From Entomobacter blattae (GTDB lineage Bacteria; Pseudomonadota; Alphaproteobacteria; Acetobacterales; Acetobacteraceae), in assembly GCF_014672835.1 (NCBI RefSeq), contig NZ_CP060244.1:847001-911000 (forward strand): a stretch of 64,000 bases of DNA, read 5' to 3'. The notes beneath the pieces are model-generated. The model did no database searches. It had not been told where the DNA came from and was given only the letters and a program-made list of their open reading frames with translations. The first letter of the stretch is position 1. Each line of letters opens with the position of its first letter. Below are positions 1 through 64,000 of this stretch, piece by piece. The position numbers and the translations under genes were made by a program.

Positions 1-93
1 AGATAGAGCAAAGCAGGAGAGAAGAACAGCTGAGGGTATGAATCTTGAAGGCATTCGCGTATCTCTTGGAAAATGTAAAAATAAAATCGCTCA

Positions 94-127
94 TAAAAAA
101 GCCTGGCTTAGTTATAATACCAGGCTT
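94..127 (-). terminator. Rho-independent terminator of the beta-repeat protein gene
   Basis: On the minus strand an 8-bp stem (AAGCCTGG pairing with CCAGGCTT, plus-strand positions 99-106 and 120-127) with a 12-13 nt loop is followed directly by a run of T (plus-strand A at 94-100). It lies about 95 bases after the stop codon of the minus-strand gene ending at 220, so it probably ends that transcript. Confidence 0.75.
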
Positions 128-219
128 GAGTTTAAACTATTGTTTTTATGGGTCTGTTTAAAAATATTTTCTCTTACTCATCATATTTTCTCTCAGCTCA
201 TAGCGGCTGGCTTACAAGC

Positions 220-1509
220 TTAGCTAAAAGGGTTTTGCCCATTTTGGGTCCAACCGGCTAATGTGATAAGATTCCCAGAATTGAGTGTGTAGATTGTGTT
301 TCCCCCAGTAATCTGGGTGTTCACAATATTTTGGCCATTTTCCAGATGGAGTTTGAATTGACTGGCGGCCCCATTTGTTGCTTGTGACTGAGTAAAATTT
401 CGTAAAATCGTATTACCAGTGCCTACAGTAATATCAAAACTGGCATTATAAAGTGGCTTGAGGTCAATATCGGCAGAACCTGAGCCGAGTGTGGCAGTCA
501 GGCTATTACGAGCGGCCGTGCTGATTTGAACATTTTCTGTTCCCCCGTGGTAGATAATCGCACCGCTTCCTGCTTCGGAGCTGCCAATAAAGGTTTGCCC
601 GTAATTGAGTGTGGCATTATTGGAACCATTAATGGTCACGCTGCCAACCCCGCCAACCACAACACTGTTATTGCCCCCATTGATATTGATGACAGAGGAC
701 TGGTTGCCAGTATAGGCTTGGTCGTTTCCTGTAAAATTCAGGTTGGCAAAGGTTTGGTTGCCAGGGTTGTTGTAGACAACAATCGCATTGTTGCCTGTAA
801 AATTTAGGGTGCCGGCTGATTGGAAAATATTAACCTGTGGGGTGGTACCAGTCAGCGCATTGGTTGTTATGTTATAGGTGTTGGTGGAGGAGTTAATTGC
901 GTTCAGAATAACATCAAGATGGTGAAGTGTTGTGCCCGTGTTATTTGGGCCGTTAATGTTGAACGTGGCCGTGGTGGAGCCTGCAACCAGCTGGGAGTCA
1001 GCGCCTGGGTTGCGTATTGTGGAGTTTTCTGGAACAGAGTTAAGGTAGTAATTGATATATTGTCCGTTTCCTACCCAGGTTTGGTTTCCGCCTAAATCAT
1101 AGATATTGGCTGTTGTTGGGTAGGTGGCCCCATTCATAACAAGCAATGTGTTTTGCTCGGTAATGTTAAAGAGATTGGAAGAGGCAGAATGGCTATTACC
1201 ATCGGCAAAGATTCTGAACTGATTGGTCGAAGAATCTCCGTAGGAGTAAACAGTTCCTTGCCCGGCAACAAGGAAGGCGCTTGCTCCTAGGCCAGAAACG
1301 GTCACGGTTGAAAGCGAAGATTGGCCTGTTTCTATGGAGAGGGTACTGCTGGCACTGCCTGTAACGTTTAAAACAGCACTGGCGGTGTTGTGAATGGAAA
1401 GGCTTCCTTGCCGGGCGCTGTTTACGTTAACATTTGCCGTGGATTCATTCCATGCGGTGGCATCTAAATTTAACTGGTCTGAGCCTGAAAGAACATATGT
1501 ACTGGCCAT
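220..1509 (-). CDS. Thr/Asn/Ser-rich beta-repeat protein, probably surface-exposed or secreted
   Basis: About 429 residues with very few charged residues and no Cys. Short beta-strand-like repeats rich in Gly, Asn, Thr and Ser run through the whole length, as in beta-helix or beta-roll adhesins and type I-secreted proteins. There is no N-terminal signal peptide, so export would need a C-terminal signal (the end reads ITLAGWTQNGQNPFS) or another route. I prefer the ATG at 1509 because GAGGA sits six bases upstream; an in-frame TTG at 1515 would add two residues. It has its own terminator downstream and no operon partner. Function is unknown: adhesin or matrix protein is an inference from composition only. 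Confidence 0.6.
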   Translation of the reverse strand: MASTYVLSGSDQLNLDATAWNESTANVNVNSARQGSLSIHNTASAVLNVTGSASSTLSIETGQSSLSTVTVSGLGASAFLVAGQGTVYSYGDSSTNQFRIFADGNSHSASSNLFNITEQNTLLVMNGATYPTTANIYDLGGNQTWVGNGQYINYYLNSVPENSTIRNPGADSQLVAGSTTATFNINGPNNTGTTLHHLDVILNAINSSTNTYNITTNALTGTTPQVNIFQSAGTLNFTGNNAIVVYNNPGNQTFANLNFTGNDQAYTGNQSSVININGGNNSVVVGGVGSVTINGSNNATLNYGQTFIGSSEAGSGAIIYHGGTENVQISTAARNSLTATLGSGSADIDLKPLYNASFDITVGTGNTILRNFTQSQATNGAASQFKLHLENGQNIVNTQITGGNTIYTLNSGNLITLAGWTQNGQNPFS

Positions 1510-2040
1510 GGTCAATCCTCTGGTTAAGGTTTATAGAATAAAAAGTTTGAAAAGGTTTGGAGCGTTAAAAGCATCTTTCGTAAAAATATTTTTATGGAAA
1601 TTTTTGCTTGCAACCGTGCCTGCACCAGCAACTTGAGTTGCATGGAATGTCTTTTTTCTCCAAAGATCAGCATAGAATATTTACTATTTCTTAATATTTA
1701 CTACTTCTTAATTTTGTCTTTTTCTGGTCCATGAGAAATATTTTTTGTTTTTTGAAATTATTTTTGGGTAAAATTGTGGAGTCTATAGAGTAAGCCCTTA
1801 TTAATTGGGGGTATGGAAATACTATCGAGAGCATGGAAATACTTGTCTCAACATTTCTTTCAACACAAGGCCGTAGTACGAGGGCCCTTCCATAGAGCCT
1901 CAAGGGGCGAAGGGGGAAAACATCTAGGGCCATAGACGTGATTTTCTTGAAAATCGGGATTGGTAAAATCTTTATTTGGACATATGATAGGCCTGCTCAG
2001 GGCAGCAGAAACCAAAGCAGATCCACGGGGAGAGGTATCA
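1510..2040. other. Spacer with a 17-bp tandem repeat, no gene seen
   Basis: AT-rich spacer between divergent genes, so it must hold promoters for both sides, but no confident -35/-10 pair was picked. Two copies of a 17-bp unit (AATATTTACTATTTCTT, one mismatch) lie at 1676-1692 and 1693-1709. An 80-codon minus-strand frame at 1691-1933 has no recognisable features and is not called. Confidence 0.4.
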
Positions 2041-2703
2041 TTGAAACGGTTTAGAACTATACTATTACTGTTATTGTCTATTTTTATCGTTACAGCATGC
2101 GCAAGAGAAGAGAGCGGTAAAAGGGGCTTTAGGCTTACAAGGGAGAGAATTCAGAACCGCTCTGTGACAACAGCTTTCTATAAGGGTGTTTCCGTAAGTA
2201 AGGCGGTAGAGGCCGTGGCTATCCTTCTAAAAAAACGGGGCTATTATATTAAAAATAAAATTGAGGGGCCCATAGGCTTGGTATATGCCTATCGCAACGA
2301 ATGTAATCCGTCGATAGATTATAATAACTGCGTTACGGGGAAGTTTTCGAAATATATTGCTCCCACAACCACAACAGTGAACACCATGATCTATGGTAAC
2401 CCCGATATTGAGATGGTGCCTAATTACGGCTCAGCAGATGCGCAAGGCTATAGTGTGCGTGTGAATGCCATTAGCCGTTCTGATATGATTGCCTCAGTCG
2501 TTATTACCGCGATGCCTGAAAATGAGGTACGCATTCGGGTTGTTTTCCAATATGTGGCGTACTATAGTCGAGGGATTCAGGCAGCCTCCTGCAATATCGT
2601 AACCGAGGACTGTAAACCAGGGGCTTACCCCAGTATTTACGAGGATTTCTTCAAGGATACGGATCAGCTTCTTGACCAAAAACGTACAGATTCGCAATCA
2701 TAA
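2041..2703 (+). CDS. Putative lipoprotein of unknown function
   Basis: A lipoprotein signal is clear: basic start LKRFR, a Leu/Ile-rich core, and lipobox VTAC followed by AREE. I chose the TTG at 2041 because GGAGAGG lies just upstream and the signal peptide then starts normally; an upstream ATG at 1960 would put 27 residues before it. The mature protein of about 200 residues has four Cys in two C-x(5-7)-C-like pairs (CNPSIDYNNC and CNIVTEDC), which suggests disulphides in the periplasm. The segment KAVEAVAILLKKRGYYI resembles the helix-strand start seen in the next gene, so the two may share a fold. They are 17 bp apart and likely co-transcribed. Function not recognised. Confidence 0.7.
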   Translation: MKRFRTILLLLLSIFIVTACAREESGKRGFRLTRERIQNRSVTTAFYKGVSVSKAVEAVAILLKKRGYYIKNKIEGPIGLVYAYRNECNPSIDYNNCVTGKFSKYIAPTTTTVNTMIYGNPDIEMVPNYGSADAQGYSVRVNAISRSDMIASVVITAMPENEVRIRVVFQYVAYYSRGIQAASCNIVTEDCKPGAYPSIYEDFFKDTDQLLDQKRTDSQS

Positions 2704-2720
2704 GGCTGCAAGGTGTTAAA

Positions 2721-3143
2721 ATGCACATGGTAAAACACACAGACACACGTACTAAACGGGGATGGTTGTTAGGAGGCCTTCTCGGTTTGGGTTTTTTACT
2801 GGCTCCCGTTTCCTCGCTTTATGCCCAGGAAAAAGGGATCTCTCTTGATCGCCAGCGGGTTTTCGATACATCCGATACGCTCAAAATCATGCAAAAAACC
2901 ATTTACACCTTACAGGATCTGGATTTTGCCATTAACTGGATTGATTTCCAGCAAGGTAAAATTTATGGAGAAAGCCTCAGGAACTGGACAATTCAGGTGA
3001 TGATTTGGGTGACCACCGACAAGAATGGAAAAACCTTTGTGGGCTTTAAAGCAATGTATGGCGATGAATTTGTGGAAGACCCACGGCCGATTAACTCATT
3101 CTTTCGGGCCTTGGCCAGAAACGTTGTGGATGACTCCATCTAA
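2721..3143 (+). CDS. Small exported protein of unknown function
   Basis: 140 residues with a typical signal peptide: basic N-terminus, a Leu/Gly core, and probable cleavage after LYAQ. The mature part (about 105 residues) has the pattern TLKIMQKTIYTLQDLDFAIN followed by a strand and GKIYGES, like the preceding lipoprotein. Start ATG follows AAGGTG. It is the second gene of a likely two-gene operon. I cannot name the family; an envelope role is inferred from export and pairing only. Confidence 0.65.
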   Translation: MHMVKHTDTRTKRGWLLGGLLGLGFLLAPVSSLYAQEKGISLDRQRVFDTSDTLKIMQKTIYTLQDLDFAINWIDFQQGKIYGESLRNWTIQVMIWVTTDKNGKTFVGFKAMYGDEFVEDPRPINSFFRALARNVVDDSI

Positions 3144-3201
3144 GATTTTAAATAGTTCTAAGCCTGCACGGTACCCTTGTGAGAGGAATTGTTCTCCCAT
3201 A

Positions 3202-3263
3202 GGGTAGGGGGGGTGTAGGAGCCCACATGAAAAACATGTGTTAATCCTGCCCCTTCCTACCCC
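3202..3263 (+). other. Two-tier stem-loop downstream of the exported-protein pair
   Basis: An outer inverted repeat (GGGTAGGGGGG at 3202-3213 with CCCCTTCCTACCC at 3250-3262) encloses an inner perfect hairpin (CACATG, A-rich loop, CATGTG, about 3224-3240). There is no T-run, so it is not a classic terminator. It could stabilise the 3' end of the upstream mRNA or be a small structured RNA. Confidence 0.4.
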
Positions 3264-4119
3264 ATATTGCCGTGCAACCCATATCGCCGTGTCAATAGAG
3301 TATTCTTATGGCATTAAACTGGGCAGGCTCTACAAGCCATTATTCTCTCTGGTAAAAAGCCAGTGACCAACCATGTTTATCCTATGGCCCCTCTCTCTAA
3401 AGGGTGTTATATCCAACCTAAAGGTGTTCTCCAACGATCTGGGGCTAAACAAGGGCTTTCTGGTCAGGTAATCTGGTCAGATAATTCGGCCCAGGAAAAT
3501 CCGAGGCAGGGCAAATCCGAGTCAGGCACTCTGTTTAGTATGGGATATTCAGAATAGGGTTTGGGGCTTTGTAAATTCCCTTATAAAACCTAAAAAAATA
3601 GCCGGTTGGCTTGCTGTTTTTAGAGTTTATGGGACAATAGGGTGGGCGAATTCTTCATATATCGTAAGCCTGCAAATATAAGTCGGAAAATATCCTGTCT
3701 CCTTCCTTGTGAAGGCAATGATTCCTCCCCAGAGAGGAATGGACCCTAGAGGATATGTCTCGCTCCATTTTACTTCCACATGTATGGTGGAACCCTATTT
3801 TAACGGGTTTTCCGTAGAATTCCTTGGCAAGTATATGGGCAATCCCTGAAAGTTTAGGTACGGTGTTGTTGCAAGCCCTTAGCCTAGATCGGGGGCGATG
3901 GCCTAACGTTTCTTACGGTCTTTCTAGCCTTAAGACCCTTGTTGAAAGTAAAGGGTGTGTTGGCAGATAGAGAGTTTGGCCAGAAAGATTACCAGAAAGA
4001 TTGGCTAGAAAGAGCAGCCAGTTTTGTTTTTTCAGATTTTTTAGAAAGAAATGTTGTGGGGAGTTTATTGCTGCAAAAGGTTTTAAACATTCCAAGCTTC
4101 ATGGCGCGCGCTGTCAGGC
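3264..4119. other. Spacer with no recognisable gene
   Basis: About 850 bp of apparently non-coding sequence. Short, imperfect direct repeats occur at about 3450-3530 (variants of CTGGTCAG and AAATCCGAG). Short frames such as 3363-3557 and 3939-4241 show no family features and have no ribosome site. It may be eroded coding DNA, but I cannot name it. Confidence 0.35.
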
Positions 4120-4280
4120 GAATTGTTGCCCCAGAGAGTACCCCCACCAGAGCATATCCCAGAGCGCGCGCAGCATGCCGAGAATGCAGCATATCAACCA
4201 TGGGAAGAAGCCAAAATTCGTGTATTCAATGCTCCTCATAGTTGTATTGCATGGGCAGGTTCCCTGATTGGGAAAAATTT
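4120..4280 (+). pseudogene. Fragment of a mannitol/polyol dehydrogenase-family gene
   Basis: The frame at about 4198-4278 reads [20 protein letters not shown], then SLIG. This closely resembles the conserved K-[IL]-R-[IVL]-[LF]-N-x-x-H-[ST] segment of the long-chain mannitol dehydrogenase family (mannitol 2-dehydrogenase, arabitol dehydrogenase, fructuronate reductase). Only about 27 codons are recognisable, with no domain on either side, so it is a relic. Which polyol enzyme it came from cannot be told. Confidence 0.55.
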
Positions 4281-4365
4281 CACCCAATCCACGAAAGTGG
4301 AAAAGTAAACTCCCCAGAGCACACTATGCTCTTATGTAACCTTAATGAGTTCGTAAGAAAGGGGC

Positions 4366-4989
4366 TTATTTGCTTTCCAGCTCTAGGGTTTTTGTAAAGA
4401 CAGGGTGGTGTTTCAGCTTGGCAAATAAACGCTCGATATTGGTATAGTTCTTCAATCCCCCATCATCGGCAAGCTGGAATTTGGCCCATCTGAGCATAGG
4501 GAACAGGTAGATATCAACATAGGTTAGGTTAGCACCGACCATATAATCTTTCTTATCCAGATGCTGCTCAATAACTGCTAGTTTTCTGCGGATAATTTTT
4601 AGCGCTGCCTGTTTGACGTTTTCAAGGTCTTCTTCCTTGGTCGATACGGTATAGCGGTTTGGAAAATAAATGGGGTAAAAAGCAGGGTGGAGATCGCCCG
4701 TTAAAAAGCTGGCCCATCTTGTAAGTTCACTATCGTGTTTGAGATCGCCGGTAGAGCCTAATTTGGCCTCGGGGAAGCGTTTGTCAAGATATTGGAGTAT
4801 GGCTGCAGCCTGGGTGAGTATCCATCCTTCTCCTGTGTCTAAAATAGGCACCGCGCCTGCAGGGTTAAGTTCTAAAATAGCGGTGGAATCCCTTTGTGCC
4901 AGTTCGGCCTCATAAGGCTGGCCAATGAATTCCAGGGCAATATGGGGGGCGAGGGAGCACGCACCTGGTCTATAATAGAGTTTTATCAT
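4366..4989 (-). CDS. Glutathione S-transferase
   Basis: 207 residues with an N-terminal thioredoxin-like domain (MIKLYYRPGACSLAPHIAL; the Cys-Ser pair at residues 11-12 is typical of bacterial beta-class GSTs). The glutathione-binding segment NPAGAVPILD and Q-A-A-A-I-L-Q-Y-L follow, then an all-helical C-terminal domain with NLTYVDIYLFPML. It should conjugate or reduce electrophiles with glutathione in the cytoplasm; gshA in this window supports glutathione synthesis. Length is normal. It appears monocistronic; the substrate is not predictable. Confidence 0.85.
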   Translation of the reverse strand: MIKLYYRPGACSLAPHIALEFIGQPYEAELAQRDSTAILELNPAGAVPILDTGEGWILTQAAAILQYLDKRFPEAKLGSTGDLKHDSELTRWASFLTGDLHPAFYPIYFPNRYTVSTKEEDLENVKQAALKIIRRKLAVIEQHLDKKDYMVGANLTYVDIYLFPMLRWAKFQLADDGGLKNYTNIERLFAKLKHHPVFTKTLELESK

Positions 4990-5219
4990 ATCAGTAATCC
5001 TGAAATAGGGTAACTGCGGAAGGAGCAGAATGGATAGCCCAGCAGGGCTGTTTAATAAAAACCGGTATAGTGGACCGGCAAGACTCTCTTAAACAATAGC
5101 TATACTGGTAAAAAGTTTGTTTTGTCCAGCACTCTCTTGGTGAAGGATTCTTCACGATAGAGCATAACCGAGAGGAGGAAAAGACAATTCCAGAGCCTTT
5201 CTTTGGGAAGGGTTGGCTA

Positions 5220-8200
5220 TTACTTATGTTTTTTTGTTTTTGAAGCGCTGCTCAGGGCTGCCTTTTTTGCGGTTGGGGCTTTGATGGCAGGTTTCTTGGG
5301 AGCTTTTGCGGTATTTTCTCTCTCTTTTAGGGGAGGTTTTTGTGGGGTTTGGGTAGGCGATTTTTTGGCTTTTCCCGAAGGGGCGGCTTTTATTTTGGGG
5401 CTTATAGGGGACGAAGGGGGTTGGGTTTGAAGTTTGGCTTGAAGTGAAGTGGGAGGATTAGCAGAAGATGAAGAAGCTTTGTTTACCAACGGAGGGGTAG
5501 GAGTGTGCCCGGAGAAGTCAACGGTTACTGTGCGGTTGCGGGCAAATTTCCCCCCCTTATCATCCCGAATGACATGGTCTTGCGTGACCAGGCTTAGGTT
5601 AGGGTTATAGTAAGGGTCGCCTTCGGTAATAATTTTATCATAGCGGGAAAGCAGTAAAATAGAATCTTCTGGGTGGAGAACCTGTTTGGTATGGCTGCGG
5701 GTTGCACTTTCATAATGATAGAGCACGCTCATACCATCATAGAGAACCTTATAGCCTGCCGCCTTGGCACGGAGGCAGAGGTCAGTATCATTAAACCCTA
5801 CCGAGAATTTTTCATCAAATCCCCCCAGCTGGTTGAAAACCTCTATCCGCATCATCAGGCAGGCTGCGGTTACGGCTGAAAAATCCCGCACGGAGGTCAG
5901 GTTACTATTATAGCCAATATTGCGTTTGTTGTTGGCTTTTTTGCCAATATAGGCGGGAATGAATTTGAAGGCATGGTCTGCTGAGCCATTAAAGCTCATA
6001 ATAACGCCTGCATGCTGGATCTTATCATCGGGATAGAGCAGTAAGGCCCCCACTACCCCCACATCTGGGCGCGCTGCTAAGGCACGCATCCTGTTAAGCC
6101 AGCCTTTTTCTATGGCTTCGATATCGTTATTGAGGAAGAGCACAAATTTGCACCCTTCTCCATGGTGTTTTACGGCCAGGTTATTCATGTGGGAATAATT
6201 AAAAACACCCGAATAAGGCATAATAATATGGCGTTTTTCTATGGACTTAAAATAGTCCAGCGTAGCGGGGTCATCGGAATCATGATTTATAATAACGATT
6301 TTGTAGTCTTGACGATTGGCCGTTTTTTCAATGGATTCTACGGCAGTTTTAACCAGTTCCCCTCGGTTTTTTGTGGGAATAACAATAAGGATGCGCCCTT
6401 TATCATCTTTCCAGTTAATTTTATATTGGTTAAAGCTTGCTCCGTCTTCCACGGTGGCCTGGCCTGGGTAGACACGGTTTAAATGGTTTTGGAGCGCTTT
6501 TTTGGTGGCTTCCATCACAGTGCGCTGGCGACTATGGCCTGTACTTTTTTCATGGGTGCGCCAACGGTAAACAACCCGTGGGATATGGGTGACTGTTTTG
6601 GCCACTTCTAATATTCGCAAAACAAAATCGACATCAGCGGAAATGGGCATGGCTTCATCCCAACCCCCAATTTTTTCGGCCAGCGCCTTAGGAACACAAA
6701 GCAGATGCACAAAATAGGGATGAGATAGATAGTAATCATATGAAAAGGCTGGCCTGGCCTTGATCTCCTCAAAGGTGCGGAGATTTTCTGAGGTTGCGAC
6801 CTCATCGGTATAGATCAGGTCTGGATGCTCTTCCTGAATGGCTTTGGAAAGGTGGTAAATAGCATCGGGTTCCAGCCAGTCATCATGATCCATAAAGGCA
6901 ATATATGTGCCTTGGGCGTGTTGAATCCCTTTATTGGTTGCCACAGCAATCCCACTGTTTTTTTGAAGGAAGATAGGCTTTATGCGGCTATCTTTTTCGG
7001 CATAGCTTGTGAGCAGGGGTTTTATGGCGGGGTCTGTTGAGGCATCGTCAATACAGAGCAATTCCCAGCAATCGACCCATTGGGCCAGTACGCTATCGAG
7101 GGCCTCCTTCAGCCAACTGACGGGCGTGTTATAGACAGGCATAATGAGAGAGATGAGGTTATGCCCGTAACGATGCGCTGCCATTCGCCGAAAGCGCTCT
7201 ATCGAAGCCGCTGGAATGCCCCGGTTGGGTTTCTGATAAGCCAGAATATTCTCGTTTTGAGTTATAACCTGTGGGGAGCCAGGTAAGATATGGTTGGTGC
7301 CCTTGATGCGGGCAAATACGGATTCTCCCAAGAGAAGTTCGGTTTTGTCAGCAGAGAGGTCAACCTTAAAGGCGCAAAACCCATCTCCCAGGCCTGCAGC
7401 AAGCAAGTCACCCCGATAAAACTTGGCTTCTCCTTCAGCAAGCACCGTCTCTTTCCAGACAATTTCAACCATAGCGGGTTTTTCGGGGTCGTTATAGTCG
7501 ATCGCCCAGCCTTCTGCCGTGCCAAGCCGAACCCTGTCAAAAAAGCCCCGCAACATGGAAGGGGGAGAAAAAGCAACCGGGCTATTGCGCAGATGGGTAG
7601 TAGTTTTAGAAACAACTACTGAGATCATGCGTTGTTTGCTGTAATCCAGAGTGGGGTCTAGCTCGAAGGTGAAACCACAATGGCCATCTCCCAGCTTATT
7701 CTCAAACAGGTCTGGTCGGTAAATGTTGGCCTTGGTGGTTTGGAGAACCTGGCCGTTATAGACTAAGTCTAGAGAGACACGTTTTTTAATCTCTTGGGGG
7801 TTATAGGCCCAGCCATTGATTTTGCCTACCTCTATATGGTCAACAAACCCTGCCATGCCGGTATTTTCATCCGTAAGCTGCAAGCGTGGGGAATGAAGCT
7901 TTATGCCTAATAATCGGAAAAGGGCAGTAACAGGCTCAAACGTATCGATGAGTTTTTGCAAAGGTAGGGAGAAATGATAGGTTTGGGTTTTGTTCTCCCA
8001 TTGGGCCATGCCAAAGGCAAGGGGCGTGTTATCGCGTTCATCAAGACATTCAAGCCAGATTTCCTGATGCCGTTGAGAGTGGTGAAGGCTGAATTGCCCG
8101 CTGATATGCAGGTTTTTTATGGTAAGGGCGGTAAGAGAAAACCCAAAGAATTTTAAAAGCGGATAGTCTTGCGCAGCCAAAAGGGTATGGCTTTCAAAAC

Positions 8201-8396
8201 AATAGATATTGACTGACTGGGCTAAGGGGTATTGGCTAAGGTTAACTGAAAAGGTGGCTTGTTTTTTCTTGCGGTGGTCATGGGCGATTTTTTCTATCAC
8301 CTGTCCATCCAGAATAACGGCATAATGCTTTTTTCCGGCTTGTTCATCTTGAATTTTAACAATCAGTTCTGGATAGTGCTCTACAAATTCTATCAT
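5220..8396 (-). CDS. Large glycosyltransferase with two GT2 domains
   Basis: 1058 residues. Residues about 180-260 and 285-350 are two copies of a module (G-F-x-D-x-[IV]-x-x-G-x-[IA]-x-G-W-A ... Y-R-x-D-L ... G-D-G-x-C) found in front of bacterial sugar transferases. GT2 domain 1 starts near residue 414 (LISLIMPVYNTP, then CIDDAST and FMDHDDW, a DxD-like site). Domain 2 starts near 669 (ILIVIPTKNR, then FLNNDIEA). The last ~85 residues are a low-complexity Lys/Ala/Pro/Ser tail, unusual for the family and likely membrane- or polyanion-associating. It probably builds a cell-surface or exopolysaccharide glycan. It stands alone and divergent from the Nudix gene. Confidence 0.85.
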   Translation of the reverse strand: MIEFVEHYPELIVKIQDEQAGKKHYAVILDGQVIEKIAHDHRKKKQATFSVNLSQYPLAQSVNIYCFESHTLLAAQDYPLLKFFGFSLTALTIKNLHISGQFSLHHSQRHQEIWLECLDERDNTPLAFGMAQWENKTQTYHFSLPLQKLIDTFEPVTALFRLLGIKLHSPRLQLTDENTGMAGFVDHIEVGKINGWAYNPQEIKKRVSLDLVYNGQVLQTTKANIYRPDLFENKLGDGHCGFTFELDPTLDYSKQRMISVVVSKTTTHLRNSPVAFSPPSMLRGFFDRVRLGTAEGWAIDYNDPEKPAMVEIVWKETVLAEGEAKFYRGDLLAAGLGDGFCAFKVDLSADKTELLLGESVFARIKGTNHILPGSPQVITQNENILAYQKPNRGIPAASIERFRRMAAHRYGHNLISLIMPVYNTPVSWLKEALDSVLAQWVDCWELLCIDDASTDPAIKPLLTSYAEKDSRIKPIFLQKNSGIAVATNKGIQHAQGTYIAFMDHDDWLEPDAIYHLSKAIQEEHPDLIYTDEVATSENLRTFEEIKARPAFSYDYYLSHPYFVHLLCVPKALAEKIGGWDEAMPISADVDFVLRILEVAKTVTHIPRVVYRWRTHEKSTGHSRQRTVMEATKKALQNHLNRVYPGQATVEDGASFNQYKINWKDDKGRILIVIPTKNRGELVKTAVESIEKTANRQDYKIVIINHDSDDPATLDYFKSIEKRHIIMPYSGVFNYSHMNNLAVKHHGEGCKFVLFLNNDIEAIEKGWLNRMRALAARPDVGVVGALLLYPDDKIQHAGVIMSFNGSADHAFKFIPAYIGKKANNKRNIGYNSNLTSVRDFSAVTAACLMMRIEVFNQLGGFDEKFSVGFNDTDLCLRAKAAGYKVLYDGMSVLYHYESATRSHTKQVLHPEDSILLLSRYDKIITEGDPYYNPNLSLVTQDHVIRDDKGGKFARNRTVTVDFSGHTPTPPLVNKASSSSANPPTSLQAKLQTQPPSSPISPKIKAAPSGKAKKSPTQTPQKPPLKERENTAKAPKKPAIKAPTAKKAALSSASKTKKHK

Positions 8397-8554
8397 GAAA
8401 TAGTCTTTATCAGGAGTAAAGTATTTTTATAAGCCGCTTAAAAGCGTAGCCAGTATTCTGCAAGAAAGTTCATACAAAAAGTAAAGTCGTATTTTATAAC
8501 GAAAGACAATAATTTTACAGAATTATTATTGGGGTATAGGGGGGGGAGTTTCTT

Positions 8555-9184
8555 ATGAATAATCGGCCAAAACAGGGTTATTTACCTCAAGTGATAAAAC
8601 GGGAAAAAGTTTCGGATGGACATTTTAAACTGGAAAAAATTGACGTAGCTTTTGCCAGACATTCTGGAAAAACGCAGGAGATTACCCGTGAGGTGATGCA
8701 GGCCCCTAATAGCGTGGCCGTCTTGCTCTATCGTGCAGAAACCAACACGGTTGTTCTAACTCGCCAATTGCGGGTTCCCCCTTTTGCGATGGAGGGGATT
8801 ACTGGGGTGATAGAAGTTTGTGCGGGCAATATCGACCCAGAGGATTTAAAAGGTGGCTCGTGGGAGGAAGCCAGCATGCGCGCGGTTAGCCGTGAGGTTA
8901 TGGAAGAAACTGGCTGGCAGATCAGAAAACTGCATTATTTATTTTCTCTTTATAGCTGCCCTGGGCTCCTGACTGAAAAATTGTATTATTTTCTTGCTGA
9001 GTGTGGCGAACGTCTCTCAAGCGGGGGTGGGATAGAAGCTGAAGGGGAAGACATTGATGTGATTGAGCTGACCCTGCCAGAAGCGATTCAGTGGGTACAG
9101 GAAGGTAAGATTATAGATGCCAAAACAGTTATTTTGCTTCAGCAGGCCTTATTACAACACTGGGGAGATCATTCTTCCACATAA
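8555..9184 (+). CDS. Nudix hydrolase, nucleoside-diphosphate-sugar pyrophosphatase type
   Basis: 209 residues. The Nudix box core AVSREVMEETGW is present, preceded by the acidic/Gly segment GNIDPEDLKGGSWEEA. The N-terminal strand region and VVLTRQLRVP, then YSCPGLLTEKLYYFLAE, match the ADP-ribose/GDP-mannose pyrophosphatase (NudF/NudK) type. Expected reaction: hydrolysis of an NDP-sugar to NMP and sugar phosphate. A G-rich ribosome site precedes the ATG. It is divergent from the glycosyltransferase across 158 bp, so a joint role in nucleotide-sugar balance is possible but only inferred. The exact substrate is unknown. Confidence 0.85.
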   Translation: MNNRPKQGYLPQVIKREKVSDGHFKLEKIDVAFARHSGKTQEITREVMQAPNSVAVLLYRAETNTVVLTRQLRVPPFAMEGITGVIEVCAGNIDPEDLKGGSWEEASMRAVSREVMEETGWQIRKLHYLFSLYSCPGLLTEKLYYFLAECGERLSSGGGIEAEGEDIDVIELTLPEAIQWVQEGKIIDAKTVILLQQALLQHWGDHSST

Positions 9185-9375
9185 ATCCCTATCTAAAAGC
9201 AGAAATTGAAAAGCTTGAGCAATTAAAAGTGGTCTTAGTTCTCGGAACCATTGCTTATCACGCTGTTTTATTGTCTCAAGGGAAAACTATTCGGAACAGT
9301 CCTTTTAAACCTGGCCAGCACCTTGCTTTTTCTTCACTCAGCACTTTGCTCTTTCTTTACAATGAACATGAGTAA
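9184..9375 (+). pseudogene. Uracil-DNA glycosylase fragment
   Basis: Immediately after the Nudix stop, a frame without a start codon reads NPYLKAEIEKLEQLKVVLVL, then GTIAYHAVL. This fits the conserved PYL-x-x-E-[IL] ... V-x-L-G-x-[IV]-A-[FHY] block of family 4/5 uracil-DNA glycosylases. The catalytic N-terminal part (GEAPG region) is missing, and the frame ends at a TAA soon after the PGQHLAF segment. A relic; the intact gene should be elsewhere in the genome. Confidence 0.6.
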
Positions 9376-9610
9376 ACAGTATTAATATTAGTAAACAGTC
9401 ATCATGGCCTGCATGATAATCTTTGAGCCTATTAGGAAAAGAATTTTTTTAAAAAGGGCCTGGCCGAAACTTTTAGGGAAGGGCCGATACGATAGGGGCT
9501 TTTTGCGGAGATTGGGCCTGGGGGCAGGAATTTCGAGGCCTCAAGTAAAAACCATCTAAAATCTAAAATAAAAGCTCAAAATAAAAGTCTAGAATGAAAC
9601 CATGAGATAA

Positions 9611-9883
9611 AAATACCCTGGTAAACAAGGCATAAATTTTAAGGGAGTCTTTTATTTTGGAGCTCATTGCTTACAGCCGCTAACTGGTCATGCTCTTGCT
9701 TTAGCGGGGTACGAAGTCTCATCCTATAGTCCAAAAAAGTGCGAGTTAAGCAGTGGAGCTGGTTTTATAGAATTTTTTTCCTGTAAGCAAGACTGGCATA
9801 GCCCTTCAATTTCTACTACTCCAGATAGGAAAGACCCTTCTGCTTTTTCTCAGTGGAGAGGAGTTGATGCCTTAGTTTTTTAG
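9611..9883 (+). other. 90-codon open frame without start codon, unrecognised
   Basis: A stop-free plus-strand frame with protein-like composition (segments GVFYFGAHCLQPLTGHALAL and FSCKQDWHSP) has no ATG/GTG/TTG start with a ribosome site. It lies between the uracil-glycosylase and nusB relics, so it is probably another gene fragment. I do not recognise the family. Confidence 0.3.
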
Positions 9884-10084
9884 AGAATATAGGCTTTTTT
9901 TATAAAACTCTTTTAGTCAATTAGGCATCTATTTCCAGATAAAACGGCTAGAAATTTCTCTTCATAATCGGCAATATTATCACCGGTCTCAATACTATCC
10001 CCACTCTGTACAAGAGGACGTTGATGAATAGATGTAGACTGGTTAGAGCGCATTTATTTACGCAGCCGATAAATATCGACACTC

Positions 10085-10292
10085 TGCAATAATGCGGAAT
10101 GGTCTCTTAATCGTATTGATCCTGTTTTAAAATCTTTGCTCTGTATGGCTATTATAGAATTATACGCCTTTAAGGAAACCCCATCGCGGGTAGTGATTAA
10201 TGAGTATATTAATGTAGCCCATAGTTTTTTTCCGGTGATGAGCCAAAAATGGCGAATGGTATTTTAAATACAATAGATAGGGCCACAAGAAT
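10085..10292 (+). pseudogene. nusB: nusB 3'-part remnant
   Basis: From 10100 the frame reads WSLNRIDPVLKSLL, then FKETPSRVVINEYINVAHSF. These are the hallmark C-terminal motifs of NusB (W-x-[LI]-x-R-[LI]-D-x-[VI]-[LA] and P-x-x-V-x-I-N-E-[YF]-[VI]-[ED]). A frameshift follows, then MANGILNTIDR, matching the family's F-[VI]-N-G-[VI]-L-D-x-[IL]. The N-terminal half is not recognisable. NusB is a transcription antitermination factor normally beside ribH, which is absent here, so this is a displaced decayed copy. Confidence 0.75.
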
Positions 10293-10472
10293 AGGGGAAG
10301 ACCCTTGCTGTAATATCCACCCAATGTTCTCGCACCTTGTTCTAGCACTCGTTCTTACACCTTTTTTTGGGGCTTATTCTGGTCCCTTTTTATAGCCCGT
10401 TTTCTGGCCTCTATCTTACAAGAGACCAGAAATGCATTTAGGGTTAAATATATTTAGGGTTTGGACAAGGAG

Positions 10473-11849
10473 TTAGGCCCCTTCGTGAACACGGATGAGT
10501 TTTTTATTAACAAATTCATGAACTCCCAGTTCAGCAAGCTCACGCCCGTAGCCGGAAATTTTAACGCCTCCGAATGGCAAATCCGGTGCTGTCCAGGTAG
10601 ACTGGTTAATAAAGACCATACCAGTTTCAATCTGCCGAGCCAGCGCCTTACCGTGCTCGACATTTTCAGTGATGATAGAACCACCCAAGCCAAAGGGAGA
10701 ATCGTTGGCAAGCTCTACGGCTGCTTTGTCATCAGGCACGCGGAAGATCATGGCCACTGGGCCAAAGAATTCTTCATAATAAACAGGGTTGCTTTTAGCG
10801 ATATCGGTCAGGATAGTGGGTTCAATAAAAGCCCCTGGCCGTTGAATGCGATGGCCACCCAGAATAACCTTGGCACCATTCTTTACAGCACGGTCGATTT
10901 GCTGTTGTAAGCCCACGGCAGCGCTTTCAGAACATACAGGCCCAAGTGTTGTGGATTTATCCATAGGGTCACCGGGTTCCAGTTTGGCCAGCTCTTCTTT
11001 AAAGCGGCGGATGAATTCATCAGCAACTTTTTCAACCACGATAAAGCGTTTGGCGGCAACACAGCACTGCCCGGTGTTATTCATACGCCCCCAGACCGCC
11101 CATTTAATGGCCTTGTCCATGTTGGCATCTTCCAAAACGATAAAGGCATCGCTGCCGCCCAGCTCCATGGTGGATTTTTTAAGAGCCTTTCCTGCTTCGG
11201 AAGCCACAGCCGCCCCGCCTTTTTCACCCCCGGTAAGGGCTACCCCCTTGATACGGGGATCAGCAATAATTTTTTCAATTTGAGGCCGTGTGGCAAAGAC
11301 GTTTGAATAAAGGCCTTTAGGGGCTCCTGCCTCAAGCAGAAGGGCTTCAAAGGCTTTGGCACTTTGCGGAACGTTTGAGGCATGCTTAACAATCAGCACG
11401 TTTCCAGCCATCAGGTTTGGGCCTGCAATGCGGGCAAGCTGGTAATAAGGAAAGTTCCATGGCTGAACACCAAATAGAATGCCAATGGGCTGGCTTTCAA
11501 TAATCGCTTCTCCGCCTTCTTTCGGGTGGATTTTTCTAGGGGCTAGGAATTTTTCGGTGTTTTCAGCGTAATAGTCCAAAATATCGGCCGAAAGTTCTAC
11601 TTCTCCAATGGCGTCGCCAATCAGCTTGCCCATTTCAAGAGTAAGAATTTTGGCGTATTTATCGATATCTTTACGAAGAAGGCTGGCTGCTTTGCTCAGT
11701 ATTTTTCCTCGTTCAGCATAAGAAAGGGTTTTCCAGTGGGTGAATTCTTTTTGAGCCTGGCTGATAACATCCTCCAGCTCAGAATCTGTAAGGTCTGAAA
11801 AGGCTTTAACTTTTTCATTATTGAATGGATTGATGGTTTCATATGCCAT
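10473..11849 (-). CDS. Aldehyde dehydrogenase, succinate-semialdehyde dehydrogenase-like
   Basis: 458 residues, normal for this family. The N-terminal INPFNNE is typical of Sad/YneI-type SSADHs. Cofactor region: GVQPWNFPYYQ and KHASNVP. Catalytic Glu lies in MELGGSDAF and catalytic Cys in NTGQCCVAAKRF. The C-terminus PFGGVKISGYGRELAELGVH is conserved. It should oxidise a semialdehyde (probably succinic semialdehyde) with NAD(P)+ in the cytoplasm. It appears monocistronic. The substrate is inferred from family resemblance; a broader aldehyde-detoxifying role is possible. Confidence 0.88.
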   Translation of the reverse strand: MAYETINPFNNEKVKAFSDLTDSELEDVISQAQKEFTHWKTLSYAERGKILSKAASLLRKDIDKYAKILTLEMGKLIGDAIGEVELSADILDYYAENTEKFLAPRKIHPKEGGEAIIESQPIGILFGVQPWNFPYYQLARIAGPNLMAGNVLIVKHASNVPQSAKAFEALLLEAGAPKGLYSNVFATRPQIEKIIADPRIKGVALTGGEKGGAAVASEAGKALKKSTMELGGSDAFIVLEDANMDKAIKWAVWGRMNNTGQCCVAAKRFIVVEKVADEFIRRFKEELAKLEPGDPMDKSTTLGPVCSESAAVGLQQQIDRAVKNGAKVILGGHRIQRPGAFIEPTILTDIAKSNPVYYEEFFGPVAMIFRVPDDKAAVELANDSPFGLGGSIITENVEHGKALARQIETGMVFINQSTWTAPDLPFGGVKISGYGRELAELGVHEFVNKKLIRVHEGA

Positions 11850-12066
11850 AACAAGAAATGTCCTAAAGTATATAGTAAGTGTATAGTTTTTCAGTTGTTG
11901 ATATTCAGAATAAATTCTTTCTTGCGTTTGTGCTAGATCAATGTTGGCACAAAAGGCGCAAGAACATTCTGCAGCAAAATCGTTGAATAAAATGCTGCCT
12001 TATTCATATCGGGTTTTTTGTGTCGAAAATAGTATTTGTCACAATTTCTTGATCGAATAGGTGGGG

Positions 12067-12687
12067 TTATAAGCTATTTTCTGCCATGAGCCATGCGTTC
12101 CATGCAGGCCAATTCGCAATAATTTCTGCCATAAGGCCATAGCCTTCTTCGTTAGGATGCAGACCATCATAATGGTGGAGAATAGCCTGCCAGGTGGGGT
12201 TATCCTGCAAAAGGGGAATAAGCGAAAGATAGGGGATGTGCAGCCTCTGGCACAGAGCTGCTAAACCATCCGAAACCGCTTTAACATCCTCCAGGCGGCG
12301 GCGGTCTTCTCGCACGGGGGCGGGGCCAATCATAAGGCAGGGAAATGTCTTGGTGGCTTCTGTAAGGATGGATTCGGAATTTTGAAGGGTTTCTGTAAGC
12401 GGGATAGCCAGCTGGTCGGCATGTTTTCTGGCACAGTCATTCAGTCCAAAGGCAAAGATAAGGCGGGTGGTTGTATGAGGTTGAAGGGCCTTTTGCACCT
12501 CTTTTTGCCAGCGGTGTAGGATATCAGCTGAGGTATTTCCTCCCACGCCCAGGAGAGTGTTGGTCAAGGCCAAGGCAGGAAAGCGTTTTTGGGTAAAGGT
12601 AACAACCCTGTTACACCACCCGATGTGGGTGGCATCTCCCGTGGCTTCAATATAGCTATCTCCTATAAAGATCAGGTTTTCCATCAC
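12067..12687 (-). CDS. SGNH/GDSL-family hydrolase
   Basis: 206 residues. Block I GDSYIEA carries the catalytic Ser, GxN-type block III is FAFGLNDCA, and the C-terminal D-G-L-H-P motif (YDGLHPNEEGY) supplies the catalytic Asp/His. There is no signal peptide, so it acts in the cytoplasm. It is an esterase or lipase of unknown substrate. The start is GTG at 12687 or ATG at 12684; neither has a strong ribosome site. Confidence 0.8.
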   Translation of the reverse strand: MMENLIFIGDSYIEATGDATHIGWCNRVVTFTQKRFPALALTNTLLGVGGNTSADILHRWQKEVQKALQPHTTTRLIFAFGLNDCARKHADQLAIPLTETLQNSESILTEATKTFPCLMIGPAPVREDRRRLEDVKAVSDGLAALCQRLHIPYLSLIPLLQDNPTWQAILHHYDGLHPNEEGYGLMAEIIANWPAWNAWLMAENSL

Positions 12688-13048
12688 GAAAAATTAATCA
12701 TTTTTGGTGAGTGCTGCAAAAGAATGCTTACCCAACCCCCTTCATTTACAGTTTTTGACAGGAGCAGGTTTGTAGGCAAGAAAGATCCTAGAGAGAAAAA
12801 GGGCTTTACAGAACAGCGTGCGATAAGAAAGTGCTTCTTACCCCTTCATTCCTGAGGTTTTATATCAGTTTTTCAGTATAGGCCATAAGAAAGCACCCAT
12901 TCAATAGAAGATCTGAAAGGGAGGGAACCGTAAAGGGCCCTTGGGCCTTCATGGCTATGAGGTTTTTATGATAGCAGGGCTGATTATAAGGTTAATACAA
13001 ACAGTTCCAAGCATGAAGGTAAAGGTTTAAATGGTGTGGATCAGTTGA
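12688..13048. other. Spacer, upstream region of the SGNH hydrolase
   Basis: No gene recognised. Two degenerate copies of a pyrimidine-rich stretch containing CTTACC and CCCCTTCATT occur at about 12724-12750 and 12834-12852, like the imperfect direct repeats in other spacers of the window. Confidence 0.3.
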
Positions 13049-13390
13049 CTGGTTGCAGGTATTTTGGAAGTGGTTTGGGCAGCAGTCACGAAGGAGTCTA
13101 TCGGTTTTAGCAGGCTTGTTCTGACCGTGGTTACAAGTGTGGGGAGAGTGGTCAGTGTTGCCTGCCTTGCTTACGCCGGAAAATTTATTTCCTGTAAAAT
13201 TTATTCCCCGTAAAATCTATTTCTCTGAGGGTAACCTATGCTTTATGGAGAGATATTGGCATTATCGGCTCCATTCTTCTCGGGGTGCTCTTTTTGGGGA
13301 GACCCTAATAATATGAGATACAAGGTTGTGTAGTAGCGATGATGATTGTAGCCCTTGTTAGTCTCAAACTTTATTCTCAAACTGGCAGTC
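13049..13390 (+). pseudogene. Small multidrug resistance (SugE/EmrE-type) transporter remnant
   Basis: The frame at 13049 reads LVAGILEVVWAAVTKESIGF, matching transmembrane helix 1 of the SMR family, including the membrane-embedded Glu (L-E-V-x-W-A). After a disrupted middle, GIIGSILLGVLFLGRP (helix 3 and the loop to helix 4) and MMIVALVSLKLYSQ (helix 4, normally G-[IL]-x-x-L-K-L) follow in shifted frames. Order and spacing suit a ~105-residue SMR protein. The middle is expanded by a 3 x 16-bp repeat (13180-13227). Confidence 0.7.
13180..13227. repeat. 16-bp tandem repeat, three copies
   Basis: Three adjacent 16-bp units (AAAATTTATTTCCTGT and two variants) occupy 13180-13195, 13196-13211 and 13212-13227, inside the decayed SMR transporter gene. 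The extra copies interrupt the normal helix-2 region, so they look like duplications that arose after inactivation or caused it. Confidence 0.75.
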
Positions 13391-14228
13391 CATTAAGCTG
13401 GCTACGATAGCCCTGGGATGGGGGCTTACACATATCTTTTCAAAGAAATGAGGTCTTTTGTTTTTTATAACCTGTCGAGCCAATGTCTCTTTTCAAATTC
13501 TTTATCTCTTTAATCCGCTCTTGTTTTTGGCAGATTTTTAGCAAGGTGGAATCCTCCCTCTCAACTTTCCTCTCCCTCTCCCTCAATGTTATGGGCTTCA
13601 CTCTCTGGTAATGTTTAAAATACTTAATGCTTAAAATATTGGGGTCAATCTTAAAATAACGTGGCTGCTCTCAGTAAGGGAATTCTCTAAATTAGAAATC
13701 TTATTCACTAAATGACAAAAGGTTTAAGGTAAGCTTCCTTATAAATATTATAACATCATCCTAGCTGCCCTTAACTTCTTTATCCGGCCTTAATATTTTA
13801 TGCAGCTTTTCTTTTCCTCTTTTTAGGTGTGCGTGTTGCGGGTTTTGCAGGACGACCCCTAGACGATATCCTTAGGCGATACCCCTAGTCTCGTACCTCT
13901 GGGCGATAGATTGACACATTGTGTTACCATAGAGTGTGGGTCTATTGGCTCTAGCTGGCATAATGGTTTTGTATATTTTTCAACATAATCAGTTTTCCGT
14001 ACAACCAGTTTTTTGTTGTTCAGGTTTATTGACTTAATGGGATTGATTGAACTGGATTGATGATAGTTAAAAAAGAGCGATAACCATAAAAATTCCTGTT
14101 TGGTGAGGCAATAATTTAGTCATGTCATGTAATAAATATTGGTCTGCAATAAACAGACGCTCCTTTTCGAGGGTCTGTTGGAGAAAGTAGGGGTCAGAAA
14201 ATGGTGGAGCTTCTTCCAATCTCACCTC
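13391..14228. other. Spacer with degenerate repeats, no gene seen
   Basis: AT-rich. Degenerate repeats around 13846-13912 are variants of CCCCTAG-x-CGATA. It also contains one copy of a dispersed repeat (13968-14046). No coding frame with family features was found. Confidence 0.35.
13968..14046. repeat. Dispersed degenerate repeat, copy 1
   Basis: Sequence with the cores TTTTCAACATAA, CCAGTTTTT and GTTCAGGTT is clearly related to 53628-53690. Copy 1 has an internal duplication of the CAGTTTT segment. On the minus strand both copies could encode a short similar peptide containing NLNNxKLV, so it may be a fragment of an unrecognised gene rather than a mobile element. Confidence 0.5.
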
Positions 14229-15032
14229 TTAGAAATAGCTTATCCTGTCGACAGGTTTGGTAAGGGGGGTATTTTTATGGTAATTTTTGACCATCATCTC
14301 TATCGTCTGTTCCAGAAGAGCTAGGTCTTGCTCTCGAGAAAGACGATGCTCCCCGTCTTTGATGAGAATGGTGTGGACATCCTCGCTTTCAAGGGCTTTG
14401 GACAGTTCTAGAGAGTAAGAGTAAGGCACGTCCGTGTCCTTTTCTCCATGGAGAAGTCTTACAGGGCAGTGCAGAGGAATAGGTTTGTCCATCAGCAGGT
14501 TATTTTGGCCGCTATCCATCAGGCGCTGCGTAATTGTAATGGGGTCAGCATGGTTGGAATAGGTTTTGCATAGTCCGGTTTGGTCCAGGGCTTCCTTTTC
14601 AAAAGAGGAGAGGGTTTGATAGAGGTGGCGGGTCACATCCACTGCTGCAGCAATCCCTACAAACCCCATAATGCGCTCGGGGCGTTCTAGTGCGGCGAGC
14701 AACCCCACCCATACCCCAATAGAAGAGCCTACAAACAGTAAAGGGCCTTCAGTAAAATTATCAATGCCCAATAAGGTATCTTCTTTCCAGTCTGTCAGGG
14801 TGCATTCTGTAAAATTGCCATCGCTCATCCCATGGCCTCTGTAATCCATTCGGAGGATACCCAACTTATATTTCATGGCCACATCAAGCAGGAAGTTGCC
14901 TTTCGTACTTTCCAGCGAGCTGGCAAGGCCATGTAAAAAAACAAGTGTGGGGGGTTGCCCTCTCATGGTTCTGATATTGAGGGTCATGTCCTTACCACGG
15001 ATTTTAGGATGGTGCAGCTGTTCCATTTCCAT
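14229..15032 (-). CDS. Alpha/beta hydrolase
   Basis: 267 residues with the alpha/beta hydrolase fold: FLHGLASSLESTKG (oxyanion region), MDYRGHGMSDG, nucleophile elbow GSSIG, LLHGEKDTDVPYS with the acid, and the final catalytic His in DGEHRLSR. There is no signal peptide. It resembles ABHD-type serine hydrolases or thioesterases; the substrate is unknown. Single gene, divergent from queE. Confidence 0.82.
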   Translation of the reverse strand: MEMEQLHHPKIRGKDMTLNIRTMRGQPPTLVFLHGLASSLESTKGNFLLDVAMKYKLGILRMDYRGHGMSDGNFTECTLTDWKEDTLLGIDNFTEGPLLFVGSSIGVWVGLLAALERPERIMGFVGIAAAVDVTRHLYQTLSSFEKEALDQTGLCKTYSNHADPITITQRLMDSGQNNLLMDKPIPLHCPVRLLHGEKDTDVPYSYSLELSKALESEDVHTILIKDGEHRLSREQDLALLEQTIEMMVKNYHKNTPLTKPVDRISYF

Positions 15033-15345
15033 TGAGTATAATATCCTGAAAAGAGTAATGATTCTGTACCGTGTGGGTTTCTGCCTTTAGTATTCATACG
15101 CAAAAACATAAACGTAGTTGCGCGTAGACAGTGGGAAATTGTCTGACAAGCCCTGTGATTATAAGAGAGAATAAATATGTTCTGCAAATTTTCTTGTAAA
15201 GAGTTTTGGGGGGCATTCTAGAGAAATTGTGCTTGATATGCGAATAAGGATAGGGGTAAAAACCGCAACAGGCTGTTTTTGATTAACAGGCTTTGTTTTT
15301 ATTGTCTCACCTCCTTACAAGGCTTAAGGGTTCTTACAAAGCTCA
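15033..15345. other. Divergent promoter region between the alpha/beta hydrolase and queE
   Basis: A 313-bp spacer that must hold promoters for both sides. I looked for a preQ1 riboswitch before queE and saw no convincing one (no short C-rich hairpin with an A-rich tail next to the ribosome site). Confidence 0.35.
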
Positions 15346-15993
15346 ATGGTTTATAGTGTCAAAGAAATTTTCCTGACCCTTCAGGGGGAGGGCCACCAAA
15401 GTGGGCGTGTAGCGGTGTTCTGCCGTTTTTCAGGATGTAACCTGTGGAACGGGCGTGAACAAGACCGCAGTCAGGCCCAATGCCGTTTTTGTGATACGGA
15501 TTTTGTGGGAACGGATGGAGAGGGGGGTGGGCGTTTTGCTCATGAAAACGCCTTGGCCCATGCTATTGAAGCCTGCTGGGGGGAGCGTTCTGGCCGCCGC
15601 TATGTGGTGCTCACAGGGGGCGAGCCTTTGCTTCAGGTGGATCTTGCTCTTATTGAAGCTTTGCAGGAAAAAGGCTTTGAAGTGGCGGTAGAAACCAACG
15701 GTACTTTACCTGTCCCTCAGCAGATTGATTGGATTTGTGTCAGCCCCAAGGGGTATACTCCCCTCATGCAGTGCTCTGGTCATGAGCTCAAGCTTGTCTA
15801 TCCGCAAGAAAGCCCCCAGATGGAAGAGGTTGATCCGGCCTTCTTCCTTTCCCTTTCTTTTCAGCATTTTTGGCTTCAACCACAGGATGGGCCAAACCAG
15901 CAGCACAATATTGAACGCGCTACGGCCTATTGTCTGAACCATCCTGAGTGGAAGCTTTCCCTGCAAACCCATAAGTTGATAGGAATTCCATAA
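15346..15993 (+). CDS. queE: 7-carboxy-7-deazaguanine synthase
   Basis: Radical-SAM enzyme that converts 6-carboxy-tetrahydropterin to 7-carboxy-7-deazaguanine for queuosine/preQ0 synthesis. 215 residues; the N-terminus YSVKEIFLTLQGEG is diagnostic. The cluster-binding cysteines have the extended spacing C-x14-C-x2-C (CNLW ... CRFC) used by QueE. VLTGGEPLLQ and VETNGT follow, and the C-terminus LQTHKLIGIP is conserved. First gene of queE-queC-queD; queC starts four bases after its stop. Confidence 0.95.
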   Translation: MVYSVKEIFLTLQGEGHQSGRVAVFCRFSGCNLWNGREQDRSQAQCRFCDTDFVGTDGEGGGRFAHENALAHAIEACWGERSGRRYVVLTGGEPLLQVDLALIEALQEKGFEVAVETNGTLPVPQQIDWICVSPKGYTPLMQCSGHELKLVYPQESPQMEEVDPAFFLSLSFQHFWLQPQDGPNQQHNIERATAYCLNHPEWKLSLQTHKLIGIP

Positions 15994-15996
15994 TCC

Positions 15997-16740
15997 ATGT
16001 CTTCTTCTGTTGCTGAGTCTCATAAAGCGGCCTTGCTGTTATTTTCTGGTGGGCAGGATTCTGCAACATGCCTGGCTTGGGCGCTTGATCGTTTTGAGCG
16101 GGTTGAAACGGTGGGTTTTTCCTATGGGCAGCGCCATGTGGTGGAAATGGAGTGTCGTATTCATCTGCGGGAAGGGATAAAACGCCTCAATCCCCAATGG
16201 CAGCAAAGATGCGGGGAAGACCATGTGCTGGATTTATCGGTTCTGGGAGCGCTTTCCCAAACGGCTTTGACGGGTCAAGCGGAAAAGATTTTTGAGAAAG
16301 ATGGCCTTCCCAATACTTTTGTGCCGGCCCGCAATCTTATTTTTTTAACCTTTGCCTCGGCCTTGGCTTATCGGCGGGATATTCGCCATATCATTGGTGG
16401 CATGTGCGAGACAGATTATTCTGGCTACCCAGATTGTCGAGATGACACCATAAAGGCTCTTCAGGTGGCCTTGAATTTAGGGATGGACAGGCGTTTTGTG
16501 GTGCATACCCCTTTAATGTGGCGCGATAAGGCTGCCACCTGGCAGCTGGCGGACTCCCTTGGTGGGCAACCTCTTGTGGAGCTTATTAACCATGAAAGTC
16601 ACAGTTGTTATTTGGGAGAGAGAACCCACAGGCATGAATGGGGGTATGGCTGTGGCCATTGCCCGGCTTGTGAGCTGCGTCGCTCAGGATGGGACCGTTA
16701 TCAGGCCCTGCAGGGAGCGCAAGAGAGGAGAAAAGAATGA
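15997..16740 (+). CDS. queC: 7-cyano-7-deazaguanine synthase
   Basis: ATP-dependent enzyme that turns 7-carboxy-7-deazaguanine into preQ0. 247 residues. The PP-loop [15 protein letters not shown] binds ATP, and SYGQRH follows. [15 protein letters not shown] is the family core. Zinc ligands are in the C-terminal cluster CYLG ... CGHCPAC. Overlaps queD by an ATGA, so translation is coupled. Confidence 0.95.
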
Positions 16741-17276
16741 AACCGGAAATGGTTTTTACCCGGCGGTTTTCTATGGGCCATCGCTTGATCCATTCAGGGA
16801 GCGATGTCTGCGCTCTGCCACATGGCCATAATGAATATGTTAAAGTGTATTTGCATCCCGTGCAAACCGTAAGGCTGGATGGCCGGGCCAACATGATTCA
16901 GGCTTTTTCTGAGGCTAAATCCACCTGGCATCGTTTTGTAGACACCAAGATTGATCACGCCCTGCAACTTTCAGAGGATGACCCGTTGCTGGAGTGGTTT
17001 TTTACCCATGAACCCCAGCGTGCCCAGCGGATTATGGTGACCCCTGGGGATCCCACCACCGAGCTTACCGCCTGCCTACTTCTTGCCAAGCTGAATGCCT
17101 TTTTGCAGGCGAATGGGAATATTTTGGCCTGCCAGAAAATCATGCTGGAAGAAACCCCCACCAATACCGTAACCTATGAGGGCAATCCCCATGATTTTCT
17201 GCCCCTCTCTGATAGGGCAGAGAATGAACGCTGGTGGTGCCGCCCCGATATGAGTATTGCAGATTGTAAGAATTAA
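16737..17276 (+). CDS. queD: 6-carboxy-5,6,7,8-tetrahydropterin synthase, QueD-like
   Basis: PTPS-family enzyme making 6-carboxy-tetrahydropterin from dihydroneopterin triphosphate. 179 residues from the ATG overlapping the queC stop, with AGAGGAGAAAAG just upstream; a longer frame from 16689 is less likely. Zinc His and catalytic Cys are seen in GHRLIH and [21 protein letters not shown] is the C-terminal Glu motif. Longer than the ~120-residue minimal QueD, as in the alphaproteobacterial subgroup. The stop is 44 bp before the heptanucleotide array. Confidence 0.88.
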
Positions 17277-17320
17277 TCGTTCGATGAGGGTTGCAAGAGT
17301 GGTGGAAAAGGGTCAATGTT

Positions 17321-17600
17321 GCCCAAAGCCCAAAGCCCAAAGCCCAAAGCCCAAAGCCCAAAGCCCAAAGCCCAAAGCCCAAAGCCCAAAGCCCAAAGCC
17401 CAAAGCCCAAAGCCCAAAGCCCAAAGCCCAAAGCCCAAAGCCCAAAGCCCAAAGCCCAAAGCCCAAAGCCCAAAGCCCAAAGCCCAAAGCCCAAAGCCCA
17501 AAGCCCAAAGCCCAAAGCCCAAAGCCCAAAGCCCAAAGCCCAAAGCCCAAAGCCCAAAGCCCAAAGCCCAAAGCCCAAAGCCCAAAGCCCAAAGCCCAGA
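17321..17600. repeat. Heptanucleotide tandem array, 39 perfect copies of GCCCAAA
   Basis: Thirty-nine uninterrupted copies run from 17321 to 17593, followed by one variant unit (GCCCAGA). Because 7 is not a multiple of 3, the array is open in all frames on both strands, encoding PKAQSPK-type heptads on + and GFGLWAL-type heptads on -. A change of one unit shifts the frame, as in phase-variable tracts, but I see no convincing gene spanning it. It lies 45 bp after queD. Perfect identity means recent expansion or continuous homogenisation by slippage. Confidence 0.97.
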
Positions 17601-18399
17601 TAGCGCTCTAAAGGCTAGGAAAACGGTAGAACCAGCTATTGTCTACCTCTACAGGAACCTCTTAGGTTCAAACTCCCTCTTCCTTACATATGTTCCCCCC
17701 AGTGATTTTCCCCGTGGTGTTCGCTGTGATTTTAATAGAAAAACTCCTCTCATTGTGCTACGTTATATCCTAGGGCGTGCTGTGACACGGTGCTATTCTA
17801 CCCGCCGTAGCCTGACATTTGTTTGTCTGAGCGCAATATGGGTTCTGGTAGGCCCATCAGCGTGCCTAACTCTCCTCCTCTTTATTTTTAAACGGTTGTA
17901 AACTACCTACAGGGCAGAGTTTTTCTGCTGCCTGAGCAGGCGTCTGAGCTTTTTTTGCCTATTGACTCATTTGCTCAAGAATGGACGGGTTATGGAGAGG
18001 GATAAGGCCATTGATTGGGTGTAGAAAAATGGACGTATGGTATTCCCACTTTAGCCTTAACAGGGGCGTGATGCGGTTATCCAATAGTCAGGTGGGGTGA
18101 ATATGCGGATTTATTGGCATTTCAAAATCCTCTTCCTATAAGCGATTATACACTATTTCAGTATATACTATTCCAGAAAAAACCGGATCTATTTAACGCC
18201 ACGGGACGCAGGGGCTGGATATTAGCAGAGGCCTGGATGTTCAATCAGCGCCATTAATGCTCCAATCACGGAATCTGATGGTGCCGTTTTACAAATCCGC
18301 TTCGTCAGAGTTGCAGAGAGGCGCTTGTTATTCGTGATGAAAACAGGTGAGCTTAAAGGAGGCGCGTAAATTCTTTAAAACAGTGAAGAGGGAAAGGTG
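17601..18399. other. Spacer after the heptanucleotide array, possibly eroded coding DNA
   Basis: No intact gene. Around 17950-18250 one plus frame interrupted by three stops stays protein-like (EKWTYGIPTLALTGA, then VRWGEYADLLAFQNPLPI, then RRGWILAEAWMFNQ), which suggests a decayed gene that I cannot identify. A 13-14 bp direct repeat (ACTATTTCAG/ACTATTCCAG) lies at about 18150-18176. Confidence 0.35.
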
Positions 18400-19317
18400 T
18401 TAAAAAGAAAAATGGCCAAACCCGAACCCTATGGCAATAATAATGCCTATCAGGCGGTGCTCTTTAAACTGGTATAGGCAGTAAGAAGGGTTTGTTGTAT
18501 CCAACCGAACGATTTGGCGGCAAAGATAAGCTGCGGCAAGAGCGAGGCTCCCCCAATATAAAATTCCCAGAGCGGCTGCGTATCCTGTTATTCCTAAAAA
18601 AAAGATCATGCCACAATAGCAAGCGGCCACAAAACGGCGTGGGGTTTTAGCCCATCTGCGAGAGGTGGACTTTACTCCGATCCGGGCATCATCTTCCATA
18701 TCCTGAAAGCCATAAATTGTATCATACCCCAACTGCCAGAAGATAGTTGCCAGGTAGACCAGCCCCAAAAGCATATCAACCTTATTGGCAGCTGCCGCAT
18801 AGCCAAGGGGGGCACCAAAACCGAAGGTAAACCCCATGACCAGCTGGGGCCACCAGGTATAGCGTTTGGCAAGGGGATAGAAAGCCACCAGAATAAGAGA
18901 GGAAGCCCCCAGAATTTGGGCAAGCGGGTTAAGCTGGAGGAGAATGAGCAGGCCAAGGCTTAGCAAAACAGCGAGGAAAATGGTTGCTTTTTTTGCGCTA
19001 ATCTGTCCGCTGGCCAAGGGGCGATCGGCGGTGCGAGCTACTTTGCGGTCTATATCCCTATCCCACAGATCATTGATCACACACCCTGCACTGCGCATAA
19101 TAATACTGCCGGCTCCAAAAAGGGCAAGTAGCCAGAATTGTTGGATAGAGGGGGTTTTCTCGGCAAGAAGGATAGACCACGCCCCTGGCAAAAAAAGCAG
19201 CCATGCTCCAATTGGCCTATCGAGCCGGGCAAGGATCAGATAAGGCTGGACAGAAGAAGGCAGGCGACTGATCCAGTTATGATAGACAATGTCAGAAGGG
19301 GTAGGGGTAAGGGGCAT
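18400..19317 (-). CDS. ubiA: 4-hydroxybenzoate polyprenyltransferase
   Basis: Membrane prenyltransferase attaching the polyprenyl tail to 4-hydroxybenzoate in ubiquinone synthesis. 305 residues with about eight hydrophobic helices. The first Asp-rich site is NDLWDRDIDRKVARTADRPL and the second is DMEDDARIGVKSTSRRW, both diagnostic for UbiA. It is divergent from rsmE-gshA, a neighbourhood common in alphaproteobacteria, although here 1.5 kb of relic DNA separates them. Confidence 0.94.
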   Translation of the reverse strand: MPLTPTPSDIVYHNWISRLPSSVQPYLILARLDRPIGAWLLFLPGAWSILLAEKTPSIQQFWLLALFGAGSIIMRSAGCVINDLWDRDIDRKVARTADRPLASGQISAKKATIFLAVLLSLGLLILLQLNPLAQILGASSLILVAFYPLAKRYTWWPQLVMGFTFGFGAPLGYAAAANKVDMLLGLVYLATIFWQLGYDTIYGFQDMEDDARIGVKSTSRRWAKTPRRFVAACYCGMIFFLGITGYAAALGILYWGSLALAAAYLCRQIVRLDTTNPSYCLYQFKEHRLIGIIIAIGFGFGHFSF

Positions 19318-19610
19318 GGGATATCTTAAAACAGGCTCGTGAAGAAAATAGGATTGTGAAGAGGGAAATGTTTTAAAAAAGGGCTATAAGCGCGATGAAA
19401 AGGTCAAGAGGAGATTAACAGATTTAAAATTTTTATTTAAAAACGTTTTGCCCAAGTTACGAAAGTTTTTTAGCATAAGCCGTTATCTAGTATAAGCAGC
19501 CATAAGGTTATTGCTTCTCACCTCTCATTTCAATTGCCCTTTTAATTTCCAGAATTCCGAAGGCTGCAGTAGCCTTACGAATACAGGAAATCCGCTTAAA
19601 AAAACATTAT

Positions 19611-19642
19611 TTTTATAACCATATAGTTTTATAACCATATAG
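19611..19642. repeat. 16-bp exact tandem duplication
   Basis: TTTTATAACCATATAG occurs twice back to back (19611-19626 and 19627-19642) in the ubiA-rsmE spacer, just upstream of the rpsC-rplP relic. Confidence 0.8.
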
Positions 19643-19749
19643 AATGTCCCTGCCAAGATGCAATATTTTATGCTTTTTGCCCTTGCAGCCTGTTGTGTCT
19701 GCATGATGAGTCCGTATGGGGTTCCAGCACGAAAAGAGGACGGCGTTGG

Positions 19750-20165
19750 TGTAGGATTCGTTTAATCTGCTATGCGTTTGGATGCTCAGGGTATTCGTAT
19801 ATATTGTAGTGGTCGTTAAATTGCAGCGATCGTTTTGGTGGTGCGGAGATTGCGCGGATTGAATGGTATCGTGAAGGGCGTGTTTCCTTGCATATCTTAC
19901 GGGGCATACCTTACGGGTGGATAGTGATTATGGCACTGCGACAGCGCGTACAACGTATGGAATGTGTGGTGTGAAAGTTTGATTTTCACGGGTGAGATTA
20001 TGGCGCAGGGCCCCCAGGTCTGGTCCCTAGGCCTAATCCCCAGGTCAGATCCACTGGCCCGATCTTCTGGCCCGATCTCCTGACCCAGGATCGTCGTGCG
20101 ACAGAGCAAGCGCTTCAACGATAGGGGATTGGGGTGAATCTTGTAAGATGTCTTGGAAAAAGAAG
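19750..20165 (+). pseudogene. rpsC: rpsC (ribosomal protein S3) 3'-part remnant
   Basis: Frames here give [54 protein letters not shown] and IFTGEIMAQG, all hallmark S3 C-terminal blocks in the correct order. The end, LTQDRRATEQALQR, is followed by a stop. Several frameshifts and stops break it. A degenerate 17-bp tandem duplication (19803-19819 and 19820-19836) splits CSGR from GGAE. A run of degenerate repeats (about 20010-20080) is inserted between MAQ and TQDRR. S3 is essential, so this must be a dead extra copy. Confidence 0.9.
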
Positions 20166-20346
20166 AATGCTTTCGCCGAAGGGCACGAAATTTTGCAAGG
20201 CTTATAAGGGGCGGATCCATGGTCTTGCCAATGGGAGTACGGAGAAGGGGGTATGGTACTGAAGTTTGGAGCTTTTGGCCTTAAGGCGCTGGAGTCTGAA
20301 CGGATTACAGCTCGCCAGATTGAGGCCTCAAGAAGGGCTATGTAAT
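20166..20346 (+). pseudogene. rplP: rplP (ribosomal protein L16) 5'-part remnant
   Basis: The ATG at 20166 begins [19 protein letters not shown], the universal L16 start. After a frameshift, [20 protein letters not shown] continues, then ASRRAM and a stop. It follows the rpsC relic directly, as in a genuine S10 operon (rpsC-rplP), so one colinear operon piece was copied. The remaining two thirds of L16 are absent. Confidence 0.9.
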
Positions 20347-20796
20347 CGTTGTGTGATGTTTTTATGTGCAGGGCCAGAGCGCTGCGGGACTAGAGAGTTG
20401 CGGGGCCTGAAAGTTGCAGGGGTAGCGAGCAGCTGTAGGAATAGTGAGCAAAAAGGGAGAATTTTTGACCATCTTACATATTATCTATCCGTGTTATGAA
20501 GTTATGAAACGCGCAGGGCATGTGGGGCCACAAAAGGGAGGTTTTTTGACAGATCTGCCATAAAACTGTCTGCCATAGGCCGGGAGTGGCAGGTGTTTGG
20601 CAGGAGAGGGTTTTTGGAGTATGAAGAGATATCAATCAGATCATCCAATTGGATCATAAAGACCCTATTGCCCTGGCTTTCTTGCTCTGGTTTTTTGAGG
20701 GATAATTTTTGACAAGGAGGTTGTGAGAGGCAATTTTGGGCTGGCAAGGGTTTTTTGGGCTTGTCGGGTTTCATTACGAGGGATAAGGCGTGTGTT

Positions 20797-21603
20797 ATGC
20801 AGACACTTCCAAGGGTTTATTATCATTTTACCAAGAGCCCTTATGAAGGCCAGCTCTGCCCATTACCAGTAGAAATTATGCATTATCTGGTTTCGGTCAT
20901 GCGCTGTGGGGTTTCAGATCGTATTAGGCTTTTTAACGCGCAGGCAGGAGAGTGGGAGGCTGAACTGGTTGTGACAGACAGGAAAAAGGGTCATGTCCGC
21001 CTTATCTCCCAGGCCCGCCCCCCTGTTACGGTTGAAGCAGACCCTGTTTTGGCTTTCGCCCCCCTGAAACGGGAGGCAACAGATTTGGTCGTCCGTATGG
21101 GGACAGAGCTGGGAGTGGGAAGATTTGCACCAGTGATTTGTGCTCATTCCAATACCCACAAGGTTAAGGAAGAACGCTGGCAGGTGATAGCCCGTGAAGC
21201 TGCTGAGCAATGTGAACGTATGGATCTTCCCACCTTTGAGCCGCTTCAAGCAGTAGAGGCGTTTTTGCAAACCTGGCCTCCCAATAAAATACTGGCCGTA
21301 GCTGTTGAAAGAATGGAGAATGGTCCCTATCTTGAACCACAGTCGTTACTGGTTCAACGGATAAGGCAGGGCCTGCCCATTGCTGATGGGGTTCTGATTG
21401 GGCCAGAGGGTGGCTTTTCGCCAGGGGAGAAGAAGTATTTTTTCTCCCTGCCGTTTGTTGTACCGCTTTCTTTAGGGCCGTGTATTCTCAGGGCTGAAAC
21501 GGCAGCGGTTACGGCTTTGGGCTTGTTGCAATGTTGGCCTTCAGTTGAAGCATGGAGTAAAATCGTGCGAGAGGGGCAAGATGTGTCGAGGTCAAAATTT
21601 TGA
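20797..21603 (+). CDS. rsmE: 16S rRNA (uracil(1498)-N3)-methyltransferase
   Basis: SPOUT-class enzyme that methylates U1498 of 16S rRNA using SAM. 268 residues from the ATG at 20797 (AAGG eight bases upstream); a longer frame from 20755 would add 14 unlikely residues. YHFTKSPYEG opens a PUA-like N-domain with HYLVSVMRCG. The knot region has IGPEGGFSPGE and LGPCILRAETAAVTALGL, both diagnostic. It precedes gshA by 176 bp and may share its transcript. Confidence 0.93.
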   Translation: MQTLPRVYYHFTKSPYEGQLCPLPVEIMHYLVSVMRCGVSDRIRLFNAQAGEWEAELVVTDRKKGHVRLISQARPPVTVEADPVLAFAPLKREATDLVVRMGTELGVGRFAPVICAHSNTHKVKEERWQVIAREAAEQCERMDLPTFEPLQAVEAFLQTWPPNKILAVAVERMENGPYLEPQSLLVQRIRQGLPIADGVLIGPEGGFSPGEKKYFFSLPFVVPLSLGPCILRAETAAVTALGLLQCWPSVEAWSKIVREGQDVSRSKF

Positions 21604-21779
21604 GCAGGGGGCTGCATAGCCAATCTGTTTTAGGGTAAGGTCTGTTTTAGGATAAGGTCTGGCGTGTGCGGGCTTTAAAAATATGTTGGGCCAGCTCTTG
21701 TCCTTGGGATTACCTGCCCTTGGGGGTAAGGGTGTGTAGAGTGTTGTTATATCTGTATTTGTTTTAAGGCTTTATTTTA

Positions 21780-23192
21780 ATGTCCAATCCATCGGAAATT
21801 AATACACAACCGATTACGTCTTTTGAACAGATGGTGGCTGTGCTCTCTAACGGCATAAAACCCCGGCAGGACTGGCGGATTGGAACAGAGCATGAAAAAT
21901 TTGGCTTTGTTCTCCCCTCTGCAACCGATGGGGCAGAAAAGCCAGCTTTTTCTCCTCCTGCTTATGATCATGGGGGAATTCGTGCTGTTTTAACGGGCAT
22001 GCAGAATAATGGGCCAGAACGATGGGCGCCCATCATGGATGGAGAAAACCTGATTGGCCTGAAAGGCCAGGGTGCTAATAAGGGGCGTTCCATTTCCCTT
22101 GAGCCAGCAGGGCAGTTTGAGCTTTCTGGAGCCCCCCTTGCTACCTTGCATGAAACCCATGCCGAGTTGCATACGCATTTTCAGGAAGTACGAGAAGTCG
22201 CCCAACCCTTGGGGTTAGGGTTTGCTCCTTTGGGATTTCACCCAGAAAATCCTCGAAAGGCCATGCCCTGGATGCCCAAAAGCCGGTACGCCATTATGCG
22301 TCGCTATATGCCTTTGGTTGGGCAGCTTGGCCTGGATATGATGACCCGCACATGCACGGTACAGGTCAATTTGGATTTTTCCTCAGAAGAGGATATGCGC
22401 CAGAAAATGCAGGTGGCTATGGCTTTTCAACCCGTTGCTACGGCTTTGTTTGCCAATTCTCCCTTTTATGAGGGCCAACCGAATGGTTTAATGTCTAACC
22501 GTGCCCGTATTTGGACTGATACCGATAATGGGCGTAGCGGTATGCCAGAATGTTTTTTCTCGCCGGATTTTAGCTTTGCCACTTATGTGAATTGGGCGTT
22601 GGATGTGCCCATGTATTTTATTATCCGCGATGGGAAAATGATTGATGTTGCTGGCTGTTCCTTCAGGGCATGGCTGGAAGGCACCCCTTCGCCGCTGTTA
22701 GTAGGGTACTCCCCAACGATTGGGGATTTTGATGATCATCTAACAACGGTGTTTCCTGAAGTACGTCTGAAACAGTTTTTGGAAATGCGGGGTGCAGATG
22801 CAGGCAGCCCTGAAATGATGGTGGCATTTTCTGCCTTATGGGTTGGCCTGCTTTATGATGAGGTTGCTTTAAAGGAAGCGGTGGGGCTAGCCGCTGGCCT
22901 TTCTCATCAGCAATGTGTGGCGGCCCGTTTGGAGGTTCCCCAAAAAGGGATTGGCGCAAGCCTTGCAGGAAAACCCATGCGCTATTGGGCCTTACGTTTA
23001 TTGGAATTAGCAGAGGCAGGCCTTAAAGCCAGGGGGGTTAAAAATGCGCAAGGGGAAGATGAACGCCAATATCTTGCTCCTTTATTTTCTATTGCCCATG
23101 GCGGAAAAACCCAGGCAGAACATTGGTTGGAGCGGTTTGCAGGCCCGTGGGAACATAAGGCAGCCCGTATTTTCATGGAAGCCCAAATTTAA
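21780..23192 (+). CDS. gshA: Glutamate-cysteine ligase
   Basis: First step of glutathione synthesis (gamma-Glu-Cys from Glu, Cys and ATP). 470 residues, the plant/alphaproteobacterial class. N-terminal RIGTEHEKFGF is the signature. GLKGQGANKGRSISLEPAGQ, MTRTCTVQVNLDFSSE and FEMRGADAG-like LEMRGADAGSPEM are the other core motifs. The mid-gene segment AWLEGTPSPLLVGYSPT is also typical. It supports the GST in this window. The spacer before it contains short degenerate repeats around GGTCTGTTTTAGG. Confidence 0.94.
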   Translation: MSNPSEINTQPITSFEQMVAVLSNGIKPRQDWRIGTEHEKFGFVLPSATDGAEKPAFSPPAYDHGGIRAVLTGMQNNGPERWAPIMDGENLIGLKGQGANKGRSISLEPAGQFELSGAPLATLHETHAELHTHFQEVREVAQPLGLGFAPLGFHPENPRKAMPWMPKSRYAIMRRYMPLVGQLGLDMMTRTCTVQVNLDFSSEEDMRQKMQVAMAFQPVATALFANSPFYEGQPNGLMSNRARIWTDTDNGRSGMPECFFSPDFSFATYVNWALDVPMYFIIRDGKMIDVAGCSFRAWLEGTPSPLLVGYSPTIGDFDDHLTTVFPEVRLKQFLEMRGADAGSPEMMVAFSALWVGLLYDEVALKEAVGLAAGLSHQQCVAARLEVPQKGIGASLAGKPMRYWALRLLELAEAGLKARGVKNAQGEDERQYLAPLFSIAHGGKTQAEHWLERFAGPWEHKAARIFMEAQI

Positions 23193-23735
23193 CGTCCCTT
23201 TGGGATAAGTCTTCCTCGCAGTGTAAGCGGGCTTTTGGGTCTCTCTTTAGGCTGCTGCTTACGTATTAGACTGTTTTTTATTAGGCTGTTTTTTATGTCG
23301 ACCTCTTTTGCGGTACGGGCTTTTGCTTGTTGAGTGTTGGCATATGGAGCTTTATTATACGGGCTCTGTATAAGCGTATCATATGACTTTTTATTGGGTT
23401 ACGCTAAAATGGGGGATATCAGAATCAAGTCATAAACTCCAGATATGGGAATGCGGATAGTGGTCGGTTCCTGCTCGTTTTGGAGGAGTATGCTAAGGTG
23501 CCCAAAAAGAGCACCTGAAAAGAGCACTTGGCTGCCCTTGTTAAGGTTTGCAGGCTTACGAAGGCGGAGTTCGGCTTTTTAGGTGTTGTTGTATAAACAC
23601 ATGTATATACACTTCTTTTTGCACACCCCGCTTTTGCAGACAATCCTGTAAAGCGGGCACTTTATTGCGCTTGGCCTCTGGTTTACGACCTGTTACGGCA
23701 TCTGTCTTACAATGACTTTAATAAGTTGATCATTC
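23193..23735. other. Spacer between gshA and the plsX relic
   Basis: No intact gene. A plus frame near 23410-23590 looks protein-like (INSRYGNADSGRFLLVLEEY, then AKVPKKS) but has no start or recognisable family; it may be another relic. A short direct repeat of TAGGCTGTTTTTTAT occurs near 23267-23296. Confidence 0.35.
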
Positions 23736-24101
23736 ATTAGCCCTACGGTTAAGGGTGATGTTGTGATGCTGGACTTGGGGGCCAATGTTCATTGTGATTG
23801 GAGAAATCTTGTAGAGTTCGCCGTTATGGGTGATGCTTTTGCAAAAGCAGTTTTAGGTCTTAATGCTCCTTCTATAGGGTTTCTGAATGTTGGTTCTGAA
23901 GAATTGAAGGGTGATGAACGCTTAAAGGTTGCTGCGGAGATCCTCAAGGAGAGCCCTCTTTCAAAGCAGTTTTATGGGTTTGTTGAAGGGCACGATATTA
24001 CCGCAGGAACGACTGATATTGTTGTTACTGATGGTTTTACGGGCAATGTTGCCCTTAAAGCAGGTGAGGGTGCTCTAAAACTGGCTTTTACGCTCGTGTA
24101 A
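23736..24101 (+). pseudogene. plsX: plsX internal fragment
   Basis: A 112-codon frame (possible GTG start at 23763) reads VVMLDLGANVHCDWRNLVEF, AVMGDAFAKAVLG, LNVGSEELKGDE and TTDIVVTDGFTGNVALKAGE. This is the central and C-terminal core of PlsX, the acyl-ACP:phosphate acyltransferase of phospholipid synthesis. PlsX is normally ~340 residues; the first half and the last helices are missing. The reading frame is intact, so it is a younger relic than most and could still be translated. rpmF and fabH, its usual neighbours, are absent. Confidence 0.85.
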
Positions 24102-24146
24102 AAAGTGTATATAGCAAAACTATGTTGATCATGATTTTTATGTCCT

Positions 24147-24210
24147 GAAGAGAGAAGAGAGAAGAGAGAAGAGAGAAGAGAGAAGAGAGAAGAGAGAAGA
24201 GAGAAGAGAG
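24147..24210. repeat. Heptanucleotide tandem array, nine copies of GAAGAGA
   Basis: Nine perfect 7-bp units (24147-24209) lie 46 bp after the plsX relic. This is a second 7-bp array in the window with a different unit from the one at 17321, which suggests slippage favouring 7-bp steps. Confidence 0.92.
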
Positions 24211-24375
24211 CTGTTTTCCGCGAAGGTCTTTCGGGATGGCAAGTCGTACGGTTTAAGAGAAAAAAACTAAAGACGGTTTTTTGGTCCCTTTGAGAATGCT
24301 GCGCGTTACGTTCTTTCTCTAGAGTTCCTTATTTTCTGTGTAGAATGGTTTGTGCAGGATAATCTATGCAGAATG

Positions 24376-24590
24376 AAGCCGTGGTAAATACAAGGGATGT
24401 TTTGGCCCATAGTCCTCGTAAAGGCTTGAAAACATGCGATATGACACGCGATATTACGGATGATCTTTCCCATGTGGCAAAGCTGGTTGAAACCTGATGT
24501 GAAAGCTTGAAAACACATGATATTACTAGTGATCTTCCTCATGTGGCGAAGTTATTTGAAGCCCGATGGAATTCTCCCATGGTTGAATGG
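24376..24590 (+). pseudogene. rpoC: rpoC C-terminal fragment with internal tandem duplication
   Basis: The frame reads RDVLAHSPRKGLKT, then RDITDDLSHVAKLVE. This corresponds to the RpoC segment G-D-V-L-A-R-x-P-R-x-x-x-K-T-x-D-I-T-x-G-L-P-R-V-x-E-L-F-E-A-R near the beta' C-terminus. After a stop the same segment repeats as GLKT-like SLKTHDITSDLPHVAKLFEA, with period 81 bp (24424 and 24505). Stops and the missing rest of RpoC make it a relic. It is unrelated in position to the rpoC relic at 59345. Confidence 0.75.
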
Positions 24591-24612
24591 CATCAGGGCT
24601 AAAAACGAGTTT

Positions 24613-26808
24613 TTAAGGGGTGTTTTCTAAAAAGGAGGCTTCGGGCGCCTCAAGGGAAGAGTCCCCAGATGGGAAGAGGGTAGAAGAGAAGGCGTTAGGC
24701 TGGATAGCCCTGTTTAACGCTGTGAGGAATTCTTGCGAAGGGCTAACCTTTGAACCCGCAAGAGGAAAGGTCCACTCCGTTTCCCCCTCCATTGCTGTGT
24801 GTTCAATGCTTTGTAAACCAATGCCCTGTAAATAAGGGAACACAACCCTGAGAAGAGAATGCGAGGGGATAGCGGGGAGATTTTCCAAAGAGGTCTGGGC
24901 ACTGATAAGGCTATGCCCTGCCGAGGTAAAAGCATCAATAGGGGGCATGAATTTTACAGCCAGAGTGGGGGCTGCATGGGGGTTTTTCTTCAGGATGGCT
25001 GCGGCCTCCTCAGGGTAGCGGTTCATCAGGCCCAAAAGGGTTCCATTCGTCCAGCCAAAGCCCACCTGCATGGGATATTCTCCCCCACCTTTCCCTCCGA
25101 CGGGGCTTATGGTTTTTGCCACGACATCATATTTCTCCAACAATACGCCAGATTTTTCATAGGTTGCAATAACACGGGTCATCCACCGTGTTGCAATATC
25201 GCGGGCCAGGGCAGCTTGGCCATAGGCATTGAGCCCTTTTACAGCCATCCACTCCAAGGGGGCCCAACCATTGGGGAAATCCCATTGTTGGCCACTATTT
25301 TGGTCTGTAGCCACAAGACCACCATTTTTAAGCAGTTTGGTTTTTAAGATCTGCGCTACCGCCTGGCTTTGCTGCGGGGAGGCAAGATGCAGGAAAAGAG
25401 GAACCACCATGGCGGCACTGTAAACGGGAGTATGTTGGCCGGTTGTCCAGTTATAGTCAAAATAGCCTTCTCGTTTTTCATCCCATAAAAGGGTGTTGAG
25501 GGCCGTGATGCGCTTTTGGGCCAAGCGCTCATAAAACAGGGATTTTTCAGGATCCTCTTTTAAAAGATAGGCATGGGCTAGGACCTGCTCGAGGTGAGCC
25601 ATCAAGCTATTCAGTTCTATGGGCAGTAATTCTGTTGTGTTCATGCGTCCAAGGGTATGCTGATCGGTCAGCCATCGTGATGAAAAGTCCCATCCTGTTT
25701 CTGAGCCTGCCCGCAAGTTGCGATAGATTTCAGCAGCGGGGCGGTTTTTAATATGTTGGGCGGTATGAATATCCTGGGGGTAGCTTTCATCACGGGGGGT
25801 GTCCATATCATCCCAGTGGCGATTCATAACGGTGTTATCGGCTAAGCGTACCACGTGGCGGTAGGCTTTTCCGGCTTTAAGGGTTTCTGCCCCATTCATC
25901 CAATAATCATACTCACGCTGTAATTCAGGAAGGTAGGTGAGATAGACCTTTTGTCCATCCTGTTCTGCAAGGAGGTCAACCATTAAGGCGAAAAAAGGGG
26001 GTTGTGAGCGACTCAGATAATAGGTGCGGTTTCCATTGGGGATATGGCCGTACCGATCTATGAGCGAGGCCATGTCTATTACCATATTTCGTAGAAGTTC
26101 TGCTTTTCCAGCCTCATAAAGGCCAATCATGGTGAAATACGAGTCCCAGTAATAAATCTCGCTAAAGCGCCCCCCTGGAACAATATAAGGTTTGGGAAGG
26201 GGCAGCAAGGAGGAGTAGAGCTCGTAGCGGTCTGCCTCGCGCTTTAAAACCTCCCACATATCGGCAATATAATCCAGAACAGACATATCAGGCCTGGGGT
26301 TAAAGGAGACTTTTTTAAGGGGAGGTTGGGTAAAATGCTGGGCTACGAAATCTTTAAGGTTAAAATTATCCTGCTGTTTTTGCTTGTTATACAATTTCAG
26401 TAAGGTTGCCGGGGGGCGATCGGGGATAATGTCGGCTACTGTTTTGGCATCGGTAAAAATATGGGCTTGCCCAATGGCTGCAAAAAGTTCACCCAAGGCC
26501 ATGGAAGGGGGGGTAAGATCTTGTTGCTCGCTATCGTGTTTGGCTTCGGTTTTCTTGGGGCTGGCCAGATCGGCAACAGGGGGAGAGGACGGTTTTTTTT
26601 GCTCTTCCTCTGGGGTGGATTGAACGGTGTGAATATGGCTGGGGGTATGAAGGCTCTCTGGTTGAGGCGCGCTGAAGAACTGAGCTTGAGCAGAAGGTAT
26701 AGCAAGGCTAAACACCAGAGAAAAACAGGCCAGAAAATGCAGAATATCGCGAGGAAGAAATAAAAACTTACGCCTGCACGAGAAAAGAAGACACCTGGCC
26801 TGTCGCAC
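24613..26808 (-). CDS. treA: Periplasmic trehalase (GH37)
   Basis: Hydrolyses trehalose to two glucose. 731 residues. After a GTG start and a long basic/hydrophobic signal peptide (core FLACFSLVFSLAIPSAQAQ), a Pro/Gln/Lys-rich linker of about 100 residues follows that ordinary trehalases of ~550 residues lack. GH37 signature 1 is PGGRFSEIYYWDSYF and signature 2 is QQWDFPNGWAPLEW. GNRTYYLSRSQPP and GGEYPMQVGFGWTNG are also family motifs. The C-terminal ~100 residues beyond GWTNG are variable. Monocistronic. Consistent with life on an insect or plant sugar diet (inference). Confidence 0.93.
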   Translation of the reverse strand: MRQARCLLFSCRRKFLFLPRDILHFLACFSLVFSLAIPSAQAQFFSAPQPESLHTPSHIHTVQSTPEEEQKKPSSPPVADLASPKKTEAKHDSEQQDLTPPSMALGELFAAIGQAHIFTDAKTVADIIPDRPPATLLKLYNKQKQQDNFNLKDFVAQHFTQPPLKKVSFNPRPDMSVLDYIADMWEVLKREADRYELYSSLLPLPKPYIVPGGRFSEIYYWDSYFTMIGLYEAGKAELLRNMVIDMASLIDRYGHIPNGNRTYYLSRSQPPFFALMVDLLAEQDGQKVYLTYLPELQREYDYWMNGAETLKAGKAYRHVVRLADNTVMNRHWDDMDTPRDESYPQDIHTAQHIKNRPAAEIYRNLRAGSETGWDFSSRWLTDQHTLGRMNTTELLPIELNSLMAHLEQVLAHAYLLKEDPEKSLFYERLAQKRITALNTLLWDEKREGYFDYNWTTGQHTPVYSAAMVVPLFLHLASPQQSQAVAQILKTKLLKNGGLVATDQNSGQQWDFPNGWAPLEWMAVKGLNAYGQAALARDIATRWMTRVIATYEKSGVLLEKYDVVAKTISPVGGKGGGEYPMQVGFGWTNGTLLGLMNRYPEEAAAILKKNPHAAPTLAVKFMPPIDAFTSAGHSLISAQTSLENLPAIPSHSLLRVVFPYLQGIGLQSIEHTAMEGETEWTFPLAGSKVSPSQEFLTALNRAIQPNAFSSTLFPSGDSSLEAPEASFLENTP

Positions 26809-27547
26809 CTTTATATGTCCTTTATCTGAAAGAGAATAGGATAACAGCTTTGTTAAGAGATAATAATGAATGTTGGGGGGTAAAGGGTTCTCATTTCACT
26901 TATTGTATCATTCAGTTCTTGTATCATTCAGTCATTTTACAGAGATAAAGACTTATAGTCATGGAGGTGGCAGTCATGAAGGTGGGACATGGAGCCTGCA
27001 TCATAAGCTACAGCATAGCCGCTACAAGTACGAGACCAGCCGAAAAGGTGAGGGATTGAAGCCGTATTCCTTGGCCCATATTCCTTGGAAAGGCATAAAA
27101 GGTATAAAAGGCACGCTATTTTACTCCTGTAAGGATTTTGCCCTTATCAAAGAGCACCACTACCTTCTCCTGCAGGGTTGCCCCTACAGGGTTGCATTGG
27201 CAAGGGGATGGTTGGTTATTTTAACACGAGGCCAGAAAGATTGTTCCAACTTTTTTCTGTTAATCTATTAAGAGAATGGATCACGATAAAAACTTATAAA
27301 AAACGGCTTGTGTCTTCACCAATGGGCAGGATCAGTGGCAGGGATCATTCTTGATCACCCCCGAAAGACAAGCAGAATCCTTTCAAGGTTGGGGAATAGG
27401 GCCGAGGTCTGAGGAGAACATGACCTTGGACAAGGTTTTGCAATATTACCTTTATGGTCTTTCCAACGATGGATATGAATAGAGTACCGTGGAATTAAAG
27501 ATATTTTTTGTTGGTTAACCTATCATTAGGAAATGAATGAAAGTTCT
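26809..27547. other. Spacer before the RND pump operon
   Basis: No recognised gene. A short tandem repeat of TCATTCAGTTCTTGTA lies at about 26909-26940. A stop-free frame without a start at about 27301-27479 is protein-like (WQGSFLITPERQAESFQGWG, then MTLDKVLQYYLYGLSNDGYE) and may be a relic of an unknown gene. The 133-codon frame at 26870-27271 is not convincing. Confidence 0.35.
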
Positions 27548-27587
27548 TGACTTGGGGAGTGATCTCCAGATAACTACCGAATGGTAA
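27548..27587 (+). promoter_or_regulatory. Possible promoter and operator of the RND pump operon
   Basis: TTGACT (27548-27553) is followed after 16 bp by GATAAC (27570-27575), a fair sigma-70-like pair. The short inverted repeat TACC-GAAT-GGTA (27576-27587) sits just after the -10 and could bind a TetR-type repressor, the usual regulator of such pumps. No regulator gene is adjacent. The start codon is 90 bp downstream. Confidence 0.35.
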
Positions 27588-27676
27588 TGTCCAACAGTAG
27601 TGTTACTTCATGAAATGATGAGTGTGGTGTAACTCTGGTTGAAATTAAGGCTCATATCAGGTAGCCGGAGTAGAGA

Positions 27677-28870
27677 ATGCAGTTTTTTTCTTGTAAACGA
27701 CAGCTCGATGCGCGCTTGACCAAGTGGGCGATTTTAGCAACAGGGTTAAGCATATTTGCGGCCACATTGGCAGGGTGCGAAAAAAAAGCTCCCCCTAAAG
27801 GCAAGGCTGCCCGGCAGGTTTATGTTGTAACCGTGCATAAGAAAAGCACAGAGCTGCAAGTTAACCTTCCCGGCCGTGTAAACTCCGTCCAAATTGCGGA
27901 GATTCGCCCACAGGCTACAGGGATCTTGTGGAAACGTATGTTTGTGGAAGGGGCAGATGTTAAAAAAGGCCAGCAGCTTTATCAGATAGATCCACGCCCC
28001 TACCAAACGGCTTACGAGAATGCTCAGGCCCAGCTTGTCCATGATGAAGCCCTTTATACCACCCAGCATTTACGGGCCCAGCGCTATGGGCCTCTTAAGA
28101 ACATTTCTGCTGTCAGCTTGCAGGATTATAACGATGCGGTGGCCACCGAAAAGCAGACCAAGGCGAATATTGTCAATGATAAAGCCTCTGTCCGCAGGGC
28201 GCAGATTGACCTGGACTATACAAAGGTGTTTTCTCCCATCAGCGGGCGTATCAGCCGCTCGGTAGCAACCCAAGGGGCCTTGGTTACAGCGAACCAGACC
28301 GATCCTATCGCAACTGTAACGCAGCTTGACCCGATCTATGTTGATATTAATGAGCCCACTGTTGAGCAGTTGCGTATCAGGCAACGTCTACAACAGGATA
28401 AGCTCGATAAAATTAACGGCAAGAGCGCTGTTAAAGTCACCCTTTATCTCGAGGATGGCTCACAATATCCCCTGCAGGGAGAGCTTCTTTTCTCGGAAGT
28501 TATTGTTGACCAGCAGGTGGGCACAGTGGTTCAACGTGTGCTTTTCCCCAACCCCAACAAGCTTTTACTTCCTGGCATGTATGTCAGGGCTGTTCTGCAT
28601 GAAGGCAAAGAGGATAATACCTTTGAAGTTCCTGCAGAGGGTGTTATGCGCGATTTGGCAGATACCCCTTATGTGTATGTTGTTGGCAAGGGGAATAAGG
28701 TTGTCCGTAAAGTGATTAACCTTCAAAGGCAGGAGGGTGAAAACTGGATTGTTGTCGGCGGGATCGACGATGGTGACCGCGTTATTGTCTCTGACCCATC
28801 TTCCTTGATTACCGGAGATACGGTTAAGCCAGAGGAAGGGATGAACAAGCTTGGGTTTGTTCCCAAATAA
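27677..28870 (+). CDS. RND efflux periplasmic adaptor, MexA/AcrA family
   Basis: Links the inner-membrane pump to the outer-membrane channel. 397 residues; a lipoprotein signal ends in the lipobox LAGC. Barrel-sandwich half-motif EIRPQATGILWKRMFVEGADV with GQQLYQIDPRPYQ, then a coiled-coil hairpin (AYENAQAQL ... LDYTKVFSPISGRIS), and beta-barrel part PTVEQLRIRQ ... VLFPNPNKLLLPGMYVRAVL. First gene of adaptor-pump-channel, 61 bp before the pump. Confidence 0.92.
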   Translation: MQFFSCKRQLDARLTKWAILATGLSIFAATLAGCEKKAPPKGKAARQVYVVTVHKKSTELQVNLPGRVNSVQIAEIRPQATGILWKRMFVEGADVKKGQQLYQIDPRPYQTAYENAQAQLVHDEALYTTQHLRAQRYGPLKNISAVSLQDYNDAVATEKQTKANIVNDKASVRRAQIDLDYTKVFSPISGRISRSVATQGALVTANQTDPIATVTQLDPIYVDINEPTVEQLRIRQRLQQDKLDKINGKSAVKVTLYLEDGSQYPLQGELLFSEVIVDQQVGTVVQRVLFPNPNKLLLPGMYVRAVLHEGKEDNTFEVPAEGVMRDLADTPYVYVVGKGNKVVRKVINLQRQEGENWIVVGGIDDGDRVIVSDPSSLITGDTVKPEEGMNKLGFVPK

Positions 28871-28931
28871 CAGGAGGTTGGTGGTTTGTTATTTGGTATT
28901 AGATGGTTTTAAGGTTTAAGAACGGATTAGA

Positions 28932-31900
28932 ATGTCCCTATCACGCTTTTTTATTGATCGACCGATTTTTGCCTGGGTGGTAGCCCTTATTATTTCCATT
29001 ATAGGCGTTATTCAAATTATCAGTCTACCGGTGGCACAATGGCCGTTAATTGCCCCGCCGCCTATTACTATTTCTGCCACCTATCCAGGGGCTACGGCTG
29101 ATACTGTTCAAAGAACAGTGGTAGATCCCATCTTGCAGAGTGTCTACGGGCTGGACAATCTGGAATATATTTCTGCTGTGGCCAATGCTGATGGAAGCAG
29201 CACCATCACGCTGACCTTTGCCCAGGGCACGAACCCTGATACGGCAGCCACCCAGGTGCTGATTCGTATGAATGTGGCGAATTCCCTGTTGCCATCGGTG
29301 GTAGCCCTTCAGGGAATTCGTATCAGTAAGTCCAATAAAAGCCTAAGCATGGTGGTGAGCTTAAGCTCAGAAGACAACTCCATGGACGAGGCGGCCTTGG
29401 GCGACCTTATGGCTACGGATGTACAAAACCCCGTAACTCGTTTGAACGGTATTGGCGATTACCTTCTGTTTTCGTCCGAATATGCTATGCGTGTGTGGCT
29501 TGATCCCGACAAGATGAATAACTACCAGCTTAATGTTGGTGATGTCATGCAGTCCATCGAGGCCCAGAATGCCGAACAGCCCTTGGGGGAATTCGGAAAA
29601 TTGCCGGCTCTGCCCCAGACACGGACCTATGCCCTCTCTAGCGGTATTAGGCGTTTAATGTCACCTGAGCAGTTTCAGAATATTCTACTCAAGGTCAAAA
29701 CGAATGGAGCTACCGTCCATCTTTCTGACATTGCTAAGGTAGAGCTGGGGCCTATGCAGTTCCAACCCTTGGGCATGCTTAACGGCCATCAGATTGCGCC
29801 TTTGGGCCTTAAGCTTTCGCCGACAGCAAACCAGCTTGCTGTTGCGAATGAGGTCTATGACAAAATGAAGGACCTCTCGCGGTATTTCCCTCCCCATACC
29901 AAGGTTGAATACCCAGTCGATACCTCCCCCTTTGTGGTTGCCTCCATGCATGAAGTGGTAGAAACATTGGTTATTGCCGTGCTCTTGGTGGTGGTGGTGA
30001 TGTATTTGTTCTTGCAAAGCTGGCGGGCAACACTTGTGCCTTCTATTGCAGTGCCTGTGGTGTTGCTGGGGACATTTGCCATTTTAGGGTTTGCCGGGTT
30101 TACCATTAACACTTTGACTATGTTAGCCATGGTTCTTGCTATTGGGCTGCTGGTTGATGATGCGATCGTTGTGGTGGAAAATGTTGAACGCGTGATGGAA
30201 GAAGACAATCTGGATGCCAAGGAGGCTACGCGTGTCTCTATGGATCAGATCAGTGGGGCCTTGGTCGGTATTGCTGTTGTGCTTTCGGTTGTTTTTATTC
30301 CTATGGCCTTTTTCAGTGGTTCTGCTGGCGTGGTTTATAGGCAGTTTTCCATTACTATTGTTTCGGCCATGATTCTCTCTGTTATCATTGCCCTTATTTT
30401 TTCACCGGCCTTATGTGCAACCTTGCTGAAACCTCGTGAAGAAGGAAAAAAGCCATTTTGGTTTTTCCGGAAATTTAACCAGGGTTTTGAGTGGATGGTC
30501 AGCCATTATATCCGCTGTGTTAAAGTGATGATGAACCACTGGGTGATCACCCTGATCGCCTATCTTGCGATTTGTGCGGTTGTGGCACTCTTTTATATGC
30601 GTATTCCTGGTGGCTTTATGCCAGATGAGGATCAGGGGGAGTTCTATATTCAGACCACCTTGGCCCCAGGGGCTTCGGCTGCCCAGGTTGCAGCCGTTAA
30701 CGAGCAGATTATGAATTACTACCTTACCCAGGAAAAGGATTCTGTTGAGCTGTGCTTTACAGCGATTGGCTTTAATTTTGGGGGCCAGGCACAGAATGCA
30801 GCTTTTGGGGCTGTGCATCTTAAACCCTTTGATGAGCGAAGAGGAAAGCAAGATTCGGCTGAGGCCGTTATTGCCCGTTCGCGCAAGTTCTTCTCGACCA
30901 TCCGAGGGGCAACGATTATTCCCTTTCTTCCACCCCCTGTGAAGGATTTGGGAAATGCCACCGGTTTTGACCTTGAGCTTGAAGACCGTGGCCATCTCGG
31001 GGTACAAAAAATGGCAGAGGCCAGACGCAAGCTGTTAAGAATGGCCAGTGCTGATAAAAGGCTTGTGGCTGTTCGCCCGAATGGGCTGAGTGACGCTCCC
31101 GAATACACTTTTAATATTGATCGGCAAAAAGCCAGTGCCCAGGGTGTTTCAATTAGTGATATCAACACGATGCTGGCAACCATTATTGGCTCTAACGATG
31201 CAGGTCTTTTTAACCTTCGTGGGCGCGTGAAGCATGTGTTTGTACAAGGGGCACCAGATTCGCGTATGAAGCCGGAGCAGTTGTTGCAAAAATGGTATAT
31301 CCGCAATGGACAAGGGAGCATGGTTCCACTCAGCACATTTGTAACAGGGCACTGGACAACAGGGCGCCTTAAGGTGGAAACCTATAATGGCTACTCCTCT
31401 TACGAAATTGTAGGCCAAGGGGCAGCGGGGATCAGCTCTGGCCAGGCTATGAAAATTATGGAAGAGTATGTGGCCAAACTTGGCCCTGGTATAGGGCATG
31501 AGTGGACGGGCATGTCATATGAAGAGCAGAAAAGCGCGGGTCAGGCCTGGAAGCTTTATGCGATTTCCATTGTTATTGTCTTGCTCTCTCTTGCCGCCCT
31601 TTATGAAAGCTGGCCTATCCCCTTTGCGGTGATGATGGTTGTTCCCTTGGGAATTTTGGGGGCCACAGGCTTAACCATTTTGCGCGGGTTAAGTAACGAC
31701 GTCTACTTCCAGGTGGGGCTGTTAACAACAGTAGGACTTTCAGCGAAAAACGCCATTCTGATTGTGGAATTTGCCAAGGAGCATTATGATTCCGGTAAAA
31801 GTCTGTTTGAGTCAGCCTGGCTTGCTGCCCATGAGCGTATTCGCCCCATTTTAATGACATCACTGGCCTTTGTGTTTGGTGTTCTGCCCTTAGCTATTGC

Positions 31901-32090
31901 CACTGGGCCTGGGGCTGCCAGCCATGTGGATATGGGTACTAGCCTTACCGGTGGGGTTGTCAGTGCAACTGTTTTGGCCCTGCTTTTTGTACCTGTGTTT
32001 TTTATTGTGGTGTTGCGGGCCTTTGGTGTGAAACCCCATCCTATACAAAAAGAAGCTTCAAAGACAACAGCAGGACAGGCTATGGAATGA
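28932..32090 (+). CDS. RND multidrug efflux permease, MexB/AcrB (HAE1) family
   Basis: 1052 residues, normal length, with 12 transmembrane helices and two large periplasmic loops. Start MSLSRFFIDRPIFAWVVALI is typical. The proton-relay Asp pair is in LAIGLLVDDAIVVVENVERV and the relay Lys in VGLSAKNAILIVEFAKEH. It exports drugs, bile-like or plant compounds using proton flow; the substrate is not predictable. The stop overlaps the channel gene start by 4 bp. A short decayed copy of part of this gene lies at 55160-55250 on the other strand. Confidence 0.94.
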   Translation: MSLSRFFIDRPIFAWVVALIISIIGVIQIISLPVAQWPLIAPPPITISATYPGATADTVQRTVVDPILQSVYGLDNLEYISAVANADGSSTITLTFAQGTNPDTAATQVLIRMNVANSLLPSVVALQGIRISKSNKSLSMVVSLSSEDNSMDEAALGDLMATDVQNPVTRLNGIGDYLLFSSEYAMRVWLDPDKMNNYQLNVGDVMQSIEAQNAEQPLGEFGKLPALPQTRTYALSSGIRRLMSPEQFQNILLKVKTNGATVHLSDIAKVELGPMQFQPLGMLNGHQIAPLGLKLSPTANQLAVANEVYDKMKDLSRYFPPHTKVEYPVDTSPFVVASMHEVVETLVIAVLLVVVVMYLFLQSWRATLVPSIAVPVVLLGTFAILGFAGFTINTLTMLAMVLAIGLLVDDAIVVVENVERVMEEDNLDAKEATRVSMDQISGALVGIAVVLSVVFIPMAFFSGSAGVVYRQFSITIVSAMILSVIIALIFSPALCATLLKPREEGKKPFWFFRKFNQGFEWMVSHYIRCVKVMMNHWVITLIAYLAICAVVALFYMRIPGGFMPDEDQGEFYIQTTLAPGASAAQVAAVNEQIMNYYLTQEKDSVELCFTAIGFNFGGQAQNAAFGAVHLKPFDERRGKQDSAEAVIARSRKFFSTIRGATIIPFLPPPVKDLGNATGFDLELEDRGHLGVQKMAEARRKLLRMASADKRLVAVRPNGLSDAPEYTFNIDRQKASAQGVSISDINTMLATIIGSNDAGLFNLRGRVKHVFVQGAPDSRMKPEQLLQKWYIRNGQGSMVPLSTFVTGHWTTGRLKVETYNGYSSYEIVGQGAAGISSGQAMKIMEEYVAKLGPGIGHEWTGMSYEEQKSAGQAWKLYAISIVIVLLSLAALYESWPIPFAVMMVVPLGILGATGLTILRGLSNDVYFQVGLLTTVGLSAKNAILIVEFAKEHYDSGKSLFESAWLAAHERIRPILMTSLAFVFGVLPLAIATGPGAASHVDMGTSLTGGVVSATVLALLFVPVFFIVVLRAFGVKPHPIQKEASKTTAGQAME

Positions 32091-33811
32091 TGATGGTCAA
32101 GCAGGCATTAAACGCTAGAATGCAGGTTCGCGGCCTTGTAAAAGGGTATGGGGCTTGTGCAGACAATAGGCCGGTTCAGGGTTTGCGCCAGGGTTTGCGA
32201 ATGAAGAGGCCTGTTGGGTGGGTTATCAGTGTTTGCATGGTTTTTCTGGTCTCCTTAGGGGGATGTAATCTTGTGCCAGACTATCACCGCCCTGATTTTC
32301 CCGTTGCGCAAAACTGGCCCATTGGGCCTGCCTATGGCCCAGCTCTCTTAAATGATGCTGGCAAGCCCGGGGTTGAAACTATTGGCTGGAAGGCGTTTTT
32401 TCATGACCCTGTTCTCATCAGGCTGATTGAAATTAGCTTGCGCAACAATCGGGACCTGCGTGTTGCAACCGAAAATATCATTAGTCAACGTTCGGCCTAT
32501 CAGTACCAACGTGGGGAGCTGTTTCCGACCATTAGTGGTCAGTTTTCTGCCAGTTATGCAACTTATCCCGGAAGTACGCTCAGCTCTTCCAGCACTACCG
32601 TGCATTGGAACAGGCTGCAGACCGGGTTTGGCATTTCCAATTATCAGATTGACCTTTTTGACCATGTCAGAAGCTTAACGGAACAGGCTTTTGAAGAATA
32701 TATGGCCCAGATCAATACTCGTATGAGTGTTCAGATCAGCTTGATGACTCAGGTTACCAATGCTTATCTTACCTGGATAGCCGATCGGGAAAGCTTACGT
32801 GTTATTCAAGGTACGGTTGAAAACAGGGCTAAGAATTTGGATCTGGTCTCTAGTCTGTTGCGTTATGGCCAGCAAACCGGCCAGGCCCGTGCGGAAGCCC
32901 AAGAGGCCTATCAACAGGCTAAAAGCCAGGAAATGCAGTATACTCGCCAAGTGGCCCTGGATATGAATAATCTTGTGCTTTTATTAGGGACCAATCCACC
33001 CCCGCCCTTACTGGCACAGATGGAACAGGTTACCTCTTTACAGCAGGTAGAACCTTTCCCTCCTTTGCCTCAGGGGGTTCCGTCTCAGTTGTTGCAAAGA
33101 CGGCCTGATATCCGTGCGGCTGAACATCAGCTTTTGGCAGCCAATGCGAATATTGGGTATGTCCGTTCCCAGTTTTATCCCTCCATTTTGCTGTCAACCG
33201 CTTCTGTGGGCACGGGTGGTACGCAGTTTGCCCAGTTTTTTAAGAAACATTCCTTAATCTGGCAGCTGGCCCCTACTGTGAGCTTGCCAATTTTTACAGC
33301 GGGGCAGAATGTGGCTGGTCTTGAACAGGCCAAGGCAGAACAACGTGTTGCTGTGGCCCAATACCAAAAGGCCGTACAAACGGCTTTTAGGGAAGTGGCT
33401 GATGCCTTGGCGTCTCGCCATACCTATTCCCAGCAGATTGGATTTGACCAGGAGAGGGTGGTGGCAAGCCATACAGACTATACCCTTTCAAGAGCCCGCT
33501 TCCTGAATGGGGTTGATAGTTTTTTAAATACGTTGGTGGCTCAAAATACGTATCTTACCAATCAGCTTACCCTTATTCAGTCCCGCTTGCAGTATAAGAA
33601 TAGCCTTTCTACCTTATATACTGCGTTAGGTGGGGGGTGGACAGTGTCGGAGGAAATGCCCATTCCCAATGCTCGTGCTGTGAATGATCCGAAAGGCCCT
33701 GTTCAAAATACAGCGACACCCCCACAGAGTGTTAAGGCAGTAGATAGTGGTTTGGCAACACATGGCCAAGCTGTTAATCTTCAACCTCTAACAGGGCAAA
33801 AAAGCCAATAG
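32087..33811 (+). CDS. Outer-membrane efflux channel, OprM/NodT family
   Basis: 574 residues, longer than the usual ~470 because of an N-terminal extension of about 45 residues before the signal and a Gln/Pro-rich tail of about 55 residues. The lipobox is LGGC followed by NLVPDYHRP, the usual OprM start. TolC-fold duplications include LRNNRDLRVATENI and SQLLQRRPDIRAAEHQLLAANANIG (split here), then YQKAVQTAFREVADALA. Start overlaps the pump stop, so it is translationally coupled. It completes a tripartite pump. Confidence 0.9.
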   Translation: MMMVKQALNARMQVRGLVKGYGACADNRPVQGLRQGLRMKRPVGWVISVCMVFLVSLGGCNLVPDYHRPDFPVAQNWPIGPAYGPALLNDAGKPGVETIGWKAFFHDPVLIRLIEISLRNNRDLRVATENIISQRSAYQYQRGELFPTISGQFSASYATYPGSTLSSSSTTVHWNRLQTGFGISNYQIDLFDHVRSLTEQAFEEYMAQINTRMSVQISLMTQVTNAYLTWIADRESLRVIQGTVENRAKNLDLVSSLLRYGQQTGQARAEAQEAYQQAKSQEMQYTRQVALDMNNLVLLLGTNPPPPLLAQMEQVTSLQQVEPFPPLPQGVPSQLLQRRPDIRAAEHQLLAANANIGYVRSQFYPSILLSTASVGTGGTQFAQFFKKHSLIWQLAPTVSLPIFTAGQNVAGLEQAKAEQRVAVAQYQKAVQTAFREVADALASRHTYSQQIGFDQERVVASHTDYTLSRARFLNGVDSFLNTLVAQNTYLTNQLTLIQSRLQYKNSLSTLYTALGGGWTVSEEMPIPNARAVNDPKGPVQNTATPPQSVKAVDSGLATHGQAVNLQPLTGQKSQ

Positions 33812-34112
33812 GTTTCGTTCGTTGCTTGTCAAGATTCGTTGCCTGTTAAGAAGAGTATCCTTCTGGCTTGAGGGCGAGGGGATGTCTTGTCTCAGAAAGA
33901 GTGTCTGGTTCTAGAAAGGATGTCTGGTAAAACTGAGAAACTTCAAAACTGGGAAACCTACTGAGCCTTTTTTCTGAAATACGCTTGTAAAATAAATACG
34001 CTTGCAAAATACTGAAAAATGCACGGTCTATCTTGAAAAGGTGGTTGTCTTGGGTAGAAGGTTTATTCCATGGTAAAAAGGTGGAGTTCATAATACGATA
34101 AGGTTCAGCAGG
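33812..34112. other. Spacer with degenerate short repeats
   Basis: About 300 bp without a gene. Imperfect duplications include TTCGTTGC-TTGTCAAG/ATTCGTTGCCTGTTAAG (about 33817-33850), GTGTCTGG/GATGTCTGG (about 33901-33926) and TACGCTTGTAAAATAAA/TACGCTTGCAAAATAC (about 33979-34012). Confidence 0.4.
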
Positions 34113-35642
34113 GTGGGAAAAATAGAAAAAAACGCAACATCACTATCTTCATCCCGTCAACGTAAAACCTTCCAGCAGATGCAGGCAGAACTTCACTCCC
34201 ATGGGTTAAAAAGAAGTCTGGGGCGCTTTCAGCTGACCATGCTCGGGATAGGCTCAATTGTAGGAGCTGGGATTTACGTTATGACGGGGATGGCGGCTTC
34301 GGTTTATGCTGGCCCGGCCATATTGGTTTCATTTGTCGTTGCTGGTTTGGCTTGTTTATTTACAGCCTTTTCTTATGGCGAGCTGGCTTCGGTTATGCCG
34401 GTTTCGGGCTCAGCCTATAGTTATGCTTATCTTTCCTTGGGGGAAGTTTTTGCCTGGGGAGTTGGTTGGTTATTGCTTTTGGAATATGGTATTTCCGATG
34501 CCAGTGTGGCTGCGGGTTTTTCAGGCTATCTGACAAGTTTTCTTCAGGATATCGGTATTACCATGCCACAGGCCTTGGTGACGCCAACACTGGGTACTAC
34601 GGCTGATGGGGCATTGGTCGGCCATATGAGTATTGATTTATTGGGGGCAGGGGCCATTGGGCTGGTTACGTTTTGCCTGTTATTAGGTGTTTCAGAGAAT
34701 GCCACCATCAATGCCATCATTGTTGTAATTAAAATTCTGGTTCTTCTTGTGTTTGTGGGTTTGGGGGTATTTTATGTTCATAAAGCCAATTTTACGCCCT
34801 TTATTCCTCCAGCGACAGACGGCTTTCATTATGGCTATTCTGGCATATTCCGTGCAGCATCTATTATCTTTTTTGCCTATGTGGGGTTTGAGGCTGTTTC
34901 AACAGCATCTTCAGAAGCCCGTAACCCAGCCCGAGATGTGCCGTTTGGCATTATAGTCTCCTTATTGGTCTGTACATTAATTTATATGGCAACGGCTGCG
35001 GTCATGGTAGGGGTGGTTCCCTATCGGGAACTGAATGTCGCGGATCCTTTAGCGATTGCAGTTAATCATATGCAGATGCCCTGGCTAGGCAGTATATTGA
35101 AGTTGGCTGCGGTTACAGGGCTGTTTTCTGTTATGCTGGTTTTACTTTTCGGCCAGACCCGGATTTTTTATGCCATGTCTTACGATGGCTTGCTGCCTGC
35201 CGCTTTTAGCAAGCTTCATCCGCGTTTTGCCACCCCTTGGACAGGCACCTTGGTTATAGGCGTTGTGGTGGCTTTGGCAACGGCCTTTTTGCCTCTGGAT
35301 ATTATTAGTGATCTTGTCAGTTTAGGGACAGCCACAGCATTTGGGGTGGTGTGTTTTACAGTGATCTGGCAGCGGAATGTTCACCCAGAGCTGGAACGCC
35401 CTTTCAAGGTACCGTTAGGGGCAATAAGAATAAAAAATATCTGGCTGGGAATAACCCCCTGTTTAGGAATTTTCTTTTGTCTGGTTATGGCAGGGCCGTT
35501 ACTCATTGATATGGTTTTGGCCTTCTTTAGGGGAAACCCAGTGCCTTTATTGCTTTTATTGGCCTATTTGCTGATAGGGATTTTGGCTTATATCTGTTAC
35601 GGAAGGAAACATTCCAGGCTTTCAAAGCATTATAATCAGTAA
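34113..35642 (+). CDS. APC-family amino-acid permease, cationic amino-acid transporter type
   Basis: 509 residues with about 12-14 transmembrane helices. The first helix contains the substrate motif GIGSIVGAGIYVMTGM. SVMPVSGSAYSYAYLSLGE and FFAYVGFEAVSTASSEARNP are strong APC/CAT signatures. It likely imports amino acids with protons or sodium. GTG start with AAGG upstream. It lies 59 bp before lolA but probably has its own promoter. Confidence 0.88.
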   Translation: MGKIEKNATSLSSSRQRKTFQQMQAELHSHGLKRSLGRFQLTMLGIGSIVGAGIYVMTGMAASVYAGPAILVSFVVAGLACLFTAFSYGELASVMPVSGSAYSYAYLSLGEVFAWGVGWLLLLEYGISDASVAAGFSGYLTSFLQDIGITMPQALVTPTLGTTADGALVGHMSIDLLGAGAIGLVTFCLLLGVSENATINAIIVVIKILVLLVFVGLGVFYVHKANFTPFIPPATDGFHYGYSGIFRAASIIFFAYVGFEAVSTASSEARNPARDVPFGIIVSLLVCTLIYMATAAVMVGVVPYRELNVADPLAIAVNHMQMPWLGSILKLAAVTGLFSVMLVLLFGQTRIFYAMSYDGLLPAAFSKLHPRFATPWTGTLVIGVVVALATAFLPLDIISDLVSLGTATAFGVVCFTVIWQRNVHPELERPFKVPLGAIRIKNIWLGITPCLGIFFCLVMAGPLLIDMVLAFFRGNPVPLLLLLAYLLIGILAYICYGRKHSRLSKHYNQ

Positions 35643-35701
35643 CAAAATGCCAAAAACAGCGCCTTAGTAATAAAGCTGTTTTGTAAAGAGAAGGATCTTT
35701 T

Positions 35702-36376
35702 ATGAAAATAATTCCGGTTGCACTGGCTGCTGGTGTTTATGGGCTCGTGGGGGGCGTGAGCACCCAAGCCATAGCCAAATCCCCTACCACCATTACAATT
35801 CAAACGGGGGAGCGTGTAGCTCCATTATCTTTAACAGCAGCGCAGCAGGCTTGGGTCAAAAAAGTTGAAGACTGGATGAATAGTGTAAGCACCCTTAAGG
35901 CCCGTTTTCAGCAGATTGCTCAAAATGGGTCTCGTACAACGGGGGATGCCTGGATTGAACGGCCCGGAAAAATGCGGTTCCAATATGATAAACCTAGTCC
36001 CTTACTGTTGGTGGCCAATGAAGGGAAACTTATTTTTAATGATAGCCAGCTGGATCAGACCACAACCATTCCGTTAAATAAAACGCCTTTAGGGCTTCTT
36101 TTACGAGAAAATTTGCGCCTCTCCGGTGATGTGACGATAACAGGTTTTCAACAGACCAATGGCTTTGTCATGGTGCGGGTTATACGCAGCAATGCCCCGG
36201 GAGAGGGAAACCTTACGCTGGTTTTTTGGCAAAACCCATTTGCCTTACGCGGTTGGCGTGTGGTGGACGCCCAAGGCCGCCAAACCCAGGTCGACCTCTT
36301 TGAGCTCCAAAAAGGAGAAGAATTTCCCTCTTCATTATTCAGCCTTGATATTGGACGGAATAAGCACGACGAGTAA
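35702..36376 (+). CDS. lolA: Outer-membrane lipoprotein carrier protein, LolA-like
   Basis: Periplasmic chaperone taking lipoproteins from LolCDE to the outer membrane. 224 residues with a signal peptide (core VALAAGVYGLVGGVSTQAIA). Core motifs: STLKARFQQIAQNGSRTTGDA, ERPGKMRFQYDKPSPLLLVANE (split), LGLLLRENL. C-terminal LRGWRVVDAQGRQTQVDLFELQ is the LolA end. AAGGAT precedes the ATG. Confidence 0.88.
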   Translation: MKIIPVALAAGVYGLVGGVSTQAIAKSPTTITIQTGERVAPLSLTAAQQAWVKKVEDWMNSVSTLKARFQQIAQNGSRTTGDAWIERPGKMRFQYDKPSPLLLVANEGKLIFNDSQLDQTTTIPLNKTPLGLLLRENLRLSGDVTITGFQQTNGFVMVRVIRSNAPGEGNLTLVFWQNPFALRGWRVVDAQGRQTQVDLFELQKGEEFPSSLFSLDIGRNKHDE

Positions 36377-36453
36377 AGCCAGAAAACCCCTTCAGCTCTG
36401 AAGCCAGAAGAGGAGATTACTTATTGCGATGCTATTGTATGGCCGCGTTATTG

Positions 36454-37374
36454 TTACGGTAATTCTGTTTTAGGGGTGTTTTGGGCAAGCTCAAGGGCGC
36501 GGGTATAAACTGTTTTTTTTGGCAGGTTTAACGTTTTTGCCACGAAAGCGGCTGCATCTTTCAGGCTCATATGGGTTAGGGCGTGTAAAATATGGCGGTC
36601 AAGCTCTGCTTGCGTGGTAACAGTGGGGGTGCTGTTGGGGGCCATAAGCAGGACAATTTCGCCACGAGGGGGAGTATGGGCATAAAAATCTGCCAATTCT
36701 TTGGCCGAGCCCCGGCGGAGTTCCTCAAAGCGTTTGGTCAATTCTCGGGCAATGGCCACAGGGCGTTGGCTGCCAAAAACTTCAGCGATGTCACCAAGGC
36801 ATTCGGCAAGCCGATGGGGAGCTTCGTACCAGATAACAGTTGTGGAAAGACCTGCTTGCTCTACGGCTTTCAGGATGGAAAAATCGCTTAAACGGGCGGC
36901 CTGCCGTGTGGGGGGAAAGCCCATAAAAAGAAAAGGGTGGGGGGGAAAGCCCGAAAGCGTTAACGCCATAAGAGCAGCATTGGGCCCAGGAATTGCCGTT
37001 ACGGGCAGCTCAGCCTCAATTACAGCGCGAACAAGGCGGTAACCCGGATCAGAAATAACAGGTGTTCCGGCATCACTGACAAGGGCAATGGTCATCCCCT
37101 TATGCAGCCGGGAAATATGGGTGGGAATACGGTGGGCTTCATTATGATCATGCAGGGATTCGGTGGGGGTTGTTATGCCATAATGCTGTAGAAGCCTTGC
37201 GGTAACGCGAGTATCTTCACACAAGATCAAGTCCGCCTGGGCCAGCACTTGCCTTGCCCGGGCGCTTAAATCTTCCAGATTACCGATGGGGGTGGCCACC
37301 AGGCAGAATATCCCCTTTTCACGCAGGTTGAGGGTATGGTCTTGGAGAGAGGAAAGGGGGTAAAGATCAGGCAT
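36454..37374 (-). CDS. rsmI: 16S rRNA (cytidine(1402)-2'-O)-methyltransferase
   Basis: SAM-dependent methylation of C1402 in the ribosomal decoding centre. 306 residues. LVATPIGNLEDLSARA, CEDTRVTARLLQHYGI, ALVSDAGTPVISDPGY, PGPNAALMALTLSG and FEELRRGSAKEL are diagnostic. A C-terminal helix-turn region (MSLKDAAAFVAKTLNLPKK) is usual. Divergent from the LpoA/LppC-like gene, the standard yraL-yraM arrangement. Confidence 0.95.
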   Translation of the reverse strand: MPDLYPLSSLQDHTLNLREKGIFCLVATPIGNLEDLSARARQVLAQADLILCEDTRVTARLLQHYGITTPTESLHDHNEAHRIPTHISRLHKGMTIALVSDAGTPVISDPGYRLVRAVIEAELPVTAIPGPNAALMALTLSGFPPHPFLFMGFPPTRQAARLSDFSILKAVEQAGLSTTVIWYEAPHRLAECLGDIAEVFGSQRPVAIARELTKRFEELRRGSAKELADFYAHTPPRGEIVLLMAPNSTPTVTTQAELDRHILHALTHMSLKDAAAFVAKTLNLPKKTVYTRALELAQNTPKTELP

Positions 37375-37538
37375 GCCGGTCCCTAGAGTTTGAGGAAATG
37401 GTTTTGTCAGGTATGGTAAGAGCGTATTATAACCATTTGCTTGATTGGGACTAGGGTTTTAGCTTGTATAAGGTAAGATAAGGGCTTTGGAACATTCCTG
37501 GCAAAAAGATGCCGTAATTTTTCAAGATAAAGGGATGT

Positions 37539-38951
37539 GTGAAAAAAGCTTTAAGAGGAAAGTGCAGAATGTATAGAAATATTTTTACCGTAAAAGGTAC
37601 CAACAAAAAACAGGGCCTGCCCTATGGGTTAGCTGTGTGTTTGCTGATGGGAGTGGCCGCTTGTAGTCACTCTTCTCCTCAATCATCGGGGGGGGAGCCA
37701 GCCCTGAGTTCTTCAGTTGAACAGGGGGGAACCACACCCGGAAAAGTAGGTATTTTCTTACCGCTTTCTGGCCGGAATGGGGGATTGGGGCATAATATGT
37801 TGAATGCTGCCAAGCTTGCTCTAGCCGATGAAAAAGACCTGACACTGGATATTCATGATAGTGGTGGCGATATGTCCCGCTTGGTGAACACGGCTATCCA
37901 GAATGGTGATGGCATTATTATTGGCCCCTTAACGGCGGAAAATACTGGCAAGCTTTCCTCTGCTGCAAAAATGGCTGGTATTCCCGTGCTGGCTTTTACC
38001 AGTGATATCCACCAGGCTCAGCCTGGAGTATGGGTGATGGGGATTACCCCAGAACAGCAGGTAGCACATTTGGTAAAGGCTGCCAAAGCCGAGGGAAGGC
38101 AGCATTTTGCCGCTTTTCTTCCTGATACGGCTTTAGGGCATGCTTTGGGAGATGGTCTGATTAGTGCCTGTGAACAGGAAAACCTAGCCCCTGCTCATAT
38201 TACCTACCATACATCCTCAAAAACGGGTGTGGTTGAAGCCATGAAACTATTTGCGGATTATACTGGCCGGCAGACTCAGACAAGCTCTTCTCTCTCATCA
38301 AGCTCAGCATCTTCCTCTGCATCTTCTGGCAATGGGGGAGATAACCTGCTGGCAGAGTTGGACCCTGCTGCTACCTCATCGGGCGCTCCTCAAGCAGCAG
38401 CATCGCCAGCAGTAGACCAGGCATCTTCGGGTACCTCTTCTAAAGCTCCGCAGACGCTTGCTCCCCCTGCTTTTGATGCCCTTCTTCTGGGTGATACGGG
38501 TGTGCAGTTACAATATGTTATTGATGCCTTGGAAGAGGTGCAAGTCAGCTCCCAGAAGGTCCGTATTTTAGGGCCAGGTCTTTGGGCTGCCTTTTCTTCT
38601 AAACTGGGGAGTTTGGCTGGGGCGTGGTATGCCTCTTCTGATCCGGAGTCACGCAGGGGCTTTGTCTCCAAATATTTGGCAAAATATCATACATCTCCCA
38701 AGCCATTGGCAGATCTGGCTTATGATTCGGGAGCTTTGGTAGGAAATTTACACAAGAACGGGGGGTATACCGTCTCTAACCTTACCAGACCAGAAGGGTT
38801 TTTGGGGGTTGGGGGTGCCTTTAGCTTGTTACCGAACGGGCATGTCCGCCGTGAGCTTGCAATTTTTGAAATTCAACCCCAAGGAAGCGCTGTTATGAAA
38901 AAGCCCGCCGTGCAAACAACGGCTGAACACTCTGTGAAGACAAACACATAA
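37539..38951 (+). CDS. Penicillin-binding protein activator (LpoA/LppC-like) lipoprotein
   Basis: About 470 residues (GTG at 37539; an ATG at 37569 would drop ten). Lipobox VAAC, so outer-membrane lipoprotein. The rest is a periplasmic-binding-protein fold: VGIFLPLSGRNGGLGHNM, GDGIIIGPLTAENTGKL and VLAFTSD. A Ser/Ala/Pro-rich insertion of about 60 residues (about 248-310) splits the second lobe, unusual for the family. It probably activates peptidoglycan synthases. Its last codons lie inside a 14-bp tandem repeat that provides the stop. Confidence 0.85.
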   Translation: MKKALRGKCRMYRNIFTVKGTNKKQGLPYGLAVCLLMGVAACSHSSPQSSGGEPALSSSVEQGGTTPGKVGIFLPLSGRNGGLGHNMLNAAKLALADEKDLTLDIHDSGGDMSRLVNTAIQNGDGIIIGPLTAENTGKLSSAAKMAGIPVLAFTSDIHQAQPGVWVMGITPEQQVAHLVKAAKAEGRQHFAAFLPDTALGHALGDGLISACEQENLAPAHITYHTSSKTGVVEAMKLFADYTGRQTQTSSSLSSSSASSSASSGNGGDNLLAELDPAATSSGAPQAAASPAVDQASSGTSSKAPQTLAPPAFDALLLGDTGVQLQYVIDALEEVQVSSQKVRILGPGLWAAFSSKLGSLAGAWYASSDPESRRGFVSKYLAKYHTSPKPLADLAYDSGALVGNLHKNGGYTVSNLTRPEGFLGVGGAFSLLPNGHVRRELAIFEIQPQGSAVMKKPAVQTTAEHSVKTNT

Positions 38952-38978
38952 AGACAAACACATAAAGACAAACACATA
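38937..38978. repeat. 14-bp exact tandem repeat, three copies, across a stop codon
   Basis: AAGACAAACACATA is repeated three times (38937-38950, 38951-38964, 38965-38978). The stop codon of the LpoA-like gene lies across the first two units, so a duplication here could change the protein end. Confidence 0.85.
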
Positions 38979-39006
38979 CAGCAGGCAAAAGAAAGGGCAC
39001 GGCTTG

Positions 39007-39028
39007 CCCATCCCTTATAAGGGATGGG
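39007..39028. terminator. 22-bp perfect palindrome between convergent genes
   Basis: CCCATCCCTTA followed by its exact reverse complement. It lies between the LpoA-like gene (+) and the 127-codon gene (-), so a bidirectional terminator is likely, although neither side has a strong T-run. Confidence 0.45.
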
Positions 39029-39038
39029 GAAACGCCTA

Positions 39039-39416
39039 CTAGGGCTTGTGGCTAATGTTTAAAGGACGAATACGCAGCAAGGCGTCTTCAAAATTCTTAT
39101 ATTGCCCCAGCTGATAATTGCGAAGGTGATCAATGACCACCCATTTTGTCCCTATGGGCTTAATCATATAGGCAGGGTCGGGTTTTTCCCTCACCCAGAT
39201 CAAGATATAGTCGATTGTGTCATGTTCCTGGTTTGCAGAAAAGCGGGGGCTTATATCCACATCACATAGCCCCATGCTGGAGCCGACCTCAAGCCAACGC
39301 ATGAGGTACTCATAGTGCCGTGGAAGGAAGTTTTTTTTCATGGGAATAACATGGGAGTGGACGGATACGCTCAGGTTATTGTTTGCAGGGATTTGATGTA
39401 ATGCAATTTTTAACAT
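39039..39416 (-). CDS. Conserved-looking hypothetical protein
   Basis: About 125 residues from the ATG at 39416 (preceded by AAGGGTAAG); a GTG at 39422 adds two residues. No signal peptide. It has Trp-rich segments (YEYLMRWLEVG, YILIWVREKP, TKWVVIDHL) and ends RIRPLNISHKP. Composition and ribosome site favour a real gene. The family is not recognised and no operon partner is seen. Confidence 0.5.
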   Translation of the reverse strand: MLKIALHQIPANNNLSVSVHSHVIPMKKNFLPRHYEYLMRWLEVGSSMGLCDVDISPRFSANQEHDTIDYILIWVREKPDPAYMIKPIGTKWVVIDHLRNYQLGQYKNFEDALLRIRPLNISHKP

Positions 39417-39422
39417 GAACAC

Positions 39423-39840
39423 TTACCCTTTGTTTTAAAAATATGAAAACCGCATTAAAAGTGCGTTTGTTACGCAGCAAATGACCATTAAGGTATAGCT
39501 TCACCGTGGATAGAGAAGCCACGGAGCCCATAAAAACAGTATTTTTGCTTTTTTGAAAAATCATTGCTGTTGATAGAGGTAGAGTAAATGGAAAATGAAA
39601 TAAGCCCGCATGAATAGTTTTATAATTATACTATAAATATACAATAAAGATCATTTTAATAGTAGATATTAAATCTAATGCTTTAAAATGTTTATTATAT
39701 ATCTGTTAGTCTGGTATTGACCTGTATTACCCTATATAACATTTTAGGAAAATTTTCATCATTTTATTAAAAAATAAATTTTATTAATAAAATATTAATC
39801 AATATGTTGCATATTCGCAATAATATGCGTGGGTATCCGT
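39423..39840. other. AT-rich spacer
   Basis: Strongly AT-rich, especially 39590-39830. It holds the promoter of the preceding minus-strand gene. A 62-codon frame at 39376-39564 overlaps that gene and is not called. No relic recognised. Confidence 0.35.
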
Positions 39841-40749
39841 TTAAGCCAATGGCCATCTTTTATGAAGCCATAGCCAGTTTTGAGGAGCCTTTCTAATCCA
39901 GACTTCCAACAAATCATTGATCGTTTGGGTCAGCTGGTGCTCATCTTCAGGGGTATCGCCTGTCGGTTGAAAGGAAAGGGGGGGGGCGACCACAATCCGT
40001 AATCGTGCAGGGCCTAGACGTTCCACATACCCAGGGATAAGCGGGCAGCCAAACCGTAATGCCATAGCCGCAGCAGCAGAGGCTGTCATGGCTGGATGGT
40101 TAAAGAAGGTGGCCTGGATTCCATCATTCATTTTTTGGTCCATCAGCATGCCAAGTCTTCCCCCTCGTGCAAGGTGGAGTAATGCTTTACGGGCCCCAGT
40201 AGCGCCCTTGGCAAAAAGGGGAATGGTGGTTTTAAGGGCTTTGAGCCGATAGCTTTTAATGAGCTCGTCAACAAGGGGGTTATTGGCAGCACGATAGAAG
40301 GATGAAAAGGCTAGGCCATAGTGAGCAACAGCGGGTGGCAGCATTTCCCAGTTACCGATATGGCCTGAGATGAAGATCACAGCTCCCCCTTTTTTGGCCT
40401 GCTCTATTAAGGTTTGCTCTCCCGTCACTTCCCAGCCTGGCCCGTAAGGCGTGTTTTGCCTGAGAGCAGAAAGATGCGGAAACTCCCCAAAATTTCTGCC
40501 CAAATTTTCCCACATGCCTTTAATAATGCTTTGCCTTTGTTGTTTAAGGCTTACTGGATAGGCCAACTTAAGATTGGTATCGGCAATTTTGGAAAGGGGA
40601 AGGTAAGGGCCTAGGCTGCGAAACAGCCACCCACCCCAGTTTGAAGCTTTAATAGGCCCTAGCCTGTAAAAAAATTGCAGAATCATTTTAAGGGCCCAGT
40701 ATTCGGCATAATAACGTTTTGGGTATTTTGTTTTAAGGAACGTAAACAT
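39841..40749 (-). CDS. Lauroyl/lysophospholipid acyltransferase family protein, LpxL-like
   Basis: About 302 residues from the ATG at 40749 (a TTG at 40755 is in frame). The catalytic H-x4-[DE] motif is in ISGHIGNWEMLP. SFYRAANNPLVDELI, RGGRLGMLMDQKMNDGI and FFNHPAMTASAAAAMALRFG are family blocks. It probably transfers a secondary acyl chain to lipid A at the inner membrane. Third gene of waaA-lpxK-acyltransferase; it starts 29 bp after the lpxK stop. Confidence 0.88.
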   Translation of the reverse strand: MFTFLKTKYPKRYYAEYWALKMILQFFYRLGPIKASNWGGWLFRSLGPYLPLSKIADTNLKLAYPVSLKQQRQSIIKGMWENLGRNFGEFPHLSALRQNTPYGPGWEVTGEQTLIEQAKKGGAVIFISGHIGNWEMLPPAVAHYGLAFSSFYRAANNPLVDELIKSYRLKALKTTIPLFAKGATGARKALLHLARGGRLGMLMDQKMNDGIQATFFNHPAMTASAAAAMALRFGCPLIPGYVERLGPARLRIVVAPPLSFQPTGDTPEDEHQLTQTINDLLEVWIRKAPQNWLWLHKRWPLA

Positions 40750-40778
40750 GGGCAAATCTTTCAGAGTAAGGTAAGATT

Positions 40779-41813
40779 TCAGGGAAGGTAAGAATTAAGG
40801 AATTTTTTAATAATGAGGGTAGGCGCCTCTGGGTTTTCCCACTCCAGGGAGAGAGAGAGGATAAACAGGTTTTTTCTGAAAGAGGGGGGGATTTTCATAC
40901 AGTCTTTTTCTGTTGTAACCAAAATAGCATTATTTTTTTCGGCAAGCTTGTATAATTGTCTGATGGTTTTTTCGGGAAAGGGAAAATGATCTGGAAAACT
41001 TTGGGTGATGACCTTGGCAGGCTTTGCTGTGCGAATCATGGCGAAAAACTGCTCAGGTTCACCAATCCCGCTAAAGGCTACAACCGTACGGTTGTAGAGT
41101 TTGGCAAGGGCAGGGTCTGCCTTGCGTTTGGCCTGCCAATATTCCAAGGAGGGTGGCAAATGGCGTAAAAGCTCTTGGTGGGGGGGGCCTATAAAAATAA
41201 CCCCGGCGGCCCGTGCCATTCCCGCAGAGACAGGCTCTCTTAAGGGGCCAGCAGGCAAAAGGTAGCCATTGCCAAACCCTCTTTGGCTGTTAATAATGAG
41301 CAGCCCCATCGTGGGGGTAAGGGTTGTGTTTTGGAAGCCGTCATCCATTACCAGGCAATCCGCTCCGGCCTTTTGGGCTAGCCAAGCTGTTTCCAGGCGG
41401 TTGGCTCCCATCCAGCACGGGGCATATTGGGCCAGTAGCAGAGCTTCATCTCCAACCAGATCAGCCCCGTGGGAGGCAAGATCAACTCGGGTGGCAGCCT
41501 TGAGCTTCCCCCCATACCCACGGCAGAGGATATGGACATTTTTCCCCGCTTTTTGGAGTTCTTGCACCAAGGCAATGGTAACCGGGGTCTTACCGCTCCC
41601 ACCGACCGTAAGGTTACCACAGCATAGCACGGGGATAGGAAAGGGGGACTTGTTTCTTCCCTTGAGCCGATGGGCACTGAGGATACGGGTTATAAGGGTA
41701 AAGGGCGCAAGAATTTTGGGCCAACCAGGGGTAAAAGCCTTGGGGGGAGAGGGCTTGAGGGAAGGGGAATTGTACCAAAAGGCGGGCGGGTGGAGATGAT
41801 GAAATGGAAACAT
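40779..41813 (-). CDS. lpxK: Tetraacyldisaccharide 4'-kinase
   Basis: Phosphorylates the 4' position of lipid A precursor at the inner membrane. 344 residues. Walker A: GNLTVGGSGKTPVTIALVQE. LCRGYGGK, GDEALLLAQYAP, DDGFQNTTL and LLPAGPLREP are LpxK signatures, and FPDHFPFPEKTI lies in the C-terminal half. It lies between waaA and the acyltransferase gene on the same strand; the 127-bp gap to waaA contains AAAGAATAA-type short repeats. Confidence 0.94.
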   Translation of the reverse strand: MFPFHHLHPPAFWYNSPSLKPSPPKAFTPGWPKILAPFTLITRILSAHRLKGRNKSPFPIPVLCCGNLTVGGSGKTPVTIALVQELQKAGKNVHILCRGYGGKLKAATRVDLASHGADLVGDEALLLAQYAPCWMGANRLETAWLAQKAGADCLVMDDGFQNTTLTPTMGLLIINSQRGFGNGYLLPAGPLREPVSAGMARAAGVIFIGPPHQELLRHLPPSLEYWQAKRKADPALAKLYNRTVVAFSGIGEPEQFFAMIRTAKPAKVITQSFPDHFPFPEKTIRQLYKLAEKNNAILVTTEKDCMKIPPSFRKNLFILSLSLEWENPEAPTLIIKKFLNSYLP

Positions 41814-41940
41814 GATGCAAGAACGATCAGGCCGCTATTGAAGGAATAGGCAAATAAGGAGAGTATTTTAAAGAATAACAAAGAATAAGAAGAATAAAGA
41901 GTGTTTTGAAAGAATAATCGGTGGGGTCGGTGATGCAGGC

Positions 41941-43248
41941 TTAGAGCGATGAAAGCGAAGAGAGGATACGCGAAGAGAGTTCTTCCAAGGCTTTTCCCTG
42001 AAGGGAGGTTGCGTAATGGAAGGCAGAAAGGGATCGTTTTTCTCTTAGGACGGGGTTATTCAGCATGGTTAAAACCCACGATGCCAAGGTTTCATCATTA
42101 TAGACAATGGTGATATCCTCCTGCAATTCTTTAATAATTTCCGCAAAATTCTTCATTTCGGGGCCGCAGGCCAGGGCAGAATGCAGTCTGATGGGTTCTA
42201 ATGGATTATGCCCTCCTCCTTTTGGAGCCATGCAGGGCAGGCTATTGCCTAAAAAAACAATCTCTGAAAGACGGTAAAATACCCCCATATCTCCCAACGT
42301 ATCTCCTATCCAGAAGGGGTCTGAAGGGGTGGGGAGAGCGTTTTTGGAGTATTGGGGGGCCTGATCAGCTAAGGCTGCTATGGCCTCACCCCGATGAGGA
42401 TGGCGGGGAATAATAAGGCAGAGAAGGGCAGGAAAAAATTGCAGGAGACGACGGTGAGCTGCTATAATAACCTCTTCTTCCCCTTCATGGGTTGAAGAGG
42501 CAATCCAGAGTTGGCGCCCATGAAGATGGCGGCGAATGCTTTCAAGAACATCCTCATTATAGGGTAAGGGTGGGGCTGCTTCTTTAAGGTCTCCAATCAG
42601 GTCTATGGGCCCACCCAGCTGCTGGAACCGGTGGCCATCTTCCTTCGAGCGGGCAGCGATCCAGGCAAAGTTTTGCAGAATGGGGGTAATCAGGAAAGGC
42701 AGCTTTCGCCAGCGACGAAAACTGCGCTCCGAAAGGCGACCATTTAGGAGAATAAGGGGAATAGAGTGGTTCTGGCAACCTGCTATCAGGTTAGGCCAGA
42801 GTTCGCTCTCGGTTAAAAGGGCAAGCTGGGGCTGCCAATGGGCTAGAAAGCGTTCTATCCATTGGGGAACATCCAAAGGGATAAACTGATGGATGAGGCA
42901 AGTCTTTAAGGGGGAAGTCGCTATGCGCTTTCTGAGCAGGTTGGCCGCCGTGAGAGTGCCCGTGGTGAGGAGGAAATAGAGCTCAGGCCTTTGGTTATTG
43001 AGAGATTCCAGCAAGGGGAGCAAGGAGAGCATTTCTCCTACACTGGCTGCATGAAACCATAGTAACGTGCCCCTCGGGCGGGAAAGGGTTGTTCGTCCAA
43101 AGCGTTCATTTAGGCGGGTGGGGTCTTCTTTTTTTTGGGAACAGCGATAATACAGATAACCTTTAAGGGGCAGTGCAAGCCATGCGGTGGCCTGGTTCCA
43201 TAACTTCCACAAAGGCGTTGGAGGGTTGGCAGTTTTAGACGACGGCAT
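41941..43248 (-). CDS. waaA: 3-deoxy-D-manno-octulosonic acid transferase
   Basis: Transfers Kdo from CMP-Kdo to lipid IVA at the inner membrane. About 435 residues from the ATG at 43248 (AGGA upstream); a start at 43320 would add 24 residues of unusual sequence. RLNERFGRT, WFHAASVGEM (catalytic Glu), LLTTGTLTAA, TESELWPNLI, LLNGRLSERSF, ASSTHEGEEE and GHNPLEPIRLHSAL are hallmark blocks. Starts the lipid A/Kdo cluster. Confidence 0.93.
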   Translation of the reverse strand: MPSSKTANPPTPLWKLWNQATAWLALPLKGYLYYRCSQKKEDPTRLNERFGRTTLSRPRGTLLWFHAASVGEMLSLLPLLESLNNQRPELYFLLTTGTLTAANLLRKRIATSPLKTCLIHQFIPLDVPQWIERFLAHWQPQLALLTESELWPNLIAGCQNHSIPLILLNGRLSERSFRRWRKLPFLITPILQNFAWIAARSKEDGHRFQQLGGPIDLIGDLKEAAPPLPYNEDVLESIRRHLHGRQLWIASSTHEGEEEVIIAAHRRLLQFFPALLCLIIPRHPHRGEAIAALADQAPQYSKNALPTPSDPFWIGDTLGDMGVFYRLSEIVFLGNSLPCMAPKGGGHNPLEPIRLHSALACGPEMKNFAEIIKELQEDITIVYNDETLASWVLTMLNNPVLREKRSLSAFHYATSLQGKALEELSSRILSSLSSL

Positions 43249-43381
43249 GGGGCGATCCTGATGGGGGTAATCCTGGCGAAGCTTATCGGGGTGAAAAGGT
43301 GAGTTTACGGCAAAGATCATGAATATTCAAAGCTTCCCTTCATGATCACAGCCAACGGCCTACAAACTTTATGTTATAGAG

Positions 43382-43688
43382 GATGAGGAAGCGTTATTGA
43401 AGTTTTTCAAACAGTTCTTTTTTCCTGTCTCTTTTCCTGGTGGTATTCCAAGCCATGCTGCTGCTAGCACACCGGGTTCTATCCATGAAGGGGGAGGGTT
43501 GGGTTATCCTCTTTCTCATGCTTATGGCTCATGCTGATGGTGCAGTTGATAACCCAGAGCTAATCTGCACCTGTGTTATCGGGTATGAGTGTTATTGGGA
43601 GCCAGTGTTATCTGGGGCCTATATTATCGGGGTTATCGGAGATGGTGACGCTGAAACCAGACCCTTGGCTACAGCTTGGCATATCTGA
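43382..43688 (+). pseudogene. Phosphoketolase fragment with internal repeats
   Basis: The first frame reads ALLKFFKQF, then [33 protein letters not shown] shifted frame gives VDNPELICTCVIG and VIGDGDAETRPLATAWH. These are consecutive blocks of the thiamine-diphosphate enzyme phosphoketolase (Xfp). Between the two VIG copies, about 60 bp made of variants of TGTTATCGGG is inserted, so local duplication expanded the relic. Flanking regions of the ~790-residue enzyme are absent. Confidence 0.85.
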
Positions 43689-43862
43689 AGGGAGCCTTAC
43701 CTTTTGGAAACCTTTTTGGAGAACCATCAATATGGTGGTGTAGAGAAGGCAGGAGGAGAAGAGTTCGGAGATTTCGACATAAAGGGCGTATAAAGGAAAG
43801 TATAGTTAAGGAAAAATAAAGAAAATTTAAAGAATGAATAGACTTTGTCGAGTATACAATAT

Positions 43863-43894
43863 TTTTTAAACACGGTAGTTTTTAAACACAGTAG
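43863..43894. repeat. 16-bp tandem duplication
   Basis: TTTTTAAACACGGTAG is followed directly by TTTTTAAACACAGTAG, one mismatch, in the spacer before the porin gene. The rest of 43689-44019 shows no gene. Confidence 0.75.
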
Positions 43895-44019
43895 TTAAGA
43901 AAGAACCCTTGGGTATTTTTTGTCCTTAACCGCCATTGTGATGGGGCAAGTGGTGACGAAGAAGGAAAGAGTGGGTTTGGGTGTGATGGCCAGTATTAAA
44001 AGGGTATTGTGATCGGGGA

Positions 44020-45513
44020 ATGGAAAAGAAAAAAACCAGGGTTTTTTCTATCAAACACGGCCAGTCTCCCGCTGTTAAAAGGTGGACCCCAAAGTGCTTT
44101 TATCCCTTGTTTTCCTGTGTTGGGGGGCTTTGCGGGGTTGGCTTGGTGGCTACGGTGTTTTTGTGCGTATCTTTTAAAGCAGTTTTTGCCGCAAACCCTA
44201 ACTCTATTGATGATGATGTCGATGGTCAAGTTCTGGGAGAACGGTGGGATATCCGTAAGCTTCTGGAGTCGTATGGTGTAACCTTTGGGTTGTTTGATGT
44301 TAACGAAGTCTGGGGAAATGTTTCGGGGGGCAAACATACTGGTGCGGCTTACGATGGTATTACCCAAGGATCTTTGACAGTGGATACGGGAAAGCTCTTG
44401 GGGATAGAGAACGGCACTTTTAATATAAGTGGTATCCTGATCCGGGGGAGGAGTATCAGCCAGGACCAGCTCTATGTTCTTAATCCCACTAGTGGGTTTG
44501 AAGCCGATCGCTCTTTACGGTTATGGGAAATGTGGTACCAACACACCTTCCCAGATGAAAAGGTTGATATTCGATTGGGGCAAATGGGTATTGATACTGA
44601 ATTCAATACCACATCGACATTTAACTATTTTCTAAATTCCTCTTTTGGCTGGCCTTTGGCGCCTTCCGTAAACATGTATGCGGGTGGGCCTTCCTGGCCG
44701 TTGGCTTCGCTTGGGGTAAGGCTTCATTACGCTCTCGATGATACATGGTCTTTCTTAAGTGCTGTGGTGGATGATAACCCCCCAGGTGGCCCCTTTTATG
44801 ACCCCAAAGACCCTACCGTGCAAAACTACACCTCTTCTGGGGCAGCATTTCACCTTGGTACAGGCGCGCTCATTATTGAAGAACTCCAATATCAGCTTAA
44901 CCCACAGCCAGATGATTTACAGCATGCTTTGACAGACCCGGGTCTTCCCTCGATTTTTAAACTGGGTGGTTATTATGATACAGCCCATTTTTTTGATCAG
45001 CGCTATGATAGCCAGCGTCATCTCCTTGCCCTTACCGGGGGGGAACCCTTTCGCCATAAGGGGAACTGGCAGGTTTATGCCTTGTTTGATGCCATGGTCT
45101 GGCGGCCAGATTGGACAAAGCCGGAAAGCCTGTCTCTTTCAGGGCGCCTAACAGGCAATGGGGGAGACCGTAATATTGTTAATCTGGCTGCTGATGCGGC
45201 CTTGCTATGGCAGGGGGCCTTACCCGGTCGGGAGCAGGACGAATTTGGGGTTGGGGGTGGGCTTGGGCGGATCAGTAATCGTGTCCGTGCCTATGATCGT
45301 GACGTACGTCATTTTTTAAATCCCCTTTATCCCATACGCTCAACAGAATATCATCTGGAGGTTATGTATAACATCCAGGTTGCTGCGTGGATGAATGTAA
45401 CGCCGGATTTCCAATATGTATGGTCCCCTGGAGGAGGAAGCTTTGAGGTCCAAAAAAAGAAGATGGTGCGCAATGAGGCTATTTTCGGCCTTCATTGTCT
45501 CGTATCTTATTAA
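44020..45513 (+). CDS. Carbohydrate-selective porin, OprB family
   Basis: 497 residues with a long signal region (hydrophobic core VGGLCGVGLVATVFLCVSF, cleavage near VFAA). The mature beta-barrel has LLESYGVTFGLFDVNEVWGN, LYEMWYQ-like LWEMWYQHTF, DIRLGQMGIDTEFNTT, and WPLASLGVRLHYA. These fit the OprB sugar porins abundant in acetic acid bacteria. The GGYYDTAHFFDQ block and the C-terminal barrel strands are present. It probably lets glucose or other sugars cross the outer membrane. Signal-peptide N-region is unusually long (~35 residues). Confidence 0.87.
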   Translation: MEKKKTRVFSIKHGQSPAVKRWTPKCFYPLFSCVGGLCGVGLVATVFLCVSFKAVFAANPNSIDDDVDGQVLGERWDIRKLLESYGVTFGLFDVNEVWGNVSGGKHTGAAYDGITQGSLTVDTGKLLGIENGTFNISGILIRGRSISQDQLYVLNPTSGFEADRSLRLWEMWYQHTFPDEKVDIRLGQMGIDTEFNTTSTFNYFLNSSFGWPLAPSVNMYAGGPSWPLASLGVRLHYALDDTWSFLSAVVDDNPPGGPFYDPKDPTVQNYTSSGAAFHLGTGALIIEELQYQLNPQPDDLQHALTDPGLPSIFKLGGYYDTAHFFDQRYDSQRHLLALTGGEPFRHKGNWQVYALFDAMVWRPDWTKPESLSLSGRLTGNGGDRNIVNLAADAALLWQGALPGREQDEFGVGGGLGRISNRVRAYDRDVRHFLNPLYPIRSTEYHLEVMYNIQVAAWMNVTPDFQYVWSPGGGSFEVQKKKMVRNEAIFGLHCLVSY

Positions 45514-45582
45514 ATATCAGGGTAGCGCTCACTCTAGGGGGATATTCTTGCCAAAGTGGTATAGGGAGGGCGGTACAGGGCA

Positions 45583-45756
45583 GTGTGGCGTGCTGGTCTT
45601 ATATCCTTTAGTGGGCTTATTACCCCATGGGGTAACAGGATGACGACCACCCGAGGTCCGATCCTCACCACCATGAGGGTGATCAACAGGGTTCATAACA
45701 ACGCCACGATTATGAGGTCGGCGCCCTTGCCAACATGTCCGATCAGCCTTACCAAA
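45583..45756 (-). pseudogene. rplB: rplB (ribosomal protein L2) C-terminal fragment
   Basis: The minus strand reads [20 protein letters not shown], then [20 protein letters not shown] and [13 protein letters not shown]. This is the universally conserved L2 C-terminal segment, with one Gly lost from HPHGGGE and one Asn inserted. About 57 codons remain in one frame, but there is no start and the rest of L2 is absent. L2 is essential, so a functional copy must be elsewhere. Confidence 0.92.
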
Positions 45757-45993
45757 GCAAGGAAGGGAGAAATGCTAAAAAAGGCTCTACATTCAAGCCT
45801 GTTAGGAGTAAATTTAGGAAAAGAATAGTACAATAGAGATTATTTATGAAAAAATAACTTTCTATTTTTTCTATTTCTTTAATATGAAGATGAGCTTATC
45901 TTTAAGGCCAAGAGAGAATATATATATGAATATGGATATTCTGGCTTAGACAAGCAGAATAAAATTTGATGATTATGCCGAAAGGGTAAAACA

Positions 45994-46692
45994 ATGTTAG
46001 AATTAAGACCCTATAAAAGTTTAGGTGGTGGAAACCACGGTTGGCTGGATACACGCCATCATTTTTCATTTGCTGATTATTATGACCCTCAACGGATGCA
46101 TTGGGGTGCTCTGAGAGTATGGAATGATGATGACATTGCTCCTGGTACGGGCTTTCCACCCCATCCCCATGCGGATATGGAAATTATTACCTACGTTCGG
46201 GAAGGGGCGATCACCCACCAAGATAGCATGGGCAATAAAGGCCGCACGGAAGCGGGTGATGTTCAGGTCATGAGTGCTGGCACGGGCCTGCGCCATTCAG
46301 AATATAACCTTGAGAAGGGGACTACGAAAATATTCCAGATCTGGATTATTCCGACCCAACGTGGGGGCGAACCCCAGTGGGGGGCACGGCCTTTCCCCAA
46401 AGGGGAGCGTTCTGGGCAGTTTGTAACCCTTGCGAGCGGCTTTCCAGAAGATAAGGAGGCCTTAAAGATTAGAACAGATGGTAGGCTTCAATGCGCAACC
46501 CTGGAAAAAGGAAAGACCCTGGAGCACAAGATTGATCCCCATCGCCATATCTATATTGTTCCTGCCAAGGGTTCTATTGAAGTGAATGGTATTACGGTGA
46601 ATGCTTACGATGGTTTGGCCGTGATGGATGAAAGCAAGTTAGACATCAAGGCTTTGGAAGATTCCGAGATTGTTATGACCGATACCGCCTGA
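45994..46692 (+). CDS. Pirin family protein
   Basis: 232 residues, bicupin. The N-terminal cupin has metal ligands in FPPHPHADMEIITYV and the Glu/His in LRHSEYN; GDVQVMSAGTG is typical. Resembles bacterial YhhW-type pirins, some with quercetinase activity. Function in this cell is unknown; redox or stress regulation is often proposed. AAAGGG precedes the ATG. Monocistronic. Confidence 0.9.
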   Translation: MLELRPYKSLGGGNHGWLDTRHHFSFADYYDPQRMHWGALRVWNDDDIAPGTGFPPHPHADMEIITYVREGAITHQDSMGNKGRTEAGDVQVMSAGTGLRHSEYNLEKGTTKIFQIWIIPTQRGGEPQWGARPFPKGERSGQFVTLASGFPEDKEALKIRTDGRLQCATLEKGKTLEHKIDPHRHIYIVPAKGSIEVNGITVNAYDGLAVMDESKLDIKALEDSEIVMTDTA

Positions 46693-46831
46693 GCATGCTT
46701 TTCTTACTGCAGGTCGTGGTATAGTGGTAGGCAGTGATTATAGTGAAAGGGGACATGACGCTTTACGACTGCTCCTCATGCTCCCCCTTCATGTCCTCTA
46801 CCTATACCGATGATAATATTTTACAATATGA

Positions 46832-47743
46832 TCACCAAAAATCCTCCTTATCATGACTGAGAAGGGGGATTTTTGTTCGTAATGCTTCAATCTTGGAGGG
46901 GCCTATGGGGAGTAGCCTCTTGCTGGGAATCTCAATGGCCCGAAGTGAGTGCCCCTTTGGTAAGTGCCCCAGATAAATGGCTCCCAGGTAAGTGGTTTCC
47001 AGATGAGTGGCTCGTAGATAAGTGGATCCAGATGAATGATTCCAAACGGCCCGCTCTGTTATACCCCGGATGAGTGGCCCAGAGAGTAATCTAGAGTGCG
47101 ATCTGGGGAGCAATTCAGGGAGCGATCCAGAAGAGGGCCCATTTAGGAGCGCCAAAAGAGGGGGAAGCTTACCAAAGCGGGAAGTTTCCCCAGGGAAACA
47201 ACGAGTAGCAGGTTCATCAAAGATGGAAGAAACGACCTCTCCTCGAACAGAACGCGTTATATCTGTGACTTCTTCTGGGCGCTCATCAATCAATAGCATA
47301 TCGGCCTTAAAGGCATCGCAAGCTGAAAGCAGGCTAGCCCCCACATTGTTACGGATAACGCCAAATTCTTGTACGCTGGCTTCTATGCCATGAAAGGCCA
47401 AATAATCTTTGACTTCAGTAGCATGCGGGCCACGGCGTTGATATTCTTCAGAATACAAGATTTGCACGGCTTCAGCCTTGTAGGCCCATGGTAAAAAACT
47501 CTGTAAGGCCGAGGCCGACTCCGGTGAACCATTCCAACCAATACAAACCCGGCTCCCCAAAGCGGGCGGTAGGGTGCTGGGGGCAATATTTTGTAACAGT
47601 ACGGTTTTACCCGTACGGGGAGGAGCCACAATTAAGGCACGCTGACCTTTTCCGATAGGGATCACCAAGTCTATCACTCGGGAGGTTATGTCTTTAGTTG
47701 AATAAGCATGCGGAAGGCATAGGAGGAAATAAGCTTTCTCCAA
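46832..47743 (-). pseudogene. Rho-Usp chimera (rho fragment with a usp segment copied inside)
   Basis: An open frame of 303 codons (TTG start, no ribosome site). Residues about 14-53 are Rho: DITSRVIDLVIPIGKGQRAL, then IVAPPRTGKTVLLQNIA (Walker A). Residues 54-150 are the second Usp domain of the gene next door (292 of 294 bases identical to 47882-48175). Rho then resumes exactly: LLIDERPEEVTDITRSVRGE, VVSSIFDEPATR. The Usp piece replaces the ~15 Rho residues normally between NIA and LLIDERP. Both joints lie in sequence shared by the partners (TATTGCC; ATGCT). The last 90 residues are low-complexity with 5-residue periodicity. Rho activity is impossible; expression is doubtful. Confidence 0.85.
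47295..47588 (-). repeat. usp-derived 294-bp duplicate, acceptor copy
   Basis: Matches 47882-48175 in the same orientation with two differences by eye (both C/T). Homology stops sharply at both ends where rho sequence begins. Distance between copies is 587 bp. Confidence 0.95.
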
Positions 47744-47775
47744 AAAGGGGCTTAATAACGCTCGTTCTCTGAAGT

Positions 47776-48654
47776 TTAACGTCCCATGAAAAGGGCAAGT
47801 TTGGCATGCTCTAACACGTGGCGGGTGACGCCCCCCAAAATAAGCTGGCGTAAACGGGAGTGGGAGTATGCCCCTATACAGAGCATATCGGCCTTAAAGG
47901 CATCGCAAGCTGAAAGCAGGCTAGCCCCCACATTGTTACGGATAACGCCAAATTCTTGTACGCTGGCTTCTATGCCATGAAAGGCCAAATAATCTTTGAC
48001 TTCAGTAGCATGCGGGCCACGGCGCTGATATTCTTCAGAATACAAGATTTGCACGGCTTCAGCCTTGTAGGCCCATGGTAAAAAACTTTGTAAGGCCGAG
48101 GCCGACTCCGGTGAACCATTCCAACCAATACAAACCCGGCTCCCCAAAGCGGGCGGTAGGGTGCTGGGGGCAATAATAACGGGTTTTCCACTATCGAATA
48201 AAACGGAGTGGAGCGCTTCGGAAGAAGAGATTTCATCGCCAGCATTCGGGTGGGGTACCACGATAACGTCCGAAACCCGGGCCTGAAAGGCAATCACTTC
48301 GTTCTCATTTCCTGTTAGGGCCGAAAAACTGGCGGAAACGGTTCCAGGCTTTCTCTCTCTAGGGGAAGGGCTGGTCAGGGTAATGTTATGTTTGGCCATA
48401 CAGGTATCAAAGGTAGTACGCGCTTTTTGCAGGCGCTCACTGTTTTCAGCCTCAGCAGAAGAGATCATCTCCTCAACCATGGCTCCTGAAATGCCCTCAC
48501 CAGCTAGGGGGGCAATGTCTCTGCTATCGGGGCGCACATGTAGGATAGAAAGGTGGGCGCCAAAGGTTTGGGCAAAATGTAGCCCTGCCTCAATGGCCGA
48601 TGATCCGTTAGGAGACCCCTGAAGAGGAACAAGAATTTTTTGAATAATGTTCAT
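47776..48654 (-). CDS. Universal stress protein, two Usp domains
   Basis: 292 residues. Domain 1: KILVPLQGSPNGSSAIEAGL ... ILHVRPD. Domain 2: RVCIGWNGSPESASALQSFL with ATP-binding-type end ADMLCIGAYSHSRLRQLILG, then GGVTRHVLEHA. Usp proteins bind ATP or respond to stress in the cytoplasm. AAAGG lies six bases before the ATG. The intact parent of the piece copied into the rho fragment just downstream. Confidence 0.88.
   Translation of the reverse strand: MNIIQKILVPLQGSPNGSSAIEAGLHFAQTFGAHLSILHVRPDSRDIAPLAGEGISGAMVEEMISSAEAENSERLQKARTTFDTCMAKHNITLTSPSPRERKPGTVSASFSALTGNENEVIAFQARVSDVIVVPHPNAGDEISSSEALHSVLFDSGKPVIIAPSTLPPALGSRVCIGWNGSPESASALQSFLPWAYKAEAVQILYSEEYQRRGPHATEVKDYLAFHGIEASVQEFGVIRNNVGASLLSACDAFKADMLCIGAYSHSRLRQLILGGVTRHVLEHAKLALFMGR
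47882..48175 (-). repeat. usp 294-bp duplicate, donor copy
   Basis: Part of the intact usp gene coding most of the second Usp domain; the partner is 47295-47588. The complete gene context marks this as the donor. Confidence 0.93.
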
Positions 48655-48698
48655 TGTAAGCCTTTCTGAAAAGCGGGAGGAGAGGGGTTCAGAGAAAA

Positions 48699-49301
48699 TT
48701 ATGGGTAAAGCCTAGTGACACTCCATGTTCCCTGGCTGGAAAGGGTCCAAACAGCACGGTCGTGCAAGCGGTAGGGACGATCCTGCCAGAATTCTATATG
48801 ATTTGGGATTACTCTATACCCGGACCAGTTATCGGGTCGAGGGATTATATCACCAGGGTAGTGTTTTTCCAGCTCTTGAACCTTTTGTTCTAGTATGGCC
48901 CGGTCTGCCAGCGGGTGGGATTGTTCAGAGGCCAGTGCTCCAATACGCGAAATTCGGCTACGGGTTGCAAAATAGGCATCTGCCTCTTCGGCAGAAACGG
49001 GAACCACCTTTCCCTCAATTCTGATCTGGCGATGAAGGCTCTTCCAGTAAAACAAAAGGGCAGCGTAAGGGTTTTCTGCCAATTCCTGGCCTTTTCGGCT
49101 GAGCGTATTGGTATAAAAAACAAACCCTCTTTGGTCAAAACCCTTTAAGAGTAAAGTCCGTACAGAAGGTCGACCGCGGCTATCTGCTGTGGCCACCGAC
49201 ATGGCGTTGGGGTCGTTGGGTTCGTAGGTTTCGGCTTCTTTGAGCCAGCGGGAGAAGAGGTCAAACGGGTTGGCGTTCATATCAATCAGTGGGGTAGACA
49301 T
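48699..49301 (-). CDS. pdxH: Pyridoxamine 5'-phosphate oxidase
   Basis: FMN enzyme making pyridoxal 5'-phosphate from PNP or PMP in the cytoplasm. 200 residues. NAMSVATADSRGRPSVRTLL, LKGFDQRGFVFYTN, KGQELAENPYAALLFYWK and RQIRIEGKV are the FMN site. IPRPDNWSGYRVIPNHIEFW is the signature, and the C-terminus ends in RLYP as expected. It is followed by usp on the same strand 44 bp later, so the two may be co-transcribed. Confidence 0.95.
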   Translation of the reverse strand: MSTPLIDMNANPFDLFSRWLKEAETYEPNDPNAMSVATADSRGRPSVRTLLLKGFDQRGFVFYTNTLSRKGQELAENPYAALLFYWKSLHRQIRIEGKVVPVSAEEADAYFATRSRISRIGALASEQSHPLADRAILEQKVQELEKHYPGDIIPRPDNWSGYRVIPNHIEFWQDRPYRLHDRAVWTLSSQGTWSVTRLYP

Positions 49302-49925
49302 TCCAGGTTCTTTCCGTCATTAAAAGCATTTTATAAGCAAATTTTATAAACAATAAGAAAAATAGGTATCATGATAATGGGTATAGGCCTGTGAGGGCCA
49401 TTTTAATCAGGTTTGTAAAATTTTGATAATAATTTTGATCCAGTCATGAGATAAGAACTTTTAGAGGGTTAGTCAGTCTGTTCAATGCGTCAAGCTTGTC
49501 AATTCATGAAGTTTGTTAGAGTGTGGGGTCTATTAGGGTTTATCATAAAACATGAGGGTCTTAATCTTAAAATAGGGGCTTTTTGCCGTAACGGGGCATG
49601 ATCTATAACAATAAAAATGAGAAAGAGTTCATAACAAAGGCCTTAAATGGGGGTGGCGCGCTCAAGGGGACAAGCTTAGGCAAAATTGTCTCTTTTCACA
49701 AAAAAGCGTATGAGGGGCTGTTTCTTTATACTTCTTTACACTCGCATAGCGGGTTTTTTTTTGCTAAATTCCCGAACGTTCATAACGCAAGGGGTATCTG
49801 CTGGATTTTTAAGGGCGGTTGCTGTTTCGTTAAGGGAAGTTGGCCACAGGGCTGCCAGAAGAGACCAGAATGGAGACAGGCAGCTTCGTTGGAAAACGTT
49901 AACAAAATAATTGAGGGGTTGCAAT
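49302..49925. other. Spacer between pdxH and fabI
   Basis: About 620 bp holding the promoters of both divergent genes. No relic recognised. A plus-strand frame at 49598-50008 overlaps fabI and has no family features. Short imperfect repeats of the type GTCAGTCTGTTCAATGCGTC / AAGCTTGTCAATTCATG occur near 49470-49520. Confidence 0.3.
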
Positions 49926-50771
49926 ATGTCAGATGGAGGTTCATCCGTCCCTGTAAGGGGCAATCTTATGCAGGGCAAGCGTGGCCTTGTCATGGGTGTT
50001 GCCAATGATCGTTCAATTGGCTGGGCCATCGCACAAGCTTGTGCCCAGCAAGGGGCCGAGCTGGCTTTTACCTATCAGGGTGAGGCTTTGGAAAAGCGGG
50101 TGCGCCCTTTGGCAGAAAGTGTGAACAGCTCCGTTGTTATTTCCTGCGATGTTGCCAGTGATGATGATATAGAGAGGGCTTTTGGGGAGCTTGAGCACTC
50201 AGTAGGCAAGATTGATTTTCTGGTTCACGCCATTGGTTGGGCAGATAAACAGTATTTACGCGGGCGTTATATTGACACTCCGCGGGAGGCCTTTTTGGAG
50301 GCCCTGAACATTTCCTGCTATTCTTTTGTTGGTGTTGCCAAACGGGCTGCCAGCATGATGAACCCGGGCGGCTCTATTTTAACCTTAACCTATTTGGGCT
50401 CAGAGCGTGTTATGCCCCATTACAATGTTATGGGGGTAGCCAAGGCAGCTCTTGAGGCCTCGGTACGTTATATGGCGGTCGATCTTGGGGGAGAGAATAT
50501 CCGTGTGAATGCCCTTTCTGCAGGGCCTGTTAAAACGCTGGCAGCCAGCGGAATTGGGGATTTTCGCTATATTTTAAAGTGGAACCAGCTTAACTCCCCC
50601 TTGGGGCGCAATGTTAGCCTTGACGATGTGGGGGGAGCTGGGCTTTACCTGCTCTCTAGCCTTTCGGGTGGTGTTACCGGAGAGGTTCATCATGTGGATA
50701 ATGGCTACCATCTGGTGGGGATGAAAAACCCTGCTGCCCCAGATATTGCCTTAGTCCTTAATGAAGACTAG
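49926..50771 (+). CDS. fabI: Enoyl-[acyl-carrier-protein] reductase (NADH)
   Basis: Final reduction in fatty-acid elongation. About 281 residues from the ATG at 49926 (GAGGGG eight bases upstream); an in-frame TTG at 49911 is unlikely. GVANDRSIGWAIA binds NAD, and CDVASDDDIE and HAIGWADK follow. The catalytic Tyr-x6-Lys is YNVMGVAK. Substrate loop: LSAGPVKTLAASGIGDF. Single gene followed 155 bp later by aroC. Confidence 0.95.
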   Translation: MSDGGSSVPVRGNLMQGKRGLVMGVANDRSIGWAIAQACAQQGAELAFTYQGEALEKRVRPLAESVNSSVVISCDVASDDDIERAFGELEHSVGKIDFLVHAIGWADKQYLRGRYIDTPREAFLEALNISCYSFVGVAKRAASMMNPGGSILTLTYLGSERVMPHYNVMGVAKAALEASVRYMAVDLGGENIRVNALSAGPVKTLAASGIGDFRYILKWNQLNSPLGRNVSLDDVGGAGLYLLSSLSGGVTGEVHHVDNGYHLVGMKNPAAPDIALVLNED

Positions 50772-50926
50772 ATTTTCTTTTGTTGTCCTAGTGTTGTCCT
50801 GGTGTTGCTCTAGGCAATGGGGAGAAACTTTATAAGGAAGAACAAGGCAAGCCCCTTTTTAAAAACGGGTTTTCTGGCTGAAGTGGGCCTGTGTAAAAGT
50901 GGGTCTGTGTAAAGGAAGGGGGCAGT

Positions 50927-52009
50927 ATGTCGTTTAACAGTTTTGGCCATATGTTTCGCGTTACGACATGGGGTGAAAGTCATGGGCCAGCCATTGGATG
51001 CGTGGTAGATGGCTGCCCTTCGCGTATTCCTTTATCTGAGGCGGATATCCAGCCCTTTCTTGATCGACGCAGGCCTGGGCAATCGCGTTTTACCACTCAG
51101 CGCCAGGAGGCCGACCAGGTTAAGATCCTGTCTGGAGTGTTTGAAGGCCAGACAACAGGCACACCTATTGCCTTAATGATTGAAAATACAGACCAGCGCT
51201 CCCGCGATTATGGTGATATTGCAGCGCGTTATCGTCCTGGCCATGCGGATTTTACCTATGATCAGAAATATGGGATTAGGGATTATCGGGGTGGTGGGCG
51301 CTCTTCTGCCCGAGAGACGGCCATGCGGGTGGCGGCTGGTGCTGTAGCCCTTAAGGTGCTTGCAACCCTTTTGGGCCCTGCGGTAAGGATAACGGGCGCA
51401 TTGGTGAAAATGGGGCAATACAGCGTGGACTATGCCCGTTGGGATGATGCTGAAATTCAGAATAACCCGTTTTTTTGTCCTGATGCAGGCGTGGTTTCGC
51501 TATGGGAGGAGTATCTTACCAGCTTACGAAAGGCGGGCTCTTCGATTGGGGGAGTGGTTGAAGTGCGTGCCGAAGGGATACCGCCTGGGTTAGGAGCCCC
51601 TGTTTACGGAAAACTGGATGCAGATTTGGCTGCCGCCTTAATGGGGATTAATGCGGTTAAGGGGGTAGAGATTGGCGAGGGGTTTGCTGCAGCAAATCTC
51701 AGGGGGGAAGACAATGCCGACCCCATTCGTCAAGAGGGGGGAGAGGTGCGTTTTCTCAGCAACCATGCCGGTGGAATTTTGGGGGGGATCTCTACCGGTC
51801 AGCCCATCATTGCCCGCTTTGCCGTAAAGCCCACTAGCTCCATTCTTGTCCCCGTACCGTCCATTTCATCGACGGGAGATAATGTTGAGGTGATCACCAA
51901 AGGCCGGCATGACCCGTGTGTAGGCATAAGGGCTGTACCAGTGGGTGAGGCTATGATGGCCTGTGTGCTGGCCGATCATTTGTTACGCCATCGTGGCCAA
52001 CAGGGATAA
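50927..52009 (+). CDS. aroC: Chorismate synthase
   Basis: Makes chorismate from EPSP with reduced FMN, the last step of the shikimate pathway. 360 residues. [67 protein letters not shown] and KPTSSI with [13 protein letters not shown] are the family signatures. Complete. A 263-bp part (51368-51630) is duplicated just downstream at 52411-52674. Confidence 0.96.
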
Positions 52010-52410
52010 TGGTCAGGGATATGGTTTTGCCAGGGACATGGTTTTGTGGGGGCAGCAAAATGGTGCGCTGTTTTTGCTGAGTGTATTTCTTTGGGTAATC
52101 TTTTAATGTTAACGCCCTCTTTCACCCAGGTCAGATTTTACTTACGTCAACCATCAAGCCATGAAAGATTTGGCTGGAAGAGCCCTTGGTTTGGTTTTTC
52201 TCTCCTTCTGCACAAAATGGGCATCTGAGTCAGTTTTTTTATGGAAACGCACATAGGATTTTGAACTTTCCATCCGGATCGCATCAGCAATGGCTTCCAT
52301 GGCCTTGAGCCATTTGGGTCAGGTGTCTCTTCTTTTGTATGCTTGTGTGTGGTGAGGAAAATGTGCCTCCCTTTAACAGGGCCATTAAGGAACGGGTTTG
52401 GGTGTGAAAG
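52010..52410. other. Spacer between aroC and its partial copy
   Basis: No gene recognised. Two short near-repeats around GGGATATGGTTTTGCCAGGG / ACATGGTTTTGTGGGG follow the aroC stop (about 52017-52055). Confidence 0.3.
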
Positions 52411-52674
52411 CTTTTGGGCCCTGCGGTAAGGATAACGGGCGCATTGGTGAAAATGGGGCAGTACGGTGTGGATTATGCCCGTTGGGATGATGCTGAAATT
52501 CAGAATAACCCGTTTTTTTGTCCTGATACAGGTGTGGTTTCGCTATGGGAGGAGTCTCTATGCCACTTTACGAAAGGCGGGTTCTTCGATTGGGGGAGTG
52601 GTTGAAGTGCGTGCCGAAGGGATACCGCTTGGGTTAGGGGTCCCTGTTTACGGAAAACTGGATGCAGATCTGGC
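52411..52674 (+). pseudogene. aroC: Partial duplicate of aroC
   Basis: A 264-bp direct copy of 51368-51630, about 1.04 kb from the parent. By eye there are about 17 differences, most of them C/T or A/G transitions, plus a one-base insertion with a cluster of changes near 52555-52570 that shifts the frame. It keeps [16 protein letters not shown] and [16 protein letters not shown]. It lacks start, end and active-site parts, so it is not functional. Confidence 0.95.
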
Positions 52675-52689
52675 CTTTAAAGGCCAGAT
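52668..52689. repeat. 22-bp perfect palindrome at the end of the aroC copy
   Basis: ATCTGGCCTTT followed by its exact reverse complement. The left arm is the last bases of the aroC copy; the right arm is not in aroC. It looks like a fold-back template switch at the copy end. It may also act as a terminator for the minus-strand glycosyltransferase gene ending at 52717. Confidence 0.8.
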
Positions 52690-52716
52690 TTTGGGAGACA
52701 AGAAAGGGGTTATTGG

Positions 52717-53562
52717 TTACACAGAGTGAGGGTTGGTGAATAGTCTCCAATTTCCTTCGGCAGTTTGTTTATAGGCAAATTCCTCGTGATGATAGCTATA
52801 GCGGGCGGTATTCTCATGGCTTAGAAGAAGCGGAATATGCCCCTTGGGGGTGGGGGTGATCAAGCTTGGGTTAAGGGCTACTTGGCGCATTGCCGCACGT
52901 GTGGTTGCCCCGGGGCCGGTGAGTTCCCACACATTGCTAAAAGAGGCGGGATTTTCTATAATATGTTCGATATTTGCAGCTGTGCGGTTTAAAAGTGCAT
53001 GAATAAGCGAGTTTTTGGGGGTGGTGACAATAAAGCCGTTGTTAACACACCAGGGTTTTCCTACGGCATAATGAAAAAAACATTCGAAAGAGCGTTTGGC
53101 CATAAGAGTGGTTAAGGGCGCAACGCAAGTATTATCGATATCAATATAAATGCCACCAAAAATATAAAGGTAACATAGTCGCCAGAAATCGGCCTTCATA
53201 GTGACATGAAGGCAGTGGTCATACAAGGTGGCATAATGGGGGCCAAAATGGGCTTGGATAAAGGTGCGCGCGCCTGCGTCATTTTCAATCAGATGGTCGT
53301 ATCCAGGATTGTGGGCTTTCATCGACTCTATTGCTGTATCAATATAATCTGGGCGGTGGGGGTTATGCCAGTATTGAACAATTTTTTTAGGGATATCAGG
53401 CGGAAGCTCCCCGCCCGGCAAGGTCGCTTCTATGTCAGCAATCTGAAGAGCGGGGATAAAGTTCTTTTCAATTCCATATTGTAACAGCTTAAAGCCAGAC
53501 ATGTTATTTCCGTTACGGGTGTCTGTCATAAGTTGGGTAAAATGGGGGTCTGTTTCTGTCAT
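52717..53562 (-). CDS. Sugar transferase with DXD motif (Gly_transf_sug / OCH1-like)
   Basis: 281 residues. [19 protein letters not shown] is the typical start of the domain. [20 protein letters not shown] then DIDN gives the DXD metal/nucleotide-sugar site, and [18 protein letters not shown] and [11 protein letters not shown] complete it. It probably adds a hexose to a cell-surface glycan. No signal peptide. Single gene; possibly related in role to the large glycosyltransferase at 5.2-8.4 kb. Confidence 0.85.
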
Positions 53563-53627
53563 AGGAAGGATTTTTTGGTTTCATTGGTGAGAGAGTTTTT
53601 TATAAAAGTAGGTCTAGACACATTCTG

Positions 53628-53690
53628 TGTATAGTTTTCAACATAACCAGTTTTTCGTTATTCAGGTTCATTTCCTTAATTGGATTGCTG
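53628..53690. repeat. Dispersed degenerate repeat, copy 2
   Basis: Related to 13968-14046 through TTTTCAACATAA, CCAGTTTTT and TTCAGGTT blocks. It lies in the ~330-bp spacer 53563-53889, where no gene is seen. On the minus strand the copy could encode MNLNNEKLVMLKTIHR, so it may be a piece of an unrecognised gene. Confidence 0.5.
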
Positions 53691-53889
53691 CCGGGCAATT
53701 TCATACGGGTTAGAATTTAAGGCTTGATACACTCTCCATTACAATTGGAGCGATGGTTACAGTACTCTTTAACATTTAACATTTCCTACCACAAAAAGTT
53801 GGTGAAATACAGAATTGGTGAAAGTATAATAAATTGGCGAAAATATGATAAGGGCCTGTTATGTCGGTTTTCTCTATTTTACCCTGCTT

Positions 53890-54972
53890 TTACTTCAGCA
53901 AGGGGTGCCAGGTCTTTTGCTCATCTGGTGTATAGGAAGGTGTAACAGCCTTGCCGTTCTGGGCGGAAAGAAGCCCTGCTTCTAAAAGGACCATGAGAGA
54001 AGAGGCCTGATCAGCACTCACCACAGGAGAGGTGGTTGTGTTGATGGCTGCTGCAATATTGGCATAATAGGCTTGATAGTGCCCAGGTAAGGGGGTAAGG
54101 CGTTGGGGCGTTTTCTCCTCTTTGCTGAAATACAGCATGGGGTCGGGATCTACGCCCCAAAGGGGATCAGAAAGGGGCGTTTTTTCAAGAAGCATGGTTT
54201 CCTGTCTGTCGCCAAACTGTTTGAACAAGGCGCCCTTACTTCCTCGCAGGAGCATGCGGCAAGCTGGGTCGGCGGCGAGCATGCTGGCTTCTAAAATGGC
54301 TATACGGTTAGGATAGGTGAGGAGAGCGTTAAACCAGTCTGTTGTCGATGCTGAGGGGCGTTGGGTTTGTAAAGTGACAAAAATGGACTGGGGTAAGCCA
54401 AACAAGCATAAGGTCTGATCCAGCAGATGGGGTGCTAAATCATACCACAGCCCGCCCCCTGGGGTAGGATGTTCGCGCCATCGGTCACGAACTTGGGGGC
54501 GAAAACGGCTCATTTCGGAGCGAAACTCAACAATGGTTCCCAGATCAATATCCTTCACGGCTTGGGAGAGGGTGAGAAAGTCACTATCCCATCGACGATT
54601 CTGAAAAACAGAGAGGATAAGCTCCTTTTCCTTGGCAAGGGCGGTGAGTTTTCTTGCTTCTGCCCCTGTAAGGGTAAAGGGTTTATCGACAACAACATGC
54701 TTGCCACTTTCTAATGCTTTCTGGCAAAGGGCAGCATGGGTATTATTGGGTGTTGCTATGACGACTAGATCGATTTCGGGATTTTGGTAGATATCCTCTT
54801 CACGGGAAGTGGTTTTGACGCCCATGGAAGAAAAGAGGTCTGATAGGGTTTGGCTTTTGCTGGAAAGGATAAGGTCAAGCGAAAGAGCCTTGGTGGATAA
54901 AAGAAGAGGGGCATGAAATGTGCTGCCGGCATATCCGTAACCCATCAGAGCAGTACGAACAGGAAAAGGCAT
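53890..54972 (-). CDS. Gfo/Idh/MocA family oxidoreductase
   Basis: 360 residues. N-terminal Rossmann fold: ALMGYGYAGSTFHAPLL. IDLVVIATPNNTHAALCQKAL and the signature GKHVVVDKPFTLTGAEA carry the catalytic Lys. NRRWDSDFLT and GGGLWYDLAPHLLDQTLCLFG match YdgJ/YhhX-type sugar dehydrogenases. It oxidises or reduces a sugar or polyol with NAD(P); the substrate is unknown. Monocistronic. Confidence 0.9.
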   Translation of the reverse strand: MPFPVRTALMGYGYAGSTFHAPLLLSTKALSLDLILSSKSQTLSDLFSSMGVKTTSREEDIYQNPEIDLVVIATPNNTHAALCQKALESGKHVVVDKPFTLTGAEARKLTALAKEKELILSVFQNRRWDSDFLTLSQAVKDIDLGTIVEFRSEMSRFRPQVRDRWREHPTPGGGLWYDLAPHLLDQTLCLFGLPQSIFVTLQTQRPSASTTDWFNALLTYPNRIAILEASMLAADPACRMLLRGSKGALFKQFGDRQETMLLEKTPLSDPLWGVDPDPMLYFSKEEKTPQRLTPLPGHYQAYYANIAAAINTTTSPVVSADQASSLMVLLEAGLLSAQNGKAVTPSYTPDEQKTWHPLLK

Positions 54973-55159
54973 GAAAGAAAAACCTTTGTGAAGAAAAAAC
55001 CCTTGTAACGGCGCTGAAATGGCAAGACGTCATCAGCGAAAATTTAAGGATATTTTACAAAGCTGAAAGCGCATAATGATGAAAGTTGTAAAGAATATCT
55101 GATATTGCACTTCCGTACAAACAAGAAATGTATAACGAAAAGGCTGCCAAGGCTAACCA
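54973..55159. other. Spacer upstream of the oxidoreductase
   Basis: Holds the promoter of the minus-strand oxidoreductase gene. No gene. Beyond the pump relic (55251-55437), degenerate repeats built on TTTTTATGGCCTGTA occur at about 55282-55330. Confidence 0.3.
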
Positions 55160-55250
55160 CGCAAGGCAGACATGAAGGCACAATCTAGCAATCGTTAAGC
55201 ATTCCCAAAGGTTGGAACTGCATAGGCCCCAGCTTCAGCTTAGCAAAGAA
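55160..55250 (-). pseudogene. Short decayed copy of the RND pump gene
   Basis: The reverse complement matches the intact pump gene around 29735-29820 at roughly 80% by eye. The block GGGGCCTATGCAGTTCCAAC is identical, and the peptide LGPMQFQPLGMLN is preserved before frames break. About 90 bp only. Confidence 0.8.
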
Positions 55251-55437
55251 AATACAAGCCATAAGATAAGGTATCTTCACTTTTTTATGGCCTGTATTTT
55301 TTATGGCTTGTCAATTTATGGTCTGTAAAATAGGGTCTGCCAAATGCCCATTCGTGATTTAATGTGTTGAGTCAATTTTAGCGTGTTTAATCTTTAAACG
55401 TATTTAATCACTAGCTTTCTTCATTTTCTGAGTGCGT

Positions 55438-55863
55438 CTACCCTTGTAGAGTGGCAGAAAGGGTAATTTTGGCGTTAAAAAGTTTAGAGACGGGGCAGTT
55501 TTCTTTGGCAGTTTCAGCCAGTTTCTTAAACTCGGCTTCTTGTAAGCCTGGCACTTTGCCGATGAGGGTCAGATGAATAGCTGTAATGGTAAATCCGTTA
55601 CTGTCCTTTTCTAAGGTTACTTCTGCTTTGGTGTCTAGGGTGTCTGCCGTATAGCCGGCCTCTTGCAAAAACAAGGAAAAGGCCATGGTGAAGCAGCCAG
55701 CATGAGCAGCTCCTATCAGTTCTTCAGGGTTTGTCCCTGGACCTTCTTCAAAACGGGCCTTAAACCCATAAGGAGCATTGGAAAGTGCACCACTTTGGGT
55801 GGAAATGGTGCCTTTTCCGTCTTTAAGGTTGCCATGCCATTGGGCAGAAGCTGTTTTTTTCAT
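55438..55863 (-). CDS. OsmC family peroxiredoxin
   Basis: 141 residues. Reduces organic hydroperoxides. Two redox Cys: GAAHAGCFTMAFS and ENCPVSKLFNA. TQSGALSNAPYGFKARFEEG and GTNPEELIGA are OsmC-subfamily features. AAAGGA upstream of the ATG. An inverted repeat lies about 54 bp before the start. Confidence 0.93.
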   Translation of the reverse strand: MKKTASAQWHGNLKDGKGTISTQSGALSNAPYGFKARFEEGPGTNPEELIGAAHAGCFTMAFSLFLQEAGYTADTLDTKAEVTLEKDSNGFTITAIHLTLIGKVPGLQEAEFKKLAETAKENCPVSKLFNAKITLSATLQG

Positions 55864-55916
55864 ATCAAATTCCTTTCATTATGCCCCTCCCCGTGGGGAA
55901 GGAAACGATAAAATAG

Positions 55917-55944
55917 GCTCATCACGTTAGAGTATCTGATGAGC
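55917..55944. promoter_or_regulatory. Inverted repeat upstream of osmC-like gene
   Basis: GCTCATCA and TGATGAGC form perfect 8-bp arms separated by 12 bp. The position upstream of the peroxiredoxin start suggests an operator for a redox or stress regulator. No regulator gene is adjacent. A small GGGGA/TCCCC hairpin lies between it and the gene. Confidence 0.35.
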
Positions 55945-56549
55945 TCCGCTCTATTGAAAAAAAGGTTTCCTTATTGGAAGATGATGATCGTGCCCTTTCC
56001 TGTAAAGGGTGTAAAGCCTAAGAGAATTTTGCTAATAATTTGCTAATAATATGAGGATTGATTTTGGGAAAAAGGAGTGGTCTGGGGCAAAAGGTTATGA
56101 GGTGAAAAAGGTCATGAGGTGAAGCTGAAAATTCTTCTAAGGAAATTTACTGAGCGCCCCTATTAAGTTCCCCCTTATGGTTGCAGCCACTTTGGATATG
56201 GCAAGGGAGAAGGAATCTCTTTTAAGGGCAGGGAGACGAACCTTTTTCCTGAATTTTCGCTGATTTATTGTTGAGTTAAGTTTGTTGTTTAGTCAATGGG
56301 TTTTAGCATGAGATTTTTCACGCCAATATGTAGAAACGCCAGTGTGAAGAAAAAACTTAAGCACCCAGTCTTAAGAGCCCAGTCTATTTTGTTTTCATGT
56401 TTTATTTTCCAAAGCGGATGGGAATTTTAAGAAGACAGGTAAAGATGAACACTTCTCAAAGTTCTTTTAATTTTCATCCCAAAGTTAATTTTCATTTCAA
56501 AACATGGGCTCTTATTAAACGATAGAGCGTAAATGGTATTAAATGATAG
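55945..56549. other. Spacer before the rpsN-rpsH relic
   Basis: About 600 bp, AT-rich, no gene recognised. Short direct repeats include TTTGCTAATAAT (about 56027-56052), AAAAGGTTATGAGGTGA / AAAAGGTCATGAGGTGA (about 56089-56122) and TTAATTTTCAT (about 56468-56495). Confidence 0.35.
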
Positions 56550-56603
56550 AGAGATTTGGCATCATCTGGCCAAATTCCAGACTTGGTAAAGTCAAGCTGG
56601 TAA
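56550..56603 (+). pseudogene. rpsN: rpsN (ribosomal protein S14) 3' end fragment
   Basis: The frame reads RDLASSGQIPDLVKSSW and then a stop, the universally conserved end of S14 (G-x-[IV]-P-G-[LV]-x-K-[AS]-S-W). It lies 12 bp before the rpsH start, as in the spc operon, so one colinear operon piece was copied. Upstream codons are unrecognisable. Confidence 0.85.
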
Positions 56604-56615
56604 GGGTATTATATC

Positions 56616-56900
56616 ATGGTACTTTCCGATCCATTGGGGGATATGATGACTCGTATCCGAAATGCACAGCGTGCTCGGCATACTGTGTGTGTTGCGCCTT
56701 CTTCAAAATTGCGTGCAAATGTTCTTGAAGCCCTTCGTCGTGAAGGTTATATTCGTGGCTATACTGTCGAGGAAATAAGAGCAGGGATTTCTCAGCTTCG
56801 TATTGAGTTGAAGTATAATGAAGGAGAGCCTGCGATTAAGGAACTCCAACGCGTTTCTAAACCAGGGCGTAGGGTTTATTCCAAGATTAAAGAGCTATAG
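56616..56900 (+). pseudogene. rpsH: Truncated rpsH (ribosomal protein S8), N-terminal 94 codons
   Basis: An intact frame starting at ATG reads LSDPLGDMMTRIRNAQRARH, SSKLRANVLEALRREGYIRGY, and YNEGEPAIKELQRVSKPGRR. S8 is normally ~130 residues; here a stop follows YSKIKEL, removing the C-terminal domain that makes the core rRNA contacts. Either a relic still in frame or, less likely, an expressed S8 fragment. rplF, which should follow, is absent. Confidence 0.85.
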
Positions 56901-57049
56901 AGATTTAAGAGGAAGATCAGGCTAAAGGGGTGTGCCGCTTCAGAGGAATGGCGCTTGCCAGCAGGTTTTGTATTTTTTATGATAATGCGATATCGTCAAT
57001 GCCAACGCCTCGTTTGGAGAAGGGCCAAGTTTTCCTTCCAAAGGGTTAA

Positions 57050-57175
57050 ATGGCAGGCAAAAACAAAAGCGTGGTAGAATGGGGGAAACATCTTGCAGCA
57101 GGTGCACTTTTTTTGGCGAGCTGGTCTGCCCGATTTAAAAATGCTTTTTGGCATGAGGGAATTTTTCTGAAATGA
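57050..57175 (+). CDS. Small protein ORF overlapping cbpA
   Basis: 41 codons beginning MAGKNKSVVEWGKHLAAG, with hydrophobic ALFLASW and a basic/aromatic end (ARFKNAFWHEGIFLK). AAGGG lies five bases before the ATG, and its stop overlaps the cbpA start as ATGA, so translation is coupled. Composition suggests a small membrane-associated or amphipathic protein. No family recognised; it is too short for ordinary gene calling. Reality is inferred from the ribosome site and coupling. Confidence 0.55.
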   Translation: MAGKNKSVVEWGKHLAAGALFLASWSARFKNAFWHEGIFLK

Positions 57176-58089
57176 GCCAGGATCCTTATAAAATACTCGG
57201 AGTGGAGAAAACAGCCAGCGAGGCTGAGATCCGCAAGGCCTATCGGGCCCTGGCCAAGAAATATCATCCAGACCTTAACCCCGATAATAAGGAAATGGAA
57301 GAGAAGTTTAAGGCCATTGGGGAAGCCCATGCCCTTCTTTCCGATAAAGAGAAAAGGGCCCGCTATGACAGGGGTGAGATTGATGCCTCTGGCCAGGAAA
57401 CGCCTTTCGGGCGGGGGTATGGTGGGGGATCGTATCGGGATTTTGCCGAAGGCGCGCAAGGGTTTCGCTATAGCCATGGTGGGGGGCCAGAAGAAGCTTT
57501 CTCCCATGCCTATTCAGAGGCAGATCTGGGCGATATTTTCAAAGATCTTTTCTCTCAAGGGGGTGGGCGCAGGCAAAGGCGGGGCCCAGCTAAGGGAAGT
57601 GATGCGTCTTATGCGTTGAGTATCCCTCTTTTGGATGCCATTAATGGTGGAACATCGCGTATTACCTTGCCCAATGGTTCAACCCTGGATGTTAAGATCC
57701 CTCCTGGCATTCAAGAGGGGCAGGTGCTTCGTTTGCGGGGCAAGGGCGCGCCAGGTTTTCAAGGAGGCGAAGATGGAGACGCCCTGATTACCATTTCGAT
57801 TAAGCCTGATGCCGTTTACACCCGAGAGGGGAATGATGTGCGCATGACACAGGATATTGATTTAAAAACTGCCGTTTTGGGGGGCAGCATTTCCGTAAGA
57901 ACGCCCTCTGGCGAGGTTAACCTTACTGTTCCGCCCCATTCTGATTCGGGCAAAGTGTTGCGGCTGCGTGGGCGTGGGGTTAAGGCCCATGGTGGGCAGG
58001 AAGATGGCAACCTTTATGTGGTTCTTCAAGTTGTCATTGGTAAGACTAATCCACAGCTTGAAGATTTTTTAAAAAACTGGTCACCTTGA
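57172..58089 (+). CDS. cbpA: DnaJ-like co-chaperone, CbpA type
   Basis: 305 residues. J domain: DPYKILGVEKTASEAEIRKA, with the HPD motif in KKYHPDLNPDN. A Gly/Phe-rich linker follows. Two C-terminal substrate-binding domains (KIPPGIQEGQVLRLRGKG; LTVPPHSDSGKVLRLRGRG). No zinc finger, so type B rather than DnaJ proper. Stimulates DnaK. Followed 56 bp later by cbpM. Confidence 0.93.
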   Translation: MSQDPYKILGVEKTASEAEIRKAYRALAKKYHPDLNPDNKEMEEKFKAIGEAHALLSDKEKRARYDRGEIDASGQETPFGRGYGGGSYRDFAEGAQGFRYSHGGGPEEAFSHAYSEADLGDIFKDLFSQGGGRRQRRGPAKGSDASYALSIPLLDAINGGTSRITLPNGSTLDVKIPPGIQEGQVLRLRGKGAPGFQGGEDGDALITISIKPDAVYTREGNDVRMTQDIDLKTAVLGGSISVRTPSGEVNLTVPPHSDSGKVLRLRGRGVKAHGGQEDGNLYVVLQVVIGKTNPQLEDFLKNWSP

Positions 58090-58145
58090 ACCCTGCCAAA
58101 AGAGACATATTGATTGAGTGAGTCAAAAGGATATGGGGGTGTAAA

Positions 58146-58466
58146 TTGATTACAATTGAAGCATTATGTGGGCGTGTTTCTGGCCTTAACCCATCAGAGA
58201 TTGAACGTTGGGTAGACAATCACTGGGTGCGTCCAGATGGGGTTTCGGGCCATTATATGTTTTGCGAAATTGATGAAGCCCGGGTGCGCCTTATTCGTGA
58301 TTTACGCGACGATATGGGGGTTCATGAAGAGCATATTTCCCTTATCCTTTCCCTGGTTGACCAGCTCTATTCAGCCCGCCGGCAGATTAACTATCTCCGC
58401 AGGGCCATAACAACCGATGACTTGCCTGAGCTGAAATCGATGTTGCGGGGTCTCCTCGAAAAATAG
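58146..58466 (+). CDS. cbpM: Chaperone modulator CbpM-like protein
   Basis: 106 residues, MerR-like fold. ITIEALCGRVSGLNPSEIER with WVDNHWVRPDG matches CbpM, which binds the J domain of CbpA and inhibits it. EIDEARVRLIRDLRDDMGVH and a C-terminal helix follow. TTG start. The order cbpA-cbpM is standard. Confidence 0.88.
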   Translation: MITIEALCGRVSGLNPSEIERWVDNHWVRPDGVSGHYMFCEIDEARVRLIRDLRDDMGVHEEHISLILSLVDQLYSARRQINYLRRAITTDDLPELKSMLRGLLEK

Positions 58467-58727
58467 CACTGTTCTCACTCTTTTATCTCAAAAGCCATTT
58501 CAATATTTTAAGCTTGTCGATGTAAGGGGCTTCTGTCATGTGCGTGTAGCCAGGTTGCGGGCGGCCAGGAGAAGCCATAACCAGGAGAAGGTATAATAAA
58601 CATGCTGAGAAAAAGAGGGAAGAAGAGACAGTTATAGGACGGTTTTAAGACGTTTAAATTTTTGTTTCAAATTTTGGTATTACAGTGCTGGTTAAAAACC
58701 CCCAATTTTTAGCTTTTTACCATGAGA
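58467..58727. other. Spacer after cbpM
   Basis: No gene recognised. It opens a ~2.2-kb stretch (58467-60717) with no intact gene and several relics. A short direct repeat of CCAGGAGAAG occurs at 58568-58592. Confidence 0.35.
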
Positions 58728-58978
58728 GCAGTTGACGCTTTCAACGACCACCCTTTCTCGGATGAAACGTGACGCGCTCTTGATTAGGAAGGATGGTTAG
58801 ATACCGGAGATTTGGGCCTATAGGCTTGATGGCCAAAGGATTGTTATAAGGTCGTGCGAAAGACCAGAGTATCATCAGTGATCGTAATGTTTAATGACCG
58901 TAATATTTTGGGTCGTGTAATATCTGGCCCCGTAATATTTGGTCCCAGGATCTGGAATGGGCCGCTTATGGCGTGTAA
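58728..58978 (+). pseudogene. AMP-binding (acyl-CoA/acyl-AMP ligase) fragment
   Basis: Frames give FNDHPFSDET, EGWLDTGDLG, GRAKDQSIISDRNV and RNIWSQDLEWA. These are consecutive adenylating-enzyme motifs (D-G-W-[LF]-x-T-G-D-L-G; G-R-x-K-D-x-I-I; fatty-acyl-AMP-ligase-type R-N-x-x-P-Q-D-[IL]-E). Stops and frameshifts break it. The part before RNIW is expanded by degenerate copies of CGTAATATTTGG (about 58880-58950). Confidence 0.7.
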
Positions 58979-59062
58979 ATTTTATGTTTGAGGGTTTGCA
59001 TAAAGAAGCCATTTTGAGGACCCATCAAGGGTAGGAGAAAAAGGCTTAGATGTAACCTTCTG

Positions 59063-59257
59063 TCATTTCATGCTGTAAATAAGGAACCAGATTTTTTTAA
59101 TATAATAGCAATAGAAGAGAAAGCTACGACGACAGCTTGGCTGGGGCAACTTTGTTAATTGCTCCGCCGGTACCATCTCATCTTTTATATCAGCCGATTC
59201 AATAATATATTTTGTTACTTTATCCTCCAATAACGGCTTACGTAAAGATTCAGTCAC
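59063..59257 (-). pseudogene. tig: Trigger factor (tig) fragment
   Basis: The minus strand reads TESLRKPLLEDKVTKYIIES, then ADIKDEMVPAEQL. This fits the trigger factor C-terminal segment L-R-x-P-[IL]-[FL]-E-[DE]-K-V-x-x-x-I-[IL]-E-x-A-x-[VI]. Past that the sequence is unrelated. Trigger factor is ~450 residues; only ~35 codons remain. clpP, its usual neighbour, is absent. Confidence 0.65.
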
Positions 59258-59261
59258 ATGA

Positions 59262-60130
<869 letters not shown>

Positions 60131-60717
60131 GAGAGAAAGAGAGATATTGGGAGAGAGAAAAGGAGGAAGGGCATCTTCTCCAAAAGGGTGTAAAAACGGC
60201 AATGCTGCTATGCGGGGAAAGCTTTCCTAACAGACTTATAAGATGAGGGCTGTTAGATGAAAGTGTTAGACGAAAGAAAGAGCAGAAAGTAAGAGCCCTC
60301 AAGAGTGAAATTGCTCCCCTCTGGTTTCCATCATAGGGGAGAAGCCTTGTTACGGTTGTTCATTCTGTCAAACTTCCATTCAAGCAGGATGTGGGTTTTC
60401 CTAAGTTGAGCGGCCGTCCCTTTGGATTCCATCAGGTAGGAAGTCCTTTCATGGTTGTTAATCCTGCTAAATCTCTATTAAAACAGGGTATGGGTTTTAC
60501 CCTTTGGCCTTACCTAAGGGGAGTTACTCTGAGCGGCTTGTCGGCTATTTTGGCTGTTAACTTGCCACTAACCATCGCAGAGAAATGGCCGCCACGCAGC
60601 GTGCTGCACGTTTTCATGAGGACGGTTATATTTTGTCACAAAAAATAGGCTATAGTATAGAAGCTATTCTATGGTAAGTGAGAAGAGGAAAATAGCTGTA
60701 CTATTTATGTATTAATT
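60131..60717. other. Spacer with ~97-bp degenerate direct repeat before the metal efflux operon
   Basis: Two related blocks, about 60327-60402 and 60424-60505, share TTCCATCA, GTTGTT-ATTCTG, and GTGGGTTTTCC/ATGGGTTTTACC in order. No gene is identified; a frame at 60391-60648 has no family features. It must contain the promoter for the operon starting at 60718. A GA-rich tract lies at 60115-60165. Confidence 0.4.
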
Positions 60718-61962
60718 ATGTTTTTTTTATTGAATAAGCCGTATCTTTACTGTATCGGGATGATCCTCTCCGTTGTTGTTTTTAATAGTACGGCTTATGC
60801 TATTACTTTACAGGAAGCCATTGCCAAAGCGTGGCAGGTCGACCCTGCTCGTAAGGCCTTTACTACCGATAAGGAGGCCGAATATAATAAGGCCGATGCC
60901 GCTCATTCCTGGTTTCCCGGTGGCCCAACCCTCAATGGGCAGTATTTTGATGACCACGCCATAGGCAGCAACCAGGGCTATACCACCTATCAATTTGGGG
61001 TTTCTGTACCTGTTTGGTTGCCAGGCCAGCGGGATGCTACTATTCAGGAAGCCCTTTCCAACAATAAAGTTGCGATAGAAAACCTCGCCGTTGAAAAAAT
61101 GCTGATTGGCATACGGGTTTTAGATGCAGCAACAGAAGCCTCACTCTACAAAAACCAGGTTATGATTCTTGAGCAGGAAAAAGAGGCCCTGCTTCATATC
61201 AGAAAACTTTCTGACAGTCTTTACACCCATGGGGAAATTGCCTCAACAGATTTAGATGCCATTATTGCCTGGTTGGAAGATGTTGAACGAGAGCTGGCCA
61301 CAGCCCAGGAGCAATATATTAATTTTCGGGCTATGGTGCAGCAGCTTACCCTTCAAGATGAAGTCCCCGATATTCTGATGATTGATGGTCAGGGTCTTTT
61401 ACGGCAGAACGTAAAGGATTTAAACCTTATTGTTGAACATGACCCGCGCATGAAGCTTGCCCAGGCGGTTCTTTCTTCTGCTGAAGCTACCCATGAACGG
61501 GCAAAGTCGTCCTTTATGCCAGCGCCTCAAGTGGGGGTTATGGGGATTCACGAAAAACAGTATGGTAGCCCGTGGAACTCGCGTATTGGGTTTGAGGTTA
61601 GTGTCCCCCTTCCGAGCGAGGCTCGCAATGTGCCCATGCAGATGGATGCAGTAAAGAAAATTGCCAGCGCCGAACAGCTGGTGGTTTCCAGCAAGCGTGC
61701 TATTTATGCAGAGTATATCAAATTACGGGCGCGTTTTTGGGCCTCTCTTAAAGTCGTCCGCCATACGACTGAAAAATATAACGCTCTTGAGAACCGGTTA
61801 AACAGTATGGCCAAGGCGTGGTCTGTGGGGGAGGTCGCCAGTATTGAATTTGTTCGTGCTCGCCACCAAGCCTTGTTGGCACGAAGGGAAAAAATTGCTG
61901 CTGATATTATGTGGCGAAGTGCCCTTTTGCGCATTTTAATTACCGGCAGGCGGTATCCATGA
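60718..61962 (+). CDS. TolC-family outer-membrane channel of a metal efflux system
   Basis: 414 residues with signal peptide (core YCIGMILSVVVFNSTAYA). TolC-fold repeats: ITLQEAIAKAWQVDPARKAF, and second half LIVEHDPRMKLAQAVLSSAE. FEVSVPLPSEARNVPMQMDAV is a block seen in CzcC-like proteins. First gene of channel-(small ORF)-adaptor-RND pump, a CusCBA/CzcCBA-type set for heavy-metal export. The metal cannot be told. Confidence 0.85.
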   Translation: MFFLLNKPYLYCIGMILSVVVFNSTAYAITLQEAIAKAWQVDPARKAFTTDKEAEYNKADAAHSWFPGGPTLNGQYFDDHAIGSNQGYTTYQFGVSVPVWLPGQRDATIQEALSNNKVAIENLAVEKMLIGIRVLDAATEASLYKNQVMILEQEKEALLHIRKLSDSLYTHGEIASTDLDAIIAWLEDVERELATAQEQYINFRAMVQQLTLQDEVPDILMIDGQGLLRQNVKDLNLIVEHDPRMKLAQAVLSSAEATHERAKSSFMPAPQVGVMGIHEKQYGSPWNSRIGFEVSVPLPSEARNVPMQMDAVKKIASAEQLVVSSKRAIYAEYIKLRARFWASLKVVRHTTEKYNALENRLNSMAKAWSVGEVASIEFVRARHQALLARREKIAADIMWRSALLRILITGRRYP

Positions 61963-62008
61963 GCCCGTTGAGAGAAAGATACCAGGCAGAAACAGCAGGG
62001 AAACCCCT

Positions 62009-62398
62009 ATGAAAGAAGCCTTCTGCCAAACCCTTCAGGGAGAAAGATTTCCAAAAAACATGGGACAACATTTCCGTAGTATTATGAGAAAAAAACTTCA
62101 GGAAAACCCTTTTGGAAACGCATTTTCAGGACTCCTCCAAAAAAAATCTCCAGAAAAAAATTTCCCAGAAAATCCAGAAAATAAAGCCCCAGAAAATAAA
62201 GCCCCAGAAAATAAAGCCCCAGAAAATGAACCGTCAAAAAATAAACCTTCAGGAAATAAACTTTATGGAAAGGATCACACGGGATATGACCATGCGGGAT
62301 ATGACTATGCCCAGCCCCGAGGCCTGCATTTTAAATCCACTGACTCGAGTTCTATTGACTCGAATTCTATGAGGCGATCTTTGTGGAAATGGGGATGA
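62009..62398 (+). CDS. Low-complexity ORF inside the metal efflux operon
   Basis: 129 codons, Lys/Asn/Pro-rich, with a 3 x 15-bp repeat coding PENKA (62174-62218) and no signal peptide, metal-binding Cys or His cluster. It overlaps the adaptor start by 16 bp. A weak ribosome site (AGGG) precedes the ATG. It may be a spacer that is accidentally open; such a gene is not a standard part of cus/czc operons. Confidence 0.3.
   Translation: MKEAFCQTLQGERFPKNMGQHFRSIMRKKLQENPFGNAFSGLLQKKSPEKNFPENPENKAPENKAPENKAPENEPSKNKPSGNKLYGKDHTGYDHAGYDYAQPRGLHFKSTDSSSIDSNSMRRSLWKWG
62174..62218. repeat. 15-bp exact tandem repeat, three copies
   Basis: CCAGAAAATAAAGCC repeated three times, with a partial fourth copy. 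It keeps the frame of the ORF at 62009. Confidence 0.85.
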
Positions 62399-63690
62399 GA
62401 GCAATAGGGATGAGAGCAATGGGTCTGTGGAAAAAGGGTGGTTGTCAAACATCACTCACCTTCTTTCGTCGGGTGGTTCTGGGCGAGGGTATTGGGCCAA
62501 TGCTTGTTTTGTCTTTGGTTTGTGTAGGCATCAATCCAGCATGGGGGGTGGCCGCCAAAAAGGCTGTTGGGCAAAAGGGCGTAACCCCTAGCACCAGTAA
62601 ACCCAGAGTTGGGCCTCAATCGGCTAATCTTGGTTTTCTTAGCGTAACCCCTGAAATATTCCGCACGATGGGGATTAAAACGGCCAAGGTACGAAACGGT
62701 AAAATCAGCAGCTTTATTGTTAGCCCGGCCTATGTTGAGGCCGATGATCGGAGTTTGGTTAAAATCCGCCCGGTTGGGAATGGGCGCGTGGTTAAGGTTT
62801 ATACGTATCCCGGTCAGGTTGTGGTGCCTGGCACGCCTTTACTGGATTATGAAAACTATACCTTAACCGATGTGATCAATCAGGTTGATGCGGCCAAGGC
62901 AGTGGTCGAGGAAGCTCAGGCCCAGAAAACGGAAGCGGCCTATGCTGCCCAAAGGGGGAACTTGTTGCAAGGGGGGGCTTTGCCAAGGGGAGAGGTGCAG
63001 AGAAGGCAGACTGTTTTGCAGCATATGTCTGGTCTGGTTAGGGAAAAGCAGGCTCTTTTGCATAATATGCGCATGCGATTGAGCCAGTTTAGCAATAATA
63101 GCGAAACTATTTTTGATGGCCACTATTCCCGCGTTATGTCACCGGTTTCAGGAATGGTGAAAACCATTAATATCTCGATGGGCGATATGATCGGTTCAAG
63201 CAGTCTGCCCGTGGTAGAAATTGTCAATACCTCTACGGTTTGGGTGGTTTCTCAGGTTTCAAGCCATAATCTCGATCAGGTTAAAATTGGCAATCCGCAA
63301 AGCACGATCATTGCTGAACATACGCCTTCCTTGCCCATTTCTTCTACAGTTACAACCATAGATAGTAGTGTTGATCCTATTACACGCCAATTTCTGGTGC
63401 GGAGTGAGGTGAAAAATACGGGTAAGCTCCGGGCTGGCATGTTTGTAAGAACACGGATTTACAACACACCTCAACCTGGGCTTGTCATCCCCAAGGAGGC
63501 CCTTCAGAGGATTGATGACCATTTTGTGGTTTTTGTAAAAGTTGGCCCCCATCGTTTTGCTTGCCGTATTGTTGTAACCGGGCCTTCCTCTGATCAGGAT
63601 ATCCTGATTAAGAAGGGATTGAAGGAAGGTGATGAGATTGTAACAAGTGGCAGCTTTGACTTAAAATCTCAGCTCGCTATGAGGCAGTAG
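62383..63690 (+). CDS. Periplasmic adaptor of a metal RND efflux system, CusB/CzcB family
   Basis: Up to 435 residues; several in-frame starts (62383 GTG to 62419 ATG) exist, partly created by a GAGCAAT-GGGAT repeat. A signal segment (GPMLVLSLVCVGINPAWGVA) precedes the mature protein. VGNGRVVKVYTYPGQVVVPG is the lipoyl half-motif, then a helical hairpin, and MSPVSGMVKTINISMGDMIG the second half. TLRAGMFV-like KLRAGMFVRTRI and VVFVKVGPHRFACRIVVTG complete the barrel. Follows the channel gene and is 13 bp before the pump. Confidence 0.87.
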   Translation: MEMGMRAIGMRAMGLWKKGGCQTSLTFFRRVVLGEGIGPMLVLSLVCVGINPAWGVAAKKAVGQKGVTPSTSKPRVGPQSANLGFLSVTPEIFRTMGIKTAKVRNGKISSFIVSPAYVEADDRSLVKIRPVGNGRVVKVYTYPGQVVVPGTPLLDYENYTLTDVINQVDAAKAVVEEAQAQKTEAAYAAQRGNLLQGGALPRGEVQRRQTVLQHMSGLVREKQALLHNMRMRLSQFSNNSETIFDGHYSRVMSPVSGMVKTINISMGDMIGSSSLPVVEIVNTSTVWVVSQVSSHNLDQVKIGNPQSTIIAEHTPSLPISSTVTTIDSSVDPITRQFLVRSEVKNTGKLRAGMFVRTRIYNTPQPGLVIPKEALQRIDDHFVVFVKVGPHRFACRIVVTGPSSDQDILIKKGLKEGDEIVTSGSFDLKSQLAMRQ

Positions 63691-63703
63691 GAGAGGCGGG
63701 GAA

Positions 63704-64000
63704 GTGTTAAGATTTATCAAGGCACTGTTACGCCATGGTGGCATTATCATGGGTTTGTGTGCGGTGTTAACCATAGCGGGGATTATAGACCTGCGCACCT
63801 TACCTGTTGAGCCTGTGCCTGATATTTCTCCTAAGCAGGTTATGCTGTCTGTTACGGCGCCGGGCTTGCCAACGGAAGAGGTGGAAAGGCTTGTAACCTT
63901 GCCAGCAGAAACGGCCATGGCGGGGATTCCTGGCATTGTTAATCTACGCTCTATCACTCGTACAGGCCTTACGGTGCTTTATCTTCAATTTCGGGAAGAT
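63704..64000 (+). CDS. Heavy-metal RND efflux pump, CusA/CzcA family (5' part, cut by window end)
   Basis: Partial: 99 codons from a GTG start with AGGAGAGGCGGGG upstream. LRFIKALLRHGGIIMGLCAV is transmembrane helix 1. TLPVEPVPDISPKQVMLSVT and APGLPTEEVERLVTLPAETA, then GIPGIVNLRSIT, are strong CzcA/CusA N-terminal motifs. The remaining ~930 residues lie beyond the window. Confidence 0.9.
   Translation, partial: MLRFIKALLRHGGIIMGLCAVLTIAGIIDLRTLPVEPVPDISPKQVMLSVTAPGLPTEEVERLVTLPAETAMAGIPGIVNLRSITRTGLTVLYLQFRED

Follow-up and report, generated by a model that had tools for sequence, protein, structure and literature searches.

A 41-codon leader frame overlapping cbpA in Entomobacter blattae, and a different conserved small protein in the same slot in acetic acid bacteria

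Does the short open reading frame that runs into cbpA in Entomobacter blattae encode a small protein coupled to this co-chaperone gene, or is it simply an open stretch of leader? We addressed this question in a window of 64,000 nucleotides (NZ_CP060244.1, positions 847,001 to 911,000 of the forward strand), which is the whole stretch of DNA that was analysed and to which coordinates refer unless a locus (L number) is named, and in the genome as a whole, one contig of 2,701,842 bases. The region contains the following features.

56550 to 56896, + strand: additional, broken copy of rpsH (the ribosomal protein S8 gene), which matches the intact gene elsewhere in the genome at 98% identity over 347 bases
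56955 to 56983, + strand: sigma-70-like promoter TTGCCA-17-TATGAT, in agreement with the consensus at 10 of 12 positions, candidate promoter of cbpA and the leader ORF
57050 to 57175, + strand: leader ORF (P0001), orphan, 41 codons
57154 to 57175, + strand: ribosome site of cbpA (GAGGGA) and ATGA overlap, both inside the leader ORF
57172 to 58089, + strand: cbpA, DnaJ-type co-chaperone of 305 codons, with a J domain and a DnaJ C-terminal domain
58146 to 58466, + strand: cbpM-like gene, 106 codons, TTG start, with a MerR_2 score of 26.6, just below the Pfam cut-off of 29

The 41-codon frame is present as a sequence-only reading of the region had described it, and its translation is MAGKNKSVVEWGKHLAAGALFLASWSARFKNAFWHEGIFLK. 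A stop codon lies in frame immediately 5' of its ATG, so that no longer N-terminus is possible, and its TGA shares the bases ATGA at 57172 with the cbpA start codon. With a start and a ribosome site of its own and a stop that overlaps the next start, the frame has the anatomy of a translationally coupled leader ORF. The ribosome site had been called good; with a duplex energy of -4.7 kcal/mol it is middling, since 29% of the 28 long ATG ORFs, and 18% of the 2219 ATGs that the window contains, do as well or better, and it is weaker than the site of cbpA itself (-6.1 kcal/mol). The overlap with cbpA is real but less telling than it appears, since the second codon of cbpA encodes serine (ATG AGC) and any open frame in this register ends there; the ATGA is thus not independent evidence. 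Serine is the second CbpA residue in most of the relatives examined, where the start reads ATGAG or GTGAG, and ATGA or GTGA is seen at the cbpA start in relatives with and without a small gene. A hydrophobic stretch is likewise present, but it is short for a membrane span (Kyte-Doolittle mean of 1.54 for the best 12 residues and of 0.83 for the best 19).

The genes that follow are those of a CbpA/CbpM pair, as the co-chaperone carries both DnaJ-type domains and a MerR_2-type CbpM candidate lies downstream, albeit with a score below the cut-off. CbpM, a small regulator whose gene follows cbpA, resembles the putative leader ORF product in being a small protein of the cbpA operon. Unlike CbpM, the leader ORF lies upstream of cbpA and matches no family, and the CbpM-like protein has its own separate gene. 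The nearest named matches of cbpA are found in Acetobacter musti and Acetobacter fallax (62%).

If the leader ORF were a conserved protein-coding gene, homologues differing mainly by synonymous changes would be expected. A protein search of 397 genomes of the family, including its own, returned a single real match, the genome itself (E = 4.9e-24), followed by a match at E = 0.019, and no credible relative was found in the 396 other genomes. At E values up to 0.5, 60 of the 397 genomes were listed; the 29 matches that were inspected, a subset of those listed with E values of at least 0.019, looked like chance matches. A motif that recurred at residues 15-33 turned out, in several genera, to belong to frames of greater length, and the best short match (L039) was in a different register from a 572-codon frame. 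Upstream of the cbpA genes most similar to this one (up to 71% identity) there is no P0001-like protein, and the ORF has no match in Pfam or NCBIfam, none among phages and, among plasmids, only one of 38% identity that is not credible (E = 0.8). The expectation of the sequence-only reading that the frame would be conserved upstream of cbpA in close relatives is therefore not borne out at the level of other genera, the genus itself being represented by one genome. Given the codon statistics described below, a lineage-specific peptide is possible.

The idea of a small protein coupled to cbpA outside the known annotation was nevertheless partly right: such a conserved gene exists in the family and has no Pfam or NCBIfam model, but it encodes a different protein and is not the ORF in the window. 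In acetic acid bacteria, a conserved protein of 48-61 residues (alignment A2) occupies the same slot before cbpA. It is present in seven of the 29 closest relative loci (L067-L095) and in 19 of 36 other tested loci, a set that includes loci fetched for having a match; L117, L120, L130 and L132 are further loci listed with it. A six-row profile matched 84 of the 397 genomes and 28 of 102 genera at E values up to 0.01, of which the weakest may be chance matches. Among the 30 loci kept from this search, the small gene is joined to the DnaJ start in 25, overlapping it by 1 or 4 bases in 24 and separated from it by a 2-base gap in the remaining one (L140) if ATG is the start. The other five loci comprise one that cannot be read because of a contig end (L142) and four from other genera in which a longer relative of the protein lies apart from cbpA (L133, L139, L143 and L144); by eye, the one in L133 seems to follow argG. 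In a further 16 fetched loci (L145-L160), the small gene lies within 14 bases of cbpA without exception. Two members allow a comparison at the level of bases.

L109, 2324 to 2488: conserved small gene of A. musti, next to the GTG start of cbpA
L110, 2324 to 2488: conserved small gene of A. fallax, next to the GTG start of cbpA

The two genes differ at 30 bases, 22 of which are third codon positions, as expected for a protein under selection. The A. musti member is predicted to form two helices (residues 2-23 and 28-41) and has no PDB fold match at E values up to 0.001. Profile matches to PDB sequences were mostly to short stretches of designed or repetitive helical proteins and were not counted. 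No convincing Pfam or NCBIfam family emerged either; isolated matches were confined to one or two of 28 members, the best of them (E = 0.00097) to a eukaryotic domain. Beyond the family, a class-level sample of 337 genomes gave four matches, one of them weak and outside the family and the other three within it. Searches of the open-access literature, with passages of PMC4063869, brought up no description of a small gene in front of cbpA. As judged by these profile searches, the protein is widespread in acetic acid bacteria, although some lineages, among them that of the window, lack it, and no family model describes it. Should it bind or regulate CbpA, the co-chaperone would have a second dedicated partner besides CbpM, and the lineages without it would be natural knock-outs in which a role in CbpA function could be tested. 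Taken alone, the window frame is of modest weight, being an orphan leader ORF whose codons are suggestive, and we consider the conserved small protein the more useful outcome.

Could the leader ORF be a diverged member of this protein? The two resemble each other in lying between a promoter and cbpA, in size (48-61 versus 41 residues) and in ending on or close to the cbpA start, but they share no sequence similarity. Neither the six-row nor a 31-row profile matched the leader ORF, the 31-row profile matched none of the three forward frames of the window leader, and no member was found anywhere in the genome (best E = 1.55). The conserved protein is acidic, with two predicted helices and the pattern P-[RK]-L...AG...DV..A.L..LLD, whereas the leader ORF peptide is basic (net charge +4) and is predicted from its sequence to form a single helix (residues 6-40). 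A decayed relic of the small gene in the leader was likewise rejected, as the score of the leader in a frameshift-tolerant alignment (11.7) was close to the mean of shuffles (11.5), 54 of 150 of which scored as high; by comparison, two members scored above 80 and decayed or absent loci 9 to 13. The residues PRLE at about 57010 were not counted as a relic for the same reason. On these comparisons, the leader ORF is not a member of the conserved small protein.

The window also differs from its relatives in what lies further upstream. In all 30 relative loci examined (L010 and L067-L095), cbpA, or the small gene together with cbpA, is preceded at fixed spacing by TTGACC-N15-CCCATTAT, which we take to be a promoter of the heat-shock type. 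In the window leader it was not found with up to three mismatches, the nearest place being at 56150 and the total at chance level, and the whole genome contains no exact match. What the leader does have is the sigma-70-like site at 56955-56983; six such sites were found in the region against 2.8 expected, and the match is not evidence of function. The broken rpsH copy reads 94 codons (56616-56900) up to an early stop and ends 153 bases upstream of the leader ORF. An RNA element in place of a peptide was also considered and rejected: there was no Rfam match in 56880-57300 at E values up to 5, and folding was no better than that of shuffles (z = 0.92).

Since the conserved promoter and the small gene are gone and a broken rpsH copy lies just upstream, the cbpA leader has probably been replaced by rearrangement. 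The reading we prefer, and to which we would give an even chance, is that P0001 is an orphan leader ORF in this rewired leader, probably translated, whose effect, if it has one, would be to feed ribosomes into cbpA by coupling. Rearrangement close to the broken rpsH copy would have replaced the old promoter and small gene; the sigma-70-like site would then give rise to a leader of about 180 bases carrying the 41-codon frame; the frame would be translated at some level; and ribosomes terminating at the ATGA might restart on cbpA, adding to initiation at GAGGGA. The peptide itself would most likely be without conserved function. The position in the slot, the ATGA overlap, the gene-like codons, the lack of relatives, the loss of the promoter and the rpsH copy are all consistent with such a rewired leader. 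Known coupled leader ORFs, which work by termination and reinitiation at ATGA, similarly consist of a short ORF with its own start and a stop overlapping the next start; here, in contrast, it is the anatomy that is seen and the coupling that we infer, and cbpA has its own and better ribosome site, so that coupling may be unneeded. Two further points weigh against this reading: the high-ranking codons could mean that the peptide is functional, and conservation within the genus could be hidden, as the genus is represented by one genome.

Less probable, yet possible, is that the frame is open by chance and the leader untranslated, with cbpA translated from GAGGGA alone and the ATGA a by-product of the serine codon. 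When the 271 bases preceding cbpA were dinucleotide-shuffled 5000 times, with the ATGA held fixed, 4.4% of the shuffles contained a frame that starts with ATG, has 41 codons or more and stops at the ATGA; this is not a small chance and also counts against the rewired-leader reading. This figure rises to 10.4% if GTG and TTG starts are allowed, and a frame of at least 41 codons occurs somewhere in the leader in 58% of shuffles. In the window, four ATG ORFs of at least 25 codons abut long ORFs, two of them of at least 41 codons, a count given without the total of long ORFs. The missing conservation in the family, the middling ribosome site and the last residues of the ORF, which are fixed by the ribosome site of cbpA, also fit a chance frame. 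Against it stands the codon usage, which is gene-like: the leader ORF ranks 8 of 371 among window ORFs of 35-70 codons and 3 of 122 among those small ORFs that lie outside long ORFs, and about 99% of the windows taken off-frame (1695) and of those from intergenic DNA (930) have a lower codon score. About half of this score is due to amino-acid make-up; when only synonymous choice is scored, 20 of the 371 and 9 of the 122 small ORFs, the leader ORF included, reach its value. Codon use is the best evidence for coding, and the leader ORF does somewhat, though not decisively, better than chance.

We consider it unlikely that the frame encodes a genuine small protein specific to this lineage, one that is co-produced with CbpA, takes the place of the lost protein and perhaps sits peripherally on the membrane or binds CbpA. 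Gene-like codons would be expected of it, its position and overlap are those of the conserved small protein, and the predicted helix is 35 residues long (mean pLDDT 80) in a peptide with a positive charge and a short hydrophobic run. Such a single helix is, however, easily obtained for a sequence of this kind (pTM 0.37), the hydrophobic run is short for a membrane span, and relatives are lacking in the family genomes, plasmids and phages. It is more doubtful still that an unrelated 41-residue peptide evolved in the same slot after the loss of partner and promoter and again serves CbpA, as a non-homologous replacement. Least probable of all is that the frame is a piece of some other gene that arrived with the rpsH copy and stays open by chance. 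This would suit the gene-like codons and a genome with gene pieces strewn through its gaps (rpsH in three complete or partial copies, a 94-base and a 72-base copy), but no parent exists in the genome, where a protein search with the leader ORF finds only itself and a DNA search adds only matches of 16-21 bases.

Gene pieces do seem to be scattered in the gaps of this genome. Besides the intact rpsH gene (L097), there are two broken copies, 98% identical, one in the window and one at 1435-1681 of L098, and the latter lies beside a 94-base copy of a neighbouring gene. A 72-base inverted copy (29731-29802 and 55175-55246, 83% alike) brings part of the long ORF 28932-32090 into intergenic DNA, and two stretches of ORF 50927-52009 are repeated downstream at 94-95% identity (51368-51630 and 52411-52674) as a partial gene copy. 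Finally, a perfect 14-base tandem repeat of about 20 or more units (17265-17668) lies inside the 214-codon ORF 17257-17901, with a repeat unit that is not a multiple of three.
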